NCBI RefSeq assembly: GCF_900240285.1
Contig: NZ_OESS01000001.1
Span: forward strand, 930,001 to 994,000
Source of the DNA: Halobacillus sp. Marseille-P3879
Lineage (GTDB): Bacteria > Bacillota > Bacilli > Bacillales > Halobacillaceae
Length of the DNA stretch: 64,000 nucleotides
Direction: 5' to 3'
The notes beneath the pieces were generated by a model. That model was not told the origin of the DNA and did not search any database. It was given only the letters and a program-made list of their open reading frames with translations. Shown piece by piece: positions 1 to 64,000 of the stretch. Made by a program: the position numbers and the translations under genes. Within the stretch, counting starts at the first letter, position 1. Each line of letters starts with the position of its first letter.

Positions 1-1
1 G

Positions 2-538
2 TTAGACTTATCGCTCCCTGATGGCAGTGGGTATGAGTTATGTGAGGCAGTGAAAAAACGTGCAGACAAGCCTGTTATTTTTTTGACTGCCTTTGATGAT
101 GAAGTCAATGTAGTGATGGGATTGGATATGGGAGCAGATGACTACATTACGAAGCCATTTAGGATCCGGGAGCTGCTTTCGAGGATAAAGTCCGTGACGC
201 GTCGATATCATAAACACTCCCAACCGTCATCCAGTAGTTATATAGATATTGGTCCTATTCGTGTCCATACTGCAGAAGGCAAAGTATACAAGAATGGTGA
301 GGAAGTATTAATGACAGCGTTGGAGTATCGGCTTTTATTGATTTTTACGAATCATATTGGCCAGGTGCTAACAAGAACACAATTGCTTGAGTGGATTTGG
401 GATGTAGCTGGCGATTTCGTTAATGACAATACGCTGACGGTCTACATTAAGCGGCTGAGAGAAAAACTTGAGGATGATCCTCATCATCCGAAAATTATTA
501 AAACCGTTCGTGGAATGGGATACAAGGTCGGTGGTTAA
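2..538 (+). CDS. OmpR-family response regulator (5' partial)
   Basis: Reading frame is open to the window edge, so the gene starts upstream. The first visible residues, LDLSLPDGSGYELCEAVKKR, carry the phosphoacceptor Asp of a receiver domain; the conserved Thr (FLTAF) and Lys (YITKPF) follow. The C-terminal half is a winged-helix DNA-binding domain ending in the usual TVRGMGYKVG signature. It is the first gene of a regulator-kinase-ABC ATPase-permease set reading the same way and is expected to activate the transporter genes when phosphorylated by the next gene's product. A GTG at 50 is internal to the receiver domain and is not the true start. Confidence 0.93.
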   Translation, partial: LDLSLPDGSGYELCEAVKKRADKPVIFLTAFDDEVNVVMGLDMGADDYITKPFRIRELLSRIKSVTRRYHKHSQPSSSSYIDIGPIRVHTAEGKVYKNGEEVLMTALEYRLLLIFTNHIGQVLTRTQLLEWIWDVAGDFVNDNTLTVYIKRLREKLEDDPHHPKIIKTVRGMGYKVGG

Positions 539-539
539 G

Positions 540-1544
540 GTGTTGAGAAATCGGGAGATCCAGGTTCTTATTGGCATTTTAAGTTTAGTGATTTTGCTGG
601 GAACGGTGATAGCGGCATACTTTTTTTCGACTGCGGCTGCGGTATTTCTCTTTATTGTTTCTGCTTTACTTGTAATGATTACCTGCCTGTTCACCGCCTG
701 GCGTTATCGTGAAATCGAAAAGTTATCCGATTATTTAAGAAAAATACAAAGCGGGGATTACAGTCTGGATCTTCGTGACAATCATGAAGGCGAGCTTAGT
801 ATTTTAAAAAACGACATTTATAAAGTCACATTAATGCTTTCAGAACAGAGTGAGTATTTACAAAAGGATAAAATGAATTTAACAAATGCGATCTCAGATA
901 TCTCCCATCAATTAAAGACCCCGCTTACATCAATGATGGTCATGTCCGACCTGCTGAGTGATGTCGAGCTTAGTGACATGAAGCGTATAGAGTTTACTAA
1001 AAATATCCGTATTCAATTAGAGAGAATTGAATGGCTTGTTTTGTCACTATTGAAGCTTTCAAAGATTGATGCTGGTACTCTTCCATTCCATAAGGAAAAG
1101 GTACAGGTAACGGACGTGATTAACAAAGCCATGGAGCCTGTTCTTATCCCAATTGATGTTAAACAATTATCCATAAATATAACAGGAGAAGAGCAGGTGT
1201 CATTTACAGGGGACTTCAACTGGACGGTTGAAGCTCTTCTCAATATTATGAAAAACGCCGTAGAGCATACAGAAGGAAAAGGCGAGATTAACATCACCTT
1301 TACTGAAAATGCCTTGTTCACAGAAATTACCATACAGGATTCGGGAAAAGGAATTTCTAAAGAAGACCTTCCTTACATATTCAAGCGTTTCTATAAAGGG
1401 AAAAATGCCGGAGAAGACAGTGTCGGCATCGGTCTTGCCATGGCATACAGCATCATCACCAACCAGAATGGAGATATCGAAGTCAGCAGCGAGGAAGGGG
1501 AAGGGACCCGGTTTCAAGTGAAATTTTATAAACAAGTGATTTAA
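540..1544 (+). CDS. Membrane sensor histidine kinase
   Basis: Partner of the preceding response regulator. Two close membrane segments (about residues 7-29 and 33-55) with almost no extracellular loop are followed by a HAMP-like linker, an H-box with phospho-acceptor H123 (ISHQLKTPLT), an N-box (IMKNAVEHT), and G1/F/G2 boxes (DSGKGIS, FKRFYKG, GIGLAMAY). Lack of a sensing loop resembles intramembrane-sensing kinases of peptide-detoxification modules, whose signal usually comes through the ABC permease. The frame opens at 468 inside the regulator gene, but the GTG at 540, just after its stop, gives a normal kinase N terminus; a TTG at 543 is also possible. Confidence 0.9.
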   Translation: MLRNREIQVLIGILSLVILLGTVIAAYFFSTAAAVFLFIVSALLVMITCLFTAWRYREIEKLSDYLRKIQSGDYSLDLRDNHEGELSILKNDIYKVTLMLSEQSEYLQKDKMNLTNAISDISHQLKTPLTSMMVMSDLLSDVELSDMKRIEFTKNIRIQLERIEWLVLSLLKLSKIDAGTLPFHKEKVQVTDVINKAMEPVLIPIDVKQLSINITGEEQVSFTGDFNWTVEALLNIMKNAVEHTEGKGEINITFTENALFTEITIQDSGKGISKEDLPYIFKRFYKGKNAGEDSVGIGLAMAYSIITNQNGDIEVSSEEGEGTRFQVKFYKQVI

Positions 1545-1555
1545 TGATCTCCAAG

Positions 1556-1609
1556 GTGACTAAATTGTCACTTAACAGTCACCGGAGAGTCATTTTAGAC
1601 AGATATACT
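1556..1609 (+). promoter_or_regulatory. Probable response-regulator-dependent promoter of the ABC genes
   Basis: GTGAC-N6-GTCAC (1556-1571) is followed by GTCAC at 1578 and GTCAT at 1589, so three like half-sites repeat every 11 bp. A good -10 box (TATACT, 1604-1609) follows, but the expected -35 position has no match to TTGACA and is occupied by the repeats. That layout fits an OmpR-type activator binding direct repeats over a weak -35. Binding by this window's regulator is inferred. Confidence 0.6.
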
Positions 1610-1641
1610 GAAAGCACCAAGGACAACATGGAGGTTAACGT

Positions 1642-2325
1642 ATGGAAATTTTAAAAATAGAAAATCTGTCTAAAGTGTATGGAAAAGGGGAAACCGCGGT
1701 CAAAGCCCTTGATGATGTTTCCTTTTCAGTCAATAAAGGAGAATTTGTTGTCATCATTGGCCCTTCTGGATCAGGGAAGTCTACTTTGCTGCATCTTCTG
1801 GGTGGTGTTGATAAGCCGACAAGCGGCAAAGTAAGCGTCGATCAAACAGATATGTATGGACTCGATGAAACACAGCTTGCTATTTTTAGAAGAAGACAAA
1901 TCGGATTAGTTTATCAATTTTATAATCTGATTCCGATATTGACGGTTAAAGAAAACATCACGCTGCCGATGCTATTGGATTCTAAAAAAGTAGATCAAAC
2001 CCAATTGAATGAGATTGTTGATATTCTAGGACTTGAAGAGCGATTAAATTACCTGCCGAACCAGCTTTCTGGAGGACAGCAGCAGAGGGTTTCCATCGGC
2101 CGAGCTTTATTCAGTAATCCATCTATTATGCTTGCAGATGAGCCGACAGGGAATCTTGATAGTAAAAACAGTGATGAAATTATGGAACTGTTAAAAATGT
2201 TCAATAAAACCTACAAGCAAACCTTGTTGGTCATTACTCATGATGAACGTATTGCTTTACAAGCCGACCGTGTCATTTCAATAGAGGATGGAAGGATCGC
2301 CAAAGATGAGGTGATTCGTCCATGA
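1642..2325 (+). CDS. ABC transporter ATP-binding protein
   Basis: Cytoplasmic ATPase of a MacB/LolD-type exporter. Walker [10 protein letters not shown] (residues 40-48), Q-loop near residue 92, signature LSGGQQQ (142-148), Walker [13 protein letters not shown] (162-173) and H-loop His200 are all intact; 227 aa is normal for the family. The start follows a GGAGG site at about 1630. The end overlaps the permease start (ATGA), indicating translational coupling. Family members next to two-component systems typically protect against antimicrobial peptides or envelope stress; the actual substrate here is unknown. Confidence 0.95.
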
Positions 2326-4904
2326 ATATTGTCAATAAACTGACATTGCGCCATATGAGGGAGAACAAACGTCGATCTCTCGTTACCGTCATTGGTGTTA
2401 TTATTTCGGTAGCCATGGTGGCAGCTGTTGCCACGCTTTCCGTATCTTTTCTGGACTTAATGAAGCGACAGACCATTTCCCAGGATGGAGAATGGCATGT
2501 CCAGTATGAGAATGTGGATGCTGAACAACTCAAGGCTATCGAGAATGACGAAGAGACAAAAAAACTCATCGTCGAAAATGATCTTGGGTATGCAGAAATG
2601 GAAAACTCAGAAAATCAAAGCAAGCCATATGCTTTCATTAAAGAATACAATGCTCAAGGTTTATCGCAATTTCCTATTCAAATAAGTGAAGGTCGTCTGC
2701 CTAACGAGCAAACGGAAGTGATGATATCCGAAGCCATGTTGGAGGATGGAGAGTTGGATTATGAGATAGGGGATCAACTGACCTTAGAGGTTGGCCAAAG
2801 GTACAATGAAGGTGTACAAGAGCCTTTAACACAGCAGGACCCCTTACAATCCAATGAAAATGGAGTTACTGAGAACATTCAAGTCGAATCAACCGAAAGC
2901 TTTACCATCACAGGAGTCATGGAACGTCCAACTTGGGAACCATCGTGGGCCCCTGGCTATACAATGGTCAGTTACATGAATCAAAGCCAAGTGGAATCAG
3001 CACAAAACGTCGATGCTGTTGTAGTGTTAAAAGATGTGAATCGTTCGTTATATGAGCATGCGGAGTCGCTGGCTGAGAAACATAACATTGAGAAGGTTTC
3101 TTTTAATAATGAACTTCTTCGTTATTATGGAGTATCTTCGAGAGATAACTTGAACCGTACAATGCTGATGCTGGCTGCCGTTATCATGGCTGTGATTATC
3201 ACCGGCTCTATAGCATTAATTTATAATGCGTTTGCCATCAGTGTTTCAGAACGGACAAGACATTTAGGCATGCTTTCAAGTGTAGGGGCAACCAAGAAAC
3301 AAAAACGGAATTCTGTATTATTTGAAGGGGGAATCATCGGACTGATCAGTATCCCCATCGGGTTATTAGCTGGGGTAGGTGGAATCGCCATCACTTTTTC
3401 CTTCATAAATTCTTATCTTGAAGGGGCACTGGGAATTCCACAAAAGCTCGATGTAGTGGTGACCCCGGTCTCTATTGCTGCCTCTTGCGTTATTTCGATG
3501 GCAACGATTTTTGTATCTTCTTATCTGCCGGCAAAAAGAGCGTCAAATATCTCTGCCATTGATGCGATCCGTCAAAGTCATGATATCAAATTATCCAAAA
3601 AGGCCGTCAAAACTTCCCCGCTGGTAAGGAAAATCTTCGGGATTGAAGCGGAAATCGGTTTAAAAAACATGAAAAGGAATAAGCGAAGGTACCTGGCCAC
3701 GGTCTTTTCCCTGGTCGTCAGTATTGTTCTTTTTTTATCCGTTTCTTATTTCACAAACAACTTAAAAAAATCTTATGAAATTTCACAGGAAGAAATCAAT
3801 TTTGACATTCAGGTATCAGGCAGCAGCCAATTGGAAAAATCAGAGTTAGAGCCGTTAACCCAGCTAAAAAATGTTACAGATTCAATAATCATCGAGCAAG
3901 TGGATTTGAATACACTCGTGGATCCCGATTCAATTGCTGAGCCGTTGAAGGATGATGTTCAACAAAATGATGATGTGCTTGAAAATGGAAAATATCCCTA
4001 TTATGTTGTGCTTCATGCGTTAGATAAAGAAAGCTTTAACAGCTATTTGCAAAAAGCCGGGATCGATGGGGAACAGCTTCAAAACGGAGACCATCCTGGT
4101 GTGATTGTGATTGATAAAATCAGCTATGAAGACAGTGAAACTAGAAAATTCCGAGAGACCAAATCCATCGACACGACGATTGGCGAGGAAATCAATTTGT
4201 ACTCTATGAATCACGAAACAGAAGAAAAGGATTCTATAAATAAAGTAGAGGTCGGTGCATTAACGGACGCTGTTCCAATGGGGGTGAATACGTCCTATCC
4301 TGGCGGGGTGGATCTCGTGGTGTCGTCGGAAATGATGGATGAGATAATCACTGAACCCATTGGTCAAAAGAGGACGTCGATGTACATGAACAGTTCCGAT
4401 CCTATGGCTACCCAGAGTGCTTTAGAAGATGCGAAGAAATCAGAGATGAATGTGTATAATGTGCATCAGGAACGAAAGCAAAATGAGCAGGTTATCATGT
4501 TTTTATCCATCTTTGCTTATGGATTCATTGTTTTGATCTCAGCGATTTCCATTGCAAATATATTCAATACGATTTCCACAAGCATCTCGCTGAGGAAACG
4601 CGAATTCGCCATGTTGAAGTCTGTAGGAATGACACCCAGAGGGTTCGATAAAATGATCAACTATGAAAGTATATTCTATGGAGTCAAAGCCCTTCTCTAT
4701 GGCTTGCCGGTCGGGTTCATTGTTATGATTCTGCTCCACTTATCCTTTAAGAATACTTTTGACTATGGCTTTTTAGTGCCATGGTGGAATATTCTTTTTG
4801 TTATTGTAGCTATCTTTTTGATTGTAAGCGCAGCTATGCTGTATTCGATTAAAAAAATCAAAAAGGAAAATATTATTGAGACATTAAAGCAAGAAAACGT
4901 TTAA
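2322..4904 (+). CDS. FtsX/MacB-type ABC permease, duplicated architecture
   Basis: An 860-aa membrane protein with two similar halves, each an N-terminal membrane helix, a large extracytoplasmic domain and three further helices: helix 1 near residues 21-49, domain to about 280, three helices to about 410; helix 5 near 455-480, domain to about 710, three helices to about 835. Both halves keep an FtsX-like signature after the first triple-bundle helix (SVSERTRHLGMLSSVGAT and SLRKREFAMLKSVGMT). It couples to the ATPase encoded just upstream, overlapping it by 4 nt. The acidic, Gln/Asn-rich outside domains fit a halophile and a mechanotransmission role. Size differs from the 10-helix BceB type, so it should not be called BceB. 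Confidence 0.92.
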   Translation: MNIVNKLTLRHMRENKRRSLVTVIGVIISVAMVAAVATLSVSFLDLMKRQTISQDGEWHVQYENVDAEQLKAIENDEETKKLIVENDLGYAEMENSENQSKPYAFIKEYNAQGLSQFPIQISEGRLPNEQTEVMISEAMLEDGELDYEIGDQLTLEVGQRYNEGVQEPLTQQDPLQSNENGVTENIQVESTESFTITGVMERPTWEPSWAPGYTMVSYMNQSQVESAQNVDAVVVLKDVNRSLYEHAESLAEKHNIEKVSFNNELLRYYGVSSRDNLNRTMLMLAAVIMAVIITGSIALIYNAFAISVSERTRHLGMLSSVGATKKQKRNSVLFEGGIIGLISIPIGLLAGVGGIAITFSFINSYLEGALGIPQKLDVVVTPVSIAASCVISMATIFVSSYLPAKRASNISAIDAIRQSHDIKLSKKAVKTSPLVRKIFGIEAEIGLKNMKRNKRRYLATVFSLVVSIVLFLSVSYFTNNLKKSYEISQEEINFDIQVSGSSQLEKSELEPLTQLKNVTDSIIIEQVDLNTLVDPDSIAEPLKDDVQQNDDVLENGKYPYYVVLHALDKESFNSYLQKAGIDGEQLQNGDHPGVIVIDKISYEDSETRKFRETKSIDTTIGEEINLYSMNHETEEKDSINKVEVGALTDAVPMGVNTSYPGGVDLVVSSEMMDEIITEPIGQKRTSMYMNSSDPMATQSALEDAKKSEMNVYNVHQERKQNEQVIMFLSIFAYGFIVLISAISIANIFNTISTSISLRKREFAMLKSVGMTPRGFDKMINYESIFYGVKALLYGLPVGFIVMILLHLSFKNTFDYGFLVPWWNILFVIVAIFLIVSAAMLYSIKKIKKENIIETLKQENV

Positions 4905-4970
4905 GGAAAAAGCAAAATGAATTCCGGCAAATTAGGTTTTTAATTTAGTAATCAATTTAATACTTTTACT

Positions 4971-5010
4971 ATATGGGGCGAATACTTAGTGGAGTATTCG
5001 CCCCTATATT
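4971..5010 (+). terminator. Hairpin closing the ABC operon
   Basis: GGGGCGAATACT (4975-4986) and AGTATTCGCCCC (4993-5004) form a perfect 12-bp stem with a 6-nt loop. The downstream tract (TATATTGT) is only moderately U-rich. Confidence 0.65.
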
Positions 5011-5140
5011 GTCTCAGAGCAGCATAATTGAATATAAGTTGGGGTTAAGAGAGATATATTAGAGTATGTCCCAGGTCTAACCTAAGAAAATGATATAATT
5101 AGAAGAATCAATCAAAAATACATGAAAGGGAGGATCTGCC

Positions 5141-5494
5141 ATGACGAAACACAAGATTTATACAATGAGTTTCTCAAGTGTCTATCCCCATTATATTACG
5201 AAAGCAGAGAAAAAAGGACGTACGAAAACAGAAGTCGATGAAATCATTCGCTGGTTAACAGGGTACAGCCAGGAAGAGTTAGAAGCGCAACTGGAAAAAC
5301 AGACAGACTTTGAGACCTTCTTCGCGGAAGCTCCACGGCTGCATCCTTCCCGGGCTGTGATCAAAGGTGTGATCTGTGGTGTACGAGTGGAAGACATTGA
5401 AGAACCAACTATGCAGGAAATTCGCTATTTGGATAAGATGATCGATGAGTTAGCAAAGGGAAAAGCGATGGAGAAGATCTTGAGGGATTCATAA
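5141..5494 (+). CDS. DUF2200 family protein
   Basis: A 117-aa soluble protein matching DUF2200: the [16 protein letters not shown] start, [20 protein letters not shown] centre and the [11 protein letters not shown] motif are characteristic. No transmembrane segment or signal peptide. The start ATG is 9 nt after a strong GGGAGG site. Function of the family is not established to my knowledge. It is monocistronic, flanked by a terminator upstream and a gap of about 250 bp downstream. Confidence 0.88.
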
Positions 5495-5740
5495 TTATAT
5501 ATGATGGAAAAGAGTCAGGTAAATAACAGCCTCTTCCTATTATGTTTCCCAACTCATAAAACGAACAGGAACCACCGCAGAGGCAGAAGGTTTAATGTAA
5601 TGATACACTTACCGTATGAAGATAATTACAGTGTGATGAAATTGGGGTAAATTCCTTCTATTGTTTAAATAGGAATCATTAGAAAACATTTGTAACAGTT
5701 ACAATAAATTGCCCCATATAAAGAGAAAGGGGAGAGAACG

Positions 5741-6310
5741 ATGGACGAGAAAGGACAGCTGTCCACTGAATCAAAAATAAACGATGCTGAGAAAGAAGTC
5801 ATTAATGCGATTGCTGAAACGATGGATTTGTATGGGATCACCCCGTCAATTGGCCGACTCTATGCCACAATGTATTTTAAACGAGATTCAATGACCCTTG
5901 ATGAAATGAAAGACGAGCTCGGCATGACGAAACCTAGTATGAGCACAGCGGTCAAAAACTTACAAGAGATCAACATTGTCCGGAAGGTATGGCAAAAAGG
6001 CTCCAGGAAGGACCACTTTGTGGCTGAAAAAAACTTTTTCAATTATTTCGGCCGATATTTTGGAAGTAAATGGAGAAGAGAAGCAGAAATAAACCTTTAC
6101 GCTATAAAACAGGCAGAGTATCAACTTCAAGAAATAGTAGAAGATGGAAAGGTCGAAGAAGATTTATATGAAAGAGCCAAACTGGACCTTGAACAGTTAG
6201 AGGAGTACAAGACATATTGTTACTGGCTTGAAAAGCTTGTAGATTCAATCGAAACTGGTGAGATCTTTGACTTCTTGCCGGTGGATCATCAAAGGTCTGA
6301 TTCCAAGTAA
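5741..6310 (+). CDS. GbsR/MarR-family transcriptional regulator
   Basis: A 189-aa winged-helix regulator closely resembling B. subtilis GbsR (choline-sensing repressor of glycine betaine synthesis and uptake) and its paralogue OpcR. Diagnostic stretches are AETMDLYGITPSIGRLYATM, the recognition helix region MTKPSMSTAVKNLQ, and the wing VWQKGSRKDHF. The C-terminal helices supply dimer and ligand binding. No gbsAB or opu genes lie beside it in this window, so its target is unresolved and it could be any GbsR-group paralogue. An AAGGGGAGAG site precedes the ATG. Confidence 0.85.
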   Translation: MDEKGQLSTESKINDAEKEVINAIAETMDLYGITPSIGRLYATMYFKRDSMTLDEMKDELGMTKPSMSTAVKNLQEINIVRKVWQKGSRKDHFVAEKNFFNYFGRYFGSKWRREAEINLYAIKQAEYQLQEIVEDGKVEEDLYERAKLDLEQLEEYKTYCYWLEKLVDSIETGEIFDFLPVDHQRSDSK

Positions 6311-6335
6311 TGGCTAGGATTGTAAAATTAATTAA

Positions 6336-6434
6336 AGAATTTTAAATAGGCTCGACCAAATGTCTAAAGCGCAACAAATTATCATTTTAAAATCACCGAA
6401 AGAAGTTCGAGAATTTCTAGCAAAATTAGGATAA
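6336..6434 (+). pseudogene. C-terminal remnant of a topology-modulation/AAA nucleotide-kinase-like gene
   Basis: The frame opening after a stop at 6333 reads RILNRLDQMSKAQQ then IIILKSPKEVREFLAKLG and stops. This matches the C-terminal tail of the 'topology modulation' P-loop ATPase family (typically ...KILKRLEQL..VIILKSPKEV.). No P-loop or start region precedes it. A second, independently decayed remnant sits at 52334-52595 with an alignable tail (RIEQMSEAQQVIILKS). Confidence 0.65.
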
Positions 6435-6486
6435 CAACTGGTCGCAGCTAATCAAAAGTTTTAATTCTAGATTTCAATATAAGAGG

Positions 6487-6529
6487 GAGCGGGGCTGAAA
6501 ACCAATCAGATGATTTCAGCTCTTTCTTT
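6487..6529 (+). terminator. Terminator-like hairpin
   Basis: GCTGAAA (6494-6500) pairs with TTTCAGC (6514-6520), followed by TCTTTCTTT. It lies between the remnant at 6336 and the convergent DUF3231 gene. Confidence 0.55.
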
Positions 6530-6606
6530 GTACAGAACGGTAATTTCTCCAATAAGTCTATGCTGCCGCCGTTGAAAAGACTGAAGTATTCATAGCGTGA
6601 ATATAA

Positions 6607-7629
6607 TTATTTAGTCTTTTTTGTTTTAGCGAGCTTATGCTTATCGATCGTTCCAAACGGCTCTTCAAGCCAACCATTACGTACCATAATATCACCGCCA
6701 TCTTTCGCATATCGAGCAATCTCTACAGATAACCGTTCATAATTTACCATAAGGTCATTTCTTTGACTGGCTGCGGCCGCAGTTGCATAGTTACCTGCTC
6801 CAGCCCCGCTTAATAACCCCATATGAAAAAGGATAAGCTTATCTGAAAATGGTGCCTTCGTGGAATCAGTAATACTTACATCTGATGGGGCAGGAGCCTG
6901 AAGGTCATTATCTATAAGTAATTTCGTAAAGATATTAATATGTTTCTTTGAAATATCAGCCCCTCGTAACAACCATTTTTGAACCTCTTCATTAGGTGAT
7001 GTTTGAGCAAAACTAAGCGCTAGTTTATTCCCTATCACGTTGGTTTGAATATTCATGAACAAATGAGATATTTCAATTGTATTTAATGGTCGTTGACTGC
7101 CGAGCAACGTATACCCATTAAAATATTTTTTTGAGTCTGCGTAGTCTGTTTTGGTTGGATAGGCAACATATGGAGAACGAACGAATAGACCTTTGGAGAG
7201 AAGCACGTTTGAACTATTATCATATAAATCAGAGGTTTCTTGTAGTCCTTCCATAAAGTAACTTCTTATGTCTTCGCGGGCACTCATCGCAATAAAGCTG
7301 CTGTAAGCAAGTAATCCTACCTTAGCCATGTGATTGATATAACTAAGCATAAATATGTCTGTGTAAAGTCTCGGAGCATTTAAATTTAAATCCTCTTCTT
7401 CTGTAAACCCAGCAGGAACAGGTAAATCCTCACCCAGGAAGATATCGGTTAATTTCCCTAAATGGGTCGATGAAAGGTCATAAGAGAACTGGACGACAGA
7501 CCGAATATCTTCATCTTCCACATATTTCAAAAAATGGCTTAATATGCAAGCGGACAAAGAATCATTCATATAAGAAGTCCATATAGAACTTAATTCAGAA
7601 GAAGTTAACTGCATATGGTTGTGAGTCAT
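6607..7629 (-). CDS. DUF3231 family protein
   Basis: A 340-aa protein made of two DUF3231 repeats, each a four-helix-like unit: the first begins LTSSELSSIWTSYMNDSLSACILSHFL in pattern, the second LNTIEISHLFMNIQTNVIGN. It shows no signal peptide or clear membrane helix. The family is common in spore-forming Bacillaceae and is of uncertain, possibly spore-related, function. The ATG at 7629 is chosen because an upstream GGAGG lies 9 nt away (TTGGAGGATGCCTTT before ATG); the frame is open 17 codons further but without a binding site. Confidence 0.85.
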   Translation of the reverse strand: MTHNHMQLTSSELSSIWTSYMNDSLSACILSHFLKYVEDEDIRSVVQFSYDLSSTHLGKLTDIFLGEDLPVPAGFTEEEDLNLNAPRLYTDIFMLSYINHMAKVGLLAYSSFIAMSAREDIRSYFMEGLQETSDLYDNSSNVLLSKGLFVRSPYVAYPTKTDYADSKKYFNGYTLLGSQRPLNTIEISHLFMNIQTNVIGNKLALSFAQTSPNEEVQKWLLRGADISKKHINIFTKLLIDNDLQAPAPSDVSITDSTKAPFSDKLILFHMGLLSGAGAGNYATAAAASQRNDLMVNYERLSVEIARYAKDGGDIMVRNGWLEEPFGTIDKHKLAKTKKTK

Positions 7630-7864
7630 AAAGGCATCCTCCAATAGATAAAAATTTTCAGGTATGTATATTCTTTGCAATAAAGGCTGAATTATTAATA
7701 AAAAGCTAGGTGCTTTGGATTTGAGTTTTCCATAAGAGAGCGATTATTCAATTGTAAGTAATTTTTTAGGTAAGAGGGATAAACTGAATGATTTCTGTGC
7801 AGGAACTTGAGATGTTCTATAAGGGAATGGACCAGCAAAACTTTGATAAGGTAAAGAACTGGCC

Positions 7865-7893
7865 TTGATTCCGAGGTTCTATAGTGTTAAATT
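7865..7893 (+). promoter_or_regulatory. Sigma-A promoter of the guanidine exporter operon
   Basis: TTGATT (7865-7870), 17-bp spacer, TAAATT (7888-7893). Transcription would begin about 7900, just ahead of the riboswitch aptamer. Confidence 0.5.
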
Positions 7894-7915
7894 GTACTCA
7901 ATTAAATAAAACTAA

Positions 7916-8015
7916 TGGTTTTCTAGGGTTCCGTAATTTCATTAAATTAGTCTGGTCCGAGAGAAAACACACAGTTTTATTCTGTGACACGGAAGGACAA
8001 AAGCCTGGGAGATAC
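7916..8015 (+). promoter_or_regulatory. Guanidine-I (ykkC) riboswitch aptamer
   Basis: The conserved blocks of the ykkC class appear in order: CTAGGGTTCCG (7923-7933), CTGGTCCGAGAG (7952-7963), then ACACGGAAGGACAAAAGCCTGGGAGAT in pattern (about 7986-8013). It lies directly upstream of two SMR exporters, the classic genetic context. Ligand binding should stabilise the aptamer's 3' part and stop the following terminator from forming. Confidence 0.92.
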
Positions 8016-8046
8016 TGTTTTTACAGTGGTCTCTCAGGCTTTTTTA
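8002..8046 (+). terminator. Riboswitch-controlled intrinsic terminator
   Basis: AGCCTGGGAGA (8002-8012) pairs with TCTCTCAGGCT (8030-8040) with one G-U pair, and the inner ACTGT/ACAGT extends the stem; T-run at 8040-8045. The left arm is the 3' part of the aptamer (AGCCTGGGAGA), so guanidine-bound aptamer and terminator are mutually exclusive: an ON switch. Confidence 0.88.
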
Positions 8047-8072
8047 TTTACTTGGAAATGGAGGAGTAAATC

Positions 8073-8411
8073 GTGAACAAGAACTGGATTAAAGTTTTTA
8101 TTGCTGCTTTTTTTGAAGTCCTCTGGGTGATTGGGCTAAAACATGCAGATAGCTTTTGGGCCTGGTCGGGGACAGTTGTTGCTATAGTTATCAGCTTTTA
8201 CTTTATGATTATGGCAGGGAGAAATCTTCCTGTAGGAACGGTATACGCGGTTTTCGTAGGACTAGGGACGGCAGGTACGGTTATTTCAGGAATTGTATTT
8301 TTTGATGAACCTTTTCAATGGGCGAAAATGATTTTAATATTCTTTTTGTTAGCGGGGGTTATAGGCCTGAAAGTAGTGACAGGTAATAATGAAGAAGGGG
8401 CTGCGTCCTAA
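8073..8411 (+). CDS. gdnC: Guanidinium exporter subunit, SMR family (YkkC-like)
   Basis: A 112-aa four-helix small multidrug resistance protein, the same length as B. subtilis YkkC/GdnC. The membrane-embedded essential Glu is E15 ([15 protein letters not shown]); the GxG-type motif [15 protein letters not shown] follows in helix 3. Functions at the cytoplasmic membrane as one half of a heterodimeric proton-coupled exporter with the next gene's product. GTG start, GGAGG at 8060-8064. Expression is predicted to rise with guanidine through the upstream riboswitch. Confidence 0.92.
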
Positions 8412-8725
8412 TGGCATGGATCTCACTAATCATTGCAGGGATATGCGAAATGTTTGGGGTGGTGATGATCAACAGGGTTCACAAGTATCGTAATTGGCAG
8501 TCCGTGATGCTCTTGATTGTTGGATTCGGAGCTAGTTTTATCTTCCTTGCCCAGGCAATGAAAACATTGCCTATGAGTACAGCGTATGCTGTATGGACAG
8601 GAATTGGTGCATCGGGCGGAGCTATATTAGGGATGTTTCTATATGGAGAACCAAAGGATCTGAAGAGAATTGTTTTTATTGCTATGGTATTAGGGGCTGC
8701 GATTGGTTTGAAGTTGATTTCATAA
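8411..8725 (+). CDS. gdnD: Guanidinium exporter subunit, SMR family (YkkD-like)
   Basis: A 104-aa four-helix SMR protein pairing with gdnC. The essential Glu is E13 (IAGICEMFGVVMI), and TAYAVWTGIGASGG is the helix-3 signature. Its ATG shares one base with the gdnC stop (TAATG), so translation is coupled, as suits a heterodimer needing 1:1 subunits. B. subtilis YkkD is 105 aa. No other gene follows before the hairpin at 8797. Confidence 0.92.
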   Translation: MAWISLIIAGICEMFGVVMINRVHKYRNWQSVMLLIVGFGASFIFLAQAMKTLPMSTAYAVWTGIGASGGAILGMFLYGEPKDLKRIVFIAMVLGAAIGLKLIS

Positions 8726-8796
8726 CCTTCACTAACAGAAAGGAAATCCGGTTGAATCTTCCTTTCGCGTGGGCAATGATTTATTTAGATATGAAA

Positions 8797-8826
8797 AAGC
8801 TGGGGAACTTCTCCCCAGCTTCTTGT
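8797..8826. terminator. Bidirectional terminator between gdnD and gldA
   Basis: AAGCTGGGGA (8797-8806) and TCCCCAGCTT (8812-8821) form a perfect 10-bp stem with a 5-nt loop. The minus strand reads into AGCTTTTTCAT, a good U-run for the convergent dehydrogenase gene; the plus-strand tract (TTCTTGT) is weaker. Confidence 0.8.
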
Positions 8827-8831
8827 GTGGG

Positions 8832-9944
8832 TCACTCTATTTCCAACATTCCTTTGAAGCTTCTGGCATATTGATCGGCAGCCATAATCGCATCAGCCAC
8901 TTCATCAGCTGTTACTGAAAAGGCTTGATGGATCGTTTCTCCTTCGGCTGTTGCGGCTTCTGCTACTTTGAGAATGTCATCTTTAGAGACATCTTTTAAT
9001 TTGATATCTTCTAAAGTAATAGGGAGACCAAGGCTCATATATAACGCCATGTATTGTTCGATTTCTTCTTGAGGATGTTCTTCCATCGTTAATTGAACAA
9101 GGGTGCCGAATGCTACTTTCTCTCCATGGGCGAGGTGATGGATTTCACCTTCCAGAGCGGTGAATCCGTTATGAATCGCATGGGCAGCACCTAGTCCGCC
9201 ACTTTCAAACCCAAGGCCGCTGAGAAGGGTGTTAGCTTCAATCACATTTTCCAGAGCTGGCGTTACTACTTGACGTTCGTTCGATTGGTAAGCGAGTAAA
9301 GCATAATCAAATAGGACTTCTTCACATTTTTCTGCTATGGCCTGGGCAGCGAGTGTCGTTTGTCCTCCTGCCATCGTATTACCGCTGTTGTTGACCACAC
9401 TTCTCACCTCAACAAGTGTAGCCAGGGCATCTGCAATACCGGAAGCCAGGAAACGCGGCGGAGCTCCTGCTATGATTTTAGAATCTAGTAACACGAGGTC
9501 TGGATTTTTGTTATAGAAACGATAGGATTCAAACACGCCTTCATCTGAGTAAACAACGGAAAGTGCGCTGGTAGGAGCGTCTGTAGATGCAGTTGTAGGA
9601 ACGATGACCATAAAACCTTGAACCTCATCCGCAACGGCTTTTGCTGTATCCAGCGTTTTACCTCCACCAACGCCAATGACAATTGAAGCTTCAGCCTCCT
9701 TCGCAATACCAGCAATTCGATCCATTTCTTTAGGAGATGCTTCGCCATTGAACACGACATTCTTCGTATGGATGTTTGCTTCATTTAGATGACCTGTGAC
9801 GTCATCTCCTGCAATTTTCCATACTGTTTCGTCTGCCATCACAACAGCAGTTTCACCAACCCCTTCTAAAAGTTCTCCAATGTTTTGAATGGCGTTTCTA
9901 CCTTGTACATATTTCGCCGGGCTGATAAATATACGTTCCTTCAT
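8832..9944 (-). CDS. gldA: Glycerol dehydrogenase
   Basis: A 370-aa group III iron/zinc-containing alcohol dehydrogenase that oxidises glycerol to dihydroxyacetone with NAD+. The nucleotide-binding glycine cluster [14 protein letters not shown], the [16 protein letters not shown] active-site stretch, and the metal ligands Asp (GIADALATL) and two His ([19 protein letters not shown]) are intact. Length matches GldA (about 367 aa). Start is the ATG at 9944, 6 nt after an AAGGAAGGGA site; a TTG one codon earlier is less likely. No dihydroxyacetone kinase lies nearby. It diverges from the MocR regulator gene. Confidence 0.9.
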
Positions 9945-10050
9945 CAATAATCCCTTCCTTTTTTAATCGATTATAATTGTTATCTTCCCTTGTGCTTAAG
10001 AGTGTTAAACCAACGTCACCGCGTTCCTGTTTTTACTTGAAACCGAGTAC

Positions 10051-10079
10051 TTGTTTTATAAATGCCGCAGCCATATAAT
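10051..10079 (+). promoter_or_regulatory. Sigma-A promoter of the MocR regulator gene
   Basis: TTGTTT (10051-10056), 17-bp spacer, TATAAT (10074-10079). Transcription would start about 10086, so coding starts upstream of that are excluded and the ATG at 10102 is favoured. Confidence 0.65.
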
Positions 10080-10101
10080 TTTCATAAAAAGGATGGGGAT
10101 T

Positions 10102-11490
10102 ATGCCGATTAATTCTTTTGAAAACTATCCGATGAGCTGGAAGCCCTCCATCGATAAAACCAAAAAGCCGATCTATCAAGTACTTGCAGATCAGTTAAAA
10201 CAGGACATATTGCACGAAGTTTTATTACCTGGCACAAAACTTCCCCCGCAGCGAGAACTGGCCGATTATTTAGATTTAAATTTGAGTACCATTTCAAAAG
10301 CGTTTAAAGTGTGTGAGTTAAAAGGCTTATTAAGTGCCTCGGTTGGAAAGGGTACGTTTATATCCTATGATGCGTTATCGAATGCTTATTTACTGGAAGA
10401 TACGAAGCCGCAGCATTTAATTGAAATGGGAGCGACCGTGCCAGATGATGCTTCCTACGAGCCGCTGCATGCCGAACTGAAAAGTATGCTGGAAGAGCCG
10501 GATTATGAAAAATGGTTTGGTTACGGTCGGGCAGGAGAAAATCTTTGGCAAAAGGATGCTGCGGTAAAGCTCATGCGAAGGGGAGGGTTTGAAACAACAG
10601 CTGATCGCATTTTATTTACAAGCGGCGGTCAGAATGCGATTGCCGCCTCACTTGCGAGTCTTTGCCAGTCTGGAGATCGTATTGGTGTTGACCCTCATAC
10701 TTATCCGGGGTTAAAAACGGTTGCAGCGACACTAGGTGTACAATTAGTACCGATTAAATCAGAGAACTATGCAATGAGTCCGGCAGCCTTTGAATATGCA
10801 TGTAATAATGAAAATATTAAAGGCCTTTACTTGATCCCGGATTATCATAATCCGACAGCTTGCCGTATGTCAGTGGAGAACAGAAAAGAGATTGCAGCTA
10901 TTGCCCAAAAGTATAGTCAGTTCATTATTGAAGATGCGGCGTATCATCTCCACAACGAAAAATCACTTCCGCCAGTTGCCGCATTTGCGCCGGAACAGGT
11001 CATTTATATTGCAAGTTTATCGAAATCAATAGCACCGGGGTTACGACTCGCCTATGCAGCGGTGCCGGATCAATTTAAAGAGCTGATTTCAAGGGCCCTT
11101 TATAATTTAAATGTATCCGTTTCTCCGTTATTAACAGAATTGGCAGCACGTACTATTGTATCGAATCAGTTTGAAGTCATAATTAAGAGCCATCAGGAAC
11201 AAACCATTCGCAGAAACCAAATCGTCAATAAATATCTGGCAGACTATACGTATTTCGGTGCAGAAACAGGCATCTTTCATTGGCTGCTTTTACCAGACCG
11301 GATTACGGGTGCTGAATTTGAAAGCTTAGCGGCACAGCAAGGGGTACAGGTGTATGCGGCTGAACGATTTGTCGTTGGAAATAGTAGGCCGGACAGGGCT
11401 GTAAGAGTTGCGGTCTGTGCACCAGAAACGCTCGATGAGCTTGAGGAAGGATTGAGTATTCTTAAACATTTACTAACCGAACTTACTTAA
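10102..11490 (+). CDS. MocR-type GntR regulator with aminotransferase domain
   Basis: A 462-aa fusion of an N-terminal GntR winged helix (QVLADQLKQDILHEVLLPGTKLP... RELADYLDLNLSTISKAF) to a class I aminotransferase fold. The PLP-binding Lys lies in IASLSKSIAPGLRLAY, and the Asp/Tyr region is YLIPDYHNPT. Such proteins use PLP-bound effector adducts to control transcription rather than catalysis. Target is unknown; the co-oriented MFS gene 115 bp downstream is a candidate, as MocR proteins often control adjacent transporters. ATG at 10102 is preferred over upstream frame codons because of the promoter position and an AAGGA site. Confidence 0.85.
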   Translation: MPINSFENYPMSWKPSIDKTKKPIYQVLADQLKQDILHEVLLPGTKLPPQRELADYLDLNLSTISKAFKVCELKGLLSASVGKGTFISYDALSNAYLLEDTKPQHLIEMGATVPDDASYEPLHAELKSMLEEPDYEKWFGYGRAGENLWQKDAAVKLMRRGGFETTADRILFTSGGQNAIAASLASLCQSGDRIGVDPHTYPGLKTVAATLGVQLVPIKSENYAMSPAAFEYACNNENIKGLYLIPDYHNPTACRMSVENRKEIAAIAQKYSQFIIEDAAYHLHNEKSLPPVAAFAPEQVIYIASLSKSIAPGLRLAYAAVPDQFKELISRALYNLNVSVSPLLTELAARTIVSNQFEVIIKSHQEQTIRRNQIVNKYLADYTYFGAETGIFHWLLLPDRITGAEFESLAAQQGVQVYAAERFVVGNSRPDRAVRVAVCAPETLDELEEGLSILKHLLTELT

Positions 11491-11605
11491 AATTGTTCGC
11501 CACACAATTAAAATATTGTTTGGTTTTATACGGTGTGCTAAGCTGATTGAAATCTAGTTGGATAATATGAAATAGAATTAGGTTTCTTGAGAGGCAGGTT
11601 AGAAT

Positions 11606-12904
11606 GTGTTACAAGATCGTGAAACAAAGTTAGATGTTCAATCCGCTTGGCTACAAGCCTACATTAGTTCTTCAGAAAAACAACACCAATTATATAAAAG
11701 AACCTTAGTGGTGGTTGTTCTATCCCAAATTTTTGGAGGGGCCGGACTTGCAGCAGGAATAACAGTGGGAGCACTTCTAGCGCAAGATATGTTAGGAACA
11801 GACAGCATAACGGGGCTTCCGACCGCGTTATTTACTTTAGGCTCAGCAGGGGCTGCGTTGCTTGTGGGACGACTTTCTCAGCGATTTGGGCGTCGATTCG
11901 GCCTTACGACAGGATTTTTGGCTGGTGGTATCGGTGCGCTTGGCGTCGTGATGGCAGCTTTAACGAACAGCATTCTCCTTTTATTTACTTCACTGCTCAT
12001 TTACGGGGCTGGAACAGCTACAAATTTACAAGCACGTTACGCAGGAACTGACTTGGCCAGCTCAACGCAAAGGGCAAAAGCTGTCAGTATGGCCATGGTT
12101 TCGACTACATTCGGTGCTGTGGCAGGTCCTAACCTGGTTGGTGTAATGGGGGAGTTTGCGCAATCCGTAGGAATTCCTGCTTTAGCTGGTCCCTTTATAT
12201 TAGCTGCCGCAGCTTATATACTAGCTGGTTTGGTTTTCTTCATTTTACTTCGCCCTGATCCGTTTATTGTGGCAAGAGCGATATCAGAATATCAAAGCAC
12301 AACCAGTAAGGTAGAGAAAAATTCTAATTTGCTGATGACAAACAGGCGGGGCATTTTAGCGGGTGCTGCAGTAATGGTTCTAACTCAATTTGTTATGATT
12401 GCAGTGATGACGATGACTCCTATACATATGGGACACCATGGTCATGCTCTAAAAGAAGTGGGGCTTGTGATTGGCTTTCACATAGCTGCTATGTTTTTGC
12501 CTTCTTTAGTCACTGGTTATCTAGTTGATAAAATTGGCCGTGCTTTTATGGCCGTTGCTTCTGCGGTTACACTGCTTGCTTCTGGCATTCTAGCTGCTAT
12601 GGGACCTGCTGATTCGATGGCAGTACTCATTACAGCACTGGCTTTACTTGGACTTGGCTGGAATTTTGGTTTGATCAGCGGTACAGCCATCCTTGTAGAT
12701 TCAACTCCCCCACCTACACGGGCCAGGACGCAGGGTTCTGTAGATGTGGGGATTGCTTTGGCTGGAGCATTAGGAGGAGGCGTTTCCGGACTGGTGGTAG
12801 CCCACTATAGTTATCCAGCCCTTTCCATTGCGGGGGCTGGACTTTCCTTACTGGTTATTCCCATCGTTATTTGGGCCGGTATCAACCGAAAGAATAAGGT
12901 CTGA
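11606..12904 (+). CDS. MFS transporter
   Basis: A 432-aa, about 12-helix major facilitator. The loop 2-3 signature appears as GRLSQRFGRRFGLTTG and the repeat in the second half as GYLVDKIGRAFMAVAS. A charged central loop (about residues 215-245) separates the halves. GTG start with GAGGCAGG upstream. Probably an efflux permease of the inner membrane; the substrate cannot be deduced. It follows the MocR regulator gene in the same orientation, with a separate possible promoter (TTGTTT-N17-TAAGCT, about 11517-11545). Confidence 0.85.
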   Translation: MLQDRETKLDVQSAWLQAYISSSEKQHQLYKRTLVVVVLSQIFGGAGLAAGITVGALLAQDMLGTDSITGLPTALFTLGSAGAALLVGRLSQRFGRRFGLTTGFLAGGIGALGVVMAALTNSILLLFTSLLIYGAGTATNLQARYAGTDLASSTQRAKAVSMAMVSTTFGAVAGPNLVGVMGEFAQSVGIPALAGPFILAAAAYILAGLVFFILLRPDPFIVARAISEYQSTTSKVEKNSNLLMTNRRGILAGAAVMVLTQFVMIAVMTMTPIHMGHHGHALKEVGLVIGFHIAAMFLPSLVTGYLVDKIGRAFMAVASAVTLLASGILAAMGPADSMAVLITALALLGLGWNFGLISGTAILVDSTPPPTRARTQGSVDVGIALAGALGGGVSGLVVAHYSYPALSIAGAGLSLLVIPIVIWAGINRKNKV

Positions 12905-13242
12905 CAATAACTACAGAGCATGTCTGTTGCTGGATGCACAACGGTTTGATTTAAAAGAAAGTATGGCACGCACCGAGCAAATCGCATCCTTTATGGACCT
13001 AACTCTAAGAAATAAACACACACGTGATTTTAAACGAAAAAAAACAGCTGTGCTTAATTGCTCAGCTGTTTTTTTAATTCAAAAGCTAAAAAATCAGAGA
13101 AATCTATATTGCTTAAAAAAAGAAATTGTGGTAATTTTAATAAGTGACTCTTTTTATTTTAATGTGGATATAATTATTCCTATTATAATTATAATGCAAT
13201 ATTTTTCTGGAGTCAACCCCCCTAATCTGCATTTTTTAAGGA
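12905..13242. other. AT-rich intergenic region
   Basis: Holds the hairpin at 13038 and an AT-rich stretch with a TATAAT at about 13168 that could serve helD. A frame continuing from 12828 to 13292 has no recognisable protein and crosses both flanking genes, so no gene is called. Confidence 0.6.
13038..13077. terminator. Bidirectional-looking terminator after the MFS gene
   Basis: AAACAGCTG (13042-13050) pairs with CAGCTGTTT (13063-13071), followed by a T-run to 13075 and preceded by an A-run. Confidence 0.8.
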
Positions 13243-15585
13243 GTGGTTTTTCTGACCAAAGAAATTCGGAAAGAGCAGGAGTATTTGGATAAGGTAATGA
13301 GAACCATTGGCGGGCAAATTAACGAGATGGAAGCAGATGCGGCGAAGCGGAAAGAAGAAGTGATCCACATCCGTAAGCACTTCTGGGATGACCTTAAAGT
13401 TAATATGGATACGTTTGACGATTATCTTGAAACGATTATTGGAATGAGGCAGCAGGCACAGGATCTGTCTGTAAGTCAAAGTACACACAGACATGCCTAT
13501 AACAGGCTGGCGAGACTGAAACGAATAGAGAAATCTCCTTACTTCGGCCGGATTGATTTCGTTGAAGAGGGAAATGAAGTTACAGAGCAGATTCATATCG
13601 GCGTTTCGACAGTGACTGATGAAACAGAAGATAACATCCTTATTTACGATTGGAGAGCTCCGATTTCGAGCATTTATTATGATTATCCTCCCGGCCCGGC
13701 CGAATACACTATTCCTGATGGAGTCATCCGCGGGGAACTTGAGAAAAAGTGGCAGTATAACATCAGAAATGGCGTGATCGAATCGATGTTCGACACGAGC
13801 CTTACCATTGGCGATGAGATTCTGCAGGAAGTGCTCGGTAAAGGGTCCAATAAACATATGCAAAGTATAGTGGCCACGATTCAAAGAGAACAAAATAAGA
13901 TCATTCGAAACATAAGTGGAAGACTATTAATTGTACAGGGAGCTGCGGGAAGCGGGAAAACATCAGCTGCCCTTCAGCGAATCGCTTATTTCCTCTATCG
14001 ATTTCGAGAAAATTTAAAGGCCGATCAAATCATTTTATTCACACCTAATACGATGTTCAGCAACTATGTTTCTCACGTTTTACCTGAGCTTGGAGAAGAG
14101 AACATGCAGCAGGAAACTTTTCAAGACTATCTGGAATACCGGCTGGATCGCTCATTTGAAGTTGAAGATCCTTATGATCAACTGGAATATCTGCTCGAAG
14201 CTGCGGATGACCCTCTTTATCGTACAAGAAAAGCTAGTATTCAATTTAAAGCCTCATCCAGCTTTTTTGAAGGGATTAAAAGGTATCGAGAAACCTTAGA
14301 GTCAACAGGCATGATTTTTAAAGGGATCAAGTTTCGCGGTCAGTCTATCGTTTCCTCTAAACAAATCAAAGACTTTTTTTATAGTAACCATACCTCTCTC
14401 CGCTTTCATAATCGAATTGACAAGTTGAAAGAATGGTTAATGAGTGAGGTCGACAAAACGGAAAAAGCTGAAATGAAGAAGGCCTGGGTACAGGAAGAAA
14501 TCGAGCTGCTCAGCAAAGATGAACTGCAGAAGGTATACAACCAATTAGAGAATTCTAATGAAGATTCCTTTGATTTTTATAAAAGAGAGAGAAAGATGCT
14601 TGCCCGTATGGTCGTGCGCAGGAGACTGCGCCCTTTACGTAAAAAAATAGAATCCCTTGAATTTATAAATATTAAAAGATTATACAAACAGCTATTTGAA
14701 GATTCTCTCAGCCTCAACCTCTGGGAAGAGCAAGATATTCCAGGCGAGTGGAAAGAAATCTGCTTTTTGACAAAAGACATGCTGGACGAAGGGAAGCTGT
14801 ATCACGAAGATGCCACTCCATACTTGCTGCTGAAGGAACTCATCCAGGGTTTTCAATCCAACACTTCTATCAGATATGTACTTATAGATGAAGCGCAGGA
14901 TTATTCTGTATTCCAATTCGAGTTTATCAAAAGGCTGTTTCCCAGGGCCAGGATGACAGTCCTCGGTGACTTTAACCAGGCCATATTCGCCCACTCTGAT
15001 CATTTTGCAGACTTTGATTCGCTGACCAGCTTATACGGATCTGATGAAACAGAGCGCATCACATTAGAGCGCAGTTACAGATCCACAAGGCAGATTATTG
15101 AGTTTACCCGTGAACTTGTTCCAGAAGGTGAACAAATCAAGGCTTTTGACCGGGAGGGAGAGAAGCCGACGCTTACAAGGCTGCCTGACCATGATGAATT
15201 ACACGAAGAAATCACTTCTAAAGTAGAATACTTGCAAAACAACGGTTTTCAAACGATTGCGATCATTTGTAAATCAGCTGCTGAAAGTTCATCGGCTTAT
15301 CATGGTCTTCGTACCATAGACAATCTTAAACTCGTTAAGAAAAACACCGATGAGTATGCACAAGGGGTTATTGTTATTCCAGCCTACCTGGCGAAAGGGA
15401 TTGAGTTTGATGCTGTCGTGATTTATAACGCCTCCAGCCAGGTATATGGAGAAGAGAGTCTTCGCCGGTTGTTTTATACAGCGTGCACTAGAGCTATGCA
15501 TCACCTGCATATTTATAGTGTTGGCGAACCGAACCCATTTTTAAAAAACGTTCCTTCAGGAAGACTGCAAATGTCCCGTGAGTAA
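13243..15585 (+). CDS. helD: RNA polymerase recycling motor HelD
   Basis: A 780-aa UvrD/Rep-like superfamily 1 protein that uses ATP to release stalled RNA polymerase from DNA. An N-terminal coiled coil (about residues 1-100) is the arm that enters the polymerase channel; Walker A GAAGSGKT is near residue 233 and the Walker B/Q-motif DEAQD near 549, with RSYRSTRQI and late helicase motifs (YTACTRAMHHL) following. Length matches B. subtilis HelD (774 aa). The start is uncertain: the in-frame GTG at 13243 overlaps the AAGGAG site (13238-13243), while a CTG at 13252 has normal 8-nt spacing. Confidence 0.93.
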   Translation: MVFLTKEIRKEQEYLDKVMRTIGGQINEMEADAAKRKEEVIHIRKHFWDDLKVNMDTFDDYLETIIGMRQQAQDLSVSQSTHRHAYNRLARLKRIEKSPYFGRIDFVEEGNEVTEQIHIGVSTVTDETEDNILIYDWRAPISSIYYDYPPGPAEYTIPDGVIRGELEKKWQYNIRNGVIESMFDTSLTIGDEILQEVLGKGSNKHMQSIVATIQREQNKIIRNISGRLLIVQGAAGSGKTSAALQRIAYFLYRFRENLKADQIILFTPNTMFSNYVSHVLPELGEENMQQETFQDYLEYRLDRSFEVEDPYDQLEYLLEAADDPLYRTRKASIQFKASSSFFEGIKRYRETLESTGMIFKGIKFRGQSIVSSKQIKDFFYSNHTSLRFHNRIDKLKEWLMSEVDKTEKAEMKKAWVQEEIELLSKDELQKVYNQLENSNEDSFDFYKRERKMLARMVVRRRLRPLRKKIESLEFINIKRLYKQLFEDSLSLNLWEEQDIPGEWKEICFLTKDMLDEGKLYHEDATPYLLLKELIQGFQSNTSIRYVLIDEAQDYSVFQFEFIKRLFPRARMTVLGDFNQAIFAHSDHFADFDSLTSLYGSDETERITLERSYRSTRQIIEFTRELVPEGEQIKAFDREGEKPTLTRLPDHDELHEEITSKVEYLQNNGFQTIAIICKSAAESSSAYHGLRTIDNLKLVKKNTDEYAQGVIVIPAYLAKGIEFDAVVIYNASSQVYGEESLRRLFYTACTRAMHHLHIYSVGEPNPFLKNVPSGRLQMSRE

Positions 15586-15625
15586 GAGGGATTGAGGAGC
15601 GCTGCTGCTCAAAATATTTCATTAT

Positions 15626-15680
15626 AAAAAAGCCGCAAACCTGCAGGTGGAAAGGGTTTGCGGCTTTCCTTTTTTATTTG
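15626..15680. terminator. Intrinsic terminator after helD
   Basis: AAAGCCGCAAACC (about 15629-15641) pairs with GGTTTGCGGCTTT (15655-15667), followed by CCTTTTTTATTT. Confidence 0.9.
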
Positions 15681-15737
15681 AAATCGATTGTCGGCGGAGT
15701 TTTATCCAGTACATTTGAAATTTTTGTTAATAAAGTA

Positions 15738-15804
15738 TTGTCATAAAACATAAATTTGTATAAACTATGATTAGATATTTAGAAATTTATCTAATCATCT
15801 AATC
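15738..15804 (+). promoter_or_regulatory. Promoter and autoregulatory operator of the ArsR/SdpI pair
   Basis: TTGTCA (15738-15743), 17-bp spacer and TAAACT (15761-15766) form the promoter. Immediately downstream lies a perfect inverted repeat GATTAGATA-N10-TATCTAATC (15769-15796), then another half-site ATCTAATC (15797-15804). Its place over the transcription start fits repression by the encoded ArsR-type protein. Confidence 0.72.
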
Positions 15805-15842
15805 AAATCTTTGTAAAATAAATGTAGATGAGAGGTGACACA

Positions 15843-16118
15843 ATGTCTCTTAATGAAGCTTTCAAAGCATTATCGGATCCAACTCGAAGACAAATCCTAA
15901 CTTTGTTAAAGGAAGACGAACTAACCGCAGGGGAAATCGCTTCTCACTTTAATATGCAAAAACCCAGCGTTTCCCATCATTTAAAACTATTAAAACATGC
16001 TTCATTAATTGATGATGAAAGAAGAGGCCAGCATATTTATTATTCTTTAAATATGACCGTTTTTCATGAATTAATGAGCTGGTATTTCACGTTTATTGAA
16101 AAGGAGGAGAAGAAATGA
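15843..16118 (+). CDS. ArsR-family autorepressor (SdpR-like)
   Basis: A 91-aa winged-helix repressor; the recognition region reads TAGEIASHFNMQKPSVSHHLKLLK and the wing DDERRGQHIYYSLN. No metal-binding Cys/His cluster is visible, as in SdpR-type members that are controlled by a membrane partner. The following gene encodes an SdpI-family protein, overlapping by 4 nt, which in B. subtilis sequesters SdpR at the membrane when it detects the SdpC toxin. Start at 15843 (AGAGGTGACACA precedes ATG); an ATG at 15828 lacks a site. Confidence 0.85.
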   Translation: MSLNEAFKALSDPTRRQILTLLKEDELTAGEIASHFNMQKPSVSHHLKLLKHASLIDDERRGQHIYYSLNMTVFHELMSWYFTFIEKEEKK

Positions 16119-16747
16119 GGAAGTATGTATTCAGTTTAATTCTCATCGCAGTAAGCCTGGGGATAAGTGCGGCTGTGCTCCCGTACCTGCCAGACCAGGT
16201 AGCTATGCATTGGAATATAAATGGGGAAGCTGATCAGTTTTGGAACAAATCCTACGCAGTTTTCTTTGCACCGCTTTTAATGATGGCAATGCTTGGTTTA
16301 TTTATTCTGCTGCCTAAGATCGATCCTAAAAAAGAAAACTATAAAAAGTTCTCAGGCAGCTATACGATTGTTGTGAATCTGCTCATCGTATTCTTTTTTC
16401 TGCTTCATATCGTAACAATGGGGTATAACTTAGGTTTTGCTATTGATATTTCTTTAGTCATTCTCATAGCAGTCGGGTGTCTGTTTATCATCCTGGGGAA
16501 CTACCTGCCTCGAATTAAACATAATTATTTCATGGGGATCCGTACCCCCTGGACATTGGCGAATGAAAAAACTTGGAGAAAAACACATCAATTAGGTGGC
16601 AAAGTGTTTGTGACGGCAGGAGTATTAATAATTGCAGTTTCTTTTTTACCTGGACTTTTTAAATTTATCAGCTTAATGATTGTAATGGTCGTTATGCTCT
16701 TAGTTTTAACAGTTTCCTCTTATATATTTTTTAATAGATATCAATAA
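16115..16747 (+). CDS. SdpI-family membrane protein
   Basis: A 210-aa protein with six predicted membrane helices. Family hallmarks are the N-terminal PDQVAMHWNINGEADQFWNK and the central IKHNYFMGIRTPWTLANE with KTWRKTHQLGGK. In B. subtilis SdpI gives immunity to the SdpC toxin and acts as a sensor for SdpR. No sdpABC genes occur in this window, so this may be an orphan immunity or stress-sensing pair. Strong AAGGAGGAGAAG site and ATGA overlap with the repressor gene. Confidence 0.87.
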   Translation: MRKYVFSLILIAVSLGISAAVLPYLPDQVAMHWNINGEADQFWNKSYAVFFAPLLMMAMLGLFILLPKIDPKKENYKKFSGSYTIVVNLLIVFFFLLHIVTMGYNLGFAIDISLVILIAVGCLFIILGNYLPRIKHNYFMGIRTPWTLANEKTWRKTHQLGGKVFVTAGVLIIAVSFLPGLFKFISLMIVMVVMLLVLTVSSYIFFNRYQ

Positions 16748-16784
16748 ATCGTACGAAAGATAGATAAATGGTCGATGAAAGCAT

Positions 16785-16813
16785 TTGAAAAAAACATCGA
16801 TTTGCAGTATGAT
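16785..16813 (+). promoter_or_regulatory. Sigma-A promoter of the hisS leader
   Basis: TTGAAA (16785-16790), 17-bp spacer, TATGAT (16808-16813). The predicted start near 16820 places the leader-peptide ribosome binding site close to the transcript 5' end. Confidence 0.75.
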
Positions 16814-16841
16814 ACGTTACAAGAAATTCGAGGTGAACAAC

Positions 16842-16889
16842 ATGGCATATAATATTTTCTGTTCACAACTGCATCATCATATGAATTAG
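16842..16889 (+). CDS. His-rich leader peptide (15 aa)
   Basis: ATG at 16842 sits 6 nt after a GAGGTG site (16830-16835) and opens MAYNIFCSQLHHHMN, ending at TAG 16887-16889. Three consecutive His codons (CAT at 16872, 16875, 16878) lie just before the stop, ahead of alternative hairpins and hisS. That is the signature of a transcription-attenuation leader peptide: scarcity of charged His-tRNA would stall the ribosome on these codons. The binding site partly pairs with 16860-16866 (GTGAACA/TGTTCAC), which may limit initiation. Translation is inferred. Confidence 0.72.
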   Translation: MAYNIFCSQLHHHMN

Positions 16890-16984
16890 CCTTGCTATTC
16901 GATTGAATAATCGTAAATAGGAAGGCTGTTTCTCATGAACCGCATTTGATTAAGTTCTACACTTAATTCAAGTGCGGTTTTTTT
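16888..16984 (+). promoter_or_regulatory. Ribosome-mediated His attenuator (alternative RNA hairpins)
   Basis: Hairpin 1:2 combines AGCCTT/AAGGCT (16888-16893/16922-16927), CTATT/AATAG (16895-16899/16916-16920) and CGATT/AATCG (16900-16904/16909-16913). Terminator 3:4 pairs 16938-16955 with 16961-16979 (AACCGCATTTGATTAAGT against ACTTAATTCAAGTGCGGTT), then seven Ts (16978-16984). Alternative 2:3 pairs TAATC..AAAT (16908-16912, 16915-16918) with ATTTGATTA (16944-16952), which breaks both. A ribosome stalled on the His codons would cover the left arm of 1:2 and favour 2:3, letting transcription reach hisS. Confidence 0.72.
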
Positions 16985-17010
16985 ATATTTAAATAACCGG
17001 AGGGATAACG

Positions 17011-18291
17011 ATGAAGAAAATGAATTATCAAAATGTAAAAGGCACCCAGGATTACCTGGGAAATGAAGAAGCAGTAAGAAGAAATATAAAAAGAACATTA
17101 GAAGATGTCTTTATCCAATATGGGTGTAAACCATTAGAAACGCCGATTTTAAATTATACAGAACTACTAGCTTCTAAGTATGGAGGAGGGGCTGAGATAT
17201 TAGAAGAAATGTACACGCTGACTGATCGAGGAAAAAGGAATTTAGCTTTGCGGTACGATCTCACTATTCCGTTCGCTAAAGTTGCCGCAATGAACCCGGC
17301 TTTAAGAATGCCATTTAAGAGATACGAAATAGGCAAAGTGTTTAGAGATGGACCAATCAAAGAAGGGAGGTATCGAGAATTCACCCAATGTGACGTGGAT
17401 ATAGCAGGGGTGGATTCGCAGGCAGCCGAGGCTGAATTAATGACCATGGCTCTGGACGCGTTTAATAAACTGAATATAAGTGTGACCATTCAATATAACA
17501 ATCGAAAGTTAATAGTCGGCATGCTTGAAGAATTCGGGCTGGAAGAGGAGATGACTAGTAAAGTAATCTTAGTCTTTGACAAGCTTGAAAAGGTTGGGGT
17601 CAATGCTGTCCTGACTGAACTGGCCTCACTGGGGATATCCAATTCATTAATTCAGCAGATAAAAGCATTTTTGACGGATAAAGGGAACACAACGGTCAGC
17701 TATTTTGAAGCCTTAGCTGAACGAAGTGAGCTTGTTAAACAAGGATTAAACGAGGTCCAAGAGCTCGAATCTTATTTAGACACACTCGGCGTGAAAGCAC
17801 AGTGTCAATTTAACCCTTTTTTAGCAAGAGGATTAGAGATTTATACGGGAACCATTTATGAGATATTTTTAGCTGACAGATCTATCAATTCCAGCATTGG
17901 CAGTGGAGGAAGGTATGATAACGTAATAGGCGGTCTTATGGAGACCAATGAAAAATATCCCACTGTCGGTATATCATTTGGTTTAGATGTCATTTATGCG
18001 GCTTTAAGTAAAACGATAAAACAGCAGGAGATCACGGATGTAGATTACTATATAATCCCGCTCAATACCCTTAACGAATCATTACTAGCAGCAAAGTATT
18101 TTAGAAACCAAGGATTTAAAGTCGAGCTGGAGTTAAGTAATAAGAAATTAGGTAAAGCTCTTGATAAAGCAAATAAAGAAGGGATCCCTAACGTAGTTAT
18201 CATAGGAGAGGAGGAGGTGCGAAAACATCAACTTAGAGTTAAAAATATGGATTCCGGCGAAGAAAGCATGAAATCCTTTGATTTTATATAA
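17011..18291 (+). CDS. hisS: Histidine--tRNA ligase (second, HisS2-like type)
   Basis: A 426-aa class II synthetase charging tRNA-His. Motif 2 region is KRYEIGKVFRDGP...GRYREFTQCDVDIAG, the histidine-binding motif is ARGLEIYTGTIYEIF, motif 3 is GGRYDNVIGG..PTVGISFGLD, and a C-terminal anticodon-binding domain follows. Wording such as LALRYDLTIPFAKVAAMNPA resembles the additional HisRS of the B. cereus group rather than the usual Firmicute HisS, which lies beside aspS. Here it stands alone behind a His-codon leader. GGAGG is 6 nt before the ATG. It is likely an inducible paralogue; the main hisS would be elsewhere (inference). Confidence 0.92.
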   Translation: MKKMNYQNVKGTQDYLGNEEAVRRNIKRTLEDVFIQYGCKPLETPILNYTELLASKYGGGAEILEEMYTLTDRGKRNLALRYDLTIPFAKVAAMNPALRMPFKRYEIGKVFRDGPIKEGRYREFTQCDVDIAGVDSQAAEAELMTMALDAFNKLNISVTIQYNNRKLIVGMLEEFGLEEEMTSKVILVFDKLEKVGVNAVLTELASLGISNSLIQQIKAFLTDKGNTTVSYFEALAERSELVKQGLNEVQELESYLDTLGVKAQCQFNPFLARGLEIYTGTIYEIFLADRSINSSIGSGGRYDNVIGGLMETNEKYPTVGISFGLDVIYAALSKTIKQQEITDVDYYIIPLNTLNESLLAAKYFRNQGFKVELELSNKKLGKALDKANKEGIPNVVIIGEEEVRKHQLRVKNMDSGEESMKSFDFI

Positions 18292-18327
18292 ATGTGTTTT
18301 TCTTCATTAGAAACAGCTCCAGGTGAA

Positions 18328-18362
18328 GGAGGCGATTATTATAATAGAAGTAACCGCCTCTT
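18328..18362. terminator. Weak hairpin between hisS and the convergent lipoprotein gene
   Basis: GAGGCG (18329-18334) pairs with CGCCTC (18355-18360); loop AT-rich, tail TTATCC. Low-strength terminator candidate for both strands. Confidence 0.35.
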
Positions 18363-18381
18363 ATCCTGGAAAACCGGGTAA

Positions 18382-18849
18382 TTAATGATGAGGCTCTGAA
18401 TTTGAATTTTGTTCTGGTGAATTCTCTTTGAGAGCCTCTCTTTCACTGTCAGAAAGTTCTCCCACGACAAACTGGGTTTGAGGAACAATGGTTGACCCAT
18501 CATTCCCTGCATGTAATTTGGCATAATATAAGCCTTCACTCTCTAATTCTTTACTTAGACTGTACACCCCATCCCCGATATTCTTTACTTCTTCCATTCG
18601 GTATGAAACGGAACCATCCTGTTTCCACACCTCCATATGAACAAAGTCGGCATCGGGGACTCTTTGTCCAGACTGGGTGAGAATGACTTTGATTTCTTTA
18701 TTTTCATTCGCATTAAATGATTCTGGGATGATAATTTCTGCCTTCAGGGGTGTTTCCTTTTTATAGAGAGAAGCGGCATCTTGTTTGAGGGAACATCCTG
18801 TCATCATCACAATCAAAAAAATAAGAGACATACCTATCTTTTTCTTCAC
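18382..18849 (-). CDS. YtkA/FixH-domain lipoprotein
   Basis: A 155-aa secreted lipoprotein: KKKIGMSL start, hydrophobic segment and lipobox VMMTGC, then an immunoglobulin-like YtkA domain (KAEIIIPESFN... VHMEVWKQDGS...GVYSLSKELESEGLYYAKLH) and an acidic, Asn-rich tail. GTG start at 18849, chosen because GGGGG precedes it and the signal peptide begins there; upstream frame lacks a site. YtkA domains often accompany PepSY proteins in metal (copper) handling, and here it follows a broken PepSY gene on the same strand. Confidence 0.8.
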   Translation of the reverse strand: MKKKIGMSLIFLIVMMTGCSLKQDAASLYKKETPLKAEIIIPESFNANENKEIKVILTQSGQRVPDADFVHMEVWKQDGSVSYRMEEVKNIGDGVYSLSKELESEGLYYAKLHAGNDGSTIVPQTQFVVGELSDSEREALKENSPEQNSNSEPHH

Positions 18850-18875
18850 GGAAAAACCCCCTTTACCAGTTAAGA

Positions 18876-19344
18876 TTAAGCATTTAGAAAGTTTTTGACA
18901 CTCGTTATTCTTTGGATGATCAGCCAGTCTATCAGCCACACCACGAGGAGAGACAAACCAACCAGCGGAAATACAAGTCCCAATGCTATAAAAAGAACAA
19001 GGAAGTATTTATTAATGGCACCGAATTGGGTTCCTTTATGAAGGGTAATACCCCATGCGACAGTTTTTCCAATCAAGCCGTAATGATCGTAGCGATAATC
19101 TGCCAGGATAGCACCAGAGTATTGATCGATATGGATAGTGGCTTCATCCTGAGCTTTACGCGTTCTTTAAGCGAGGTGCTTTTGGCGCACCTAATCCTTG
19201 TTGTGGTTTTCGTTTCCACCATAAGTATAAGCCGCTGACCGCTACAAGAATAATCCCTAAACAAATAAGCAGGCTGATGAATTGAAGGTAAGAAGAGAAT
19301 TGCAGGCTAAAAAGAGAGGAAGATTTTTGATAGAGGAAATTCAA
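18876..19344 (-). pseudogene. Scrambled PepSY-domain membrane protein remnant
   Basis: Reading down the minus strand, a first piece contains a membrane helix followed by VSGLYLWWKRKPQQGLGAPK and stops (about 19156). A second piece in another frame, starting after a stop, holds DEATIHIDQYSGAILADYRY, GLIGKTVAWGITLHKGTQFG, then jumps straight to a final helix (GLVFPLVGLSLLVVWLIDWL) and ends at 18876. In intact PepSY proteins the YLWWKRKP segment lies between the last two blocks, so the order is disrupted, and the N-terminal half is missing. It was probably an operon partner of the YtkA lipoprotein. Confidence 0.75.
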
Positions 19345-19513
19345 GTTGAAACTATGCTTCTCTTAGTGTAAGAGGCTAAAATGTAATTGTTTTTAAGAAG
19401 AATTGGAGCTGAGAAGTGGGGAATGGAATATGGAATGAAAAAGGTTTTAAATTGGTTTCTTTGTTTATAGTAAATGCATTAATTTCATATAAGGAGTAGA
19501 AAACAGGCTGGGA
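19345..19513. other. Intergenic, nothing recognised
   Basis: AT-rich spacer between the PepSY remnant and the interspersed repeat; no coding or structured signal seen. Confidence 0.5.
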
Positions 19514-19725
19514 AAAAACTGAATAAATCATAAAATAATCCGAATGATTCTGTAGAAATCAGTTCGGATTATTTATGTTAAAAAGAATTCACACCATCGC
19601 TCCGTCAAAACACTTCGCTTTCCGTGGGCGCGGCCTCAGCTTCCTCGGAAAGCAAAGACCGCTTTCCTGTGGGATCTTCGGCTCGCGCTATTCCCACAGG
19701 AGTCTGCGTATTTTGACTAAGCTAA
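19514..19725 (+). repeat. Interspersed structured repeat, copy A (most complete)
   Basis: Left part is a hairpin, AAATAATCCGAA (19533-19544) with TTCGGATTATTT (19563-19574). Right part (about 19602-19717) has an outer pair GTCAAAACAC/GTATTTTGAC enclosing GCTTTCCG/CGGAAAGC and CCTGTGGGA/TCCCACAGG hairpins, a three-way-junction shape. Related copies lie at 39308-39480 and 54648-54750. The right part resembles a GC-richer repeat I recall as frequent in Bacillaceae genomes. Confidence 0.8.
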
Positions 19726-19975
19726 TGATCTGCGTTTATACGAACGTTCGTTTTTTTGAATCACTGCTTTACTCATGTTTCAGTCCTTTCTAACTGAAAT
19801 TATAGACATCAATTCAAGTTTAATATTGGGAGATTTTGATTGGAGAGGAGACCACTATTAGCTCTTGAAATGATGATTGGACCTATACGATTCCTACAAA
19901 GTCATTTGCAGCCAGCTAAGAAGAAAAACAACAGAACGAATAGGGGCAAACTCACCTTCAGCTCTACTAATCATC
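19726..19975. other. Intergenic, nothing recognised
   Basis: No gene, hairpin or operator could be supported; the short frames here lack ribosome binding sites and family resemblance. Confidence 0.5.
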
Positions 19976-20695
19976 TTATAAGAATTTCAGAATTTCGTTT
20001 CTTGCTCTTTTTCTATGTGACTGCATAGAAACCTGAGCAGCTTCACCATCGCTTGCTCTCATGCAGGCTACAATAGCACGGTGTTCGACTATCGATTGAA
20101 AAGGTAATGGTCGTTTGTTTATAGTAATAAGGCGAGCTCGATATAATTGGTCTGCATGGACTTCTATAACGTTTGAGAGTCTATTATTTTCAGCATAGCC
20201 AATAATTTTGAAGTGAAATAAATTATCAAGCCTGGCCCATTCTGACAGGTCATTTTCGTTAATTGCTTGCTCTTGCTGTTCGATCAGCGTTTCTAACTCA
20301 TTTAGCTCTTCATCATTAATAGTGTGTGTTGATAGCTTAGCAGCTAAACCTTCAAGCATTTCTACGACTTCGTAAATTTCACGCAAATCCTTAGCTTCAA
20401 TAGGTTCGATTTCAAAACCTTTTCTTGGTATAAGGTTGACAACTCCCTCTGTTTGCAGGCGAATCAATGCTTCTCTGACTGGTGTACGGCTCATCCCGAG
20501 GACCTCTGCGATTTCTCGCTCAAGTATTGTCTTTCCAGGTAATAATTTAAGATTTCTAATGGCTAACCGAAGTATTTGGTAAGCTCGTTGGGGAAGCTTT
20601 CTCTCTGTCACATTCATTAGAATGGGTTCCAAATCTTGTTTAACTTTTTGGATGTTAATCGATGATTCAGCATTCTTCGTATGTTGCTCTTTCAT
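19976..20695 (-). CDS. GntR-family regulator with FCD domain
   Basis: A 239-aa regulator: an N-terminal winged helix (PQRAYQILRLAIRNLKLLPG, LEREIAEVLGMSRTPVREAL) and an all-helical FCD effector domain with metal/ligand residues (Asp in ARLDNLFHFKI, His in VEHRAIVACM, His in SMQSHRKRA). It lies downstream of the dehydrogenase gene and most likely controls it and the divergent transporter through the ATGTATACGTAA-type sites in their promoters; carboxylic acid effectors are typical of FCD proteins. The ATG follows GTGGTGAAC, a weak binding site. Confidence 0.88.
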   Translation of the reverse strand: MKEQHTKNAESSINIQKVKQDLEPILMNVTERKLPQRAYQILRLAIRNLKLLPGKTILEREIAEVLGMSRTPVREALIRLQTEGVVNLIPRKGFEIEPIEAKDLREIYEVVEMLEGLAAKLSTHTINDEELNELETLIEQQEQAINENDLSEWARLDNLFHFKIIGYAENNRLSNVIEVHADQLYRARLITINKRPLPFQSIVEHRAIVACMRASDGEAAQVSMQSHRKRARNEILKFL

Positions 20696-20744
20696 AGTTC
20701 ACCACTTCACTTTTTGTCTTTCTACTTATTATAACAAGAAGAGA

Positions 20745-20776
20745 AAATAAAAAGAGGGGCTCCCCTCTTTTTATTT
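20745..20776. terminator. Terminator between the dehydrogenase and gntR genes
   Basis: AAATAAAAAGAGGGG (20745-20759) and CCCCTCTTTTTATTT (20762-20776) are perfectly complementary; T-rich on either strand. It overlaps the dehydrogenase stop codon and probably makes gntR expression partial or separate. Confidence 0.85.
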
Positions 20777-21878
20777 AGACACGATTAGATACTCGTGTAG
20801 TTTTCGAAATGTGGGATATAATTGAATCCGTTACTTCCTTAGTCGTATTGTTACCTCCGATATCAGCCGTTAATATTCCATTTCTTGTTGTCGCTCTAAT
20901 TGCATCATTGATTAAATGGGCTTCTTCAGGTAACCCTAAATGTTCCAGCATTAACGCTGCACTTCCGATCGTTCCGATAGGATTAGCGATTCCTTGGCCG
21001 GCGATATCCGGGGCAGAACCATGGACAGATTCAAACATGCTGGGAAAGCGGCCATCAAGATGTAAATTTGCACTTGGGGCAATGCCAAGGCTTCCTGCTA
21101 GAGCACTTCCCAGGTCAGATAAGATATCCGCATGCAAGTTTGAAGCAACCACCACTTCTAATTCTTCTGGGTGCAGCACGAACTGTGCGGCCATAGCATC
21201 CACAAGCCATTTATCTGTTTCCACTTCTGGGTATTCTTTGCTTACTCTCTCAAATACTTCATCCCACAATACCATTCCGTACTGCTGGGCATTACTTTTG
21301 GTTACACTCGTTACTTTTTTCCTTTTTCTTTTAAGGGCTACATTAAAGGCGTGTCTAATCACTCTTTCACATCCTTCTTCTGTGAAAACGGATGATTGGA
21401 TGGCGACTTCTTTTCCTAGCCCTCTTCCTGTAAAATTGCGTCCGCCAATGCCTGAATATTCACCTTCTGTATTTTCCCTGACTAATACCCAATTTAAATC
21501 TTCTTTATTAGGATGGTTAAGCTTACCTTCTACGCCTGGTAGAAATTCAACAGGTCTGATGTTAGCCCATTGGTCAAAACCTTGACAAATAGCTAGACGA
21601 AGGCCCCAGAGGCTAATGTGGTCAGGGACAGTCGGGTAGCCAACAGCTCCAAAATAGATAGCATCGTGGTTTTTTATTTTATCCAACCCATCTTCGTCCA
21701 TCATCTTTCCAGTTTCCAGATAATATTCACATCCCCATGGGAAGTAATCGCTTTCAAAGGTGAATCTGTTTAATGTACTAGATAGGTAATCAATAACTCG
21801 CAAACCCTCGTTTATTACTTCTTCACCAATTCCATCTCCTGGAATAACAGCTAATCGAAAATGCTTTTTGCTTTCCAT
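20775..21878 (-). CDS. D-malate/tartrate dehydrogenase (isopropylmalate dehydrogenase family)
   Basis: A 367-aa NAD-dependent beta-decarboxylating dehydrogenase. AVIPGDGIGEEV is the N-terminal motif; LRLAICQGFDQWANIRPVE, VRENTEGEYSG and the metal-binding Asp region NLHADILSDLGSALAG are typical of the tartrate/D-malate dehydrogenase branch (B. subtilis YcsA type) rather than LeuB, and no leucine genes are near. It would convert D-malate to pyruvate and CO2 or act on tartrate. Divergent from a DASS dicarboxylate transporter with shared operators, which supports a dicarboxylate catabolic role. Exact substrate not decidable from sequence. Confidence 0.87.
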   Translation of the reverse strand: MESKKHFRLAVIPGDGIGEEVINEGLRVIDYLSSTLNRFTFESDYFPWGCEYYLETGKMMDEDGLDKIKNHDAIYFGAVGYPTVPDHISLWGLRLAICQGFDQWANIRPVEFLPGVEGKLNHPNKEDLNWVLVRENTEGEYSGIGGRNFTGRGLGKEVAIQSSVFTEEGCERVIRHAFNVALKRKRKKVTSVTKSNAQQYGMVLWDEVFERVSKEYPEVETDKWLVDAMAAQFVLHPEELEVVVASNLHADILSDLGSALAGSLGIAPSANLHLDGRFPSMFESVHGSAPDIAGQGIANPIGTIGSAALMLEHLGLPEEAHLINDAIRATTRNGILTADIGGNNTTKEVTDSIISHISKTTRVSNRV

Positions 21879-21921
21879 ACTTAAATTCCTCCTAATAGTA
21901 AGATTTGATTCATTATTCTAA

Positions 21922-21950
21922 ATTTTAAATAATGTATACGTAATTGTCAA
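21922..21950 (-). promoter_or_regulatory. Promoter of the dehydrogenase gene with internal GntR operator
   Basis: On the minus strand TTGACA (21950-21945), 17-bp spacer, TAAAAT (21927-21922). The spacer holds the operator-like AATGTATACGTAA (21931-21943 as read on plus strand). Confidence 0.72.
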
Positions 21951-21996
21951 ATTAATTCATGAAAAATAATAAATAACCGGTATTTACAAAATTTTA

Positions 21997-22038
21997 TTGA
22001 CTTTAATGTATACGTAAAGTATTATGAAAGCGTTACCA
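21997..22038 (+). promoter_or_regulatory. Promoter of the DASS transporter with GntR operator and cre site
   Basis: TTGACT (21997-22002), 17-bp spacer, TATTAT (22020-22025). A second copy of AATGTATACGTAA (22005-22017) fills the spacer, 74 bp from the first. TGAAAGCGTTACCA (22025-22038) matches the catabolite-responsive element consensus and would bring CcpA repression. Confidence 0.75.
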
Positions 22039-22064
22039 AATTTGAGGAAAGGAAGGATAAACGA

Positions 22065-23699
22065 ATGTACTTTCATTCAGTATGGGGTCAATTATGGAGT
22101 TGGGACCGTAAGATTAGGAAAGATATAGGGAAAGCTGCATCTTTTTTATTTTTTAGTGTTTCAGCAAATGCTAGCGCAAAGGAAGAAGTCGACACCTCTA
22201 AAAAAGAAATAGAGAATAATTCTCCCCAACCAGGGAATTATTCTATTGCGCAAAGGTTAGGTTTGTTTCTTGGTCCTTTATTGTACTTTTTTATTACTTT
22301 ACTACTTCATCCAGAAGGGATGAGTAGGGAAGCTGTACAAATGCTTGGTCTTATTAGTTGGATTGCCACCTGGTGGGTAACTGAAGCCCTGCCTATTCCT
22401 ATAACATCCTTGCTCCCTCTTCTATTGTTTCCTATAACTGGGGTTATGGAGACAGGTGAAGTGTCCTCTTCTTATGGGGATCCTCTTATTTTTCTATTTG
22501 CCGGGAGCTTCATGATCGCTTTAACAATGGAGAAATGGAATTTTCATAAACGAATTGCACTAGCTATCATTGCCTTCATAGGGGGGAGTCCAACTATGAT
22601 TATTCTAGGATTTATGGTGGCTACTGGGTTTTTGTCTATGTGGATTTCTAACACCGCCAGCACCATGATGATGGTTCCAATTAGTTTAGCTGTAACGAAA
22701 CATGTAGCTGATTCATTAAAGAATAGGCGAGATGTTGATGTCTCTCCAGGAAACTTTCCGTTTGGAACCGCTATTATGCTTGGAACAGCATATTCGGCAA
22801 CAATAGGGGGGTTTGGTACTTTAGTTGGAGCCCCTGCGAACACCATTTTAGCTGCAACGGTTAATAATTTGTACGGAATAGAGATCTCCTTTGCAAGATG
22901 GATTCTATTTGGGTTTCCCATGGTTATGCTGCTTATCCCGGTTGTTTGGTTTTACTTGGTTAAGATCGCTTATCCTATGGATATAAAGAATATCCCCGGC
23001 GGGCGTAAAATTGTAAAAAAAGAGCTGAAAGAACTCGGGAAAATGAATTATGAAGAAAAAGTAGTGTTAACTGTATTTTCCCTAACAGCCTTAGCTTGGA
23101 TGACAAGAAGCCTGTTTCTTGAAAAATTCATTCCAGGTATTGATGATACGATAATCGCCTTGTTTGGAGCATTCGCTTTGTTTTTAATTCCTTCCAAAAA
23201 TAAAGAAGGGAGTATACTGGACTGGAATACGGTATTAAAACTGCCATGGGGAATACTGTGGTTGTTTGGGGGTGGACTGGCTCTAGCTGCAGGGATTGTG
23301 AGTTCTGGACTGGATAAGTGGATTGGTAATCAACTCGTTAATTTTACTGATGTTCCTTTTTTTCTCATGGTAGGTTTAATTATAGCTGTAATTACCTTGC
23401 TCACAGAGTTTACGTCGAATACAGCTACCTCCACTATGGTTTATCCAATAGTTGCGGCAGGTGCTGCGGCTTTAGGAACTGATCCGATTATTCTCATGGT
23501 AGCTGCTTGTATGGGGGCAACATTTGCATTTATGTTCCCTGTGGCAGCTCCGCCTAACGCGATTGTATTTGCTACAGGTTATATAAAAATGAGTAAAATG
23601 GCGAAGACTGGCATTTGGCTGAATATTTGCAGTATCGTTTTTTCTATCGTTATTGTTTACTTCTTTGTGCCGTTTATATTTGGAGATTTATTGAATTAA
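22065..23699 (+). CDS. DASS/SLC13-family sodium-dicarboxylate symporter
   Basis: A 544-aa membrane protein with an unusually long soluble N terminus (about residues 1-60) before 11-13 helices. The two SNT substrate/Na+ motifs are present: WISNTAST in the first half and FTSNTATST in the second, with APANTILAAT and APPNAIVFATGY loops. It would import dicarboxylates such as malate or tartrate with sodium, natural for a halophile. ATG follows AAAGGAAGGA. Expression is predicted to be under the GntR operator and CcpA. Confidence 0.9.
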   Translation: MYFHSVWGQLWSWDRKIRKDIGKAASFLFFSVSANASAKEEVDTSKKEIENNSPQPGNYSIAQRLGLFLGPLLYFFITLLLHPEGMSREAVQMLGLISWIATWWVTEALPIPITSLLPLLLFPITGVMETGEVSSSYGDPLIFLFAGSFMIALTMEKWNFHKRIALAIIAFIGGSPTMIILGFMVATGFLSMWISNTASTMMMVPISLAVTKHVADSLKNRRDVDVSPGNFPFGTAIMLGTAYSATIGGFGTLVGAPANTILAATVNNLYGIEISFARWILFGFPMVMLLIPVVWFYLVKIAYPMDIKNIPGGRKIVKKELKELGKMNYEEKVVLTVFSLTALAWMTRSLFLEKFIPGIDDTIIALFGAFALFLIPSKNKEGSILDWNTVLKLPWGILWLFGGGLALAAGIVSSGLDKWIGNQLVNFTDVPFFLMVGLIIAVITLLTEFTSNTATSTMVYPIVAAGAAALGTDPIILMVAACMGATFAFMFPVAAPPNAIVFATGYIKMSKMAKTGIWLNICSIVFSIVIVYFFVPFIFGDLLN

Positions 23700-23726
23700 A
23701 GAAATTATGATAAGTCCTTTATAATT

Positions 23727-23766
23727 AAAACCACGGAGACGCGAAAGTTCTTCGTGGTTTTCCTTT
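23727..23766 (+). terminator. Intrinsic terminator after the DASS gene
   Basis: AAAACCACG (23727-23735) pairs with CGTGGTTTT (23753-23761), followed by CCTTTCC. Confidence 0.75.
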
Positions 23767-24108
23767 CCTCCTTTGCTTAATCCCTACCTTAACCTATTGA
23801 TTATTCCTGGGGAAAAGACATGGATAACGATATGCTTGAAATAATCAGGTATGGCTGGTTGTGGGAATGGTGGAATCGTTTGGTTAGGAGAGTTAACGGG
23901 CGATACTTTTACAGTGGACGGGCACATAGGTATATAAGTGAGAAGAAATATTTAGCGTATTCCGCTTGAAAAGTTTCACTATAAAGAAAAGTTGTACTTA
24001 ATTGAATACAGATGATAATTTTTAATGAAAAAAGAGGAAGATTCTCTCAACTTAAATGGGTGAATCTTCTCTTTTTTATCGAAATTTTCCATGCATCCGT
24101 TTACAAAT
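23767..24108. other. Intergenic region with a second hairpin
   Basis: A hairpin AAAAAAGAGGAAGATTC / GAATCTTCTCTTTTTT (about 24028-24077) looks like a bidirectional terminator. A 49-codon frame at 23820-23969, with a weak GGGGA ahead, has no recognised relative and may be chance. Confidence 0.55.
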
Positions 24109-24134
24109 GTTTACAGGCTTATAAGGTGAGGTAA
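24109..24134 (+). promoter_or_regulatory. Possible sigma-B promoter of the ydaDE-like operon
   Basis: GTTTAC (24109-24114), 14-bp spacer, AGGTAA (24129-24134) partly matches GTTTAA-N12-14-GGGWAW. B. subtilis ydaD and ydaE belong to the general stress regulon, which raises the prior; the -10 match is imperfect. Confidence 0.4.
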
Positions 24135-24178
24135 GTTTTCTACATACACTAATGAATAATGACAAAGGAGAATGTGCG

Positions 24179-25593
<1,415 letters not shown>

Positions 25594-25598
25594 GAACA

Positions 25599-25628
25599 AG
25601 CAGGGCCTTAGTGGTCCTGCTTTATTAT
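25599..25628 (+). terminator. Terminator after the ydaDE-like operon
   Basis: AGCAGGGCC (25599-25607) pairs with GGTCCTGCT (25613-25621), one G-U pair, then TTATTAT. Confidence 0.8.
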
Positions 25629-25740
25629 CGAAAAAACACCATAGATCTATTAGAGGCACATCCGGAATATCAAGGAAGCCTTCATTTTAATAGGATAATA
25701 TAATACTGTAAGCTAGCTGCCCATAATATGATTCTATTCT

Positions 25741-25769
25741 TTGACATTTCTAAGAATCCCCGTTATTCT
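25741..25769 (+). promoter_or_regulatory. Sigma-A promoter of the YeeE/YedE gene
   Basis: TTGACA (25741-25746), 17-bp spacer, TATTCT (25764-25769). AGAAT-N7-ATTCT forms an inverted repeat over the spacer and -10 and may be an operator. Confidence 0.7.
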
Positions 25770-25815
25770 AATGATGTAATTCCGACTATTTTTATAAGGA
25801 AAAGGGTGTTTTTAG

Positions 25816-27072
25816 ATGGAAACAACAAGAGTTCAACCTATAGATGAAGTAAAAGACCCCGTGCAGCGAAAAGACGCCGACTTAAACAGCCCTCAAATGC
25901 CGCTGATTGTTGGCGGTCTCATCGTTGGGGCCATTTTAATGATATATCTCATGGTTACGCAAAATATCGTACAGTCGTTACTGCTCGTTATTGGTTTATT
26001 GCTTGGCTACACATTGTTTCATGCTCGTTTTGGGTTTACTTCTGCATTCCGCAGGATGATGTCGGTCGGTAATGGGCAGGCATTGCGTTCGCACATGTTA
26101 ATGCTGGCTGTTGCCGTGACCTTATTTGCTCCGATTCTGGCATTTGGTTATTCCTTCTTCGGAGGGGAAGTAGCTGGATATGTGTCACCGGTAGGAGTAA
26201 GTCTTCTCGTAGGAGCATTTATGTTTGGGATAGGCATGCAGCTTGGAGGAGGATGTGCTTCTGGTACGCTTTATGCAGTAGGAGGCGGCCGTTCTGTCAT
26301 GCTGGTCACGTTGCTGTTCTTTATCATCGGCTCTACGATTGGCGCGGCTCACCTGCCATTTTGGACAGAAGATCTTCCTGCTTTTGAACCTGTATCGCTT
26401 GCTACCTCTACAGGTTTTGGATATGGGGGAGCATGGCTGCTGTCCATTGGGCTGTTTGCCGTAGTGGCCTGGATTACCCTGGTCGTAGAAAAGAAGAAAA
26501 AAGCACCGAAGATGGCTCCTGTGCCATCAACGAGTGGATGGAAAAGAATCCTCCGCGGTTCATGGCCATTATTCGCAGCAGCGATTGTGTTAGCTGTTCT
26601 TAATGCACTAACGTTAATGACCCGGGGAGCACCTTGGGGCATCACTTCAGCTTTCGCCCTGTGGGGATCGAAAGTCGCCCAGTTCCTGGGCTTTGACGTT
26701 GCCAGCTGGGGATACTGGCAGGGAGAGAATGCAGCTGTATTAGATGCATCCATTTTTGCAGACTCTACCACCGTATTAAACTTAGGCGTTATTTTAGGAG
26801 CTTTCTTAGCCTCAGCAGCAGGCGGGCTATTCAAGTTCTCTAAGTTAAATGGAAAAAATGTAGCAGCTTCTGTGATCGGAGGCTTGTTCATGGGTTATGG
26901 CGCCCGACTTGCTTTCGGGTGTAATATCGGCGCCTACTTTGGCGGGATTGCATCGTTCAGCCTTCACGGCTACATTTGGGGAATCTTAGCATTAGGAGGA
27001 ACCTTCCTGGCTCTTTACCTAAGACCATTATTTGGGTTATCCGTTCCGAAATCAAAAGATTCCTTCTGTTAA
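25816..27072 (+). CDS. YeeE/YedE (TsuA-like) sulfur-compound transporter
   Basis: A 418-aa polytopic membrane protein of the YeeE/YedE family, whose characterised members import thiosulfate. Both signature cysteine loops are present: MQLGGGCASGTLYAVGGG in the first half and ARLAFGCNIGAYFGGIAS in the second; cysteines in these loops pass sulfur species through the pore. A short acidic N terminus precedes the first helix. No tusA-like or rhodanese gene is adjacent, which is unusual for the family. AAAGGGTG precedes the ATG. Confidence 0.88.
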   Translation: METTRVQPIDEVKDPVQRKDADLNSPQMPLIVGGLIVGAILMIYLMVTQNIVQSLLLVIGLLLGYTLFHARFGFTSAFRRMMSVGNGQALRSHMLMLAVAVTLFAPILAFGYSFFGGEVAGYVSPVGVSLLVGAFMFGIGMQLGGGCASGTLYAVGGGRSVMLVTLLFFIIGSTIGAAHLPFWTEDLPAFEPVSLATSTGFGYGGAWLLSIGLFAVVAWITLVVEKKKKAPKMAPVPSTSGWKRILRGSWPLFAAAIVLAVLNALTLMTRGAPWGITSAFALWGSKVAQFLGFDVASWGYWQGENAAVLDASIFADSTTVLNLGVILGAFLASAAGGLFKFSKLNGKNVAASVIGGLFMGYGARLAFGCNIGAYFGGIASFSLHGYIWGILALGGTFLALYLRPLFGLSVPKSKDSFC

Positions 27073-27082
27073 AAAGAAGTAA

Positions 27083-27122
27083 AAAAATCGCCATGTGATG
27101 TACTCACATGGCGATTTTTATT
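27083..27122. terminator. Terminator after the YeeE/YedE gene
   Basis: AAATCGCCATGTGA (27085-27098) and TCACATGGCGATTT (27104-27117) form a perfect 14-bp stem, loop TGTAC, then TTTATT. Confidence 0.92.
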
Positions 27123-27197
27123 ACACCGCCCAATGAACTTGTGTCTGTTTTATCATTGCTGTTATTTTAGGCTACTAACCAAACTGGAGGGATGCTT

Positions 27198-27365
27198 TTG
27201 GGTGCCATCTTGGCTGTATTGATTATAACAGTAGTCCTATTGGATTTCTTTATTTATGTCGATCGGAAACGATGGGGGTGGATGAAGAGCTGGACAAAAT
27301 ATCAGAAAGGCTTATTTTTTTCTAGCTTTATAGTTGTCACCATTTTATTTTACATAACGATTTGA
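27198..27365 (+). CDS. Small two-helix membrane protein (55 aa)
   Basis: Frame from TTG 27198 encodes a hydrophobic segment (GAILAVLIITVVLLDFFIY), a short basic loop (DRKRWGWMKSWTKYQK) and a second hydrophobic segment ending at TGA 27363-27365. GGAGG at 27186-27190 is 7 nt before the TTG; the ATG at 27192 touches the site and is less likely. No family recognised. The positive-inside loop and good site support a real gene. Confidence 0.55.
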   Translation: MGAILAVLIITVVLLDFFIYVDRKRWGWMKSWTKYQKGLFFSSFIVVTILFYITI

Positions 27366-27466
27366 TAAATAAAAATTTATATAGGCTATTATACTACAAG
27401 TCTTAAAATTAGAATGGATGCTGGGAGCATGAAGGTTAAACTCCCAGAGAAAGATAGATTAAGCAG

Positions 27467-27496
27467 GAAAAGAGTCCAATATTAAGGACTCTTTTC
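27467..27496. terminator. Terminator for the AraC gene (minus strand)
   Basis: GAAAAGAGTCC (27467-27477) and GGACTCTTTTC (27486-27496) form a perfect 11-bp stem; a second small hairpin CTGGGAG/CTCCCAG lies at 27421-27447. Confidence 0.75.
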
Positions 27497-27514
27497 TAAA
27501 CAGTAAAGAATGCT

Positions 27515-28399
27515 TTAGCCTCGTCTTTGGATTGGAATATAAATATCAATCTGTTTGTTCTCTGCTCCGTAACATCTCTTATCATAGAGTTCGAAATCTA
27601 CGATACCGCTATGTTCATACCCCGATTGAGGAAACCACTCTGTGAAGATGTAGTTCCAAGTAGACTGAATGGTAGATGGAAAAGATTCCTCGTCAGCCTT
27701 TGGTGTAGTAAACACCGTATAGGTCAGCTCCGGAAAACTTCTATACACCAATCCTTCAGGTGCTTCGCTTCCTTCTTCGACTTCCATCCCAATTACGTAG
27801 ACGAACTCGCCTGTTTCCGGAGAAAAGTCAGTACAGATGCCAAGTTCTTCGTTGGTGTGCAGAGGATCGGGAATATTGGAGCTCAATTGATTCTGAAGGT
27901 ACTGCTGCCAGAACTGAGGGATGTCTTTATCGTTCTGCCCATTTGTATTCTTTGTTTTTAGTTCATACCCAATGATGTGAAAAGCAGGTTTCGTAACTAT
28001 TTTCGGTTTCATCTTTCGCCCTCCTGATAAACGTATTGGTTGAAGGCAGGCTTTGCCGAGAAAAGGGCCGGCGATTCGGTTTGAGCTGCGGTACTGCTTA
28101 GGGGAAACGCCATACCACTTTTTGAATGCCCGATTAAACGATTCATGATAGTGAAAGCCGACATCAAGGGCAATATCAATGACTTTCTCCTCTGAGTAAA
28201 ATAGACGTTCTGCAGCAATAGTAAGCCTTCTTTTCCGGACATAATCGATCACAGGCTCTCCTACCATGGCTTGAAAGACACGATGAAAATGAAATGGGGA
28301 AAAGAAAGAAGCCTCAGCCAATTTTTCTACTGTGAGTTCTTTATCCACATTCTCTTCAATGTAATCGAGCGTTCGTTGTATGCAGTCCCTGTAATCCAT
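27515..28399 (-). CDS. AraC-family regulator with GyrI-like effector domain
   Basis: A 294-aa protein with an N-terminal pair of helix-turn-helix units (TVEKLAEASFFSPFHFHRVF and DIALDVGFHYHESFNRAFKK, ending GVSPKQYR) and a C-terminal GyrI/BmrR-type ligand-binding domain (about residues 130-294, FHIIGYELKTKN ... EFVYVIGMEVEEG ... YTVFTTP ... VDFELYDKRC). Such regulators often sense drugs or cationic hydrophobic compounds. It is monocistronic, transcribed away from the catalase gene, so the target is not evident. Confidence 0.88.
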   Translation of the reverse strand: MDYRDCIQRTLDYIEENVDKELTVEKLAEASFFSPFHFHRVFQAMVGEPVIDYVRKRRLTIAAERLFYSEEKVIDIALDVGFHYHESFNRAFKKWYGVSPKQYRSSNRIAGPFLGKACLQPIRLSGGRKMKPKIVTKPAFHIIGYELKTKNTNGQNDKDIPQFWQQYLQNQLSSNIPDPLHTNEELGICTDFSPETGEFVYVIGMEVEEGSEAPEGLVYRSFPELTYTVFTTPKADEESFPSTIQSTWNYIFTEWFPQSGYEHSGIVDFELYDKRCYGAENKQIDIYIPIQRRG

Positions 28400-28570
28400 A
28401 CCGCTTTCACCTGCCTTACGTCCACAATATCAGCAAATCAGAATTTTCTCTTAACACTTTTTGCTATCTTCATTTTACATTAAGTATACTGGAAAAACTC
28501 ACTCACTTCTGCATAAATTTTCTAGTTGGAGTTAAGATAAAGGCGACTACTGTGGAGGAGGTTTTTCATT

Positions 28571-30223
28571 TTGGCTGCTGATAAAAATAGGAACGCTACA
28601 AACGGGCAAGACAGGGAACGCGAGACCTTGACCACGCGCCAGGGGCGCCCTGTAACGGATAATCAAAACATCCGTACTATTGGGAATCGAGGTCCAGCCA
28701 CGCTGGAGAATTACCATTTTATCGAAAAGATTTCTCATTTTGACCGGGAAGAGGTACCTGAGCGGGTCGTACATGCGCGAGGAGCAGGTGCCTTTGGATA
28801 TTTCGAAACGTATGGAAAAGTCGGGGACGAGCCGGTAGAAAAATACACGCGGGCGAAAGTGTTCTCCGGCGCAGGAAAGAAAACCCCGTTAATGGTTCGG
28901 TTCTCCACTGTGGCTGGAGCGAAGGACGCCCCGGAAACCGATCGCGATCCCCGGGGCTTTGCGGTAAAAATGTATACAGAGGATGGAAACTGGGATTTAG
29001 TAGGGAACAACTTGAAGATCTTCTTTATTCGTGATGCGATGAAGTTCCCGGATATGATCCACGCGTTTAAAGCGGATCCGGCTTCAAATGTAAAAAATCC
29101 TGAGCGGATGTTTGACTTTGTTTCCCGTACCCCTGAGGCAACCCATATGATCACATTTCTGTTCTCACCGTGGGGGATCCCGGCCACGTACCGCCATATG
29201 CAGGGATCTGGAGTGAATACGTATAAATGGGTCAACGATAAAGGCGAGGCGGTTCTTGTAAAATATCACTGGGAACCGAAACAGGGAATACGGAACTTAA
29301 CACAGGAAGAGGCTGACATGGTTCAGGCGAAAAACGTAAGTCATGCGACACAGGATTTATATGAATCGATTGAGCGTGGAGAGTATCCAGAGTGGGAGCT
29401 GTTCGTACAAATCATGGAGGATGGCTATCATCCGGAGCTTGATTTTGACCCGCTTGATGATACTAAGCTCTGGCCGGAGGAAAAGTTCCCCTGGAAGCGG
29501 GTGGGCCGCATGGTGCTTGACCGCAACCCCGAGGACTACCATGCGGAGATTGAGCAAGCCGCATTCGGTACGGGTGTGCTTGTCGATGGCATGGACTTCT
29601 CAGATGATAAAATGCTGCAAGGACGTACATTCTCGTACTCCGATACACAGCGTTACCGCGTAGGAGCAAACTACTTAAAACTGCCTGTGAACGCTCCTAA
29701 GACAGGAATTCGGACCAATCAGCAGCGCGGTCAAATGGATACACGCGACCCGAGAGAGTCTGGAGACAATCCGCATATTAACTATGAGCCATCCATGAAG
29801 GGCGGTTTCCAGGAAGCAGATGGGGCAAAAACTCCCCCGCATGAGCCAACGTACAATGCGGCGGCCATGAGTGCACCCATTGACCGGCCAAACAACTATG
29901 GCCAGGCGGGACATACGTATCGCAGTTTTGAGGATTGGGAGCGCGATGAATTAATTAACAACCTTTCAAACGCGCTGGCTGTTAGTGATGAGCGCATTCA
30001 AAAGGCCATGATCGAACACTTCACTCAGGCGGATAAAGATTATGGACGCCGGGTGAAGGAAGGGATTGAAGCTAAAATGAAAGAGATGCAGGAAATGGAT
30101 AAAGGCAGTGAAGTTCCCGGCCGTGAACCAGGAGAGCAATCGAAATATGGCCAAGGGTCTTTTGCTCAGCATGAAGCGGCAGAAGAGGCCGTGAAGAAAA
30201 GCCACGAAGCTGATCCTTATTAA
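28571..30223 (+). CDS. Catalase, KatX-like
   Basis: A 550-aa haem catalase decomposing hydrogen peroxide. Catalytic His68 lies in [12 protein letters not shown], distal Asn in [10 protein letters not shown], and the proximal haem Tyr (about residue 355) in [14 protein letters not shown]-terminal extension of acidic and Gly/Gln-rich sequence ends the protein. The sequence most resembles B. subtilis KatX, a sporulation and general-stress catalase, also near 547 aa, including [15 protein letters not shown] near the start. TTG start with GGAGGAGG 9 nt upstream. No PerR box was found upstream, in line with the KatX group. Orthology with katX is likely but not certain. Confidence 0.93.
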
Positions 30224-30235
30224 TTTCAACACAAG

Positions 30236-30272
30236 AAGGCTGCCCGGAAAACTGACGGGCAGCCTTTATTTT
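30236..30272. terminator. Terminator after the catalase gene
   Basis: AAGGCTGCCCG (30236-30246) and CGGGCAGCCTT (30256-30266), perfect 11-bp stem, then TATTTT. Confidence 0.92.
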
Positions 30273-30366
30273 AATCTAGCCAATAGAGCGCAAACTTCAG
30301 CTGGATATAGGTTGTGGTGAACTGATATCATGCAATTGGTTGGAATTTTGAAAAGGAGGTTATTTT

Positions 30367-30984
30367 TTGAAACAGCTATTTATCATTTTATCTGCCGGAT
30401 TTATTCTTGCAGCGTGTTCTGATGCCTCTACAGAACCTGATGAGGAGCCAAGCTCTAAGGATACGCCTTCTTCAGCGGATTCCTTAGCCCTCAATTATTC
30501 AGAAATTCTCGATTATTATGGAAAGTTATACAATACAATTGATAGGTCAATGGCAGAGGGTAAGAATAAGGAGTATTACGAGGGTATATCTGATAATGCG
30601 CAAATCACTCTACAAACAGCTTTAGTATATGACCAGCTGGAGAATTTGTCCTATGAACATTTATCTGAATACATCTCAGATGAGGAAATAGAAGACGTAA
30701 AAGAGATTAATAGCTATTTATACGATGCCACTTACAATTTAACTGAATTAATGAAGGAAGAAGATTTCGATAAAGAGTCCATAACTCCCTATCTGACAGA
30801 ACTTAAAGCAGAACTTGACGTAAGTGGAGTATCCAGCAGTGATTTAAACTATTTTAACTTAATTCGAAACCCGCGAGCTGTTGCAGAAGAAAACAGCGAG
30901 CAAGAAATCACCGAATTAGTTAATCAAATGCTGGATGATGCTAGAGACTTCTTTGAAACAACTCATACTATGTATTCCTCATAG
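30367..30984 (+). CDS. Hypothetical lipoprotein
   Basis: A 205-aa lipoprotein: KQLFIILSAGFILAAC lipobox at about residues 13-16, an acidic Ser/Glu linker, then a mostly helical body rich in Asp, Glu and Tyr with no recognised family. TTG start at 30367 with AAAAGGAGG 8 nt upstream. High acidic content fits an extracytoplasmic protein of a halophile. It stands alone, about 150 bp after the catalase terminator. Confidence 0.75.
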   Translation: MKQLFIILSAGFILAACSDASTEPDEEPSSKDTPSSADSLALNYSEILDYYGKLYNTIDRSMAEGKNKEYYEGISDNAQITLQTALVYDQLENLSYEHLSEYISDEEIEDVKEINSYLYDATYNLTELMKEEDFDKESITPYLTELKAELDVSGVSSSDLNYFNLIRNPRAVAEENSEQEITELVNQMLDDARDFFETTHTMYSS

Positions 30985-31053
30985 GGAGGAGGCGGCTGCC
31001 GCATATGATAATCACCTTCTTACTAGATCCTTCCTTATTATAAAGACTGGGTA

Positions 31054-31072
31054 TAGTATCCCGACGATACTA
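31054..31072. promoter_or_regulatory. Inverted repeat upstream of the gamma-glutamyl hydrolase gene
   Basis: TAGTATC (31054-31060) and GATACTA (31066-31072) are a perfect 7-bp inverted repeat with 5-nt spacing; a possible operator, regulator unknown. Confidence 0.4.
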
Positions 31073-31153
31073 ACAAAATAATAGACAACAGCAAGAATGA
31101 ATAAAGTCTGCGATAAACCCTTTTAATGAATAATGAAGGAAAGTGATGATGTA

Positions 31154-31912
31154 ATGAAACAGCTGATTCGACCTCTAATTGGAATTACCAGTTCAACAGT
31201 TAACCATAATAACATTCCAAGCATTAATCTACACGAGAAATATATACAAGCTGTTATCCAGGCCGGAGGAATTCCTGCTGTCATTCCAGCGGGCACCGAA
31301 AAAGGAATGGCGGAAGCGTGGCTCGCCGTCTGCAGCGGCATTATTTTAAGCGGCGGGGAAGATGTTGATCCATACTCATACCAGGCAGAACCGTACCCTA
31401 AAATGCAAAAAACGAATGGGAAGCGTGACAAATTAGAAATTGAAATCGTGAAGCAAGCACAGAATCAAAATAAACCGATCCTGGCTATTTGCAGAGGCCT
31501 TACAATGGTAAATGCTGCGCTAGGAGGAACAGTCATCCAGGATATTGAAACGAACCTGCCAAACGCCATAAATCATTTTCAACAGGCAGCGAGACCTGAA
31601 CCTACCCACGAAATTCAGATTGATCCTCAGAGCCGGATTTTTCAAATTTTCAATCGTTCAAACATTCGAGTAAACAGCATGCATCACCAGGCCATTGACC
31701 AACTCTCCCCTGTCCTTAAACCAGTGGCTGTTGCTTCGGATGGTATAATTGAAGCCGTTGAGGGAAGCAGCGAAACCTCATTGCTGTGGGGAATTCAGTG
31801 GCACCCTGAAGAAATGGCGAGTGAAGACCCAGGTATGCAGCAGCTGTTTAAAGAGTTTGTAGCTGAGTGTACAAACAAAGGCAATAATCAAGAGGATGTG
31901 AGAACTTTATGA
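31154..31912 (+). CDS. Gamma-glutamyl-gamma-aminobutyrate hydrolase family protein
   Basis: A 252-aa class I glutamine-amidotransferase-fold hydrolase (peptidase C26, PuuD-like). The nucleophile Cys lies in ILAICRGLTMVNAALGG, and the His-Glu pair in WGIQWHPEEMA; LSGGEDVDPY is also typical. It cleaves gamma-glutamyl bonds, for example in putrescine breakdown. The next gene, encoding a gamma-glutamylcyclotransferase-like protein, overlaps by 4 nt. No other puu genes are present. ATG at 31154 begins the fold (IRPLIGITS); the ATG at 31133 has no binding site. Confidence 0.87.
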   Translation: MKQLIRPLIGITSSTVNHNNIPSINLHEKYIQAVIQAGGIPAVIPAGTEKGMAEAWLAVCSGIILSGGEDVDPYSYQAEPYPKMQKTNGKRDKLEIEIVKQAQNQNKPILAICRGLTMVNAALGGTVIQDIETNLPNAINHFQQAARPEPTHEIQIDPQSRIFQIFNRSNIRVNSMHHQAIDQLSPVLKPVAVASDGIIEAVEGSSETSLLWGIQWHPEEMASEDPGMQQLFKEFVAECTNKGNNQEDVRTL

Positions 31913-32538
31913 AATCTGAAAAACTGGACCATGTGTGGTACGCAAGCTATGGTTCTAATTTAAATAGAGACCGTTTTTTATGTTACATAAAAGGAGGCAA
32001 ACCTGAGGGGTCAGAGAAAGTAGAGACAGGATGCAAAGACCCGACTCTTCCTATTGAAGAAGCCACATATATCATGCATTATCCTTTATATTTTGCAAAG
32101 GAATCCGGCCGCTGGCAGCGAAAAGGTGTAGGGTTTATAGGCTTACAACAGGATCCTAAACAGCGTACGTACAGCAGGAAATATTTAATAACCGTCGAGC
32201 AGTTTAAGGACGTGGTAAAACAGGAAAATAACGGGATTGCGCTGGATATCGATCTAGATAAAATTATGGAGCAGAAATATAAGACTATAAAAGATTCATG
32301 GTATGGAACGATCTTATACTTAGGTGATGAGGGCGGGTATCCTGTCCTGACTTTTACAGCTGACTGGGATTTAGATGTTCCTTTTAATTCCCCATCGAAA
32401 GAGTATTTAAGTATGATTATTCACGGATTGCAATCGACCTTAGGTTTAGAGAATCAAGAAATCATTGATTATCTTAGTACAAAGCCGGGGATAGAGGGGT
32501 CTTACACAGAGAATGATATAGCGCAGTTAATTAAGTAG
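31909..32538 (+). CDS. Gamma-glutamylcyclotransferase-fold protein
   Basis: A 209-aa protein whose N terminus has the YASYGSNLNRDRF motif (Tyr-Gly-Ser-Asn-Leu) of the gamma-glutamylcyclotransferase fold. The rest (YIMHYPLYFAKESGRWQRKG, and a Trp-Tyr-Gly-Thr strand DSWYGTILYLGDEGG) fits a Bacillus-type member of that superfamily, sometimes annotated without function. Its ATG overlaps the hydrolase stop (ATGA). Together they may process gamma-glutamyl compounds, an inference from fold and coupling; a catalytic Glu could not be assigned with confidence. Confidence 0.72.
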   Translation: MKSEKLDHVWYASYGSNLNRDRFLCYIKGGKPEGSEKVETGCKDPTLPIEEATYIMHYPLYFAKESGRWQRKGVGFIGLQQDPKQRTYSRKYLITVEQFKDVVKQENNGIALDIDLDKIMEQKYKTIKDSWYGTILYLGDEGGYPVLTFTADWDLDVPFNSPSKEYLSMIIHGLQSTLGLENQEIIDYLSTKPGIEGSYTENDIAQLIK

Positions 32539-32553
32539 TTGATCGTAAAACAG

Positions 32554-32612
32554 AAACCCCCCATAAAAAGGTCTGGTGTATCGATCCTGACTCCTTATGA
32601 GGGGGTTTTTTA
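32554..32612. terminator. Bidirectional terminator
   Basis: AACCCCCCATAA (about 32555-32566) pairs with TTATGAGGGGGTT (32595-32607), then T-run; separates the convergent gamma-glutamyl and ktr operons. Confidence 0.75.
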
Positions 32613-32619
32613 TAGGCTG

Positions 32620-33285
32620 TTAATCTTCCACCACAAGGTTTTTCTCAAAACGGTTTACATCCTTATCTGCACCAATGACAATTAAAACATCGCTTTCTTT
32701 AACTTCCTCCGTTGCCATTGGTGATACAATGACATCCTTACCACGCTTTATGGCCACGATGTTACATCCGTACTGAGCGCGGATATCCAAATCGACCAGT
32801 GTCTTCCCGCTCATTTTTCTTCCTGCTCTTACTTCAACGACACTGTGATCGTCTGATAACTCGATATAGTCTAATATGTTGTCTGAAACGATATGGTGAG
32901 CGATCCGCCTTCCCATGTCTCTTTCCGGGTGAACTACTTGATCTGCACCAATTTTGTTTAAAATCTTCTCATGATAATCGTTTTGCGCTTTTACTGTAAT
33001 CTTCTTAATGCCCATTTCTTCAAGAATTAAAGTCGTTAACATGCTCGCTTGAATGTTATCTCCGATAGCTACAATCACATGGTCAATGTTTGAAAAACCT
33101 AATTCTTTAAGCACTAACTCATCCGTCGAGTCAGCCATGACAGCATGAGAGACAATATCTCTGTATTCATTAACTTTATGCTCGTCGAGGTCCACTGCCA
33201 GAACCTCCATCCCCTCACGACTCAATTCTTTGCATATACTGCCGCCGAAACGACCAAGTCCTATGACTGCAAATGTTTTTTTCAT
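32620..33285 (-). CDS. Ktr potassium channel RCK gating subunit (KtrA/KtrC)
   Basis: A 221-aa cytoplasmic regulatory subunit with an N-terminal Rossmann RCK_N domain (AVIGLGRFGGSICKEL, then acidic AVDLDE nucleotide ribose site) and a C-terminal RCK_C domain (MSGKTLVDLDIRAQYGCNIVAIKRG) known in relatives to bind c-di-AMP. It forms an octameric ring opening the KtrB/KtrD pore, encoded 15 bp upstream on the same strand, with ATP favouring open and ADP closed. AGGAGG precedes its ATG. Length 221 equals B. subtilis KtrC, but which paralogue cannot be told. Confidence 0.9.
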   Translation of the reverse strand: MKKTFAVIGLGRFGGSICKELSREGMEVLAVDLDEHKVNEYRDIVSHAVMADSTDELVLKELGFSNIDHVIVAIGDNIQASMLTTLILEEMGIKKITVKAQNDYHEKILNKIGADQVVHPERDMGRRIAHHIVSDNILDYIELSDDHSVVEVRAGRKMSGKTLVDLDIRAQYGCNIVAIKRGKDVIVSPMATEEVKESDVLIVIGADKDVNRFEKNLVVED

Positions 33286-33300
33286 ATTGTATTCCTCCTG

Positions 33301-34668
33301 TTAACCGATAATCATTGATTCTTTTGGATAATGGTAGTTATCCTTGATGCCTTTGCCTCTAATAATGAATAAGAAAGAGAAAATTCCGATCCGTCCAATA
33401 AACATGAGACAGATAATGATAATTTTACCGGCTGTATGCAAATCAGGAGTAATTCCCATGGATAATCCGGTAGTTCCAAAGGCAGAACAGGCTTCAAACA
33501 TTATTTGCACCAGTGTAAATTGCGGTTCAAAATAATTTAATAATATGACAGCCAGGGCTGTAATAGCTATGGCTGTATTAATAACGATGAATGACCGAAA
33601 GATATCATCCGGATCTATTTCACGTCTGAATACCCGTACACTGCTTTTGCCGCGCGCATAAGCGATGACGCTTAATAAACAGATAGCAAACGTGGTCGTT
33701 CTAATACCGCCTCCTACACTGCTTGGAGATGCACCGATAAACATAAGAATGCAGATCACGAGTAAGGTGGGTGCACTAAACTCTGCAACATCCATTGTAG
33801 CAAGCCCTCCATTCCTCGTGGTGACTGATTGGAAAAGAGAGAAGAAAAAGGCCTCGTGCCATGACTTATCTGCAAAAAAATGGTTCCTGTCCAAAAGGTA
33901 AATTAAAATGGTACCTACCACGACGAGAGCACCAAACGTGATGGAGGTCAACTTAGCGAATAATGAAAAGTTGATATAGCTCTTTTTATTATGAGTGAGA
34001 TAATCTTTAATCTCGATAAGAACAGGAAAACCAATCGCCCCTAAAGTCAGTAAGAGGATATTAATAAATTGAACAAAATAGTCGTCTTCAAACATGACCA
34101 GGGAAACCCCTGTGATATCAAAGCCCGCGTTGGTTGTTGCACTAACGGAGGCAAACATCCCCTGAACAATGGCATCTCCTACGGTAGGAAAGTACTGAGT
34201 GAAGTAAATGCTTAAGATAACGGCACCAATCATCTCAATCAGGAGGATGATCAATAGTATTTGTTTAATCAACTTTACCATTCCAGCAAACGTTGATCGG
34301 TTCTGGTCCGTTTTAATCAATTCTCTACGTTTCAATCCGATTCTTTTCCCGAGTAAGAGCCAAATAAAAGTTCCCAGTGTCATAACGCCTATTCCCCCGA
34401 ACTGGAGGATAAACATCAAAACAAAGTAACCTGGTGTGTTAAATGTTTCCATCGTTGAGGTAACAGTCAACCCTGTGACGCTTACAGCACTGACCGCCGT
34501 GAATAAAGAATCGATGAAACTTAACTCTACCCCTTCTTTATGTAAAAATGGGAGGCTTATGAGAATAGTTGAAACCAGGACAGCAGTTGCATAGAATAAG
34601 ACAATCACCTGAAAAGGAGTTAACTGGTTGAAATATCTGTTGAATTTTGGTTTAAAGTTTTTTAACAT
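33301..34668 (-). CDS. Ktr potassium transporter membrane subunit (KtrB/KtrD)
   Basis: A 455-aa channel-like K+ transporter with four membrane-pore-membrane repeats. Selectivity-filter glycines are visible in VTGLTVTST, TTNAGFDITG, TRNGGLATMD and GTTGLSMGIT. A charged cytoplasmic start precedes helix 1 (FQVIVLFYATAVLVSTILIS). It imports K+, driven or stimulated by Na+, a first response to osmotic upshift. First gene of the operon with the RCK subunit downstream; ATG after AAGGAGAATACCT. Confidence 0.91.
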   Translation of the reverse strand: MLKNFKPKFNRYFNQLTPFQVIVLFYATAVLVSTILISLPFLHKEGVELSFIDSLFTAVSAVSVTGLTVTSTMETFNTPGYFVLMFILQFGGIGVMTLGTFIWLLLGKRIGLKRRELIKTDQNRSTFAGMVKLIKQILLIILLIEMIGAVILSIYFTQYFPTVGDAIVQGMFASVSATTNAGFDITGVSLVMFEDDYFVQFINILLLTLGAIGFPVLIEIKDYLTHNKKSYINFSLFAKLTSITFGALVVVGTILIYLLDRNHFFADKSWHEAFFFSLFQSVTTRNGGLATMDVAEFSAPTLLVICILMFIGASPSSVGGGIRTTTFAICLLSVIAYARGKSSVRVFRREIDPDDIFRSFIVINTAIAITALAVILLNYFEPQFTLVQIMFEACSAFGTTGLSMGITPDLHTAGKIIIICLMFIGRIGIFSFLFIIRGKGIKDNYHYPKESMIIG

Positions 34669-34845
34669 AGGTATTCTCCTTCAGACAAAAACAATACGAG
34701 TTATCTTTGAATTTTATACGTTCCTGACTGCTATTACAATATTAATTATGGCGTGGTTACAACCGCAGGTTAAAATTCTTGGAGTAATGATTAAAAAGAA
34801 ACATTAAATGGATTGGAAAGTAAAGCGAAAGGATAGTCACTAAAT

Positions 34846-34880
34846 TAATAAAACCCAGAAATCAATGGATGACCTCTGGG
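34846..34880 (-). terminator. Terminator of the beta-lactamase gene
   Basis: On the minus strand CCCAGA (34880-34875) pairs with TCTGGG (34859-34854), followed by TTTTATT. Confidence 0.6.
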
Positions 34881-34896
34881 CAGTTAATTTTCATCT

Positions 34897-35814
34897 TTAT
34901 TTAAAGATATCGAATATGACTTCGGCAGACTGTTCAATCAGCGCATCGTCATATTCGGCATCTTCCATATCATGACGTGACATAATTGCCATAACGATAG
35001 GGTCTCGGTTTGGCGGCCAAACAACTGCAATATCGTTTCTCGTGCCGAAACTTCCAGCCCCACTCTTATCAACCACTTCCCAATCCTCAGGTGCGCCCGC
35101 TCGAATGAGTGTATCTCCTGTAGCATTGCCCCGCATCCAATCCACAAGCAATTTACGCTTATCATTCGAAAGCAAGTCATCGACTGCGAAGGTCTGGAGA
35201 CTGGCAGCAAGCGCGCGTGGTGTGCTGGTATCCCTGGAGTCTCCTGGAGTGAACTCATTTAATTCAGGCTCGTACCGATCCGCCTCGATAACGTTATCGC
35301 CGATTTGCCTCAGTGCCATTTCAAACTTTTCAGGTCCTCCTAGTGCCTCAAATAAGAGGTTACCTGCTGTGTTGTCGCTAGTCCGGACTGCCGCCTCACT
35401 TAGTTCCAAAAGAGTCATACCCTCATCTGCGTTTTCCTTGGTAACTGGAGAATAAGGCACCAAATCATCCTCCGTGTACGTGATGACTTCCTTAAGCTCA
35501 GCCGTAGATTTCTGCTGCAGCAAGGTACCTGCAGCTAATGCTTTATAAGTGGAAGTGAAGGCGAAACGTTCCTCTGGCCGATATTCGATAGTTTGATCTG
35601 TACCCATATCGATCGCATAAATACCAATCTGGGCGTCGAACTTATCCTCGAGCTCGGCAAATTTTTGATTTGTATCTGCCTTTTTGTCCGCTTCTTTACC
35701 CATAGCAGATGAATCCTTAGTTGAACTGTCTGCATTCATGCAGCCTGCGAGGGTGATTACGGGGAGAAATAATAGGAATATTATAAACATATGGCTGAAT
35801 TGGAGTTTTTTCAC
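34897..35814 (-). CDS. Class A beta-lactamase, lipoprotein form
   Basis: A 305-aa serine beta-lactamase. Lipobox LAGC puts lipidated Cys25 after an N-terminal hydrophobic segment, so it is membrane-anchored. Catalytic motifs: S88-T-Y-K91 (FTSTYKAL), SDN (RTSDNTAGN), Glu166-type ExxLN (YEPELNE) and KSG in VDKSGAGSFG, a Ser variant of the usual KTG. The omega loop is complete. Linker of about 25 residues is Asp/Lys/Ser-rich. GTG start with AGAGGTG upstream. No BlaR/BlaI genes adjoin, so constitutive expression is likely. Hydrolysis of penicillins is expected. Confidence 0.93.
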   Translation of the reverse strand: MKKLQFSHMFIIFLLFLPVITLAGCMNADSSTKDSSAMGKEADKKADTNQKFAELEDKFDAQIGIYAIDMGTDQTIEYRPEERFAFTSTYKALAAGTLLQQKSTAELKEVITYTEDDLVPYSPVTKENADEGMTLLELSEAAVRTSDNTAGNLLFEALGGPEKFEMALRQIGDNVIEADRYEPELNEFTPGDSRDTSTPRALAASLQTFAVDDLLSNDKRKLLVDWMRGNATGDTLIRAGAPEDWEVVDKSGAGSFGTRNDIAVVWPPNRDPIVMAIMSRHDMEDAEYDDALIEQSAEVIFDIFK

Positions 35815-35964
35815 ATCGACACCTCTTTCCCATGGAAAATTATTTATTGATCATAATTATAGCTCTAACTGGTAAGTTTTCCATAAATATGTTTTACAGG
35901 GACGGGGAGACCTTCAATACAGACTTAAAAACATTAGACTAAAGCCCAACAACCATGAATTCGT

Positions 35965-35993
35965 AAATATTGTATCAAACCGTTTCATACAAT
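35965..35993 (+). promoter_or_regulatory. Sigma-E-type promoter of cwlJ
   Basis: AAATATT (35965-35971), 14-bp spacer, CATACAAT (35986-35993) closely match the mother-cell sigma-E consensus (ATATT / CATACA-T). B. subtilis cwlJ is sigma-E-dependent, which fits. Confidence 0.72.
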
Positions 35994-36010
35994 ATTTTTG
36001 GGGTGATAAA

Positions 36011-36448
36011 ATGCCACGAGTAAAGTTTACAGATTCCGACGTTGCCTTAATGGCCAGGATGATGAGAGCGGAAGCGGTGGGTGAAGGAAAACAGGGGATG
36101 TTGTACGTCGGAAATGTGATTGTTAATCGAGCGGTAGCGGATTGTTTAGACTTTAGAGATGTAAGAACGATTTATGATGTTATTTATCAAGTGCAGGGAG
36201 GAAATTATTCTTTTGAGGCTGTCCAAAAGGGGAATCTTTTTTATAACAGAGCGAGATCTGTTGAGAAAAGATTAGCAAGACAAAATTTAAATTTTTGGAG
36301 GCAGCACCCAGCAAAATATTCTCTTTGGTATTTCGCACCAGGAGGAGAATGTCCTCCAACGTGGTTCGGTCAAACTTTTGCAGGTCAATTCAAAAATCAT
36401 TGTTATTATGAACCGGAACCTGGCACGTGTGATAGTGTTTATAGATAA
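36011..36448 (+). CDS. cwlJ: Spore cortex-lytic hydrolase CwlJ
   Basis: A 145-aa SleB/CwlJ-family hydrolase without signal peptide, the length of B. subtilis CwlJ (142 aa). Hallmarks: LMARMMRAEAVGEGKQGMLYVGNVIVNR with the catalytic Glu of the RAEA..GEG motif, the central Phe-Glu-Ala (YSFEAVQKG) and KYSLWYFAPGGECPPTW. It degrades cortex muramic-lactam peptidoglycan during germination after being placed in the spore coat. GGGGTGAT precedes the ATG. Its partner gerQ is not in this window. Single-gene unit. Confidence 0.92.
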   Translation: MPRVKFTDSDVALMARMMRAEAVGEGKQGMLYVGNVIVNRAVADCLDFRDVRTIYDVIYQVQGGNYSFEAVQKGNLFYNRARSVEKRLARQNLNFWRQHPAKYSLWYFAPGGECPPTWFGQTFAGQFKNHCYYEPEPGTCDSVYR

Positions 36449-36496
36449 GTTTAAGCCTGTATTCCTTTTTCCCGCATTCCTCATCAAATCAATTAT

Positions 36497-36530
36497 AAAA
36501 AGGGGTTTCCATCTGTGGAAATCCCTTTTT
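36497..36530. terminator. Bidirectional terminator
   Basis: AAAAAGGGGTTTCCA (36497-36511) pairs with TGGAAATCCCTTTTT (36516-36530), one G-U pair; T-run either way. Lies between convergent cwlJ and the glycosyltransferase gene. Confidence 0.87.
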
Positions 36531-36559
36531 AAATTTTGCAATCTCTAAGTCTCTTATAA

Positions 36560-38113
36560 TCACTTACCTTTTCTTACTTTGAGTGATAAGTTCCCATTTA
36601 CCGTTTGATAGAATTTATACTTTTTCTTACCTGAACTTAGTTCATATTCAGCATCCGAATCTTTGCTTATCATCACACTTTCGTAATCGTCATATTGAAG
36701 ACGCATCACATAACCGCCCCTATGAAGAGTCTTTAAGTGATCGGTTCTTATTTTTAATTTGAGACGGTTCTTATTTTGGGACAAGGATTTCTCTACATTA
36801 AATACCTTTAAGATTGACGTTCTGCTATTAAATTCAATTGATTGAAATTCAGGGATATGGTGCCCTGCTAATTCAATCTCAAACACTATAAGACCTTTCT
36901 TTTCTTGCTCCCTGATCACTTTTGCTTCTACCGGTATTTCCAGTGGAACATCCACGCCGTTATTTAAATGAGCCACTGTATAGGGGAGCCCGTCAGTATA
37001 AGTATGGGATTCTTCCCCGCCTTCAGCAGACCATTCAGCAAGTGCTTGAACATTGTTATACTGCTTGGTTGTTAAAAAATTAAAGAAAGCTTTGTTTAAC
37101 GGCTTATGAATGATATCTCCTAACGTATACGGTCGGTCGTAGCTGTTAAATACATTGATTACTTCTTCAAAAGCATCGTAATATGACTCTTTTTGGTTAC
37201 TGTTGATGAAATGTCTTCGATTAAATAGTCGCGTGATGCTGTCGAATTCAACAAGACGGTTTACGATCATTTTTTCTTCTTCGATTTTTAAATTTTTATT
37301 TAAGACATATTTTAATACAGCAATATTGGTATCCATCTTTTCCATAATGTCCGTTTGTTTGGTTAACGAATCGTTTCCAGGTATACGATTTAAGTAATAA
37401 ATCGGCTCTGTCGTAGTAGAGATCTTTCCAACAGAAGTAAGAACATCGATAAAAAATTGTTTATCTTCGGCATATTTCATTTCTGGAAAACGAAGCTTAT
37501 TTTTCCTTATAAAAGATAATCGCATCATTCTCGCGCGAGGACCAAGATGATAAAAGATATGAGGGATTGAAAATGGTGAAACATTGGTTCTGTTCTTACA
37601 AGACTCATACTTCCCTATAATTTTCTCAGACTTTGCATTCACCTGAATGGTCTTGCCTACCGCATAATCACTTTTTGTACTTTCTAACACGTGATAAAGA
37701 TGTTGGATCCCATCGTGAGCCAGCCAGTCATCTGCATCCAGAAAAGTTAAGTATTTGGAATTAGCTAAGTGGGCTCCCAAATTTCTTGGAAAAGCCGGTG
37801 TCCCCGTATTTTCGTCCAAGAAAACAACTACAATATTAGAATAGAGCTCAGAATACCGCTTTAAAATGGTCCTTGATTTATCGTTTGAACCATCGTCCAC
37901 TAAGATAATCGTAATGTTTGAGAAGCCTATATTCTGCACAATGACCGAATCGACGGTTTTTGCTAAATATTTCTCCGCATTGTAAACAGGAATTACGACG
38001 GTAACCTCTGTTTTCGTACTTAACGCTTTGTAGTTATGCACTTTGTAGTTTATTTTTTCAAAATATTGGTCTTCAAAACTTCTAGTAAAAGGTAATATTT
38101 TCTTGAAATCCAT
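36560..38113 (-). CDS. Family 2 glycosyltransferase
   Basis: A 517-aa GT-A fold enzyme. VTVVIPVYNAEKYLAKTVDS opens the catalytic domain; DDGSNDKS binds nucleotide sugar and LDADDW is the DXD metal motif. PAFPRNLGAHLANSKYLTFLDADDWLAHDG-type context is like teichoic-acid or polysaccharide transferases (TarQ/TagF-associated). Residues about 400-517 form a beta-rich C-terminal domain. Start at 38113 is set by GAGGAGAATGACC; the frame extends upstream without a site. The adjacent, divergent galU supplies UDP-glucose, suggesting a cell-surface polymer. Confidence 0.87.
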   Translation of the reverse strand: MDFKKILPFTRSFEDQYFEKINYKVHNYKALSTKTEVTVVIPVYNAEKYLAKTVDSVIVQNIGFSNITIILVDDGSNDKSRTILKRYSELYSNIVVVFLDENTGTPAFPRNLGAHLANSKYLTFLDADDWLAHDGIQHLYHVLESTKSDYAVGKTIQVNAKSEKIIGKYESCKNRTNVSPFSIPHIFYHLGPRARMMRLSFIRKNKLRFPEMKYAEDKQFFIDVLTSVGKISTTTEPIYYLNRIPGNDSLTKQTDIMEKMDTNIAVLKYVLNKNLKIEEEKMIVNRLVEFDSITRLFNRRHFINSNQKESYYDAFEEVINVFNSYDRPYTLGDIIHKPLNKAFFNFLTTKQYNNVQALAEWSAEGGEESHTYTDGLPYTVAHLNNGVDVPLEIPVEAKVIREQEKKGLIVFEIELAGHHIPEFQSIEFNSRTSILKVFNVEKSLSQNKNRLKLKIRTDHLKTLHRGGYVMRLQYDDYESVMISKDSDAEYELSSGKKKYKFYQTVNGNLSLKVRKGK

Positions 38114-38342
38114 GGTCATTCTCCTCATTTTAAAGATGAATAATGGAAAGATACGCATAAATCTATCAACTATCCCAATTTCATAAGTAGTATCATACCA
38201 TGGTTTCCATATTAATCCAAAATTAATTTTTCCTATTTTTTCAATTTATATTTATTTAGTACTTATTTCATGAAAAAATGCATTGTTGTAACATAAGAAA
38301 TTAAGTATAATCAGGTTATTATGTAAATTTTTGGAGGCTACC

Positions 38343-39230
38343 ATGAAATCTATTAAAAAAGCAATTATTCCCGCAGCTGGTTTAGGAACTAGATTTCTTC
38401 CTGCGACTAAAGCCATGCCTAAAGAAATGCTCCCCATTGTTGATCGTCCCACTATTGAATATATTGTAGAAGAAGCTATTGACTCCGGCATTGAAGATAT
38501 TATTATTGTGACGGGAAAAGGAAAGAGAGCCATAGAAGACCACTTTGACAGTGCCTTTGAACTTGAGGACAGTTTAGCTAAAAAAGAGAAATTCGATATG
38601 CTCGAGGAAGTAAGAAAATCGGCTAAGGTAGACATTCACTATATTAGGCAAAAAGAACCAAAAGGTTTAGGTCATGCGATTTGGTGTGCAAGAAAATTCA
38701 TTGGTCATGAACCATTTGCTGTATTACTCGGGGACGACATTATTAAAAGTGAAACACCTTGTTTAAGTCAGCTTATGGATGAATACAGTGCGGTCCAATC
38801 TTCTGTAATAGGTGTTCAGTTTGTCCCGGATGAGCACACCCACCGTTACGGTATCATTGATCCAGCTGAGCAAACAGGCAGAAGGTTTAAGGTTGACCGT
38901 TTCGTAGAAAAACCTTCGCAGAATGAATCTCCTTCTAATATGGGAATTGTAGGGAGATACATTCTGGAACCTGAAATCTTTGACTATTTAAGTGAACATA
39001 AGATAGGGGCAGGAGGAGAAATTCAACTGACCGACGCTATCGAACAATTAAACAGGCTGAAACCAGTCTATGCGTATGAATTTGAAGGCCGCCGTTACGA
39101 CGTAGGAGAGAAGTTCGGCTTTATCCAAACCACTCTTGAACTCGCTCTTGCGAGAGAAGATTTACGTCAGCCGATAAAAGACTATATAAATGAGCTTCAC
39201 GAGAAGTTAAACGTGGCGGATAAGGTCTAA
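38343..39230 (+). CDS. galU: UTP--glucose-1-phosphate uridylyltransferase
   Basis: A 295-aa pyrophosphorylase forming UDP-glucose. N-terminal [20 protein letters not shown] carries the nucleotide-binding loop, [12 protein letters not shown] the catalytic Lys region, and [20 protein letters not shown] the later sugar-binding motif. B. subtilis calls its homologue gtaB and uses it for glucosylated teichoic acid and glycolipid. Start is the ATG at 38343 after TTGGAGG; the ATG at 38331 has none. Adjacent to the glycosyltransferase in divergent orientation. Confidence 0.95.
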
Positions 39231-39307
39231 GTCGAGGATTATAAGTGCTATCTAACGAGCTTTATAGAACAAGAAATAGGTCGTTTTAAGCAAAAACGGC
39301 TCGGGTC
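39231..39307. other. Spacer after galU
   Basis: Contains a short hairpin (about 39272-39291, GTCGTTTT/AAAACGGC with G-U pairs) but no U-run. Confidence 0.4.
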
Positions 39308-39480
39308 AAAACTGAATAAATCATAAAATAATCCGAACGATTTTGTTGAAATCAGTTCGGATTATTTATTTGGCAAGAAAGGATTTAGACCATCGTTCCG
39401 TCAAACACTTCGCTTTTTCGCGGACAAGACCTTAAGATTCCTCGAAAAAACAAAGTGCGTGATCTTCGACTCGCGCTCAT
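39308..39480 (+). repeat. Interspersed structured repeat, copy B
   Basis: Starts with AACTGAATAAATCATAAAAT as in copy A, then AAATAATCCGAA/TTCGGATTATTT hairpin (39327-39338, 39356-39367). The downstream part aligns with copy A (CCATCGTTCCGTCAAACACTTCGC in pattern) but is degraded and lacks the final CCTGTGGGA/TCCCACAGG hairpin. Confidence 0.75.
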
Positions 39481-39564
39481 GAATTATTTTCCTTGAAAAC
39501 ATTCATGTTATGTATTAAATCTTGATTCTTCAATCAGAGTATGAAAAAATAAAGGTGTTTAAAT

Positions 39565-41340
39565 ATGCAACGATTGAAGGTGTGGGAAATGATAAATATC
39601 TTAGTAATTGCCCCATACCAAGGGCTTGCTCAAATTGCTAAAAGTTATCAAAATTACGATGAGGAACTTAAAATTGATATAAAAACGGGGAATCTTGAGG
39701 CTGGTGTAGAAATAGCGAAAACAGCTGAGTCCGAGGGTTACGATATTATTATTAGTCGTGGCGGAACTGCCAGCTTAATTGAAGAACAGACAAGTGTGCC
39801 TGTGGTGGATATAAAAATAAGCGGATACGACATGCTTCGGATTTTCACATTACTTAGAGGGACGAATGGTAAGGCAGCTTTGGTCGGCTTTTCTAATATT
39901 TCCCGCGGAGCTTCTACTATATGCAGTATTTTAGATATGGAAGTAAAGACAATCACGATTAACAGCGGGGAAGAAGTAACTGCTCATCTGGATGGATTAA
40001 AAAGAAAAGGTTATTCCGTAGTGATTGGGGATGTAGTAACGGTTCAACAGGCTGAAAAGATTGGATTGCAGGGAATATTAATAACTTCTGGAAAAGAAGC
40101 GGTTTTGGATTCATTTGAGGAAGCAAAGCGTCTTTTCTATTTATTTCAGGGGATGCAGTCTCAAGCTTCGGTTTATTCTGAGGCTGTAGAACATTTTCCA
40201 CAGCCTATGATCACTCTAAATAAACAGGGAGAAGTGGTTTTTAAAAATTACTTGTTTAGAGAGTATTTGGATGAGGGGATCATTCAACATTCGCAGTTTC
40301 AAGAGCTTTTAGATCAGGTGTTTTTTGAAGAAAAGGAAGTGTGGAAAACTGTTGCCCACCTTAATATAAATTACCAGTTGCGAGGCTATCCATTAAATGG
40401 TGAAGAAAAATTGGTGAATGTCATAATTTATAAGGACTTTTTGGTAGAAGAAGAGGGTATAAAAGTACATTCGCGCCTTTCTCATATTAAAGTATCTGGG
40501 AAGAGTCCTTTTGCTAAAAATATGAGAGGTAACCTGGGACGTTTTGCTAAAATGAGATCTCCTTTATGGATAGAAGGCGAGCAGGGCACGGGTAAGATGC
40601 TCTTGGCAGGTAACCTTCATTTTGAAACTTATGGGCATCGTGTTCCTTTAATCACTATCAATTTACAAAAGGTATCGGTTGAACAGTTATATGATAGGTT
40701 TACAAGCCAATTTGACAGGTTACCGAAAGAGGGAACAATTGTATTGCTGAACATTCATGAACTTGACAAGGGAGATCAGCTAAAAATAAAAATATTTGTG
40801 CAAAGACTGACTGAGTATTATAAAGTGATTATTGTTTCAAATGATGGTATGGCTGAGCTTGTCAGAAAAAAACAGTTGGAACATGACCTGTACTATAAAC
40901 TGCCTAACACGTTGATTTATTTGCCTCCACTCGCTGATCGGCTGGAGGACTTAAAAGATCTGGTCCAAGCATTTATTACTCAAAGTCATATGAATTATGG
41001 AAATGAAACGATTGGAATTCGTGAAAATGCTCTCTCGAAATTATTAGAATATCCGTGGCCGGGGAATATAGACCAGCTAAAGAAAATGGTCGAAAAACTA
41101 ATAGCAATAAGTGATACTTCGTATATAGAGTTAAAAGACGTTGAAAAAACCCTGCAGGAAATTGATCAACCCTCTTCGGAGGAGGACATGGAGAACATCA
41201 TCGAAATAGATGGAACGTTAAAGGATATGGAGAAGCGAATTATTCAGCAGGTGATGAAACAAGAAAATAATAACCAATCGAAAGTAGCGAAAAGGCTGGG
41301 AATTAATCGAACCACATTATGGCGCAAACTAAATTCATAG
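39565..41340 (+). CDS. PrpR-N-type regulator with degenerate AAA+ domain
   Basis: A 591-aa protein: PrpR N-terminal sensory domain (NILVIAPYQGLAQIAK, IISRGGTASLIEE), a short PAS region (about 205-260), an AAA+ domain and a C-terminal Fis-type helix-turn-helix (NNQSKVAKRLGINRTTLWRK). Walker A GEQGTGK is kept, but the GAFTGA sigma-54-contact loop is absent and Walker B reads LLNIHELD instead of a DE pair. It therefore probably acts at sigma-A promoters. Likely regulator of the KdgT-kinase-PdxA2 operon just downstream. Starts at 39565 and 39589 both have a GGTG site; the shorter begins like other family members. Confidence 0.83.
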   Translation: MQRLKVWEMINILVIAPYQGLAQIAKSYQNYDEELKIDIKTGNLEAGVEIAKTAESEGYDIIISRGGTASLIEEQTSVPVVDIKISGYDMLRIFTLLRGTNGKAALVGFSNISRGASTICSILDMEVKTITINSGEEVTAHLDGLKRKGYSVVIGDVVTVQQAEKIGLQGILITSGKEAVLDSFEEAKRLFYLFQGMQSQASVYSEAVEHFPQPMITLNKQGEVVFKNYLFREYLDEGIIQHSQFQELLDQVFFEEKEVWKTVAHLNINYQLRGYPLNGEEKLVNVIIYKDFLVEEEGIKVHSRLSHIKVSGKSPFAKNMRGNLGRFAKMRSPLWIEGEQGTGKMLLAGNLHFETYGHRVPLITINLQKVSVEQLYDRFTSQFDRLPKEGTIVLLNIHELDKGDQLKIKIFVQRLTEYYKVIIVSNDGMAELVRKKQLEHDLYYKLPNTLIYLPPLADRLEDLKDLVQAFITQSHMNYGNETIGIRENALSKLLEYPWPGNIDQLKKMVEKLIAISDTSYIELKDVEKTLQEIDQPSSEEDMENIIEIDGTLKDMEKRIIQQVMKQENNNQSKVAKRLGINRTTLWRKLNS

Positions 41341-41354
41341 TTTGCGTCTTTTTT

Positions 41355-41458
41355 GTTGCAAAAATAAACAAAAAATAATGAAGCAACTCTTAATCTCTCA
41401 TTTTTTATTCATTTTTTAATAATTTCCTGTTGCATAATAAAAATGTAAGCGTTATTAT
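41355..41458 (+). promoter_or_regulatory. Promoter region of the C4 sugar-acid operon with operators and cre
   Basis: TTGCAT (41430-41435), 17-bp spacer, TATTAT (41453-41458) make the promoter. GTTGC occurs at 41355 and 41429 (74 bp apart) and as GCAAC at 41383-41387, candidate regulator half-sites, one touching the -35. TGTAAGCGTTATTA (41444-41457), one base off the cre consensus, overlaps the -10: CcpA repression predicted. No -24/-12 element is present. Confidence 0.6.
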
Positions 41459-41533
41459 CGTAGTATGAAATCGCTTTACTAAGTGTCATTTGTTTCATTT
41501 TGTAACAGTTATGATAGAATAGGAGGAATAAAG

Positions 41534-42538
41534 ATGAAGATTAAAGCAACTTTGGAAAAAATCCCTGGAGGTATGATGGTAGTACCTTTGCTGTTAGCGG
41601 CTATTCTAAATACGGTGGCGCCCGATTTACTTAGGATCGGGAACTTTACACAGGATTTATTTGTGGACGGTGCAGGTACATTGATTGCCTTGTTTCTATT
41701 ATGTACCGGAGCTCAAATTAATTTGAAAACGGTTGGGGTAAGTCTTGGAAAAGGAGCTACTCTATTGACCGTAAAGTGGATAGTGGGAGCGGCTTTTGGT
41801 TTACTTGCCTACTTTTTTGCAGGAGATAATGGTCTTTGGTTAGGATTGGCTCCTATTGCAATTATTGCAGCTATGACTAATAGTAATGGCGGCTTGTATA
41901 TCGCGGTAGTCGGACAATATGGTAATAAAACAGATCGAGCCGCTTATTCACTGCTTGCTTTGAATGATGGTCCTTTCTTCACGATGGTAGCACTATCTAT
42001 TTTCGGGGCAATGGGCTTTGTTGATGGCCTGTTTTCATTAACTTCCTTTATTGCCGTATTATTACCAATAGTAGTAGGTATGGTGTTAGGTAATTTAGAT
42101 GAAGAAATGCGGAAATTTTTGGATCAAGGAAGTTCCATGTTAATACCTTTCTTTGCTTTTGCGCTTGGAATGGGAATTGATTTTGGAAAAATCATTGAAG
42201 GTGGAGCAGCAGGTGTGCTTCTTGGAGTGGCCACGACGTTAATTACGGGAAGCGCAGGTTACTTTGCTTTTAAAGCCTTTAATTGGAACCCGGTTGCTGG
42301 GGCAGCAGAAGGTTCTACAGCAGGAAACGCGGTAGCTACACCAGCTGCCATTGCAGCGGCTAATGCCGGATTTGCAAACGTTGTTGATATTGCGACGGTT
42401 CAGGTTGCGGCTTCAACCGTGACGACAGCTGTCTTGCTGCCAATTTTTATAGGCTTCCTTGTTAAACGCTTAGAGCGTAAGGGTGTGAAACTGCCGGATG
42501 ATTATACCACTGAAGCCGAGAAACAAGCGACAGCGTAG
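41534..42538 (+). CDS. KdgT-family 2-keto-3-deoxygluconate-type permease
   Basis: A 334-aa permease of about 10 helices matching KdgT: ATLEKIPGGMMVVPLLLAA start, LLCTGAQINLK, and MTNSNGGLYIAVVGQYG. Known members import 2-keto-3-deoxygluconate, but in KdgT-DUF1537-PdxA2 clusters the transported acid is likely D-threonate, L-threonate or a related four-carbon sugar acid. AGGAGG is 8 nt ahead of the ATG at 41534; the frame runs further upstream into the promoter region without a site. First gene of a three-gene operon. Confidence 0.87.
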   Translation: MKIKATLEKIPGGMMVVPLLLAAILNTVAPDLLRIGNFTQDLFVDGAGTLIALFLLCTGAQINLKTVGVSLGKGATLLTVKWIVGAAFGLLAYFFAGDNGLWLGLAPIAIIAAMTNSNGGLYIAVVGQYGNKTDRAAYSLLALNDGPFFTMVALSIFGAMGFVDGLFSLTSFIAVLLPIVVGMVLGNLDEEMRKFLDQGSSMLIPFFAFALGMGIDFGKIIEGGAAGVLLGVATTLITGSAGYFAFKAFNWNPVAGAAEGSTAGNAVATPAAIAAANAGFANVVDIATVQVAASTVTTAVLLPIFIGFLVKRLERKGVKLPDDYTTEAEKQATA

Positions 42539-42568
42539 CAAGTTTATTTAGGAAATGAGGATTTATAG

Positions 42569-43867
42569 ATGAACTTTAAATTTGGAATGATAGCAGATGA
42601 TTTAACAGGCGCTAATGACAGCGGCATTCAGTTAAAAGAAAAAGGGCTTTCAACTTCTGTTTATTTTGAAATTCCAGCGGATCAGAAATCTCTGGATGAA
42701 GCCATTGTGATTGATACAGATTCCAGGGCATTAAACAGAGAAGCAGCTTACGAAGCGACGAAAGCAGCAGCAGAGTTTTTAGCGCAAGCCGGATATACAA
42801 ATATTTATAAAAAGATGGATTCGACATTGAGGGGATATATTGGTCTGGAGTTACAAGCTGTGGATGAGGTTTTTGATCCTTCATTTATAGTGGTAGCTCC
42901 AGCATTTCCCCCATATGGAAGAACGACAGAAAATGGTATTCATCTTTTACACGGAGAGCCTGTAAGTGAGACGGAGCTTGCGATCGATCCAAAACATCCA
43001 GTGAGCGAATCTCATCTTCCTACATTAATAGAAGAAGAGACTGGTAAAAAAACCGCACTGATAAATGAGAAAGTGTTAAATCAAGATGTTGACGACTGGT
43101 TAAAAACTATAGATCGATTACAAAAGAAAAATGTAAAATATTTAATCTGTGATGCCAATACAGAGAGAGAGTTACGCGCTATGGCTGAAAAGATTAACAG
43201 CCTTTCCCTTAACATTGTATGGGCAGGATCTGCAGGTTTGGCTGAAGTACTCCCAAATGTTTTACGCATTGATCAGTCAACTAATAGCAAAGATAAATGC
43301 GAACAAAAAGGCTCTGTGCTGACCGTGTGTGGTTCGTTATCAAAAACGACCCAAGACCAGGCAGCTTATGCAATGAAACAGCCGGGCATCCAGAATGTTA
43401 TGGTAGATACAGAGAAAATTTTTTCAGATGAATGGCAAAGGTTCGCTGATGAATACTATAACTCTAGCATGGAGGCTGTAAAGAAAGGGAAAGATGTCGT
43501 TCTTTATGTCCCGTCTAATTTAGATATAAGAAAGCGGGTAAAACAAAGAGCAGTGGAACTAGGGCTGAGTCCGTTTGAGATGGGGAAAAAAATCTCCGAA
43601 GCTCTTGGTCAGATTACAAGAAGAGTTGTAAATGAAGTTTCCCTGTCTGCCCTTGTATTAACAGGAGGCGACACAGCAAAGGACGTAGTTAAAAGTTTAG
43701 GAGCCACGGGCTTACGTTTGGATTATCAATTAGAAGCCGGAATACCTGTGGGCACCCCTATAGGAGTAGAGCCTGCTATTCCTATAGTGACTAAAGCAGG
43801 GGCATTTGGGAATGAAAGTTCTATCTATCATGCCATGGAGAAAATGAAAGGGGCCGTCAGAAAATGA
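42569..43867 (+). CDS. dtnK: Four-carbon acid sugar kinase (DUF1537)
   Basis: A 432-aa kinase with the DUF1537 N-terminal domain (FGMIADDLTGANDSGIQL, KKMDSTLRGYIGLE) binding the acid sugar and a C-terminal nucleotide-binding domain (LVLTGGDTAKDVVKSLG, AFGNESSIYHAME). Family members phosphorylate D-threonate, L-threonate or erythronate at the 4-hydroxyl. With PdxA2 downstream the D-threonate route to dihydroxyacetone phosphate is the best fit; an erythronate substrate is an alternative. The pdxA2 start overlaps its stop (ATGA). AGGA precedes the ATG. Confidence 0.85.
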   Translation: MNFKFGMIADDLTGANDSGIQLKEKGLSTSVYFEIPADQKSLDEAIVIDTDSRALNREAAYEATKAAAEFLAQAGYTNIYKKMDSTLRGYIGLELQAVDEVFDPSFIVVAPAFPPYGRTTENGIHLLHGEPVSETELAIDPKHPVSESHLPTLIEEETGKKTALINEKVLNQDVDDWLKTIDRLQKKNVKYLICDANTERELRAMAEKINSLSLNIVWAGSAGLAEVLPNVLRIDQSTNSKDKCEQKGSVLTVCGSLSKTTQDQAAYAMKQPGIQNVMVDTEKIFSDEWQRFADEYYNSSMEAVKKGKDVVLYVPSNLDIRKRVKQRAVELGLSPFEMGKKISEALGQITRRVVNEVSLSALVLTGGDTAKDVVKSLGATGLRLDYQLEAGIPVGTPIGVEPAIPIVTKAGAFGNESSIYHAMEKMKGAVRK

Positions 43868-44865
43868 GTAATAAACCGGTAATTGGGATTACCATGGGCG
43901 ATGCAGCGGGGGTTGGACCAGAAATTATCGTCAAAAGTGTTGAAAACACGGATATAAGGCAAAACTCGATCCCGCTTATTATAGGAGATTTAAAAATTTT
44001 AAATAGAGCAGCGTCCTTGTTAGATTCGAATATAACCTTTAAAAAAGTAGATAAGGACTATGACTTTTCGCAATTAGAGCAGTCGAATGAGGTATATTGT
44101 CTGGATCTGGATCTTCTTCCTGAAGATTTGCCTTATGGAGAAGTTTCTTCAGAAGCAGGCAATGGATCTTTCGAGTTTCTCCGAACAGCTATTGAGTTAG
44201 CAAATGAACGCAAGATTGATGGGATTTGTACCGCTCCTTTAAATAAGGAAGCCCTGCACAAAGGAGGGCATCTCTATCCAGGTCACACTGAAATTCTAGC
44301 TGAACTAACAAATACTAAAAACTTTTCTATGATGCTTTCTTCGCCGAAACTTAAAGTGATTCACGTTACTACTCATGTTGGACTTCGAGATGCGATAGAG
44401 CGTATTGAGCCCACTCGTGTGTACGAGGTTATTAAAATGGCCCACGATACTCTAATACAATCTGAAAAACATCCACCAAAGATTGCTGTATGCGGGATTA
44501 ACCCTCACGCTGGGGAAAATGGATTATTTGGTTATGGTGAAGAAGAAGAGAAAGTCATCCCCGGTGTAGAGCGGGCACAAAAAGAAGGGATAGATGTACA
44601 AGGTCCACTTCCAGCAGATACGCTATTCTTTCGTGCTGTTAGAGGAGACTTTGATATAGTAGTTGCTATGTATCACGATCAGGGGCATGGTCCAATAAAA
44701 GTACTGGGTCTCGACGCTGGAGTTAATATTACCGTCGGTCTGCCAATAATTCGTACGAGTGTCGATCATGGGACGGCTTTCGATATAGCTGGAAGTGGTC
44801 AGGCAGATGAAAAAAGTATGCTAGAAGCATTAAGGCAGGCCATTGAACTTGCGCCGACAAAATAG
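43864..44865 (+). CDS. pdxA2: 4-phosphothreonate dehydrogenase, PdxA2
   Basis: A 333-aa NAD-dependent dehydrogenase of the PdxA fold. Metal-binding His residues occur in LYPGHTEILAEL, and YHDQGHGPIKVLG and VDHGTAFDIAG; the N terminus is VIGITMGDAAGVGPEI. The family's PdxA2 branch oxidises and decarboxylates 4-phospho-D-threonate to dihydroxyacetone phosphate. Operon position after a DUF1537 kinase marks it as PdxA2 rather than the vitamin B6 enzyme. It is translationally coupled to the kinase and followed by a strong terminator. Confidence 0.88.
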   Translation: MSNKPVIGITMGDAAGVGPEIIVKSVENTDIRQNSIPLIIGDLKILNRAASLLDSNITFKKVDKDYDFSQLEQSNEVYCLDLDLLPEDLPYGEVSSEAGNGSFEFLRTAIELANERKIDGICTAPLNKEALHKGGHLYPGHTEILAELTNTKNFSMMLSSPKLKVIHVTTHVGLRDAIERIEPTRVYEVIKMAHDTLIQSEKHPPKIAVCGINPHAGENGLFGYGEEEEKVIPGVERAQKEGIDVQGPLPADTLFFRAVRGDFDIVVAMYHDQGHGPIKVLGLDAGVNITVGLPIIRTSVDHGTAFDIAGSGQADEKSMLEALRQAIELAPTK

Positions 44866-44911
44866 ACAGAAAGCTTATCTTTTCCTGTAATATAAGAAGA
44901 GTATACTAAAC

Positions 44912-44953
44912 AATAGCCCCTTGCTGAAGGAAATGTCTGCAAGGGGCTATTTG
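44912..44953. terminator. Terminator of the sugar-acid operon
   Basis: AATAGCCCCTTGC (44912-44924) pairs with GCAAGGGGCTATT (44939-44951), perfect 13-bp stem. Confidence 0.9.
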
Positions 44954-45177
44954 TGTCTGAAATCTGCAAAATTTCACCTCTTACCAACAGCTTTAACCAT
45001 AGTAAATGTTCGAGAAAAATAGGAAAATCGAAAAAGGATTATCCCGCTTTTTTGTTTAATATATAGATTGAGGGAGATGAATATTACGTTATTATTATCC
45101 AAGAAGAGTGACAAGCTGATATACATTGCGCTCTCAGAGTGCCCGGTGAGAAACGAACAATAAAGGGGGAATTAAAC

Positions 45178-45486
45178 ATGGCAGGTTACCTGAATATTGG
45201 CAGCCTTTTACTCGGATTAATTGCCTGGATACTTCCTGTTGTGACTCTCTTGAGTAGTCATGGCAGCAAAAAGTGGGTTACCTTTTCGATGATGAGCTTC
45301 AGTGCTTGTGCCATTGCGTTATTTTTTCAAATTCTATATCGCTACCATCTGGTAAAGGTTGAAGATTGGTCCGCTCTAATGGACATCACAGGTGCGGTTG
45401 CGTTCGCTGCATCAGTTCTTCTTGTCGCTACTATCCTATTGAATGCAATGACTCTGATCGTATGTCGTAACAGAACGACTGGTTGA
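45178..45486 (+). CDS. Small membrane protein (102 aa)
   Basis: Three to four hydrophobic segments (about residues 5-27, 35-55, 65-95) and basic cytoplasmic tails; no family recognised with confidence. ATG at 45178 follows AAAGGGGGAATTAAAC, while the upstream in-frame ATG at 45139 lacks a site. It precedes a DUF2975-regulator pair by 180 bp, with an AT-rich gap, so it may be separately transcribed. Confidence 0.7.
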   Translation: MAGYLNIGSLLLGLIAWILPVVTLLSSHGSKKWVTFSMMSFSACAIALFFQILYRYHLVKVEDWSALMDITGAVAFAASVLLVATILLNAMTLIVCRNRTTG

Positions 45487-45668
45487 TATTTTCTTCTTTA
45501 CCACGAGGGATTGAAAAAGGAGCATTTCCTTATACCAGGGGAATGCTCTTTAATTATGCTGAATTATAGTTATCAATAAAATAATAATGCTAAGTGATAA
45601 AAATTTATTGTAAAACGATAAATTAAGTGGTAAATTAAAAAAGACAATAATTAAGTGAGGTGCTTTTT

Positions 45669-46148
45669 ATGATAAGAGAAACCCTCTTTTTAAAGATCGC
45701 TGTGTTTCTTATGGCTCTTCCTATTCTTGCTTTATGCATATTCGGGGTGCCTTCGATAGCAAGAGAAGCCGCAGGGTTTTATCCGGGATTTTCATCTTTG
45801 CCATATTTCATTTTAATTGGATTATATATAACAGCGGCAGCGTTTTTTACTGCATTGTACCAGGCGTTAAGACTGTTAAGCTATATTGATAAGAACAAAG
45901 CTTTCTCCGATTTATCCGTTAAGGCACTACAAATGATTAAATACTGTGCGTTTACGATCAGTGGGGTGTATGTGGCAGGCTTACCATTTCTGTATCTTAT
46001 TGCAGAGAAGGACGACGCTCCAGGACTGATAGTCATTGGATTGGTCATTATTTTCGCTTCCATGGTGGTGGCTGTCTTTGCTGCAGTTCTTCAAAAACTA
46101 TTAAGAAGTGCCATAGATATAAAATCAGAAAATGACTTAACGGTCTGA
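45669..46148 (+). CDS. DUF2975 membrane protein (YoaS-like)
   Basis: A 159-aa four-helix protein of DUF2975: FLKIAVFLMALPILALCIFG, helix 2 with YITAAAFFTALYQALRLLSYID and the family motif KNKAFSDLSVKALQMIKY. It sits 10 bp before an XRE-type regulator, as B. subtilis yoaS-yozG and many similar pairs do; the pair is thought to sense membrane state, but function is unproven. ATG at 45669 follows GTGAGGTGC. Confidence 0.83.
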   Translation: MIRETLFLKIAVFLMALPILALCIFGVPSIAREAAGFYPGFSSLPYFILIGLYITAAAFFTALYQALRLLSYIDKNKAFSDLSVKALQMIKYCAFTISGVYVAGLPFLYLIAEKDDAPGLIVIGLVIIFASMVVAVFAAVLQKLLRSAIDIKSENDLTV

Positions 46149-46158
46149 GGTGAATAAC

Positions 46159-46380
46159 ATGGCGATAATAATCAATATTGACGTGATGCTGGCAAAAAGG
46201 AAAATGAGTGTGACTGAACTTTCGGAGAGGGTTGGTATTACAATGGCTAACCTTTCTATCTTAAAAAATGGAAAAGCGAAGGCGATTCGAGTTTCGACTT
46301 TAGATGCCATTTGTAAGGCGTTAGAATGCCAGCCTGGAGATCTGTTGGAATACACACCAGACGAAGAAAAACCTGAGTAA
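46159..46380 (+). CDS. XRE-type regulator (YozG-like)
   Basis: A 73-aa Cro/CI-like DNA-binding protein: KRKMSVTELSERVGITMANLSILKNGKAKAIR and STLDAICKALECQPGDLLEY. It is a compact single-domain regulator encoded directly after its DUF2975 partner, as in B. subtilis yoaS-yozG. Start at 46159 follows TGAGGTGAATAAC. Confidence 0.87.
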   Translation: MAIIINIDVMLAKRKMSVTELSERVGITMANLSILKNGKAKAIRVSTLDAICKALECQPGDLLEYTPDEEKPE

Positions 46381-46463
46381 AATGCTTTTTCGGAACTGGA
46401 GGTGTTCGTACCGAATGCCTTCATTACATAAGATCCCCCGAAAATTCTTGGAGGCAATAAATT

Positions 46464-47255
46464 ATGAAAGCAATAAAACAACTCCTCTATTTTGGATGGG
46501 AACAGGCCTTATCCTGCTTGTTTCCTGTTGTAATTTTTACTTCTTTGGCTATAACCCAGGTCCTTCCTCTCCCCTTGCTGCCAAGGTATGACTGGCTGCT
46601 CATCATCTTTCTTCTGACCCAGTGGGGAATGCTCCGTTCTGGTCTTGAAACACGAGACGAATTAAAGGTAATTACATTATTCCATGTGATTGGAATCGCA
46701 CTTGAACTATTTAAAGTACATATGGGATCGTGGTCTTACCCAGAGGAAGGATACTCCAAGATTTTTGGTGTTCCCTTATATAGTGGGTTTATGTACGCAA
46801 GCGTCGCTAGCTATCTTTGTCAGGCGTGGAGGAGGCTGAAGGTTCAATTAGTGAAGTGGCCGCCGTTTTGGATCGTTGTAACCCTCGCCGCTGCTATTTA
46901 TTTGAATTTTTTCACCCATCATTATTGGATTGACATTCGTTGGTGGTTATCTGGCCTGGTGATTATCGTCTTTTGGCCATCGTGGGTCACCTATGCTGTG
47001 AATGGAAGAAATTATCAAATGCCTCTCTCACTGTCTTTTGTGCTCATCGGATTTTTTATATGGATCGCAGAAAATATCGCAACATTCTTTGGCGCCTGGG
47101 AATATCCGAACCAAACAGATGCATGGAGTCTCGTCCATCTTGGAAAAGTAAGCTCGTGGCTCTTATTAGTCATTGTAAGTTTTCTTATCGTGGCGTCGTT
47201 AAAGCAAGTCAAAGGGAGAAGTTCCACTAGCATAGAGGCCAGGCAAATTATTTAG
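46464..47255 (+). CDS. DUF817 membrane protein (YoaT-like)
   Basis: A 263-aa membrane protein of about seven helices matching DUF817; QLLYFGWEQALSCLFPV, HVIGIALELFKVHMGSWSYPEEGY and ENIATFFGAWEYPNQTDAW (Trp/Tyr-rich conserved loops) are diagnostic. B. subtilis yoaT (264 aa) follows yoaS-yozG, the same order as here. Function unknown. ATG after TTGGAGGCAATAAATT. Confidence 0.87.
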   Translation: MKAIKQLLYFGWEQALSCLFPVVIFTSLAITQVLPLPLLPRYDWLLIIFLLTQWGMLRSGLETRDELKVITLFHVIGIALELFKVHMGSWSYPEEGYSKIFGVPLYSGFMYASVASYLCQAWRRLKVQLVKWPPFWIVVTLAAAIYLNFFTHHYWIDIRWWLSGLVIIVFWPSWVTYAVNGRNYQMPLSLSFVLIGFFIWIAENIATFFGAWEYPNQTDAWSLVHLGKVSSWLLLVIVSFLIVASLKQVKGRSSTSIEARQII

Positions 47256-47403
47256 ATCACTAGAGCTATAGGGTTTCTGGTATTCTTCGAGTACCTGAAA
47301 AATTGGTCACAATAAATAGACCAAAAGAAAAAGAAAAGCAAATTAACCCACCTTTCTTTTTCCTCTTGTCACAGGATTTAAAGTTTAATCTAACTAAACA
47401 TTC

Positions 47404-48273
47404 TCAGTCGGATTGCTTCACACTAAGTACGGTGACCGTAAACAGGATGAGCAGCATTCCTAAAAGTTGCATGATGGACAGATGATCTCCAATAAGCAGA
47501 ACACCAAATAATGAGGCTGTCACCGGTTCCACCATAGCGACCATTGAAGCCGTGGCCGGGGTAGTCCTTCGAATGCCCATCACATAAAATATAAATGAAA
47601 TACCTGCCCCTACAATCCCTAACAGAAGAAACCATCCGATATCGCTTGACGTCACCACAGCAGCTGTTTCACCCTTGTCCGTGAAAAGAAAAAGGATGAG
47701 ACAAAATGAAAAAAAGGCGATGGTTAACGAAGTCTGCGGTTTTCCGATAGAAGAGGCATTTTTAAATCCAAATATAAACAAAGCATAGGAAAGGCCGGCA
47801 GTAAGCCCCGCTGCAGCTCCTAGAAAACTCACTGAAATTGAATCAGTATTGTAAGCACCTGTAAGCAGGACAATTCCCATAAGTACACCGGAAATGCACC
47901 CCCATTTAAACCAGGTTGAACGTTCAATTCGTAATAAAAAGGAAATTAAAAGGACAAAAACAGGGGCGGTGTACATTAAAGTAGCAGCCACAGCTACGCT
48001 TGAGGCTTGAATACTTAGAAAATAAAAAGTGAAATTTCCAGCAACACCAACACCCGCTAATAAGGACCAGATGTATAATCGGGCAGAGGCAAACCAATTT
48101 TGTCTAAAACGAAAGAGAAACCACGCGAAAAAACATATAAAACCAACAGCCCCTCGATAAAATGAGATCACAATAGGATCCCAGCCCCTGGTCATTAAAA
48201 TATCTGCAATGCCCCCACTAATGCCCCAGCATATAGCGGCCAGCATAACTAAGCCTACACCTGCAAATCTCAT
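47404..48273 (-). CDS. EamA-family drug/metabolite transporter
   Basis: A 289-aa inner-membrane permease with two EamA repeats (10 helices): ICWGISGGIADILM at the start and FIFYVMGIRRTTPATASMVAMVEP in the second repeat. It exports metabolites or drugs; substrate unknown. It runs convergent to the yoaT-like gene and is monocistronic. Ends with LSVKQSD. Confidence 0.87.
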   Translation of the reverse strand: MRFAGVGLVMLAAICWGISGGIADILMTRGWDPIVISFYRGAVGFICFFAWFLFRFRQNWFASARLYIWSLLAGVGVAGNFTFYFLSIQASSVAVAATLMYTAPVFVLLISFLLRIERSTWFKWGCISGVLMGIVLLTGAYNTDSISVSFLGAAAGLTAGLSYALFIFGFKNASSIGKPQTSLTIAFFSFCLILFLFTDKGETAAVVTSSDIGWFLLLGIVGAGISFIFYVMGIRRTTPATASMVAMVEPVTASLFGVLLIGDHLSIMQLLGMLLILFTVTVLSVKQSD

Positions 48274-48494
48274 AGTCTGCCTCCTGATACGTATTTTTAA
48301 TTACGATTAGAAACCTAATGCGAACGTAATCTTAAGGGCTCCATCCAATATAGGTTTAAAAAAAGATATTAATGGTAATTCCTTTAAATTCTCATACTTA
48401 AACTTAAGTCGGACTGTATGCAATATGAAAGAGCGGTATTCTTTACAACATCTTATAAAACAAATTCTGTGTATACAGTAAGGGGTACGGGTAG

Positions 48495-48653
48495 ATGACG
48501 AGACGATATTACTTACAGGTGCCAATTTATCCTAATGCATACGAGGATCCGCAGGCGATCAGTTTCCCCGGTAACGACCATATTTTTGAAAAGTTATTAG
48601 AAAGAAGATTTGACAATATAAGTGTCCATTACTGGGAAATCTTGTATAATTAA
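48495..48653 (+). CDS. Small unrecognised protein (52 aa)
   Basis: ATG at 48495 opens MTRRYYLQVPIYPNAYEDPQ, continuing to EILYN and TAA 48651-48653. AAGGGG lies about 10 nt upstream. Composition is ordinary, rich in Tyr, and not a fragment of the downstream protein. No family recognised. It lies 36 bp before the next gene's GTG, possibly in one operon. Confidence 0.45.
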   Translation: MTRRYYLQVPIYPNAYEDPQAISFPGNDHIFEKLLERRFDNISVHYWEILYN

Positions 48654-48689
48654 AGTCAACGTTTATAAAATAAAGCAGGGAGGGTTAAT

Positions 48690-49352
48690 GTGATTCGAAC
48701 AGGAACAGTACAAATTCTAAATGGAACAGAAATGTATAAGAATTTTAAAGAGACACATTTTCTTGAACCCGAACTGATGATTCCCTTTAACGAGGCAATG
48801 TGTTATGGGGCAGCATGCGAGGATTTATTTTCCGATGAATTTACCGAAATACGCGCGAAGGTTCATCATGTAACGCCAGCTCAATATGCTGAAATTACAC
48901 TAAACCCATTGGAGCCTGTCTTTTGTGGAAATTTTGATCATATAGCACTATGGTTTGATGAGGATATGTTTTGTCAAATTAATCTTCTCACCATCCTCGC
49001 CTGGTTAGACCAAACAGATTATAAAGGTTCAGTTGATCTCCATCTTGTCGGTGAACATTTTCAACCTGTAAATTATTACAGCTTAAAAGTAAAAGGATAT
49101 TATCAGCTCTACAAGCAAGTAGTGATACATGAAACTTCTCCTCAAAAAGTTTATCCAAGCCCTTTAAACATGGGGATTGAGCTTTATTTGAATTATCTTA
49201 AGAAAGATAGTGATCTTATGTTGTATATTCAAAAGCATCAAGAGGTTCCGATAAAAGAGCTTGTGCCTCTCCTTATTGATAACTTCAAAGACTATGGCTT
49301 AGGAGATACACAATATGCCGAAATTATAAAATCTTATCGTCAAAATCAGTAA
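48690..49352 (+). CDS. Hypothetical protein, DUF1835-like
   Basis: A 220-aa soluble protein. The pattern near the start (VQILNGTEMYKNFKETHFLE, IPFNEAMCYGAACEDLFSDEF) and IALWFDEDMFCQINLLTILAWLDQ resemble DUF1835-type proteins, though the match is not firm. No signal peptide. GTG start after AGGGAGGG. Function unknown. Confidence 0.65.
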   Translation: MIRTGTVQILNGTEMYKNFKETHFLEPELMIPFNEAMCYGAACEDLFSDEFTEIRAKVHHVTPAQYAEITLNPLEPVFCGNFDHIALWFDEDMFCQINLLTILAWLDQTDYKGSVDLHLVGEHFQPVNYYSLKVKGYYQLYKQVVIHETSPQKVYPSPLNMGIELYLNYLKKDSDLMLYIQKHQEVPIKELVPLLIDNFKDYGLGDTQYAEIIKSYRQNQ

Positions 49353-49481
49353 CGTTCTTTAGAAAAAAGAAGTATTTCTTAATTCAGGACGTAAATACTT
49401 TTATATTCCGATAAAGAAAAAATACTATATTTTGAAATACTTGTGTTAAATTTTTTGAGCTTGAATACTGGAGGATTACAT

Positions 49482-49664
49482 ATGGTTACATTATCAGCAA
49501 CAGGCAGTTGGAATATTGGGGATATGATAGTACAACTGTTTTTCTTCATTATTTTAATTGCTATAATAGTAGGAATTGTTAATTTTGTTTTGGTGGTTAA
49601 GCAAAGAAGAAGACAATTAAATAGAATTGAAGAGAAATTAGATAAACTCATTAAAGGAGGATAA
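49482..49664 (+). CDS. DUF4083 small membrane protein
   Basis: A 60-aa single-helix protein: WNIGDMIVQLFFFIILIAII then a cytoplasmic coiled-coil tail RRRQLNRIEEKLDKLIKGG, the typical DUF4083 pattern. GGAGG is 7 nt ahead of ATG 49482. The next gene starts 2 nt after its stop, so the two are co-translated. Confidence 0.82.
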   Translation: MVTLSATGSWNIGDMIVQLFFFIILIAIIVGIVNFVLVVKQRRRQLNRIEEKLDKLIKGG

Positions 49665-49666
49665 TT

Positions 49667-50008
49667 TTGAGACAATTAACAACTAATATTTCTCTTATAT
49701 TCTTAGGATTATGTATTTTTGCTGGAGCTTGGATGGTGTCTAGTGCATTAAATGATAGTGGTTCTCAAAATGCAGTTGAACAAGTTACCGTCCATCCAGC
49801 ACAAGACGAACGCCAATTAATGAGTCATTCAGAACTAAAAGAATACTTAGGCATAAGTGACGAGCAACTTGAAAAGATATTGCCTGAAAAAGAAGATAAC
49901 GTTATTAAAAGTAAAATTCCTTACATAAAGATTGATCATGAGTACTACTTTTCTGTTAAAGCGATAGATAAATGGTTAACTGAAACGGAAGTTGAAAACT
50001 TTCAGTGA
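49667..50008 (+). CDS. Membrane-anchored HTH_17-like protein
   Basis: A 113-aa protein with one N-terminal membrane helix (ISLIFLGLCIFAGAWMVSSAL), a linker, and a MerR/excisionase-like DNA-binding fold (LMSHSELKEYLGISDEQLEK ... IPYIKIDHEYYFSVKAIDKWL). TTG start after GGAGG that lies in the end of the DUF4083 gene. With topology N-in, the fold would lie outside, so binding to DNA is doubtful; it could instead bind a cell-wall or protein partner. Related genes pairing DUF4083 and such proteins exist in Bacillus, function unknown. Confidence 0.68.
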   Translation: MRQLTTNISLIFLGLCIFAGAWMVSSALNDSGSQNAVEQVTVHPAQDERQLMSHSELKEYLGISDEQLEKILPEKEDNVIKSKIPYIKIDHEYYFSVKAIDKWLTETEVENFQ

Positions 50009-50351
50009 CAAATCTTTTCAACATGAAGGGGGCAAAGCGTCAACCGTAGGTATTCCTCGTGAGAGTGTAGGAGGTACCCGGCATCATTATAGAGCCAGAT
50101 GATTAATGTTAAGAATCGTACAAGTTACTGTTCTTTACAGGGTCCTATATACTAGTCCGAGTTCCTCTTCAGTCATCTTGGAATCAAGTCTTAAAAAATC
50201 AATACGGAAATTTAACATAAAGTAAAGGAGCCCAGGGGATTTCTCAATAATTTTCCTGTTTAATGGAAACATTAAATTTTAGATTAGTTTACTTCTTTCC
50301 GGGGTAGGAAATAGAAGTATTTAATAATCTTAGGAATGGATTGGGGATCAT
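50009..50351. other. Intergenic, nothing recognised
   Basis: About 340 bp without a supported gene, hairpin terminator or operator. The -35-like GTTTAC near 50287 lacks a correctly spaced partner. Confidence 0.5.
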
Positions 50352-51770
50352 ATGGGGTTCTTTTACTATATAAAGAAGTATTTTAAAATGTCGAGACGTC
50401 AGCGGAAAAGTGAATTAAAATCAACTCTCTGGTTTATGCCTTTATGGTATATCGTTGGAGCGATCGGTTTATCGGTTTTCACCTTTTATCTTGATTACGT
50501 GGTTGATATCAGCTTATATTTACCACCTGCCATCGGTTTTAGCGGACAAACGCTGCAGGTTCTTTTGAGTGCACTCGTAGGCGGGGTACTGACCTTAAGT
50601 GCTTTTACAATTAACTCCCTGCTAGTCGCCCTGACGACGTTCAGCGGACAGTTTTCTTCCAAAATGCTTGTAAACTTTGTCAGTGACCGAGCGACTCAGC
50701 ACGTACTCGGTATTTTTAACGGCAGTTTTATTTATGTGCTCTTAAACTTCTTATACGTTACACATGAAGAAGAGGAGTACATTGTCGCGACACCGGTTTT
50801 ATCCATCTTGACGGCTGTTACGGCTGCAGTGACCTTTATTTATTTTATTAACCATACGACGACTTGGATGCAGGTGCATAATATCAGCTTCAATATGAAC
50901 GCCAAGTCAAAATCGGTGCAGGCTTCTCTAGAAAAAGAATTAAAACCTTACCGCCTTGAGAAGGAAATAGAGAAGGAATCCCTGCCCCTTGAGTCTGATG
51001 GAAAGGTTATAAAAGCCGATCAATCCGGCTATCTTCAAGTTGCTGACTTTTCAAGACTGATTAAACAGGCGAGTAGATACAACAGCCTCTTAAAATTTGA
51101 CGTCAGAATTGGAGAATTCGTAGTAGAAGGAACACCGCTGCTAACGTATTGGGAATACGGACAAACCATGAATCCCGAGCGCTACTTCAAGTCTATTGAG
51201 ATCGGGGTCAAACAAACAGAAATTCAGGACCTGGAGTACGGGCTGATTAAGCTTGCCGAAGTAGCCGTTAAGGCCTTAGGTCATAATGACCCACTTACAG
51301 TTACAAATACGATTCATCAGATCACTGATTTGCTGAAAAGCATTGGACAGTCGACCAATTTCTCTCCCTACCTTTTCGACGAGGAAGAGCAGCTTCGTAT
51401 TATCTTAAACCAAAAGGATTTTCGGTATTACCTTCATAAGGGATTGGCCTCCATTCGTGAGTATGCGAATCAGAACTCGATCGTTATGACGGAGCTTTTA
51501 ACGATGGTATCCCTGCTAAGTAAAACGATGGATAAAGAGGTTCACGAGGATCTATGGGAGTTTGCCCGTCAGACGATCTTTGGGTTTGATAACTATAGCC
51601 TCTACGAAAATGACTGCCTATATATTTTAGAACAATTATCCGAGCTTTCTAAAAACACAGGCAATCAGAAGGATTATCTTTTCCTGCTTGAATATATGCT
51701 GCAGCGGGTCAGTTCGAAGAGCGCCTCAAAGGTGCCGCTAAACTATCCTGAAAATGAACAGCCACGCTAA
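50352..51770 (+). CDS. DUF2254 membrane protein
   Basis: A 472-aa protein of DUF2254: four N-terminal helices (about residues 28-160) with LVGGVLTLSAFTINSLLVALTTFSGQFSSKML, then a large cytoplasmic domain (about 180-460). The conserved pattern SGYLQVADFSRLIKQASR and FVVEGTPLLTYWEYG is biotinyl-lipoyl-like. Function unproven. ATG at 50352 after GGGGATC. Confidence 0.87.
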   Translation: MGFFYYIKKYFKMSRRQRKSELKSTLWFMPLWYIVGAIGLSVFTFYLDYVVDISLYLPPAIGFSGQTLQVLLSALVGGVLTLSAFTINSLLVALTTFSGQFSSKMLVNFVSDRATQHVLGIFNGSFIYVLLNFLYVTHEEEEYIVATPVLSILTAVTAAVTFIYFINHTTTWMQVHNISFNMNAKSKSVQASLEKELKPYRLEKEIEKESLPLESDGKVIKADQSGYLQVADFSRLIKQASRYNSLLKFDVRIGEFVVEGTPLLTYWEYGQTMNPERYFKSIEIGVKQTEIQDLEYGLIKLAEVAVKALGHNDPLTVTNTIHQITDLLKSIGQSTNFSPYLFDEEEQLRIILNQKDFRYYLHKGLASIREYANQNSIVMTELLTMVSLLSKTMDKEVHEDLWEFARQTIFGFDNYSLYENDCLYILEQLSELSKNTGNQKDYLFLLEYMLQRVSSKSASKVPLNYPENEQPR

Positions 51771-52333
51771 ACGTAGTTTTGTGATTTTTAGTTTTTCAAC
51801 TATCAGGGAAGTTGTGGTTAATAGGAAATCCCACATGTTCGATCTAATTGAAATCTTAAGACTTTGGACAACTTGCATTGACCATTCGTGAATATGATTA
51901 AAATATAAAACCGAAATGTTTAAAATGACTAGAGTGATTGAAGGTGTTTTGGAAAATAATTGGAATTTATGTAGGTGAAATCTATAAGTTAAGGGAGTTT
52001 TAATATATATTATGGTGTACCTCTTAGTGTTTTCTTTGGTGTTTTATACTGTGGACGGAGCCACTTAAAGTACTATACAGCCTTTTTAAAGTGAGGACGT
52101 TACCACTTTGAATATTATAATATTTTACTTATTCCCTGTAGTTATTGCGTTAATTACAGGTATAATAGTTTACTATCTTTAGGATTACAAAACGAACGTT
52201 TAGTAGCACTATTAATTGATTCAAGGTTAGCAGATTATTTGTAATTCCATATAAGGGGCTATTATCAGATTATCAAATAAGGACAATTTTTTTAAAAAGA
52301 ATTGGCCGGGATTTGTTTATTAAGGAGTTATTT
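51771..52333. other. Intergenic, no supported gene
   Basis: About 560 AT-rich bp. A 24-codon hydrophobic frame (TTG 52108 to TAG 52182, FYLFPVVIALITGIIVYYL) could be a tiny membrane peptide, but lacks a binding site. Confidence 0.5.
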
Positions 52334-52595
52334 ATGAAAAAAGTTATACCTATCGGTACTGGTGAATCAGGGAAATCTACACTAGCAAGGCGATTAAGTC
52401 CTAGAACAATCTGTATCTACCGTGCCCTTAAAAGAACACCGCAGTACCAAAATAAAATCAGACCAGATGTGGGATGATCCCAAATCTAAAAGACCAAAAA
52501 TCTTAAAAAGGATTGAACAAATGTCTGAAGCGCAACAAGTGATTATTCTAAAATCCACAAAAAGCCTGACAATAACTAAACGCGGTAAATCATAA
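52334..52595 (+). pseudogene. Decayed topology-modulation/AAA nucleotide-kinase-like gene
   Basis: ATG 52334 (TAAGGAG upstream) encodes MKKVIPIGTGESGKSTLARR, a P-loop with GESGKST, then jumps to ICIYRALKRTPQYQNKIRPD and stops at 52475. In another frame KSKRPKILKRIEQMSEAQQ and VIILKS continue to a stop at 52593. Compared with the intact family (about 175 aa) roughly 65 residues after the P-loop and another 20-30 before the tail are missing, with a frameshift. It is a pseudogene; its tail is alignable with the remnant at 6336-6434. Confidence 0.8.
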
Positions 52596-52607
52596 ATGGA
52601 GGAAAAA

Positions 52608-52642
52608 CAGCTCAGGCCGTAGAAAAAGTCTACAGCCTGAAG
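52608..52642 (-). terminator. Terminator of the LVIVD gene
   Basis: On the minus strand TCAGGCTGTAGA pairs with TCTACGGCCTGA (one mismatch), then GCTGTTTTTCC. Confidence 0.72.
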
Positions 52643-52659
52643 TATAAGCAATTTCTTAA

Positions 52660-54024
52660 TTATTTGCTGTTGTTTTTCTGTAAAACCTTTAATCCATTAT
52701 CCATATCAGAAGCGAGGATATAGTTTCGGTCTACATCCACACCCCAGAAATAAGCTCCTTCAGGCAGGTATTGTCCTGTTTGAACCGGGTTTGCAGGGTT
52801 TGTAATGTCAGCAGCAATTAGGCCACCTGCATAGTGAGACAGGTATAAGGTGTTGCCATGTACTTTAGGGTCGTGTACCGTATTGGCAAATGTGATGCCA
52901 TCTTCAACATTATCAATTAAATCCGTCTTAAACGTACTCAGTTCTTTTGGATTGGCAGGGTCCTTAATGTCAAAAATTCTAGTGTATCCATACGATTCTT
53001 CGTACCCCTCTTTAACAGGGTTATAGACTTCTCTTGTTTCAATCAACACGTTTCCACCCTTCGCTAAAGCTGCAGAGTGAGCAGAGCCTTGTACGTCTGG
53101 CGCATAATCCGTACGGCCTTCATATTTTACGTTATAAGGGTCAGAAATATCGAGAATGATCGTACCTAAATCCCAGAAGGATAAGAGGGCCGTGTCCCCA
53201 TTGGTATCGGTTATAGCGCTATGATTGAAAACCGGTCTTGTTTTTCCATCAGGGGAATCCCAGTGATAGCCGTTAAAGTTGTCTGAGACTTCAGGGAGTG
53301 TACGAGGGTCAAATTCATAAATGGTTTCTGGCTGCTTCGGATCCGAGACGTCTACTAACGCGAAATCTTTATTCTCCCCATGAGTATAGTAGTCGGCGTA
53401 AGGATTTGCTGATAGTACAAATGGCTTTCCATTTTGTACCGTTAAGTATAATTCATGAGTTCCTGGCACACGCTTGTCCATTTCCCAGAAACCAAGTTTT
53501 TCTGGATTATGTGGGTCAGATACATCATATAAGAGGAAGCCGCCTTTAGAATCAGGGTGACTTCTATCTAATTGCTGAACACTCACCGCCGCTAATTCTC
53601 CCTTAAAGTCAGGTGTGTTCACAGATTTCACAATCACTTTTTCCTGCCACGTGCCAGGAATGTCATCTGCAAACTTGGCAATTTCTTCAGGGTTCTTAGG
53701 ATCCTTCATATCAAAGATTCGAACTCCGCCTTCTCCGCCGTTCTGTGTATGCGTACCTAAATAAGCATAGCCCTTGTGAGAATAAACGTCTGCAGTATTA
53801 TTTTTGATTCCGTCATACTCTTTTAGAGGCATCGCTGCAACTTCTTTCCAATTCGAAAGACTCTTGTCCCCTTCAATTTTAGGGATAGCATTTAGGTCTG
53901 CTTCATGAGCACCTTTTTCAATCCCTGCATCATCTAACATATCGTGAGCAAAGGCCGTAGGTGTAAATAAAGAGAAAGTCATGATACCAGCAATCGTGGA
54001 ATGAACTAAAAATTTTTTATTCAT
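52660..54024 (-). CDS. Secreted LVIVD-repeat beta-propeller protein
   Basis: A 454-aa exported protein: signal peptide (IAGIMTFSLFTPTAFAHD, cleavage near A26) and at least five repeats of the LVIVD type such as VRIFDMKDPKNPEEIAKF, LLYDVSDPHNPEKLGFW, ALVDVSDPKQPETIYEF and IILDISDPYNVKYEGR. These form a beta propeller on the cell surface or in medium; function of the family is unknown, often suspected in adhesion or extracellular binding. Strong Asp/Asn and Pro content matches salt-adapted secreted proteins. Its own terminator follows. Confidence 0.88.
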   Translation of the reverse strand: MNKKFLVHSTIAGIMTFSLFTPTAFAHDMLDDAGIEKGAHEADLNAIPKIEGDKSLSNWKEVAAMPLKEYDGIKNNTADVYSHKGYAYLGTHTQNGGEGGVRIFDMKDPKNPEEIAKFADDIPGTWQEKVIVKSVNTPDFKGELAAVSVQQLDRSHPDSKGGFLLYDVSDPHNPEKLGFWEMDKRVPGTHELYLTVQNGKPFVLSANPYADYYTHGENKDFALVDVSDPKQPETIYEFDPRTLPEVSDNFNGYHWDSPDGKTRPVFNHSAITDTNGDTALLSFWDLGTIILDISDPYNVKYEGRTDYAPDVQGSAHSAALAKGGNVLIETREVYNPVKEGYEESYGYTRIFDIKDPANPKELSTFKTDLIDNVEDGITFANTVHDPKVHGNTLYLSHYAGGLIAADITNPANPVQTGQYLPEGAYFWGVDVDRNYILASDMDNGLKVLQKNNSK

Positions 54025-54647
54025 ATTTTCCCTCCAATTGAAATAGTTTCCTTTTACTATAGTACCATAGGGTGTACATCTCTTCAGTAGTTATTAGAAA
54101 AATAAGACAATTATCGTGCCATAGGACCTGAACATGCTGGGTCATATTACTCTAAAATGGAAATTAGTCATTCTATGTAACTATTTTTTAAATTGCAAGC
54201 AAAGCGTTTGTCAGTTTACTAATGGCATCCTGGAGCGTACTAGAGCTGGATTCTAGAGCCTTCGACGGGTTCAAATCATCTTACTGGAAGTTCTTTTAGT
54301 TTATCTCGATATTGAGTTTTTCACGTAAGGGGCGTAATATTTAATAAGTCGAAAAAGGTGAGCATTCAAAGTGCTCACCTTTCTCATGCAACCTGAAATC
54401 GAACATACTGATTGAATATTATATTAAAGAAGGCACTCTTAACACCGAAATTGATTGGGCGATTAAATCACTAAATAAGAATGCCGCCTTATACCCCATT
54501 TTTATTATGTGTAGGACAAGGCTAATTAGAAAATGCCCCAATATCCCTCCTTCCATTTACCGATGCCCCATTTGAATATTCCCTTATTGGAAGATCTAGA
54601 GCACAATTCATCTTGTCATCCCTGGGATTATAGAACTGGAGAAAGAA
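54025..54647. other. Intergenic with one terminator hairpin
   Basis: AAAGGTGAGCA (54355-54365) and TGCTCACCTTT (54373-54383) make a perfect 11-bp stem followed by CTC. No associated gene was recognised; a frame around 54405-54573 has no family resemblance. Confidence 0.6.
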
Positions 54648-54750
54648 GAAAAAATAATCCGAACGATTCTGATGAAATCAGTCCGGATTATTTATGGACC
54701 AGGAAAGGATTTTTACCATCGCTTTCTTGTTGGGGCTTCGACTCGCGCAG
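54648..54750 (+). repeat. Interspersed structured repeat, copy C (most degraded)
   Basis: AATAATCCGAACGATTCTGA then ATGAAATCAGTCCGGATTATTT keep the left hairpin of copies A and B. The right part retains only fragments (TTTACCATCGCTTTC, CTTCGACTCGCGC). Confidence 0.7.
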
Positions 54751-54752
54751 TA

Positions 54753-55514
54753 TTAAAAAGAGTAAGAATCACCGTCATTAGGAATTAAAACATCGGAGAC
54801 GATTCCTTCTTGGTTAATAAAGTCTTTTAGCTCCTCTCTAGATAACGTCCAATGGTTAACAGCCTCCGTATGAACGACAATGATTGTAGCATCAGGTGCA
54901 GCATCATGGGTTTCTTTGATGTCCTCTTTCCCCATGACAAGAGAGCCACCTTCATAGAATTGATTGTCGCCGCCGTTTACAACAATGATATCGGGCTGGT
55001 GGGTATCGATTTCTGTTTGGACGGCATCATACCATACAGTGTCTCCCGCAACATATAATGTTTTCTCATCTTGATGTTTAAAGACGATGCCACATACTTC
55101 GCCGGCGAGTTTAAGGATTTCCCCTCTACCGTGCTGGCCAGTTGTTTTGATTAACCGAACATCGTCAAAATCCGTATGTTCTGTTAAAACTTCTACATTT
55201 TGGAAACCCGCCGTTTTTACTTCTTGCGCATCCTCTTCGTTTTGTACGAACACTTTAATACCTTTAGGTAAGACATTTTTAGCTGAATCGTCAAAGTGAT
55301 CGAGGTGTAAATGAGTGACAATGACAGCATCGACATCTTTTATCACATCGTCGAGGGATACTGGCAAATCAACTAAAGGGTTATTCTGATCCTGCCTGAT
55401 TGAATTCGGGAATGGCGGGTACGTGCCTTTCTCTGCTAACATTGGATCTATAAGAAACTTTTTGCCTGCGTATTCAACAATTAAGGTTGCGTTTCGGATA
55501 AGTTTAATATCCAT
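54753..55514 (-). CDS. MBL-fold metal-dependent hydrolase (UlaG-like)
   Basis: A 253-aa metallo-beta-lactamase-fold hydrolase: NATLIVEYAGKKFLIDPM start, VTHLHLDHFDD (HxHxDH), Asp in VAGDTVWYD, and His in VVHTEAVNHWTLSREEL. It belongs to the YtnP/UlaG-like branch acting on small phosphodiester or lactone substrates; natural substrate not known. Start at 55514 follows AAAGGAGTGGTTACT; the frame is open 43 codons further. It diverges from the Lrp-type regulator gene with a short shared promoter region. Confidence 0.85.
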   Translation of the reverse strand: MDIKLIRNATLIVEYAGKKFLIDPMLAEKGTYPPFPNSIRQDQNNPLVDLPVSLDDVIKDVDAVIVTHLHLDHFDDSAKNVLPKGIKVFVQNEEDAQEVKTAGFQNVEVLTEHTDFDDVRLIKTTGQHGRGEILKLAGEVCGIVFKHQDEKTLYVAGDTVWYDAVQTEIDTHQPDIIVVNGGDNQFYEGGSLVMGKEDIKETHDAAPDATIIVVHTEAVNHWTLSREELKDFINQEGIVSDVLIPNDGDSYSF

Positions 55515-55631
55515 AGTAACCACTCCTTTTCTAAAATCTACGTTATATTTTAAACGGAGATGATAGAGTAATACATAGATGCAATCAAGTCTTTCAGCCA
55601 TTTGACTTGAACTTTGAAAGGATTTGATGAG

Positions 55632-56057
55632 GTGCTTGACCAAACAGATCTTCGAATTGTAGAAGAGTTATCCAAAAACAGCCGGATTACCATGAAAGAA
55701 TTAGGGGAGAAGGTACATTTAACAGGGCAGGCTGCCGCAGCCAGAGTGGCCAAGCTTGAAGATCAAGGAGTAATTGAGGGCTATACGATTAAGGTTAATC
55801 AAGAGAAAATGGGTTATTTCATTAAAGCGTTTATTACGATTATTACAAAAGATACCCACCATAAACCTCTCCTTTCCTTTGTAGAAACTAAAAAGGAATA
55901 TGTTATCAATAATTATAAAATCAGTGGAGATGGCTGTTATATTCTTGAATGTAAATTTCCGACTCATGAGCGTTTAAATGAGTTTTTGACAGCTTTAAAC
56001 AAGCACGCGAACTATAAGTTGTCGATTGTAATTAATACTCAATCTTCTAATGACTAA
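55632..56057 (+). CDS. Lrp/AsnC-family regulator
   Basis: A 141-aa protein with N-terminal winged HTH (LDQTDLRIVEELSKNSRITM, GEKVHLTGQAAAARVAKLED) and C-terminal RAM ligand-binding domain (AFITIITKDTHHKPLLSF, ISGDGCYILECKF). GTG at 55632 lies after AAAGGATTTGATGAG and gives the standard LDQTD beginning; TTG 55614 is possible. It may control the divergent MBL gene, an inference from arrangement. Confidence 0.87.
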   Translation: MLDQTDLRIVEELSKNSRITMKELGEKVHLTGQAAAARVAKLEDQGVIEGYTIKVNQEKMGYFIKAFITIITKDTHHKPLLSFVETKKEYVINNYKISGDGCYILECKFPTHERLNEFLTALNKHANYKLSIVINTQSSND

Positions 56058-56060
56058 AAG

Positions 56061-56111
56061 TTGACTATTGAATAAGAAGTTGATAACCTGTCAGGTAGAA
56101 AGGTTGTTCTA
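56061..56111 (+). promoter_or_regulatory. Promoter and TetR operator ahead of tetR
   Basis: TTGACT (56061-56066), 17-bp spacer, TAACCT (56084-56089). TAGAA-AGGTTG-TTCTA (56096-56111), a 16-bp inverted repeat, covers the start site. An almost identical copy (56708-56723) precedes the MFS gene. Confidence 0.75.
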
Positions 56112-56136
56112 TCTAAATAAAGGAGAAGTTGATTAT

Positions 56137-56691
56137 ATGAGTCGATCTGCAAAAAAAGATACAATACTCCAGGTAGCGGAAAGGTTATTTTATGAGCATG
56201 GCTTTCGAGGGGTAGGGTTAAAGCAAATTATTAACGAGTCTGACGTCGCCACGATGACGATCTATAACCACTTTTCCTCAAAAGATAACCTGGTAGAGGA
56301 GGTATTGAAGCAGCGGGAAGAGCGGTACTGGTCCTATTTGGATTCCCATGTTGAAATGGATTCAGATTCGCCTTTTATCCTTGCCGTTGAAGCCCACGGA
56401 CGCTGGTTAAAAGAACAATCCTACAGAGGGTGTATGTTCTTAAGAGCGATAGAAGATTACGCAGGAACGGATAATGAAATTGAAGATATAGCCCGGGGGC
56501 ACAAATCTAAATTGCTCAAATACTTTCAATTACTGGCGCAGAGGAAAGGGAAAGATAACGAAAAAGACTTAGCCCATCAATTCACACTGCTGCTTGAAGG
56601 GACTACCTCTATGACCACATTGATCGGTGCGGAAAAAGCAACAGAACATTCTATTGCGATGGCCCGGATGCTCATCCGGCATACATCGTAA
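56137..56691 (+). CDS. TetR-family regulator
   Basis: A 184-aa repressor with N-terminal HTH (DTILQVAERLFYEHGFRGVG, QIINESDVATMTIYNHFSSKDNLVEEVL) and a helical ligand-binding domain. Predicted to repress itself and the MFS exporter through the two TAGAAAGGTYGTTCTA sites. Start at 56137, after AAAGGAGAAG, is favoured over an upstream ATG lying ahead of the operator. Ligand unknown. Confidence 0.88.
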   Translation: MSRSAKKDTILQVAERLFYEHGFRGVGLKQIINESDVATMTIYNHFSSKDNLVEEVLKQREERYWSYLDSHVEMDSDSPFILAVEAHGRWLKEQSYRGCMFLRAIEDYAGTDNEIEDIARGHKSKLLKYFQLLAQRKGKDNEKDLAHQFTLLLEGTTSMTTLIGAEKATEHSIAMARMLIRHTS

Positions 56692-56707
56692 TTTTTTTAC
56701 AGTTAAA

Positions 56708-56729
56708 TAGAAAGGTCGTTCTATATAAT
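56708..56729 (+). promoter_or_regulatory. TetR operator and -10 box of the MFS gene
   Basis: TAGAA-AGGTCG-TTCTA (56708-56723) is followed immediately by TATAAT (56724-56729), so a bound repressor blocks the promoter. 15 of 16 bases match the tetR copy. Confidence 0.78.
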
Positions 56730-56749
56730 TTAATGGTGAGGAGGCTACT

Positions 56750-57886
56750 ATGAAATTCTCAAGTTTAGTTTTCCCCGGCGTGACCATGATTGCTGTTACT
56801 TATGGATTGGCCAGGTTTAGTTTTGGGCTGCTTCTTCCTGATATCAATGAATCCCTTGAAATGTCTGAGCTGGTATCAGGGATGACTTCTTCGTTGTTTT
56901 ATTTAGCATACTGCTGCACGATTATCCTTTCCACGGTGATAACTACAAAAGAAGGACCAAGAAGGATGATTATCTCAGCTGGGCTGTCAGCTTTTATAGG
57001 ATTGCTGTTGATGGGGATCGCACCGAATGGATGGGTGCTTGCGTTAGGCGTGTTATTTGCTGGAGGAAGCACGGGTCTCGTATCTCCTCCTTATGGCGCG
57101 GCGATATCTCTTTGGATTAAAGAGAATAATCAGGGGAAAGCAAATACATGGATCAATTCAGGAACAAGCTTCGGTATTGCCCTTTCTGGAGCAGGGGCGA
57201 TTTTATTAACACCGAATTGGAGACTGACGTATATAATTTACGCGATCTTGACCCTCTTGATATTATTATGGAATTTCCAGGCGATTCCGAAGAACGGGAC
57301 TCGCACGAAGGTAAGGTTTAAAACAGGGAATCTCTCTATCCGAGGAGTAGAAGGATCCATCCCTTTGATTATAGCCTCTCTTACCCTGGGAGTTTCCACA
57401 GCGGCTTTCTGGACTTTTTCCAGATCTTTTATTGAAGTGACGGGTGATTATAGTGATTGGCAGCTTTCTGGATTTTGGGTCATTATAGGTCTTTGTGGCG
57501 TGCTGGGAGGGTTTTCCGGTTCTTTAGTGGAATCAAGAGGATTATCTTTTGCTTATAAGTTGGGAAGTTTGTCGATTGCTTCAGCTCCGGTTATTCTATC
57601 TGTTTCATCGGGGAATTGGTTATTGTCTTTCTTATCCGCTGGAATCTTTGGATGCTCCTATATATTTTTAACAGGTGTGCTTCTAGTGTGGGGAATCCGT
57701 GTATTTATTACGAACGCCTCCTTAGGTATTGGAGTACCCTTTTTACTATTGGCGTTGGGACAGGTCCTGGGTTCAATACTCGCTGGATGGTTTATTGGGA
57801 CATGGGGCTATGTTGTTTCTTTTCTGCTTTATGGTTTAATCGGCATTGGAGCTGCCCTTATGGGTCCTGAAAAAATTAGAAGATAG
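56750..57886 (+). CDS. YbfB/YjiJ-family MFS transporter
   Basis: A 378-aa, 11-12-helix permease with the YbfB/YjiJ family N-terminal pattern (VTMIAVTYGLARFSFGLLLPDI) and central VSPPYGAAISLWI. Probably exports a small molecule under control of the TetR upstream; 58 bp separate the genes, with the operator between. ATG after GAGGAGGCTACT. Confidence 0.88.
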   Translation: MKFSSLVFPGVTMIAVTYGLARFSFGLLLPDINESLEMSELVSGMTSSLFYLAYCCTIILSTVITTKEGPRRMIISAGLSAFIGLLLMGIAPNGWVLALGVLFAGGSTGLVSPPYGAAISLWIKENNQGKANTWINSGTSFGIALSGAGAILLTPNWRLTYIIYAILTLLILLWNFQAIPKNGTRTKVRFKTGNLSIRGVEGSIPLIIASLTLGVSTAAFWTFSRSFIEVTGDYSDWQLSGFWVIIGLCGVLGGFSGSLVESRGLSFAYKLGSLSIASAPVILSVSSGNWLLSFLSAGIFGCSYIFLTGVLLVWGIRVFITNASLGIGVPFLLLALGQVLGSILAGWFIGTWGYVVSFLLYGLIGIGAALMGPEKIRR

Positions 57887-57957
57887 TATTTCCCTCAGTT
57901 TTTTCGTTCATTTTAACCCCTTTTTGAATCGTGGGTAATACGAATACGATATACAAA

Positions 57958-57992
57958 AGTGTACCTTTTGGCTTTTTGCTAAAAGGTACACT
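57958..57992. terminator. Terminator after the MFS gene
   Basis: AGTGTACCTTTT (57958-57969) pairs with AAAAGGTACACT (57981-57992), perfect 12-bp stem; tail ATGGTTTT is weakly U-rich. Confidence 0.7.
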
Positions 57993-58043
57993 ATGGTTTT
58001 AAAGAGGACTTGCCTGTTGGGAGGACTGCCGGATAAATAATGA

Positions 58044-58346
58044 TTAATGTAACAGCTTTTGTTTTTCTCTTTGAAATTCTTCTTCTGTCAGATAACCTTG
58101 TTCTTTAAATTGTATTAATCGTTCAAGTTGTTGAAGAGACTGTTCTTTTATTTGTGCTAACTCTCTTAGTTGATCTGCTTGGGTGATACTTTCATTTAAT
58201 TGAAGGGATCCGCCGGCTAAAACTAATATTTGATTTGGACCTGTTCGTTTGAGCACAAAATAGCCTCTTTCTGCGTGTGTTGCAATGCCCTCATCATTCG
58301 GCCGGCAATATCCATGTGAGGTGCTTCTTTTTTGCCATATATTCAA
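58044..58346 (-). CDS. SHOCT-domain small protein
   Basis: A 100-aa soluble protein with a basic start, a beta-rich middle (GYFVLKRTGPNQILVLAGG) and a C-terminal SHOCT motif (LERLIQFKEQGYLTEEEFQREK). The domain typically mediates oligomerisation in proteins of unknown role. TTG start at 58346 is close to its AGGGAGAGA; the nearby ATG at 58338 opens a short unrelated frame, so the start is uncertain. Confidence 0.65.
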   Translation of the reverse strand: MNIWQKRSTSHGYCRPNDEGIATHAERGYFVLKRTGPNQILVLAGGSLQLNESITQADQLRELAQIKEQSLQQLERLIQFKEQGYLTEEEFQREKQKLLH

Positions 58347-58411
58347 TCTCTCCCTGGTTAATATACTCCTAATATCATATGTCCTCTAAATCTATTGGTA
58401 TGTTTAGATGA

Positions 58412-58570
<159 letters not shown>

Positions 58571-58915
58571 TAATAGAATAGAGGGAGCTACACTTTTTAA
58601 GAGTTGAAGTCTTCAGCTTTTTTAATTAAGTAGACAAATAAAGAAGGATATATACTAATTTTATTGAATATTGTTAGCATATGGTTAAATTAGGCGGAAA
58701 GATCAGTTCTGAACAAATAAATACTGTTTGAAGTTTAATAAAATTATAGCAATGCACCCATGCTTATTGATTGTTTATTCAGTCTATCCTTAATCTAAGC
58801 TTCGCCTGAGTACAGTATAGAATGCCTTGCTAAAAACTCCGCTGAAAAAATGCCGTAACTTTATTTAAAGTTGGCTATAAATAATATGATTCTAAACTTG
58901 AGTGGAGGAAATGTA
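58571..58915. other. Intergenic, no gene seen
   Basis: About 345 AT-rich bp following the SDR remnant. GTTGAAG/CTTCAGC (about 58603-58618) with trailing TTTTTT may be its old terminator. Confidence 0.5.
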
Positions 58916-59122
58916 ATGAATTTTATCAGTTGGTTTGATTGGATAACTCCAACTAATCCAGTTGCTTCATTATTTTTTGGTGTTCTTTTCACTATTATTC
59001 TAGGCCTCACTGTTTGGATGGAGACAAGGGATTTTAAGACCGTACTTGTCACCACTATAACTGGTATAGTGATAACAAGTATTGGAGTTGCTATTTTAAA
59101 CGGAATTGGCTTCTATGCTTGA
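58916..59122 (+). CDS. Small membrane protein (68 aa)
   Basis: Two hydrophobic segments (PVASLFFGVLFTIILGLTVW and VLVTTITGIVITSIGVAIL) separated by a short charged loop METRDFK. GGAGG precedes the ATG at 58916. No family recognised. It is followed 55 bp later by the rraA-like gene, maybe on the same transcript. Confidence 0.7.
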   Translation: MNFISWFDWITPTNPVASLFFGVLFTIILGLTVWMETRDFKTVLVTTITGIVITSIGVAILNGIGFYA

Positions 59123-59177
59123 AGATAATGCTGTTTAGAATGGGTTTTTGATATTATGAAAGAGGAGGAATAATTTT

Positions 59178-59660
59178 ATGAAACTCAAAACAGCCGATTT
59201 ATGTGATAGTTATCCAGATAAGGTAAGTATTGTCGATCCATCATTTTCAAGTTTTGGTAAAAAGAAAAGCTTTTTTGGCCCTATATCCACCGTTAAGGTG
59301 AAAGATGATAATGTCCTTGTCAGAAAGGCGCTGGAAACAATCCCCGCTGGCAACGTTTTAGTTGTAGATGGAATGGCTTCTAAGAATTGCGCATTGCTTG
59401 GTGGTAACTTAGCAGAAATAGCAGCAGAAAGAGGATTAGCCGGAATTATAATAAATGGATACATTAGAGATTTCATGGAAGTGTGTGAAACGGATATCGG
59501 AATAATTGCGCTAGGCACAATACCACTAAAAAGTAAAAAAGAAGGCAAAGGACAAGAAAATGTAACGTTAGAATTTGGGAATGCCGTATGGAATCCTAAC
59601 GGTTATGTTTATGTAGATGAAGATGGAGTAATTGTCTCGTCTGAAAAGTTAAATATTTAA
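59178..59660 (+). CDS. RraA-family protein (aldolase/RNase regulator fold)
   Basis: A 160-aa protein of the RraA/HMG-aldolase fold: [13 protein letters not shown] start, [24 protein letters not shown] signature with conserved Arg-Asp, and metal-binding Asp near. Members are ribonuclease-E regulators in Proteobacteria or 4-hydroxy-4-methyl-2-oxoglutarate aldolases; Bacillaceae lack RNase E homologues of that type, so an aldolase or unknown role is more likely. AGAGGAGGAAT precedes the ATG. Confidence 0.88.
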
Positions 59661-59736
59661 TTAAACCACAGTTCAATGGAAACAAGCGGAGGACGATCAT
59701 CGTCTGATGCTTAAAATTGTATCAGGAGGAATCAAC

Positions 59737-60108
59737 TTGGAAGCTTTCGAAAAATACTTAGCAGGCATCGATAACCCTGACCACCGTGCCCGCATAGAAG
59801 AAATATTAGTCTGGGTTGCTAATAAGTTCCCAAATCTGGAACCGCAGATGAAGTGGAACACACCAATGTTTACTGATCATGGTACATTTATTATCGGCAT
59901 AGACACAGCAAAACATCACATAAGCGTTGCCCCAGAAGAAACAGCCATGACAAAATTTGGCGATGACATTGAACAAGCTGGCTACAGTTCTACCAAAGGG
60001 TTGTTTCGCATTCGCTGGAATGAACCTGTCAATTACGAATTGCTTGAGAAAATAATCAAATTTAATATTGAGGATAAAGCAGACTATACAAATTTTTGGC
60101 GGAAATAG
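59737..60108 (+). CDS. fraX: Frataxin-like iron chaperone (DUF1801)
   Basis: A 123-aa protein, the exact length of B. subtilis FraX/YdhG, with [21 protein letters not shown], the [16 protein letters not shown] strand, and [11 protein letters not shown] end. It belongs to DUF1801 and in Bacillus acts as a frataxin-like iron carrier for Fe-S and haem assembly. TTG start at 59737 follows AGGAGG by 6 nt; the in-frame ATG at 59707 lacks a site. Monocistronic with own terminator. Confidence 0.88.
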
Positions 60109-60147
60109 CATCTTCCTTAGCGGTACATATTTTATACTTAATAAACC

Positions 60148-60177
60148 AAAGGGTGGCGGATTGCCACCCTTTAAATT
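60148..60177 (+). terminator. Terminator after fraX
   Basis: AAAGGGTGGC (60148-60157), loop GGATT, GCCACCCTTT (60163-60172): perfect stem, then AAATTT. Confidence 0.8.
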
Positions 60178-60325
60178 TATTGGATGATTTGTCTAAGCAG
60201 GACCGGAGAGACAGATAGCCAAGAAAAGAGAAGCTTTTGAAACTATGTTCATGTGACTTCGTATTATAGGTAAGGTTTGTTTAAAAATTTAGAAGAACTA
60301 ATCTGGATAGGAAGCGAGGGTGTAT

Positions 60326-60502
60326 ATGAATAAAAATCAAAAAGGAGCAGTATCCTTTGCCATACTTGGTGCTGCTTTTATTGCTGGAGGAATAGGCTTT
60401 AACCAATTTTTTGAATATTCCCTTCTAATTGGGTGGGGGTGTGGACTTATATCCAAACTCGTTGCTTTAGGGTTCGCTATGAAATGGAATATAGAGAAAT
60501 AA
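60326..60502 (+). CDS. Small membrane protein (58 aa)
   Basis: Two hydrophobic stretches (GAVSFAILGAAFIAGGIGF and LLIGWGCGLISKLVALGFAM) with a polar link. GAGGGTGTAT precedes the ATG at 60326. No family recognised. Confidence 0.62.
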   Translation: MNKNQKGAVSFAILGAAFIAGGIGFNQFFEYSLLIGWGCGLISKLVALGFAMKWNIEK

Positions 60503-60590
60503 TACATAATTTCGATTCTTTTCTGATGGTGGAATATTAAAAATCAACTCAATTTTTGATGGGATGAATTGTGATAAGGGGAGGCTAAAG

Positions 60591-61136
60591 ATGGCAAAAA
60601 CCATAGGTCTAGCTACTTTATTAAGTGGACAGGGAAAGAATATGGTTTACGAATTCTGGAATGTGTTTGAAAAAGAATATAACTCAGTAGGTGTACAGTC
60701 TTTTGACTACCCTAACTTAGGTTATCAAGGGGGAAGTTGTGAAGATATTAACTTATTAAAAATAGATGTAGAAAAAGTCAGTGAGAATATTCATTCTTTT
60801 GAAGTGAATATTGAAGGTTTCGGTTATTTTGAAGAACCTTCTGATGTAGTTTACCTGAAAGTTAAAAAGAACAATAAACTCACTAAATTACATAGTACCC
60901 TTAATAACTTGCTTACTAGACACTGTGATACAGTTTTCGATTTGTACAAACCCAATAACTGGGTACCTCATATTACACTGGCAATGGGAGATATTTCACC
61001 TGACAATCTCACATTATTTAGAAATAGGTATCAATACATGACACCCGAATTTACACAACTAATTACTAACATTTCACTTGTAGAGTTCCAAGACGATGGG
61101 GATGTAGAGCTAATAAAGAAGTATGAGATTAATTAA
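60591..61136 (+). CDS. 2H phosphoesterase/LigT-fold protein, first HxT lost
   Basis: A 181-aa protein of the 2'-5' RNA ligase-like 2H superfamily. The second catalytic motif is present as VPHITLAMGD (H127-I-T129), but at the position of the first (normally PHLTL) it has PNLGYQGG, so the first His and Thr are missing. It may be inactive or only bind nucleotides. GGGGAGG precedes the ATG; no close partner gene. Confidence 0.72.
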   Translation: MAKTIGLATLLSGQGKNMVYEFWNVFEKEYNSVGVQSFDYPNLGYQGGSCEDINLLKIDVEKVSENIHSFEVNIEGFGYFEEPSDVVYLKVKKNNKLTKLHSTLNNLLTRHCDTVFDLYKPNNWVPHITLAMGDISPDNLTLFRNRYQYMTPEFTQLITNISLVEFQDDGDVELIKKYEIN

Positions 61137-61280
61137 TCTTCGAACTCGATTCTATCCAGGTGGGAAAGTCCTTTCTCATATGTGCATAAGAATATTATAT
61201 GTTTAGGAGTAAATCTAGTAATTTTCTACTGTTGGTAATTAGTACACTGCTTTAATGACAAATTAGCGAGGAAAATTATT

Positions 61281-61823
61281 ATGAATATCGAGTCTCAAAG
61301 GTTAAGGTTTTGTAAATATACGGACAATGAGTTTGAGTACTTAGCTGATTTATTAAATAACCCAGAAATGGTTAAGTACATAGGGGAAGGAAAGACGAAA
61401 GACAGAGAAGGGGCTAAAAACTTTCTAGAATGGATTTATCATACATATAATCTTGGCTCAGGTTTGGGGCTGATGGTTTTAGAAGATAAGGAACGTAATA
61501 ATCAAGTTGGCCATGCGGGATTAATCCCTCAAGTTATAGAAGGAGAAGAAGAGATTGAAATAGGCTATTGGGTATCGAAAGAACATTGGGGTCGAGGGTA
61601 TGCAACAGAAGCAGCAAGAGCGCTTCTACACTATGGTCACCATCAATTAAGGTTAACACGTTTTATTTCCTTAATTCAGCCCGGCAACACAGCGTCTCAA
61701 CGAGTTGCAGAAAAAATTGGGATGACGTTAGAAAAAATGATTATTCAAGGTAATCAAGACGTGTATGTGTACAGCACTACGAAATACTCCAGGTTCAAGT
61801 CAACGAGTCTAAATGGAAATTAG
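61281..61823 (+). CDS. GNAT-family N-acetyltransferase (RimJ/RimL type)
   Basis: A 180-aa acetyltransferase: QRLRFCKYTDNEFEYLADLL start, acetyl-CoA loop in GYWVSKEHWGRGYATEAARALL, and PGNTASQRVAEKIGMTLE at motif B. Members acetylate ribosomal proteins or other amino groups; substrate unclear. ATG after GCGAGGAAAA. Confidence 0.88.
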   Translation: MNIESQRLRFCKYTDNEFEYLADLLNNPEMVKYIGEGKTKDREGAKNFLEWIYHTYNLGSGLGLMVLEDKERNNQVGHAGLIPQVIEGEEEIEIGYWVSKEHWGRGYATEAARALLHYGHHQLRLTRFISLIQPGNTASQRVAEKIGMTLEKMIIQGNQDVYVYSTTKYSRFKSTSLNGN

Positions 61824-61974
61824 TAATCTCCAATTGTATTACTACCCTCCTATGTAATGTGGTACTTATAGGTTAATAGTACAAATGTCAGAAATAGATA
61901 TGGGCTGTAATAAGTCTCAAGGAAGGTATCAGCTATTAAATTTCATGTTTTTATAAGTAAATTTAGATAATTTG

Positions 61975-62016
61975 TTGCATCTTTTCCTTAGTTTATATAT
62001 AATGAGAATCGTTATC
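61975..62016 (+). promoter_or_regulatory. Promoter with Fur box 1
   Basis: TTGCAT (61975-61980), 17-bp spacer, TATAAT (61998-62003). The 19-mer TATAATGAGAATCGTTATC (61998-62016) matches the Fur consensus GATAATGATAATCATTATC at 16 of 19 positions and covers the -10 box. Confidence 0.78.
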
Positions 62017-62076
62017 AGTTAGTCTTTAAAAGAATATTCCTCAGTCTGAGGTTTATTTTTTTTATTATTTTTAAGT

Positions 62077-62095
62077 GAAAATGATTATCATTACC
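62077..62095 (+). promoter_or_regulatory. Fur box 2
   Basis: GAAAATGATTATCATTACC matches the Fur consensus at 17 of 19 positions, 17 bp before the nitroreductase start. Two boxes on one leader suggest tight iron repression. Confidence 0.8.
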
Positions 62096-62111
62096 ATATA
62101 GGAGTGAGGAA

Positions 62112-62693
62112 ATGCTTAAGATCGAAAAGAGTAAGGTAGTCGAAACGATACGGAATCGTCGGTCCATAAAGAAATTCAAAAGCACCCCCATTGATCCGGA
62201 TATGATCATTGACTTGTTAAATGATGCGGTGTGGGCTCCGAATCATGGGGTGAGAGAACCCTGGCGTTTCATGCTGTTTATGGATGAAGGAAAAGAAACT
62301 ATCGTTGAAGCCCTGCAAAATGAGGATCAGCGCGGGAAACTATCAACGAAAAATCTTGAAAAACTGATCGAACGATACCGTCATATCCCTGCTCACTTAG
62401 TGGTCGTGATGGAGGAGAGTGATAAGAAAAAAGTGTGGGAGGAGGATTTTGCAGCTACAAGTGCATTAATTCAAAACCTTCAACTGCTTGGCTGGGAGAA
62501 AGGGCTCGGAATGATATGGAAGACCAATCAGTACATAAATTCCAGCTCGTTTTGTGAAGATATTGGGATTAAAGAAAATGAGAAGATTGTCGGGATTATT
62601 CATATGGGTTATCCAGAAGAGGTACCAAAAGCCCAGAATCGAACGAAAGCTGAAGAAAAAATAACAGTAATCGATAAAAAGGAGAGGTTATAA
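62112..62693 (+). CDS. Nitroreductase-family flavoprotein in an iron operon
   Basis: A 193-aa FMN protein: RNRRSIKKFKSTPIDPDMI, the NHGVREPWRFMLF cofactor loop, and LGWEKGLGMIWKT at the dimer core; related to YdjA. Immediately followed (1 nt) by an iron-siderophore binding protein and permease and preceded by two Fur boxes, it may reduce ferric siderophores or nitro compounds. ATG after GGAGTGAGGAA. Confidence 0.85.
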   Translation: MLKIEKSKVVETIRNRRSIKKFKSTPIDPDMIIDLLNDAVWAPNHGVREPWRFMLFMDEGKETIVEALQNEDQRGKLSTKNLEKLIERYRHIPAHLVVVMEESDKKKVWEEDFAATSALIQNLQLLGWEKGLGMIWKTNQYINSSSFCEDIGIKENEKIVGIIHMGYPEEVPKAQNRTKAEEKITVIDKKERL

Positions 62694-62694
62694 A

Positions 62695-63669
62695 ATGAAA
62701 AATAAATGGGGAATAGGGAGTCTGCTCGTATTATCGTTAGTATTATCGGCGTGTGGGAGCCAGTCAGACGACACGTCGGGGGATTCAGAAGACCAGTCGA
62801 GTGATTCAGAAACTCGTGAAGTGGAGCACGCAATGGGGACTGCCGAAATTGAAGGGGAACCAGAACGCGTTGTATCGCTCTTCCAGGGAGCCAATGATGC
62901 GGCTGTGGCTCTAGATGTGGAGCCCGTTGCCATTGTTGAGTCCTGGGTGGAGAAGCCAGTCTATAAATACTTGCGGGATGATCTCGAAGGCGTAGAACAA
63001 GTAGGGGAAGAAACACAGCCTAACCTGGAAGAAGTAGCTAAACAGCAGCCTGATGTTATTTTTGCTAATAAAGACCGGCACGAGGATATTTATGATGAAC
63101 TTTCAGAAATTGCTCCTACGGTCATGGTTGATGAGATATATGGCTGGAAAGATACCGTGGATTTGATGGGTCAGGCCCTGGATAAAGAAGAAGACTCGGA
63201 TGAGCTGCTTGACGAATGGGATGAAAGAGTGGAAGATTTCAAATCGCAGATGGAAGAAGAAGGTCATTTCCCTGTTGAAGCCGCGATCACGAACTTCCGT
63301 GCTGATCATGCGAGAATTTTTTACACTGGCTTCGGTGGCGGAATTTTAAATGAGTTAGGCTTTGATCGCCCCGATAATCATCAAGAAGATACATGGGGAG
63401 TGAAATTAACGTCCAAGGAAAGTATTCCAGAAATGAATGCAGACGTCATCTTTAACTTTAATTCCGGAACGGAGAAAGACGAAATTCAGCAGACCTACGA
63501 AGAATGGACAAGTCATCCTCTCTGGCAGGAACTTGACGCTGTTCAAAACGACAATGTGCATAATGTTGATGAAGTAACATGGAACAGCGCAGGAGGTTAT
63601 ATTGCTGCTAACCATATGCTTGATGATTTGTATGAGATTTATGATTTAGAAGATCAAAATAACGACTAG
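62695..63669 (+). CDS. Iron-siderophore ABC transporter binding lipoprotein
   Basis: A 324-aa FecB/FhuD-type lipoprotein: lipobox LSAC, an acidic Ser/Asp linker, then PERVVSLFQGANDAAVAL and QPNLEEVAKQQPDVIFANKD of the TroA/FepB fold. Catches ferric siderophores (schizokinen- or hydroxamate-type possible, YfiY-like). AAAGGAGAGG precedes the ATG. Operon order: nitroreductase, binding protein, permease. Confidence 0.9.
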   Translation: MKNKWGIGSLLVLSLVLSACGSQSDDTSGDSEDQSSDSETREVEHAMGTAEIEGEPERVVSLFQGANDAAVALDVEPVAIVESWVEKPVYKYLRDDLEGVEQVGEETQPNLEEVAKQQPDVIFANKDRHEDIYDELSEIAPTVMVDEIYGWKDTVDLMGQALDKEEDSDELLDEWDERVEDFKSQMEEEGHFPVEAAITNFRADHARIFYTGFGGGILNELGFDRPDNHQEDTWGVKLTSKESIPEMNADVIFNFNSGTEKDEIQQTYEEWTSHPLWQELDAVQNDNVHNVDEVTWNSAGGYIAANHMLDDLYEIYDLEDQNND

Positions 63670-63670
63670 A

Positions 63671-63690
63671 GAAGAGAGGATCCTCTCTTC
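63671..63690. other. Perfect palindrome between binding-protein and permease genes
   Basis: GAAGAGAGGATCCTCTCTTC, followed by TTCTGTCTGTC. As RNA it would form a hairpin that may stabilise the upstream message or partly terminate, lowering permease levels. Confidence 0.55.
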
Positions 63691-63719
63691 TTCTGTCTGT
63701 CAAAGGATAAGGGCTCATT

Positions 63720-64000
63720 ATGTCTTACTTATTAAAAACAATGCGATCAAAAATCATAGGGACTGTCGCCGCCGTAATTATATTTCTTGCTGCTTTTCTC
63801 TCAAGCTTATATTTTGGTCAGACTGCTATTGTGGTTGAAGATATTGTTCAAGCATTTACTCGTTTTAATTCTTCTTCTATTAACCAGGTTGTCGTTTTGG
63901 ATGAGCGGCTGCCTCGAGCAGTGTTGGGTACTGTCATCGGCGCAAGTCTAGCTGTAGCAGGCGCTTTGATGCAGGCATTAACCGGGAATCCTCTAGCTTC
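63720..64000 (+). CDS. FecCD-family siderophore permease (3' partial)
   Basis: Open to the window end. Visible 93 residues hold the first helix (VAAVIIFLAAFLSSLYFG), then LDERLPRAVLGTVIGASLAV and AGALMQALTGNPLAS, the conserved FecCD signature. It forms the membrane channel for the binding protein above. AAGGATAAGGG precedes the ATG at 63720. A second permease and ATPase probably follow outside. Confidence 0.9.
   Translation, partial: MSYLLKTMRSKIIGTVAAVIIFLAAFLSSLYFGQTAIVVEDIVQAFTRFNSSSINQVVVLDERLPRAVLGTVIGASLAVAGALMQALTGNPLA

Follow-up and report, generated by a model that had tools for sequence, protein, structure and literature searches.

A His-codon leader upstream of a histidyl-tRNA synthetase paralogue in Halobacillus and its relatives: a probable peptide attenuator whose RNA switch seems to depart from the textbook scheme

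The window, i.e. the whole stretch of DNA analysed here, comprises 64,000 nt of Halobacillus sp. Marseille-P3879 (contig NZ_OESS01000001.1, positions 930,001 to 994,000), and all features described lie on its forward strand. The ORF at 17011–18291 encodes a paralogue of histidyl-tRNA synthetase (HisRS) and is referred to as hisS*. Its leader starts with a sigma-A-type promoter at 16785–16813, in which TTGAAA (16785–16790) and TATGAT (16808–16813) are separated by a 17-nt spacer. A Shine-Dalgarno sequence (GAGGTGA, 16830–16836) is followed by a frame of 15 codons (16842–16889), which reads MAYNIFCSQLHHHMN*, carries three His codons (CAT CAT CAT, 16872–16880) and ends in TAG. This stop codon forms the first bases of stem 1:2, which spans 16887–16928 according to folding. 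Region 1, the 5' arm of the stem (16887–16904), begins 6 nt past the last His codon, while region 2, the 3' arm (16909–16928), holds the nearly invariant AUAGGAAGRCUA, with AGGAAGG at 16919–16925. An AUG is located 9 nt downstream of AGGAAGG (16935–16937), and an intrinsic terminator with seven T, the hairpin 3:4 of an earlier note on this DNA, extends from about 16937 to 16984.

The elements listed in that note, namely promoter, Shine-Dalgarno sequence, His-codon frame, 1:2 hairpin and terminator, can be read directly from the DNA. The leader of 191 nt folds with z = −5.5 and none of 200 shuffles was equally stable. By itself, the promoter match is not significant (2 hits in the window versus 2.1 expected, both strands). 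The terminator was missed by a pattern scan of the window, yet it is evident from folding and pair counts. Directly adjoining the leader on the upstream side (15828–16747) are the genes of an SdpR-family autorepressor (NF033789) and then of a 210-aa membrane protein, which is SdpI-like by eye and gave no NCBIfam hit. The window also contains the gene of the RNA polymerase recycling motor HelD (13243–15585; NF041464, 1097 bits) and a Guanidine-I riboswitch (7912–8013; RF00442, 91.4 bits).

Compared to the NCBIfam model NF009085, hisS* reaches 627.7 bits (cut-off 540). Identity to the canonical hisS of the same genome is 32% and 25% in two stretches. The solved structures closest by sequence score are 6nhi (219 bits), 4g84 (188 bits), which is a cytoplasmic HisRS, and 3net (174 bits), with 1qe0 (113 bits) and 1kmm (97 bits) scoring lower. 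The canonical hisS of the genome has a T-box upstream. A canonical hisS was found in all 34 hisS* carriers examined, and it is preceded by a T-box in 12 of 12 carriers of the window type. Inspection by eye revealed no His leader before the hisZ-like gene of the window genome. Within the family of this genome hisS* has a scattered occurrence, with matches at E 1e-120 or better in 8 of 44 genomes. Oceanobacillus sp. J11TS1 has hisS* twice (L008 and L011, about 12.7 kb apart), one copy with the full leader and the other with the terminator tail only.

For the comparison with relatives, 86 distinct loci were used: the best 80 of 332 relatives from a contig scan, five carriers from whole-genome searches and the window (L085 and L086 are the same contigs as L005 and L077). 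A His leader was defined as an ATG frame of 8–24 codons with a Shine-Dalgarno-like tetramer and two or more His codons in a row, located within 480 nt upstream of hisS*. Such a leader was found at 85 of the 86 loci, whereas shuffling the letters of these upstream sequences produced one in only 2 of 430 cases. The earlier note had postulated a His-codon leader and intrinsic terminator before this paralogue, and the arrangement is thus conserved; Shine-Dalgarno sequence, ATG and His run are kept at the same 85 loci. The sole exception is L011, the second copy in its genome, which by eye retains only the terminator tail. A previous count of 78 of 80 relatives had missed L011 and L029; the leader of L029 was later located about 300 nt further upstream.

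All 85 leaders retain a run of at least two His codons, with three in 76 leaders, two in seven, four in one and five in one. The run is preceded by 8 to 15 codons, and the stop codon is TAG in 72 leaders, TAA in 12 and TGA in one. The His run is preceded directly by Leu or Phe in 65 of 84 leaders and, one residue further upstream, by Gln in 66 of 84, while the remainder of the peptide is variable. A GAGGTG-like hexamer is present in 72 of 82 relatives. Relatives also have a similarly placed promoter-like site: the best site matches at least 9 of 12 positions in 55% of 82 relatives (letter shuffles: 22%), and its −10 end lies 55–69 nt upstream of the His run in 63 of 82. At locus L100 the His leader is well kept and the hisS* frame behind it is interrupted by stops, i.e. 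the leader outlives the gene. In the window, L005 and L006, the leader Shine-Dalgarno sequence is able to pair with bases just 5' of the His run (GUGAACA/UGUUCAC; window 16830–16865), a pairing that is weak in others. A general pairing between the Shine-Dalgarno sequence and a UCAC ahead of the His run (extension 1.68 versus 1.34 shuffled, 8 of 5000) is not claimed, because both parts occur in only 54 of 82 leaders and relatedness was uncontrolled.

Alignment A1 comprises 82 of the 86 loci; L011 is excluded for having no leader, and L028, L029 and L044 for varying at the anchor. In A1, stem 1:2 and the terminator are together 93.2% paired with double changes in 22 of 34 pairs, and none of 500 shuffles was as good, a count that is not a probability because the aligned leaders are related. 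Across 81 distinct leaders, 99.0% of cells are paired in the lower part of stem 1:2 and 84.0% in the upper part. The terminator has 18 pairs, of which 14 show double changes, and 92.2% of its cells are paired. Slid versions of the pairing of both helices yielded 36–48%. The stop codon covaries with its partner in stem 1:2 (UAGYCUU/AAGRCUA, UAACCUU/AAGGUUA, AAGUCUU/AAGACUU), and an additional exchange in this stem was seen by eye in L028 and L029. The compensatory changes in 1:2 and 3:4 and the retained His run are what the earlier note had suggested looking for in relatives. Mean folding energies are −16.8 kcal/mol for 1:2 and −20.3 kcal/mol for the terminator. Between the last His codon and the first stem base, 75 of 82 leaders have a gap of 6 nt (five have 3 nt, one has 9 nt and one 0 nt). 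In L071, L077, L078 and L084 the stop codon is shifted upstream, yet by eye the distance from His run to stem is still 6 nt. Conservation at the level of sequence covers the leader frame and its His run, stem 1:2, the nearly constant gap between run and stem, and the terminator. A further hairpin, 2' (AUAG-GAAGR-CUAU), was rejected, since the shuffles are 86.0% paired, as is the alignment.

The earlier note had also proposed an antiterminator 2:3 that excludes both 1:2 and 3:4. The window sequence does allow this pairing (TAATC..AAAT with ATTTGATTA), but the relatives do not bear it out. In these, 72.2% of cells are paired, a level that 97 of 500 column shuffles reach (shuffled mean 71.5%), and the covariation score of 0.053 compared to 0.055 (286 of 500 as high) reveals no covariation. 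Three of the nine pairs are broken in 61, 36 and 40 of 81 rows. Region 2+3 alone folds with a mean of −3.8 kcal/mol (mean z = +0.46 versus shuffles). With no covariation and with folding no better than that of shuffles, 2:3 was dropped as an antiterminator. None of the other partners of the terminator arms within the window-type leader was accepted in this role. Region 2 has strong complementarity to the terminator 3' arm (mean −3.4 kcal/mol, t = −12), which was not taken as an antiterminator because the 3' arm is made last and AAUCG is, by eye, absent from the L059 type. Hence, an antiterminator was not found in the window's own leader type.

The position of the ribosome relative to the stem also differs from the original proposal. 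A 30S toeprint is located 16 nt downstream of the start-codon A (PMC9226507); therefore, a ribosome with the first His codon (His1) in the A site would end near 16883–16886, short of the stem start at 16887. Once moved on to the third His codon (His3), the ribosome would touch the first stem bases, and on arrival at the stop codon it would cover approximately the first twelve. According to masked folding, region 2 takes on average 12.8 kcal/mol to open without a ribosome, 12.2 at His1, 8.2 at His3 and 3.6 at the stop codon. Base by base, only region 2 clearly changes in the window type: AGGAAGG is mostly paired with the ribosome at His and about half open with the ribosome on the stop codon. 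Ribosomes were placed by distance from the stem in the window type and by the HHHKQR layout in f20 (see below), so that leaders with another layout are slightly off. We infer from this modelled register that the earlier picture, in which a ribosome stalled on the His codons covers the left arm of 1:2, has to be reversed: a ribosome waiting at His should leave 1:2 intact, and only the ribosome at the stop codon would mask it.

Covariance model R1, which represents the window-type leader, was run on 398 genomes of the class under strict filtering, and no more than nine candidates were scored per genome. Five strong matches were obtained, every one before hisS* (decayed in L100), along with two weak, chance-like ones. 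No second credible match was found in the window genome. The matches L096, L097, L102 and L103 were discarded as reverse-strand or weak, with no hisS* behind them. The hisS* family itself was detected in 33 of the 398 genomes at E 1e-100 or better, 18 of these in group f38, 10 in group f20 and five elsewhere; f20 and f38 may represent Paenibacillus and Brevibacillus, respectively. R1 had no match in f38 and f20 genomes, and ten loci of the f38 and f20 types gave no Rfam match, including RF00514. The hisS* genes of both groups have other His-codon leaders, e.g. MTGLNMFLQQHHHT (f38) and MNLINSISIIQNQLHHHKQR (f20).

At least three adjacent His codons are present in all 18 f38 leaders. The f20 set consists of 64 loci (63 from f20 and L133 from f35); no leader was obtained from the available sequence of L155 and L170. 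Of the remaining 62 leaders, 45 have at least three adjacent His codons and 17 have fewer, mostly with Tyr codons instead (QLHYYHKQR etc.), three of them with one His; His sensing is therefore less strict in f20. In L126, L130, L149 and L185, for example, Tyr codons take the place of part of the His run (HYYH, YYH, HHYY, YYHH). These Tyr codons are one base from His codons and may reflect a drift towards Tyr sensing. HVHQH replaces HHH in L101 / L125, where the number of His is kept and adjacency is lost. The residues ahead of the run recur as well, with QL-HHH frequent in f20 and LQQ- or LQL-HHH in f38. In f20, 55 of 60 leaders have a gap of 5 nt between His run and stem 1:2 (8 nt in two, 11 nt in two, 2 nt in one). 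For f38, where the gap was counted up to the base that follows the stop codon, 16 of 18 leaders have 6 nt; L119 and L120, both of which have a fourth His, have 3 nt.

For f20, alignment A2 contains 61 leaders (L165 is left out since the terminator pattern failed). Four helices can be drawn, each mutually exclusive with the next, and in 56 distinct leaders the paired cells amount to 93.6% for 1:2, 93.2% for 2:3, 95.8% for 3:4 and 92.9% for the terminator 4:5. Helix 1:2 is above all shuffles in both paired cells and covariation score. Covariation is modest for the others, because the f20 RNA hardly varies: 3:4 and 4:5 each show one double change (7 of 500 and 15 of 500 shuffles, respectively), and 2:3 none of note (73 of 500).

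In the switch test, the ribosome footprint is masked and the cost of freeing the terminator 5' arm is computed, with shuffled downstream sequence as control. The f38 leaders (n = 18) yielded 7.2 kcal/mol without a ribosome, 12.4 at His1 and 5.5 at the stop codon. The difference of His1 minus stop is +6.9 kcal/mol and exceeds 1 in 17 of 18 leaders (shuffled: −0.1, 20 of 108). The corresponding values for f20 (n = 60, L169 also left out) are 7.7, 7.2 and 3.3 kcal/mol, with a difference of +3.9 kcal/mol that exceeds 1 in 56 of 60 (shuffled: +0.3, 45 of 180). With footprint edges at A+8, A+11 and A+14, the differences exceed 1 in 17, 18 and 18 of 18 f38 leaders and in 48, 56 and 55 of 60 f20 leaders. 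For the window type (n = 82) the values are 2.8, 2.6 and 2.8 kcal/mol. The difference of −0.18 kcal/mol exceeds 1 in 9 of 82 (shuffled: +0.17, 32 of 164) and in 9–12 of 82 under other footprints, i.e. no switch was seen within this leader type. Among the E. coli controls, the thr attenuator was recognised (0.0 without a ribosome and at the stop codon, 6.6–7.8 at Thr codons 6–11, 3.8 at codon 13 and 0.3–0.8 at codons 15–16). The trp attenuator was weakly recognised (0.1 without a ribosome, 0.4 at the first Trp codon and 1.9 at the second). The his attenuator was missed (1.7 without a ribosome, 0.9–2.1 at His codons), so a negative result in this test is not proof.

For f38 and f20 the model predicts that 1:2 is closed and the antiterminator forms while the ribosome waits at His. 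With the ribosome on the stop codon, 1:2 is predicted to be broken, region 2 to take region 3 and the terminator to become freer. By the same calculation a ribosome-free f20 leader would be ON, whereas the E. coli thr leader would be OFF (0.0 without a ribosome, compared to 7.7 for f20 and 7.2 for f38).

We consider it rather probable that the leader in the window is a peptide-leader transcription attenuator with a stop-masked register, through which scarce charged tRNA-His raises hisS* transcription. With scarce charged tRNA-His, the ribosome would wait at the first His codon, just short of 1:2, and the stem would stay closed. With an ample supply, the ribosome would finish, sit on the stop codon inside the stem and mask region 1. 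In the two unrelated leader types, which precede orthologous genes, the waiting ribosome would favour the antiterminator and the ribosome at the stop codon would let the terminator form. The same sign, i.e. readthrough on His shortage, is assumed for the window leader by analogy with f20 and f38. This reading is kept for the window type because gene, codons and relatives point there. Counted against it is that RNA polymerase is faster than ribosomes in B. subtilis (PMC9226507), which would make the timing of an attenuator hard.

For the hisS* genes of Bacilli as a whole, chances are about even that they are under stop-masked attenuators. Segment 1 starts about 6 nt past the His codons, with the stop codon inside it or next to it, and 1:2 would therefore be broken by the finishing ribosome, not by the stalled one. 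The f20 leader would alternate between 1:2 with the antiterminator 3:4 and 2:3 with the terminator 4:5, an odd number of segments that would keep the sense of the response. The peptide sensor and its gap may have outlived a replacement of the RNA switch, as three unalike RNAs are now behind the sensor.

Other explanations have to be weighed against a stop-masked attenuator. In a textbook attenuator the stalled ribosome would open 1:2, region 2 would pair with region 3 and the terminator would be prevented. The complementarity of 2:3 is present in the window, and at one offset region 2 is weakly more complementary to region 3 than shuffled letters are (mean −1.0 kcal/mol; 41% of 82 lie below −1). 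Yet 2:3 does not covary, region 2+3 contributes −3.8 kcal/mol compared to −20.3 for the terminator, and a ribosome at His1 should fall short of the stem, all of which makes this reading unlikely. About equally improbable is an opposite sign, according to which reading the leader to its stop exposes AGGAAGG, a ribosome or 30S subunit binds there (AUN 9 nt on) and covers the terminator 5' arm, and readthrough follows; His shortage would then shut hisS* off. AGGAAGG is indeed the element that changes exposure between states, and the triplet 9 nt past it is AUG, GUG, UUG, AUU, AUA or AUC in 79 of 82 relatives (ATG 38, ATT 27, ATA 8, GTG 3, TTG 2, ATC 1, other 3). However, AUU, AUA or AUC account for 36 of the 82, no conserved frame was seen behind the triplet by eye, and 1:2 pairing alone could fix AGGAAGG. 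An opposite sign would also reverse the one predicted for the f20 and f38 leaders.

The preference for Gln and Leu or Phe ahead of the His run, including QL-HHH in f20 and LQQ- or LQL-HHH in f38, would suit an arrest peptide, in which the nascent chain (often SQL-HHH) stalls the ribosome on a drug or metabolite rather than on uncharged tRNA-His. We regard this as quite improbable, since the rest of the peptide is variable, f20 leaders have QF-YYH, LYYHH or QLHYYH, L101 has HVHQH, and the regulated gene is a HisRS. The least credible option, which we practically discount, is a T-box or protein-bound leader with an incidental short frame. T-boxes are usual for aminoacyl-tRNA synthetases of Firmicutes (PMC2965389), and the canonical hisS here has one. 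No Rfam family reached its threshold on the hisS* leader of the window, neither the T-box (RF00230) nor the proteobacterial His_leader (RF00514), and the best match at E up to 10 was RF04312 with 23.1 bits (threshold 59). The T-box bulge motif GGTGGNACC was likewise not matched at the leader, and it is absent within 450 nt in 80 relatives. The short frame, moreover, is kept at 85 of 86 loci. Taken together, the attenuation proposal of the earlier note holds for the conserved His leader and terminator, whereas its 2:3 switch and the masking of 1:2 by a stalled ribosome find no support.

A His leader peptide was predicted before hisS* and hisZ in bacilli, and the T-box on hisS was noted (Naville and Gautheret 2010, PMC2965389). 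The prediction shares with the window a Bacillus hisS paralogue, a short frame with a His run, a terminator and a T-box on the canonical hisS. It differs in that a hisZ leader is described for other bacilli, while the hisZ of the window genome lacks a His leader. The accessible text of that study contains no stem-codon register or antiterminator test, both of which are addressed here. Assigned by gene and layout, the window leader is probably a real His-peptide attenuator of this predicted family, of a kind termed "stop-masked": it lies upstream of a HisRS paralogue distinct from the canonical hisS, with the His-codon frame before the terminator. The E. coli his, thr and trp attenuators have in common with it a run of cognate codons, a stem, a terminator and expected induction by starvation. 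In E. coli, the stalled ribosome covers segment 1, since this segment and the control codons overlap, whereas here segment 1 starts about 6 nt past the codons. Of the classical features, the codon run in a predicted short frame is present; overlap of segment 1 and an exclusive 2:3 were not found.

His attenuators were also predicted for the his operons of the B. cereus group and other Firmicutes (Ashniev et al. 2022, PMC9413887). Like the hisS* leaders, these have three to five His codons directly upstream of structures, but the genes are different. The vmlR leader of B. subtilis (PMC9226507) likewise combines a short frame, several stems and a terminator in Bacillus; there, a drug-stalled ribosome prevents the anti-antiterminator, which is the classical polarity, and the accessible text mentions no His run. 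A study in an RNase J mutant (PMC10234816) deals with a 5' UTR of histidyl-tRNA synthetase and, as far as its accessible text goes, has no bearing on hisS*. The literature searched, which covers few subscription journals, yielded no further published account of the hisS* leader. Thus, the His-leader family is already known as a published prediction (2010), while the register, the missing 2:3 switch and both other leader types are additions made by computation.

A cell of this kind would read charged tRNA-His in two ways, by a T-box on the canonical hisS and, for the spare copy, by translation of the His leader. Should the stop-masked register be true, it represents a second way of wiring a peptide attenuator. 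An untranslated leader would then show the opposite phenotype (ON rather than OFF in f20), and three unalike RNAs under one sensor would be available for studying the evolution of switches.
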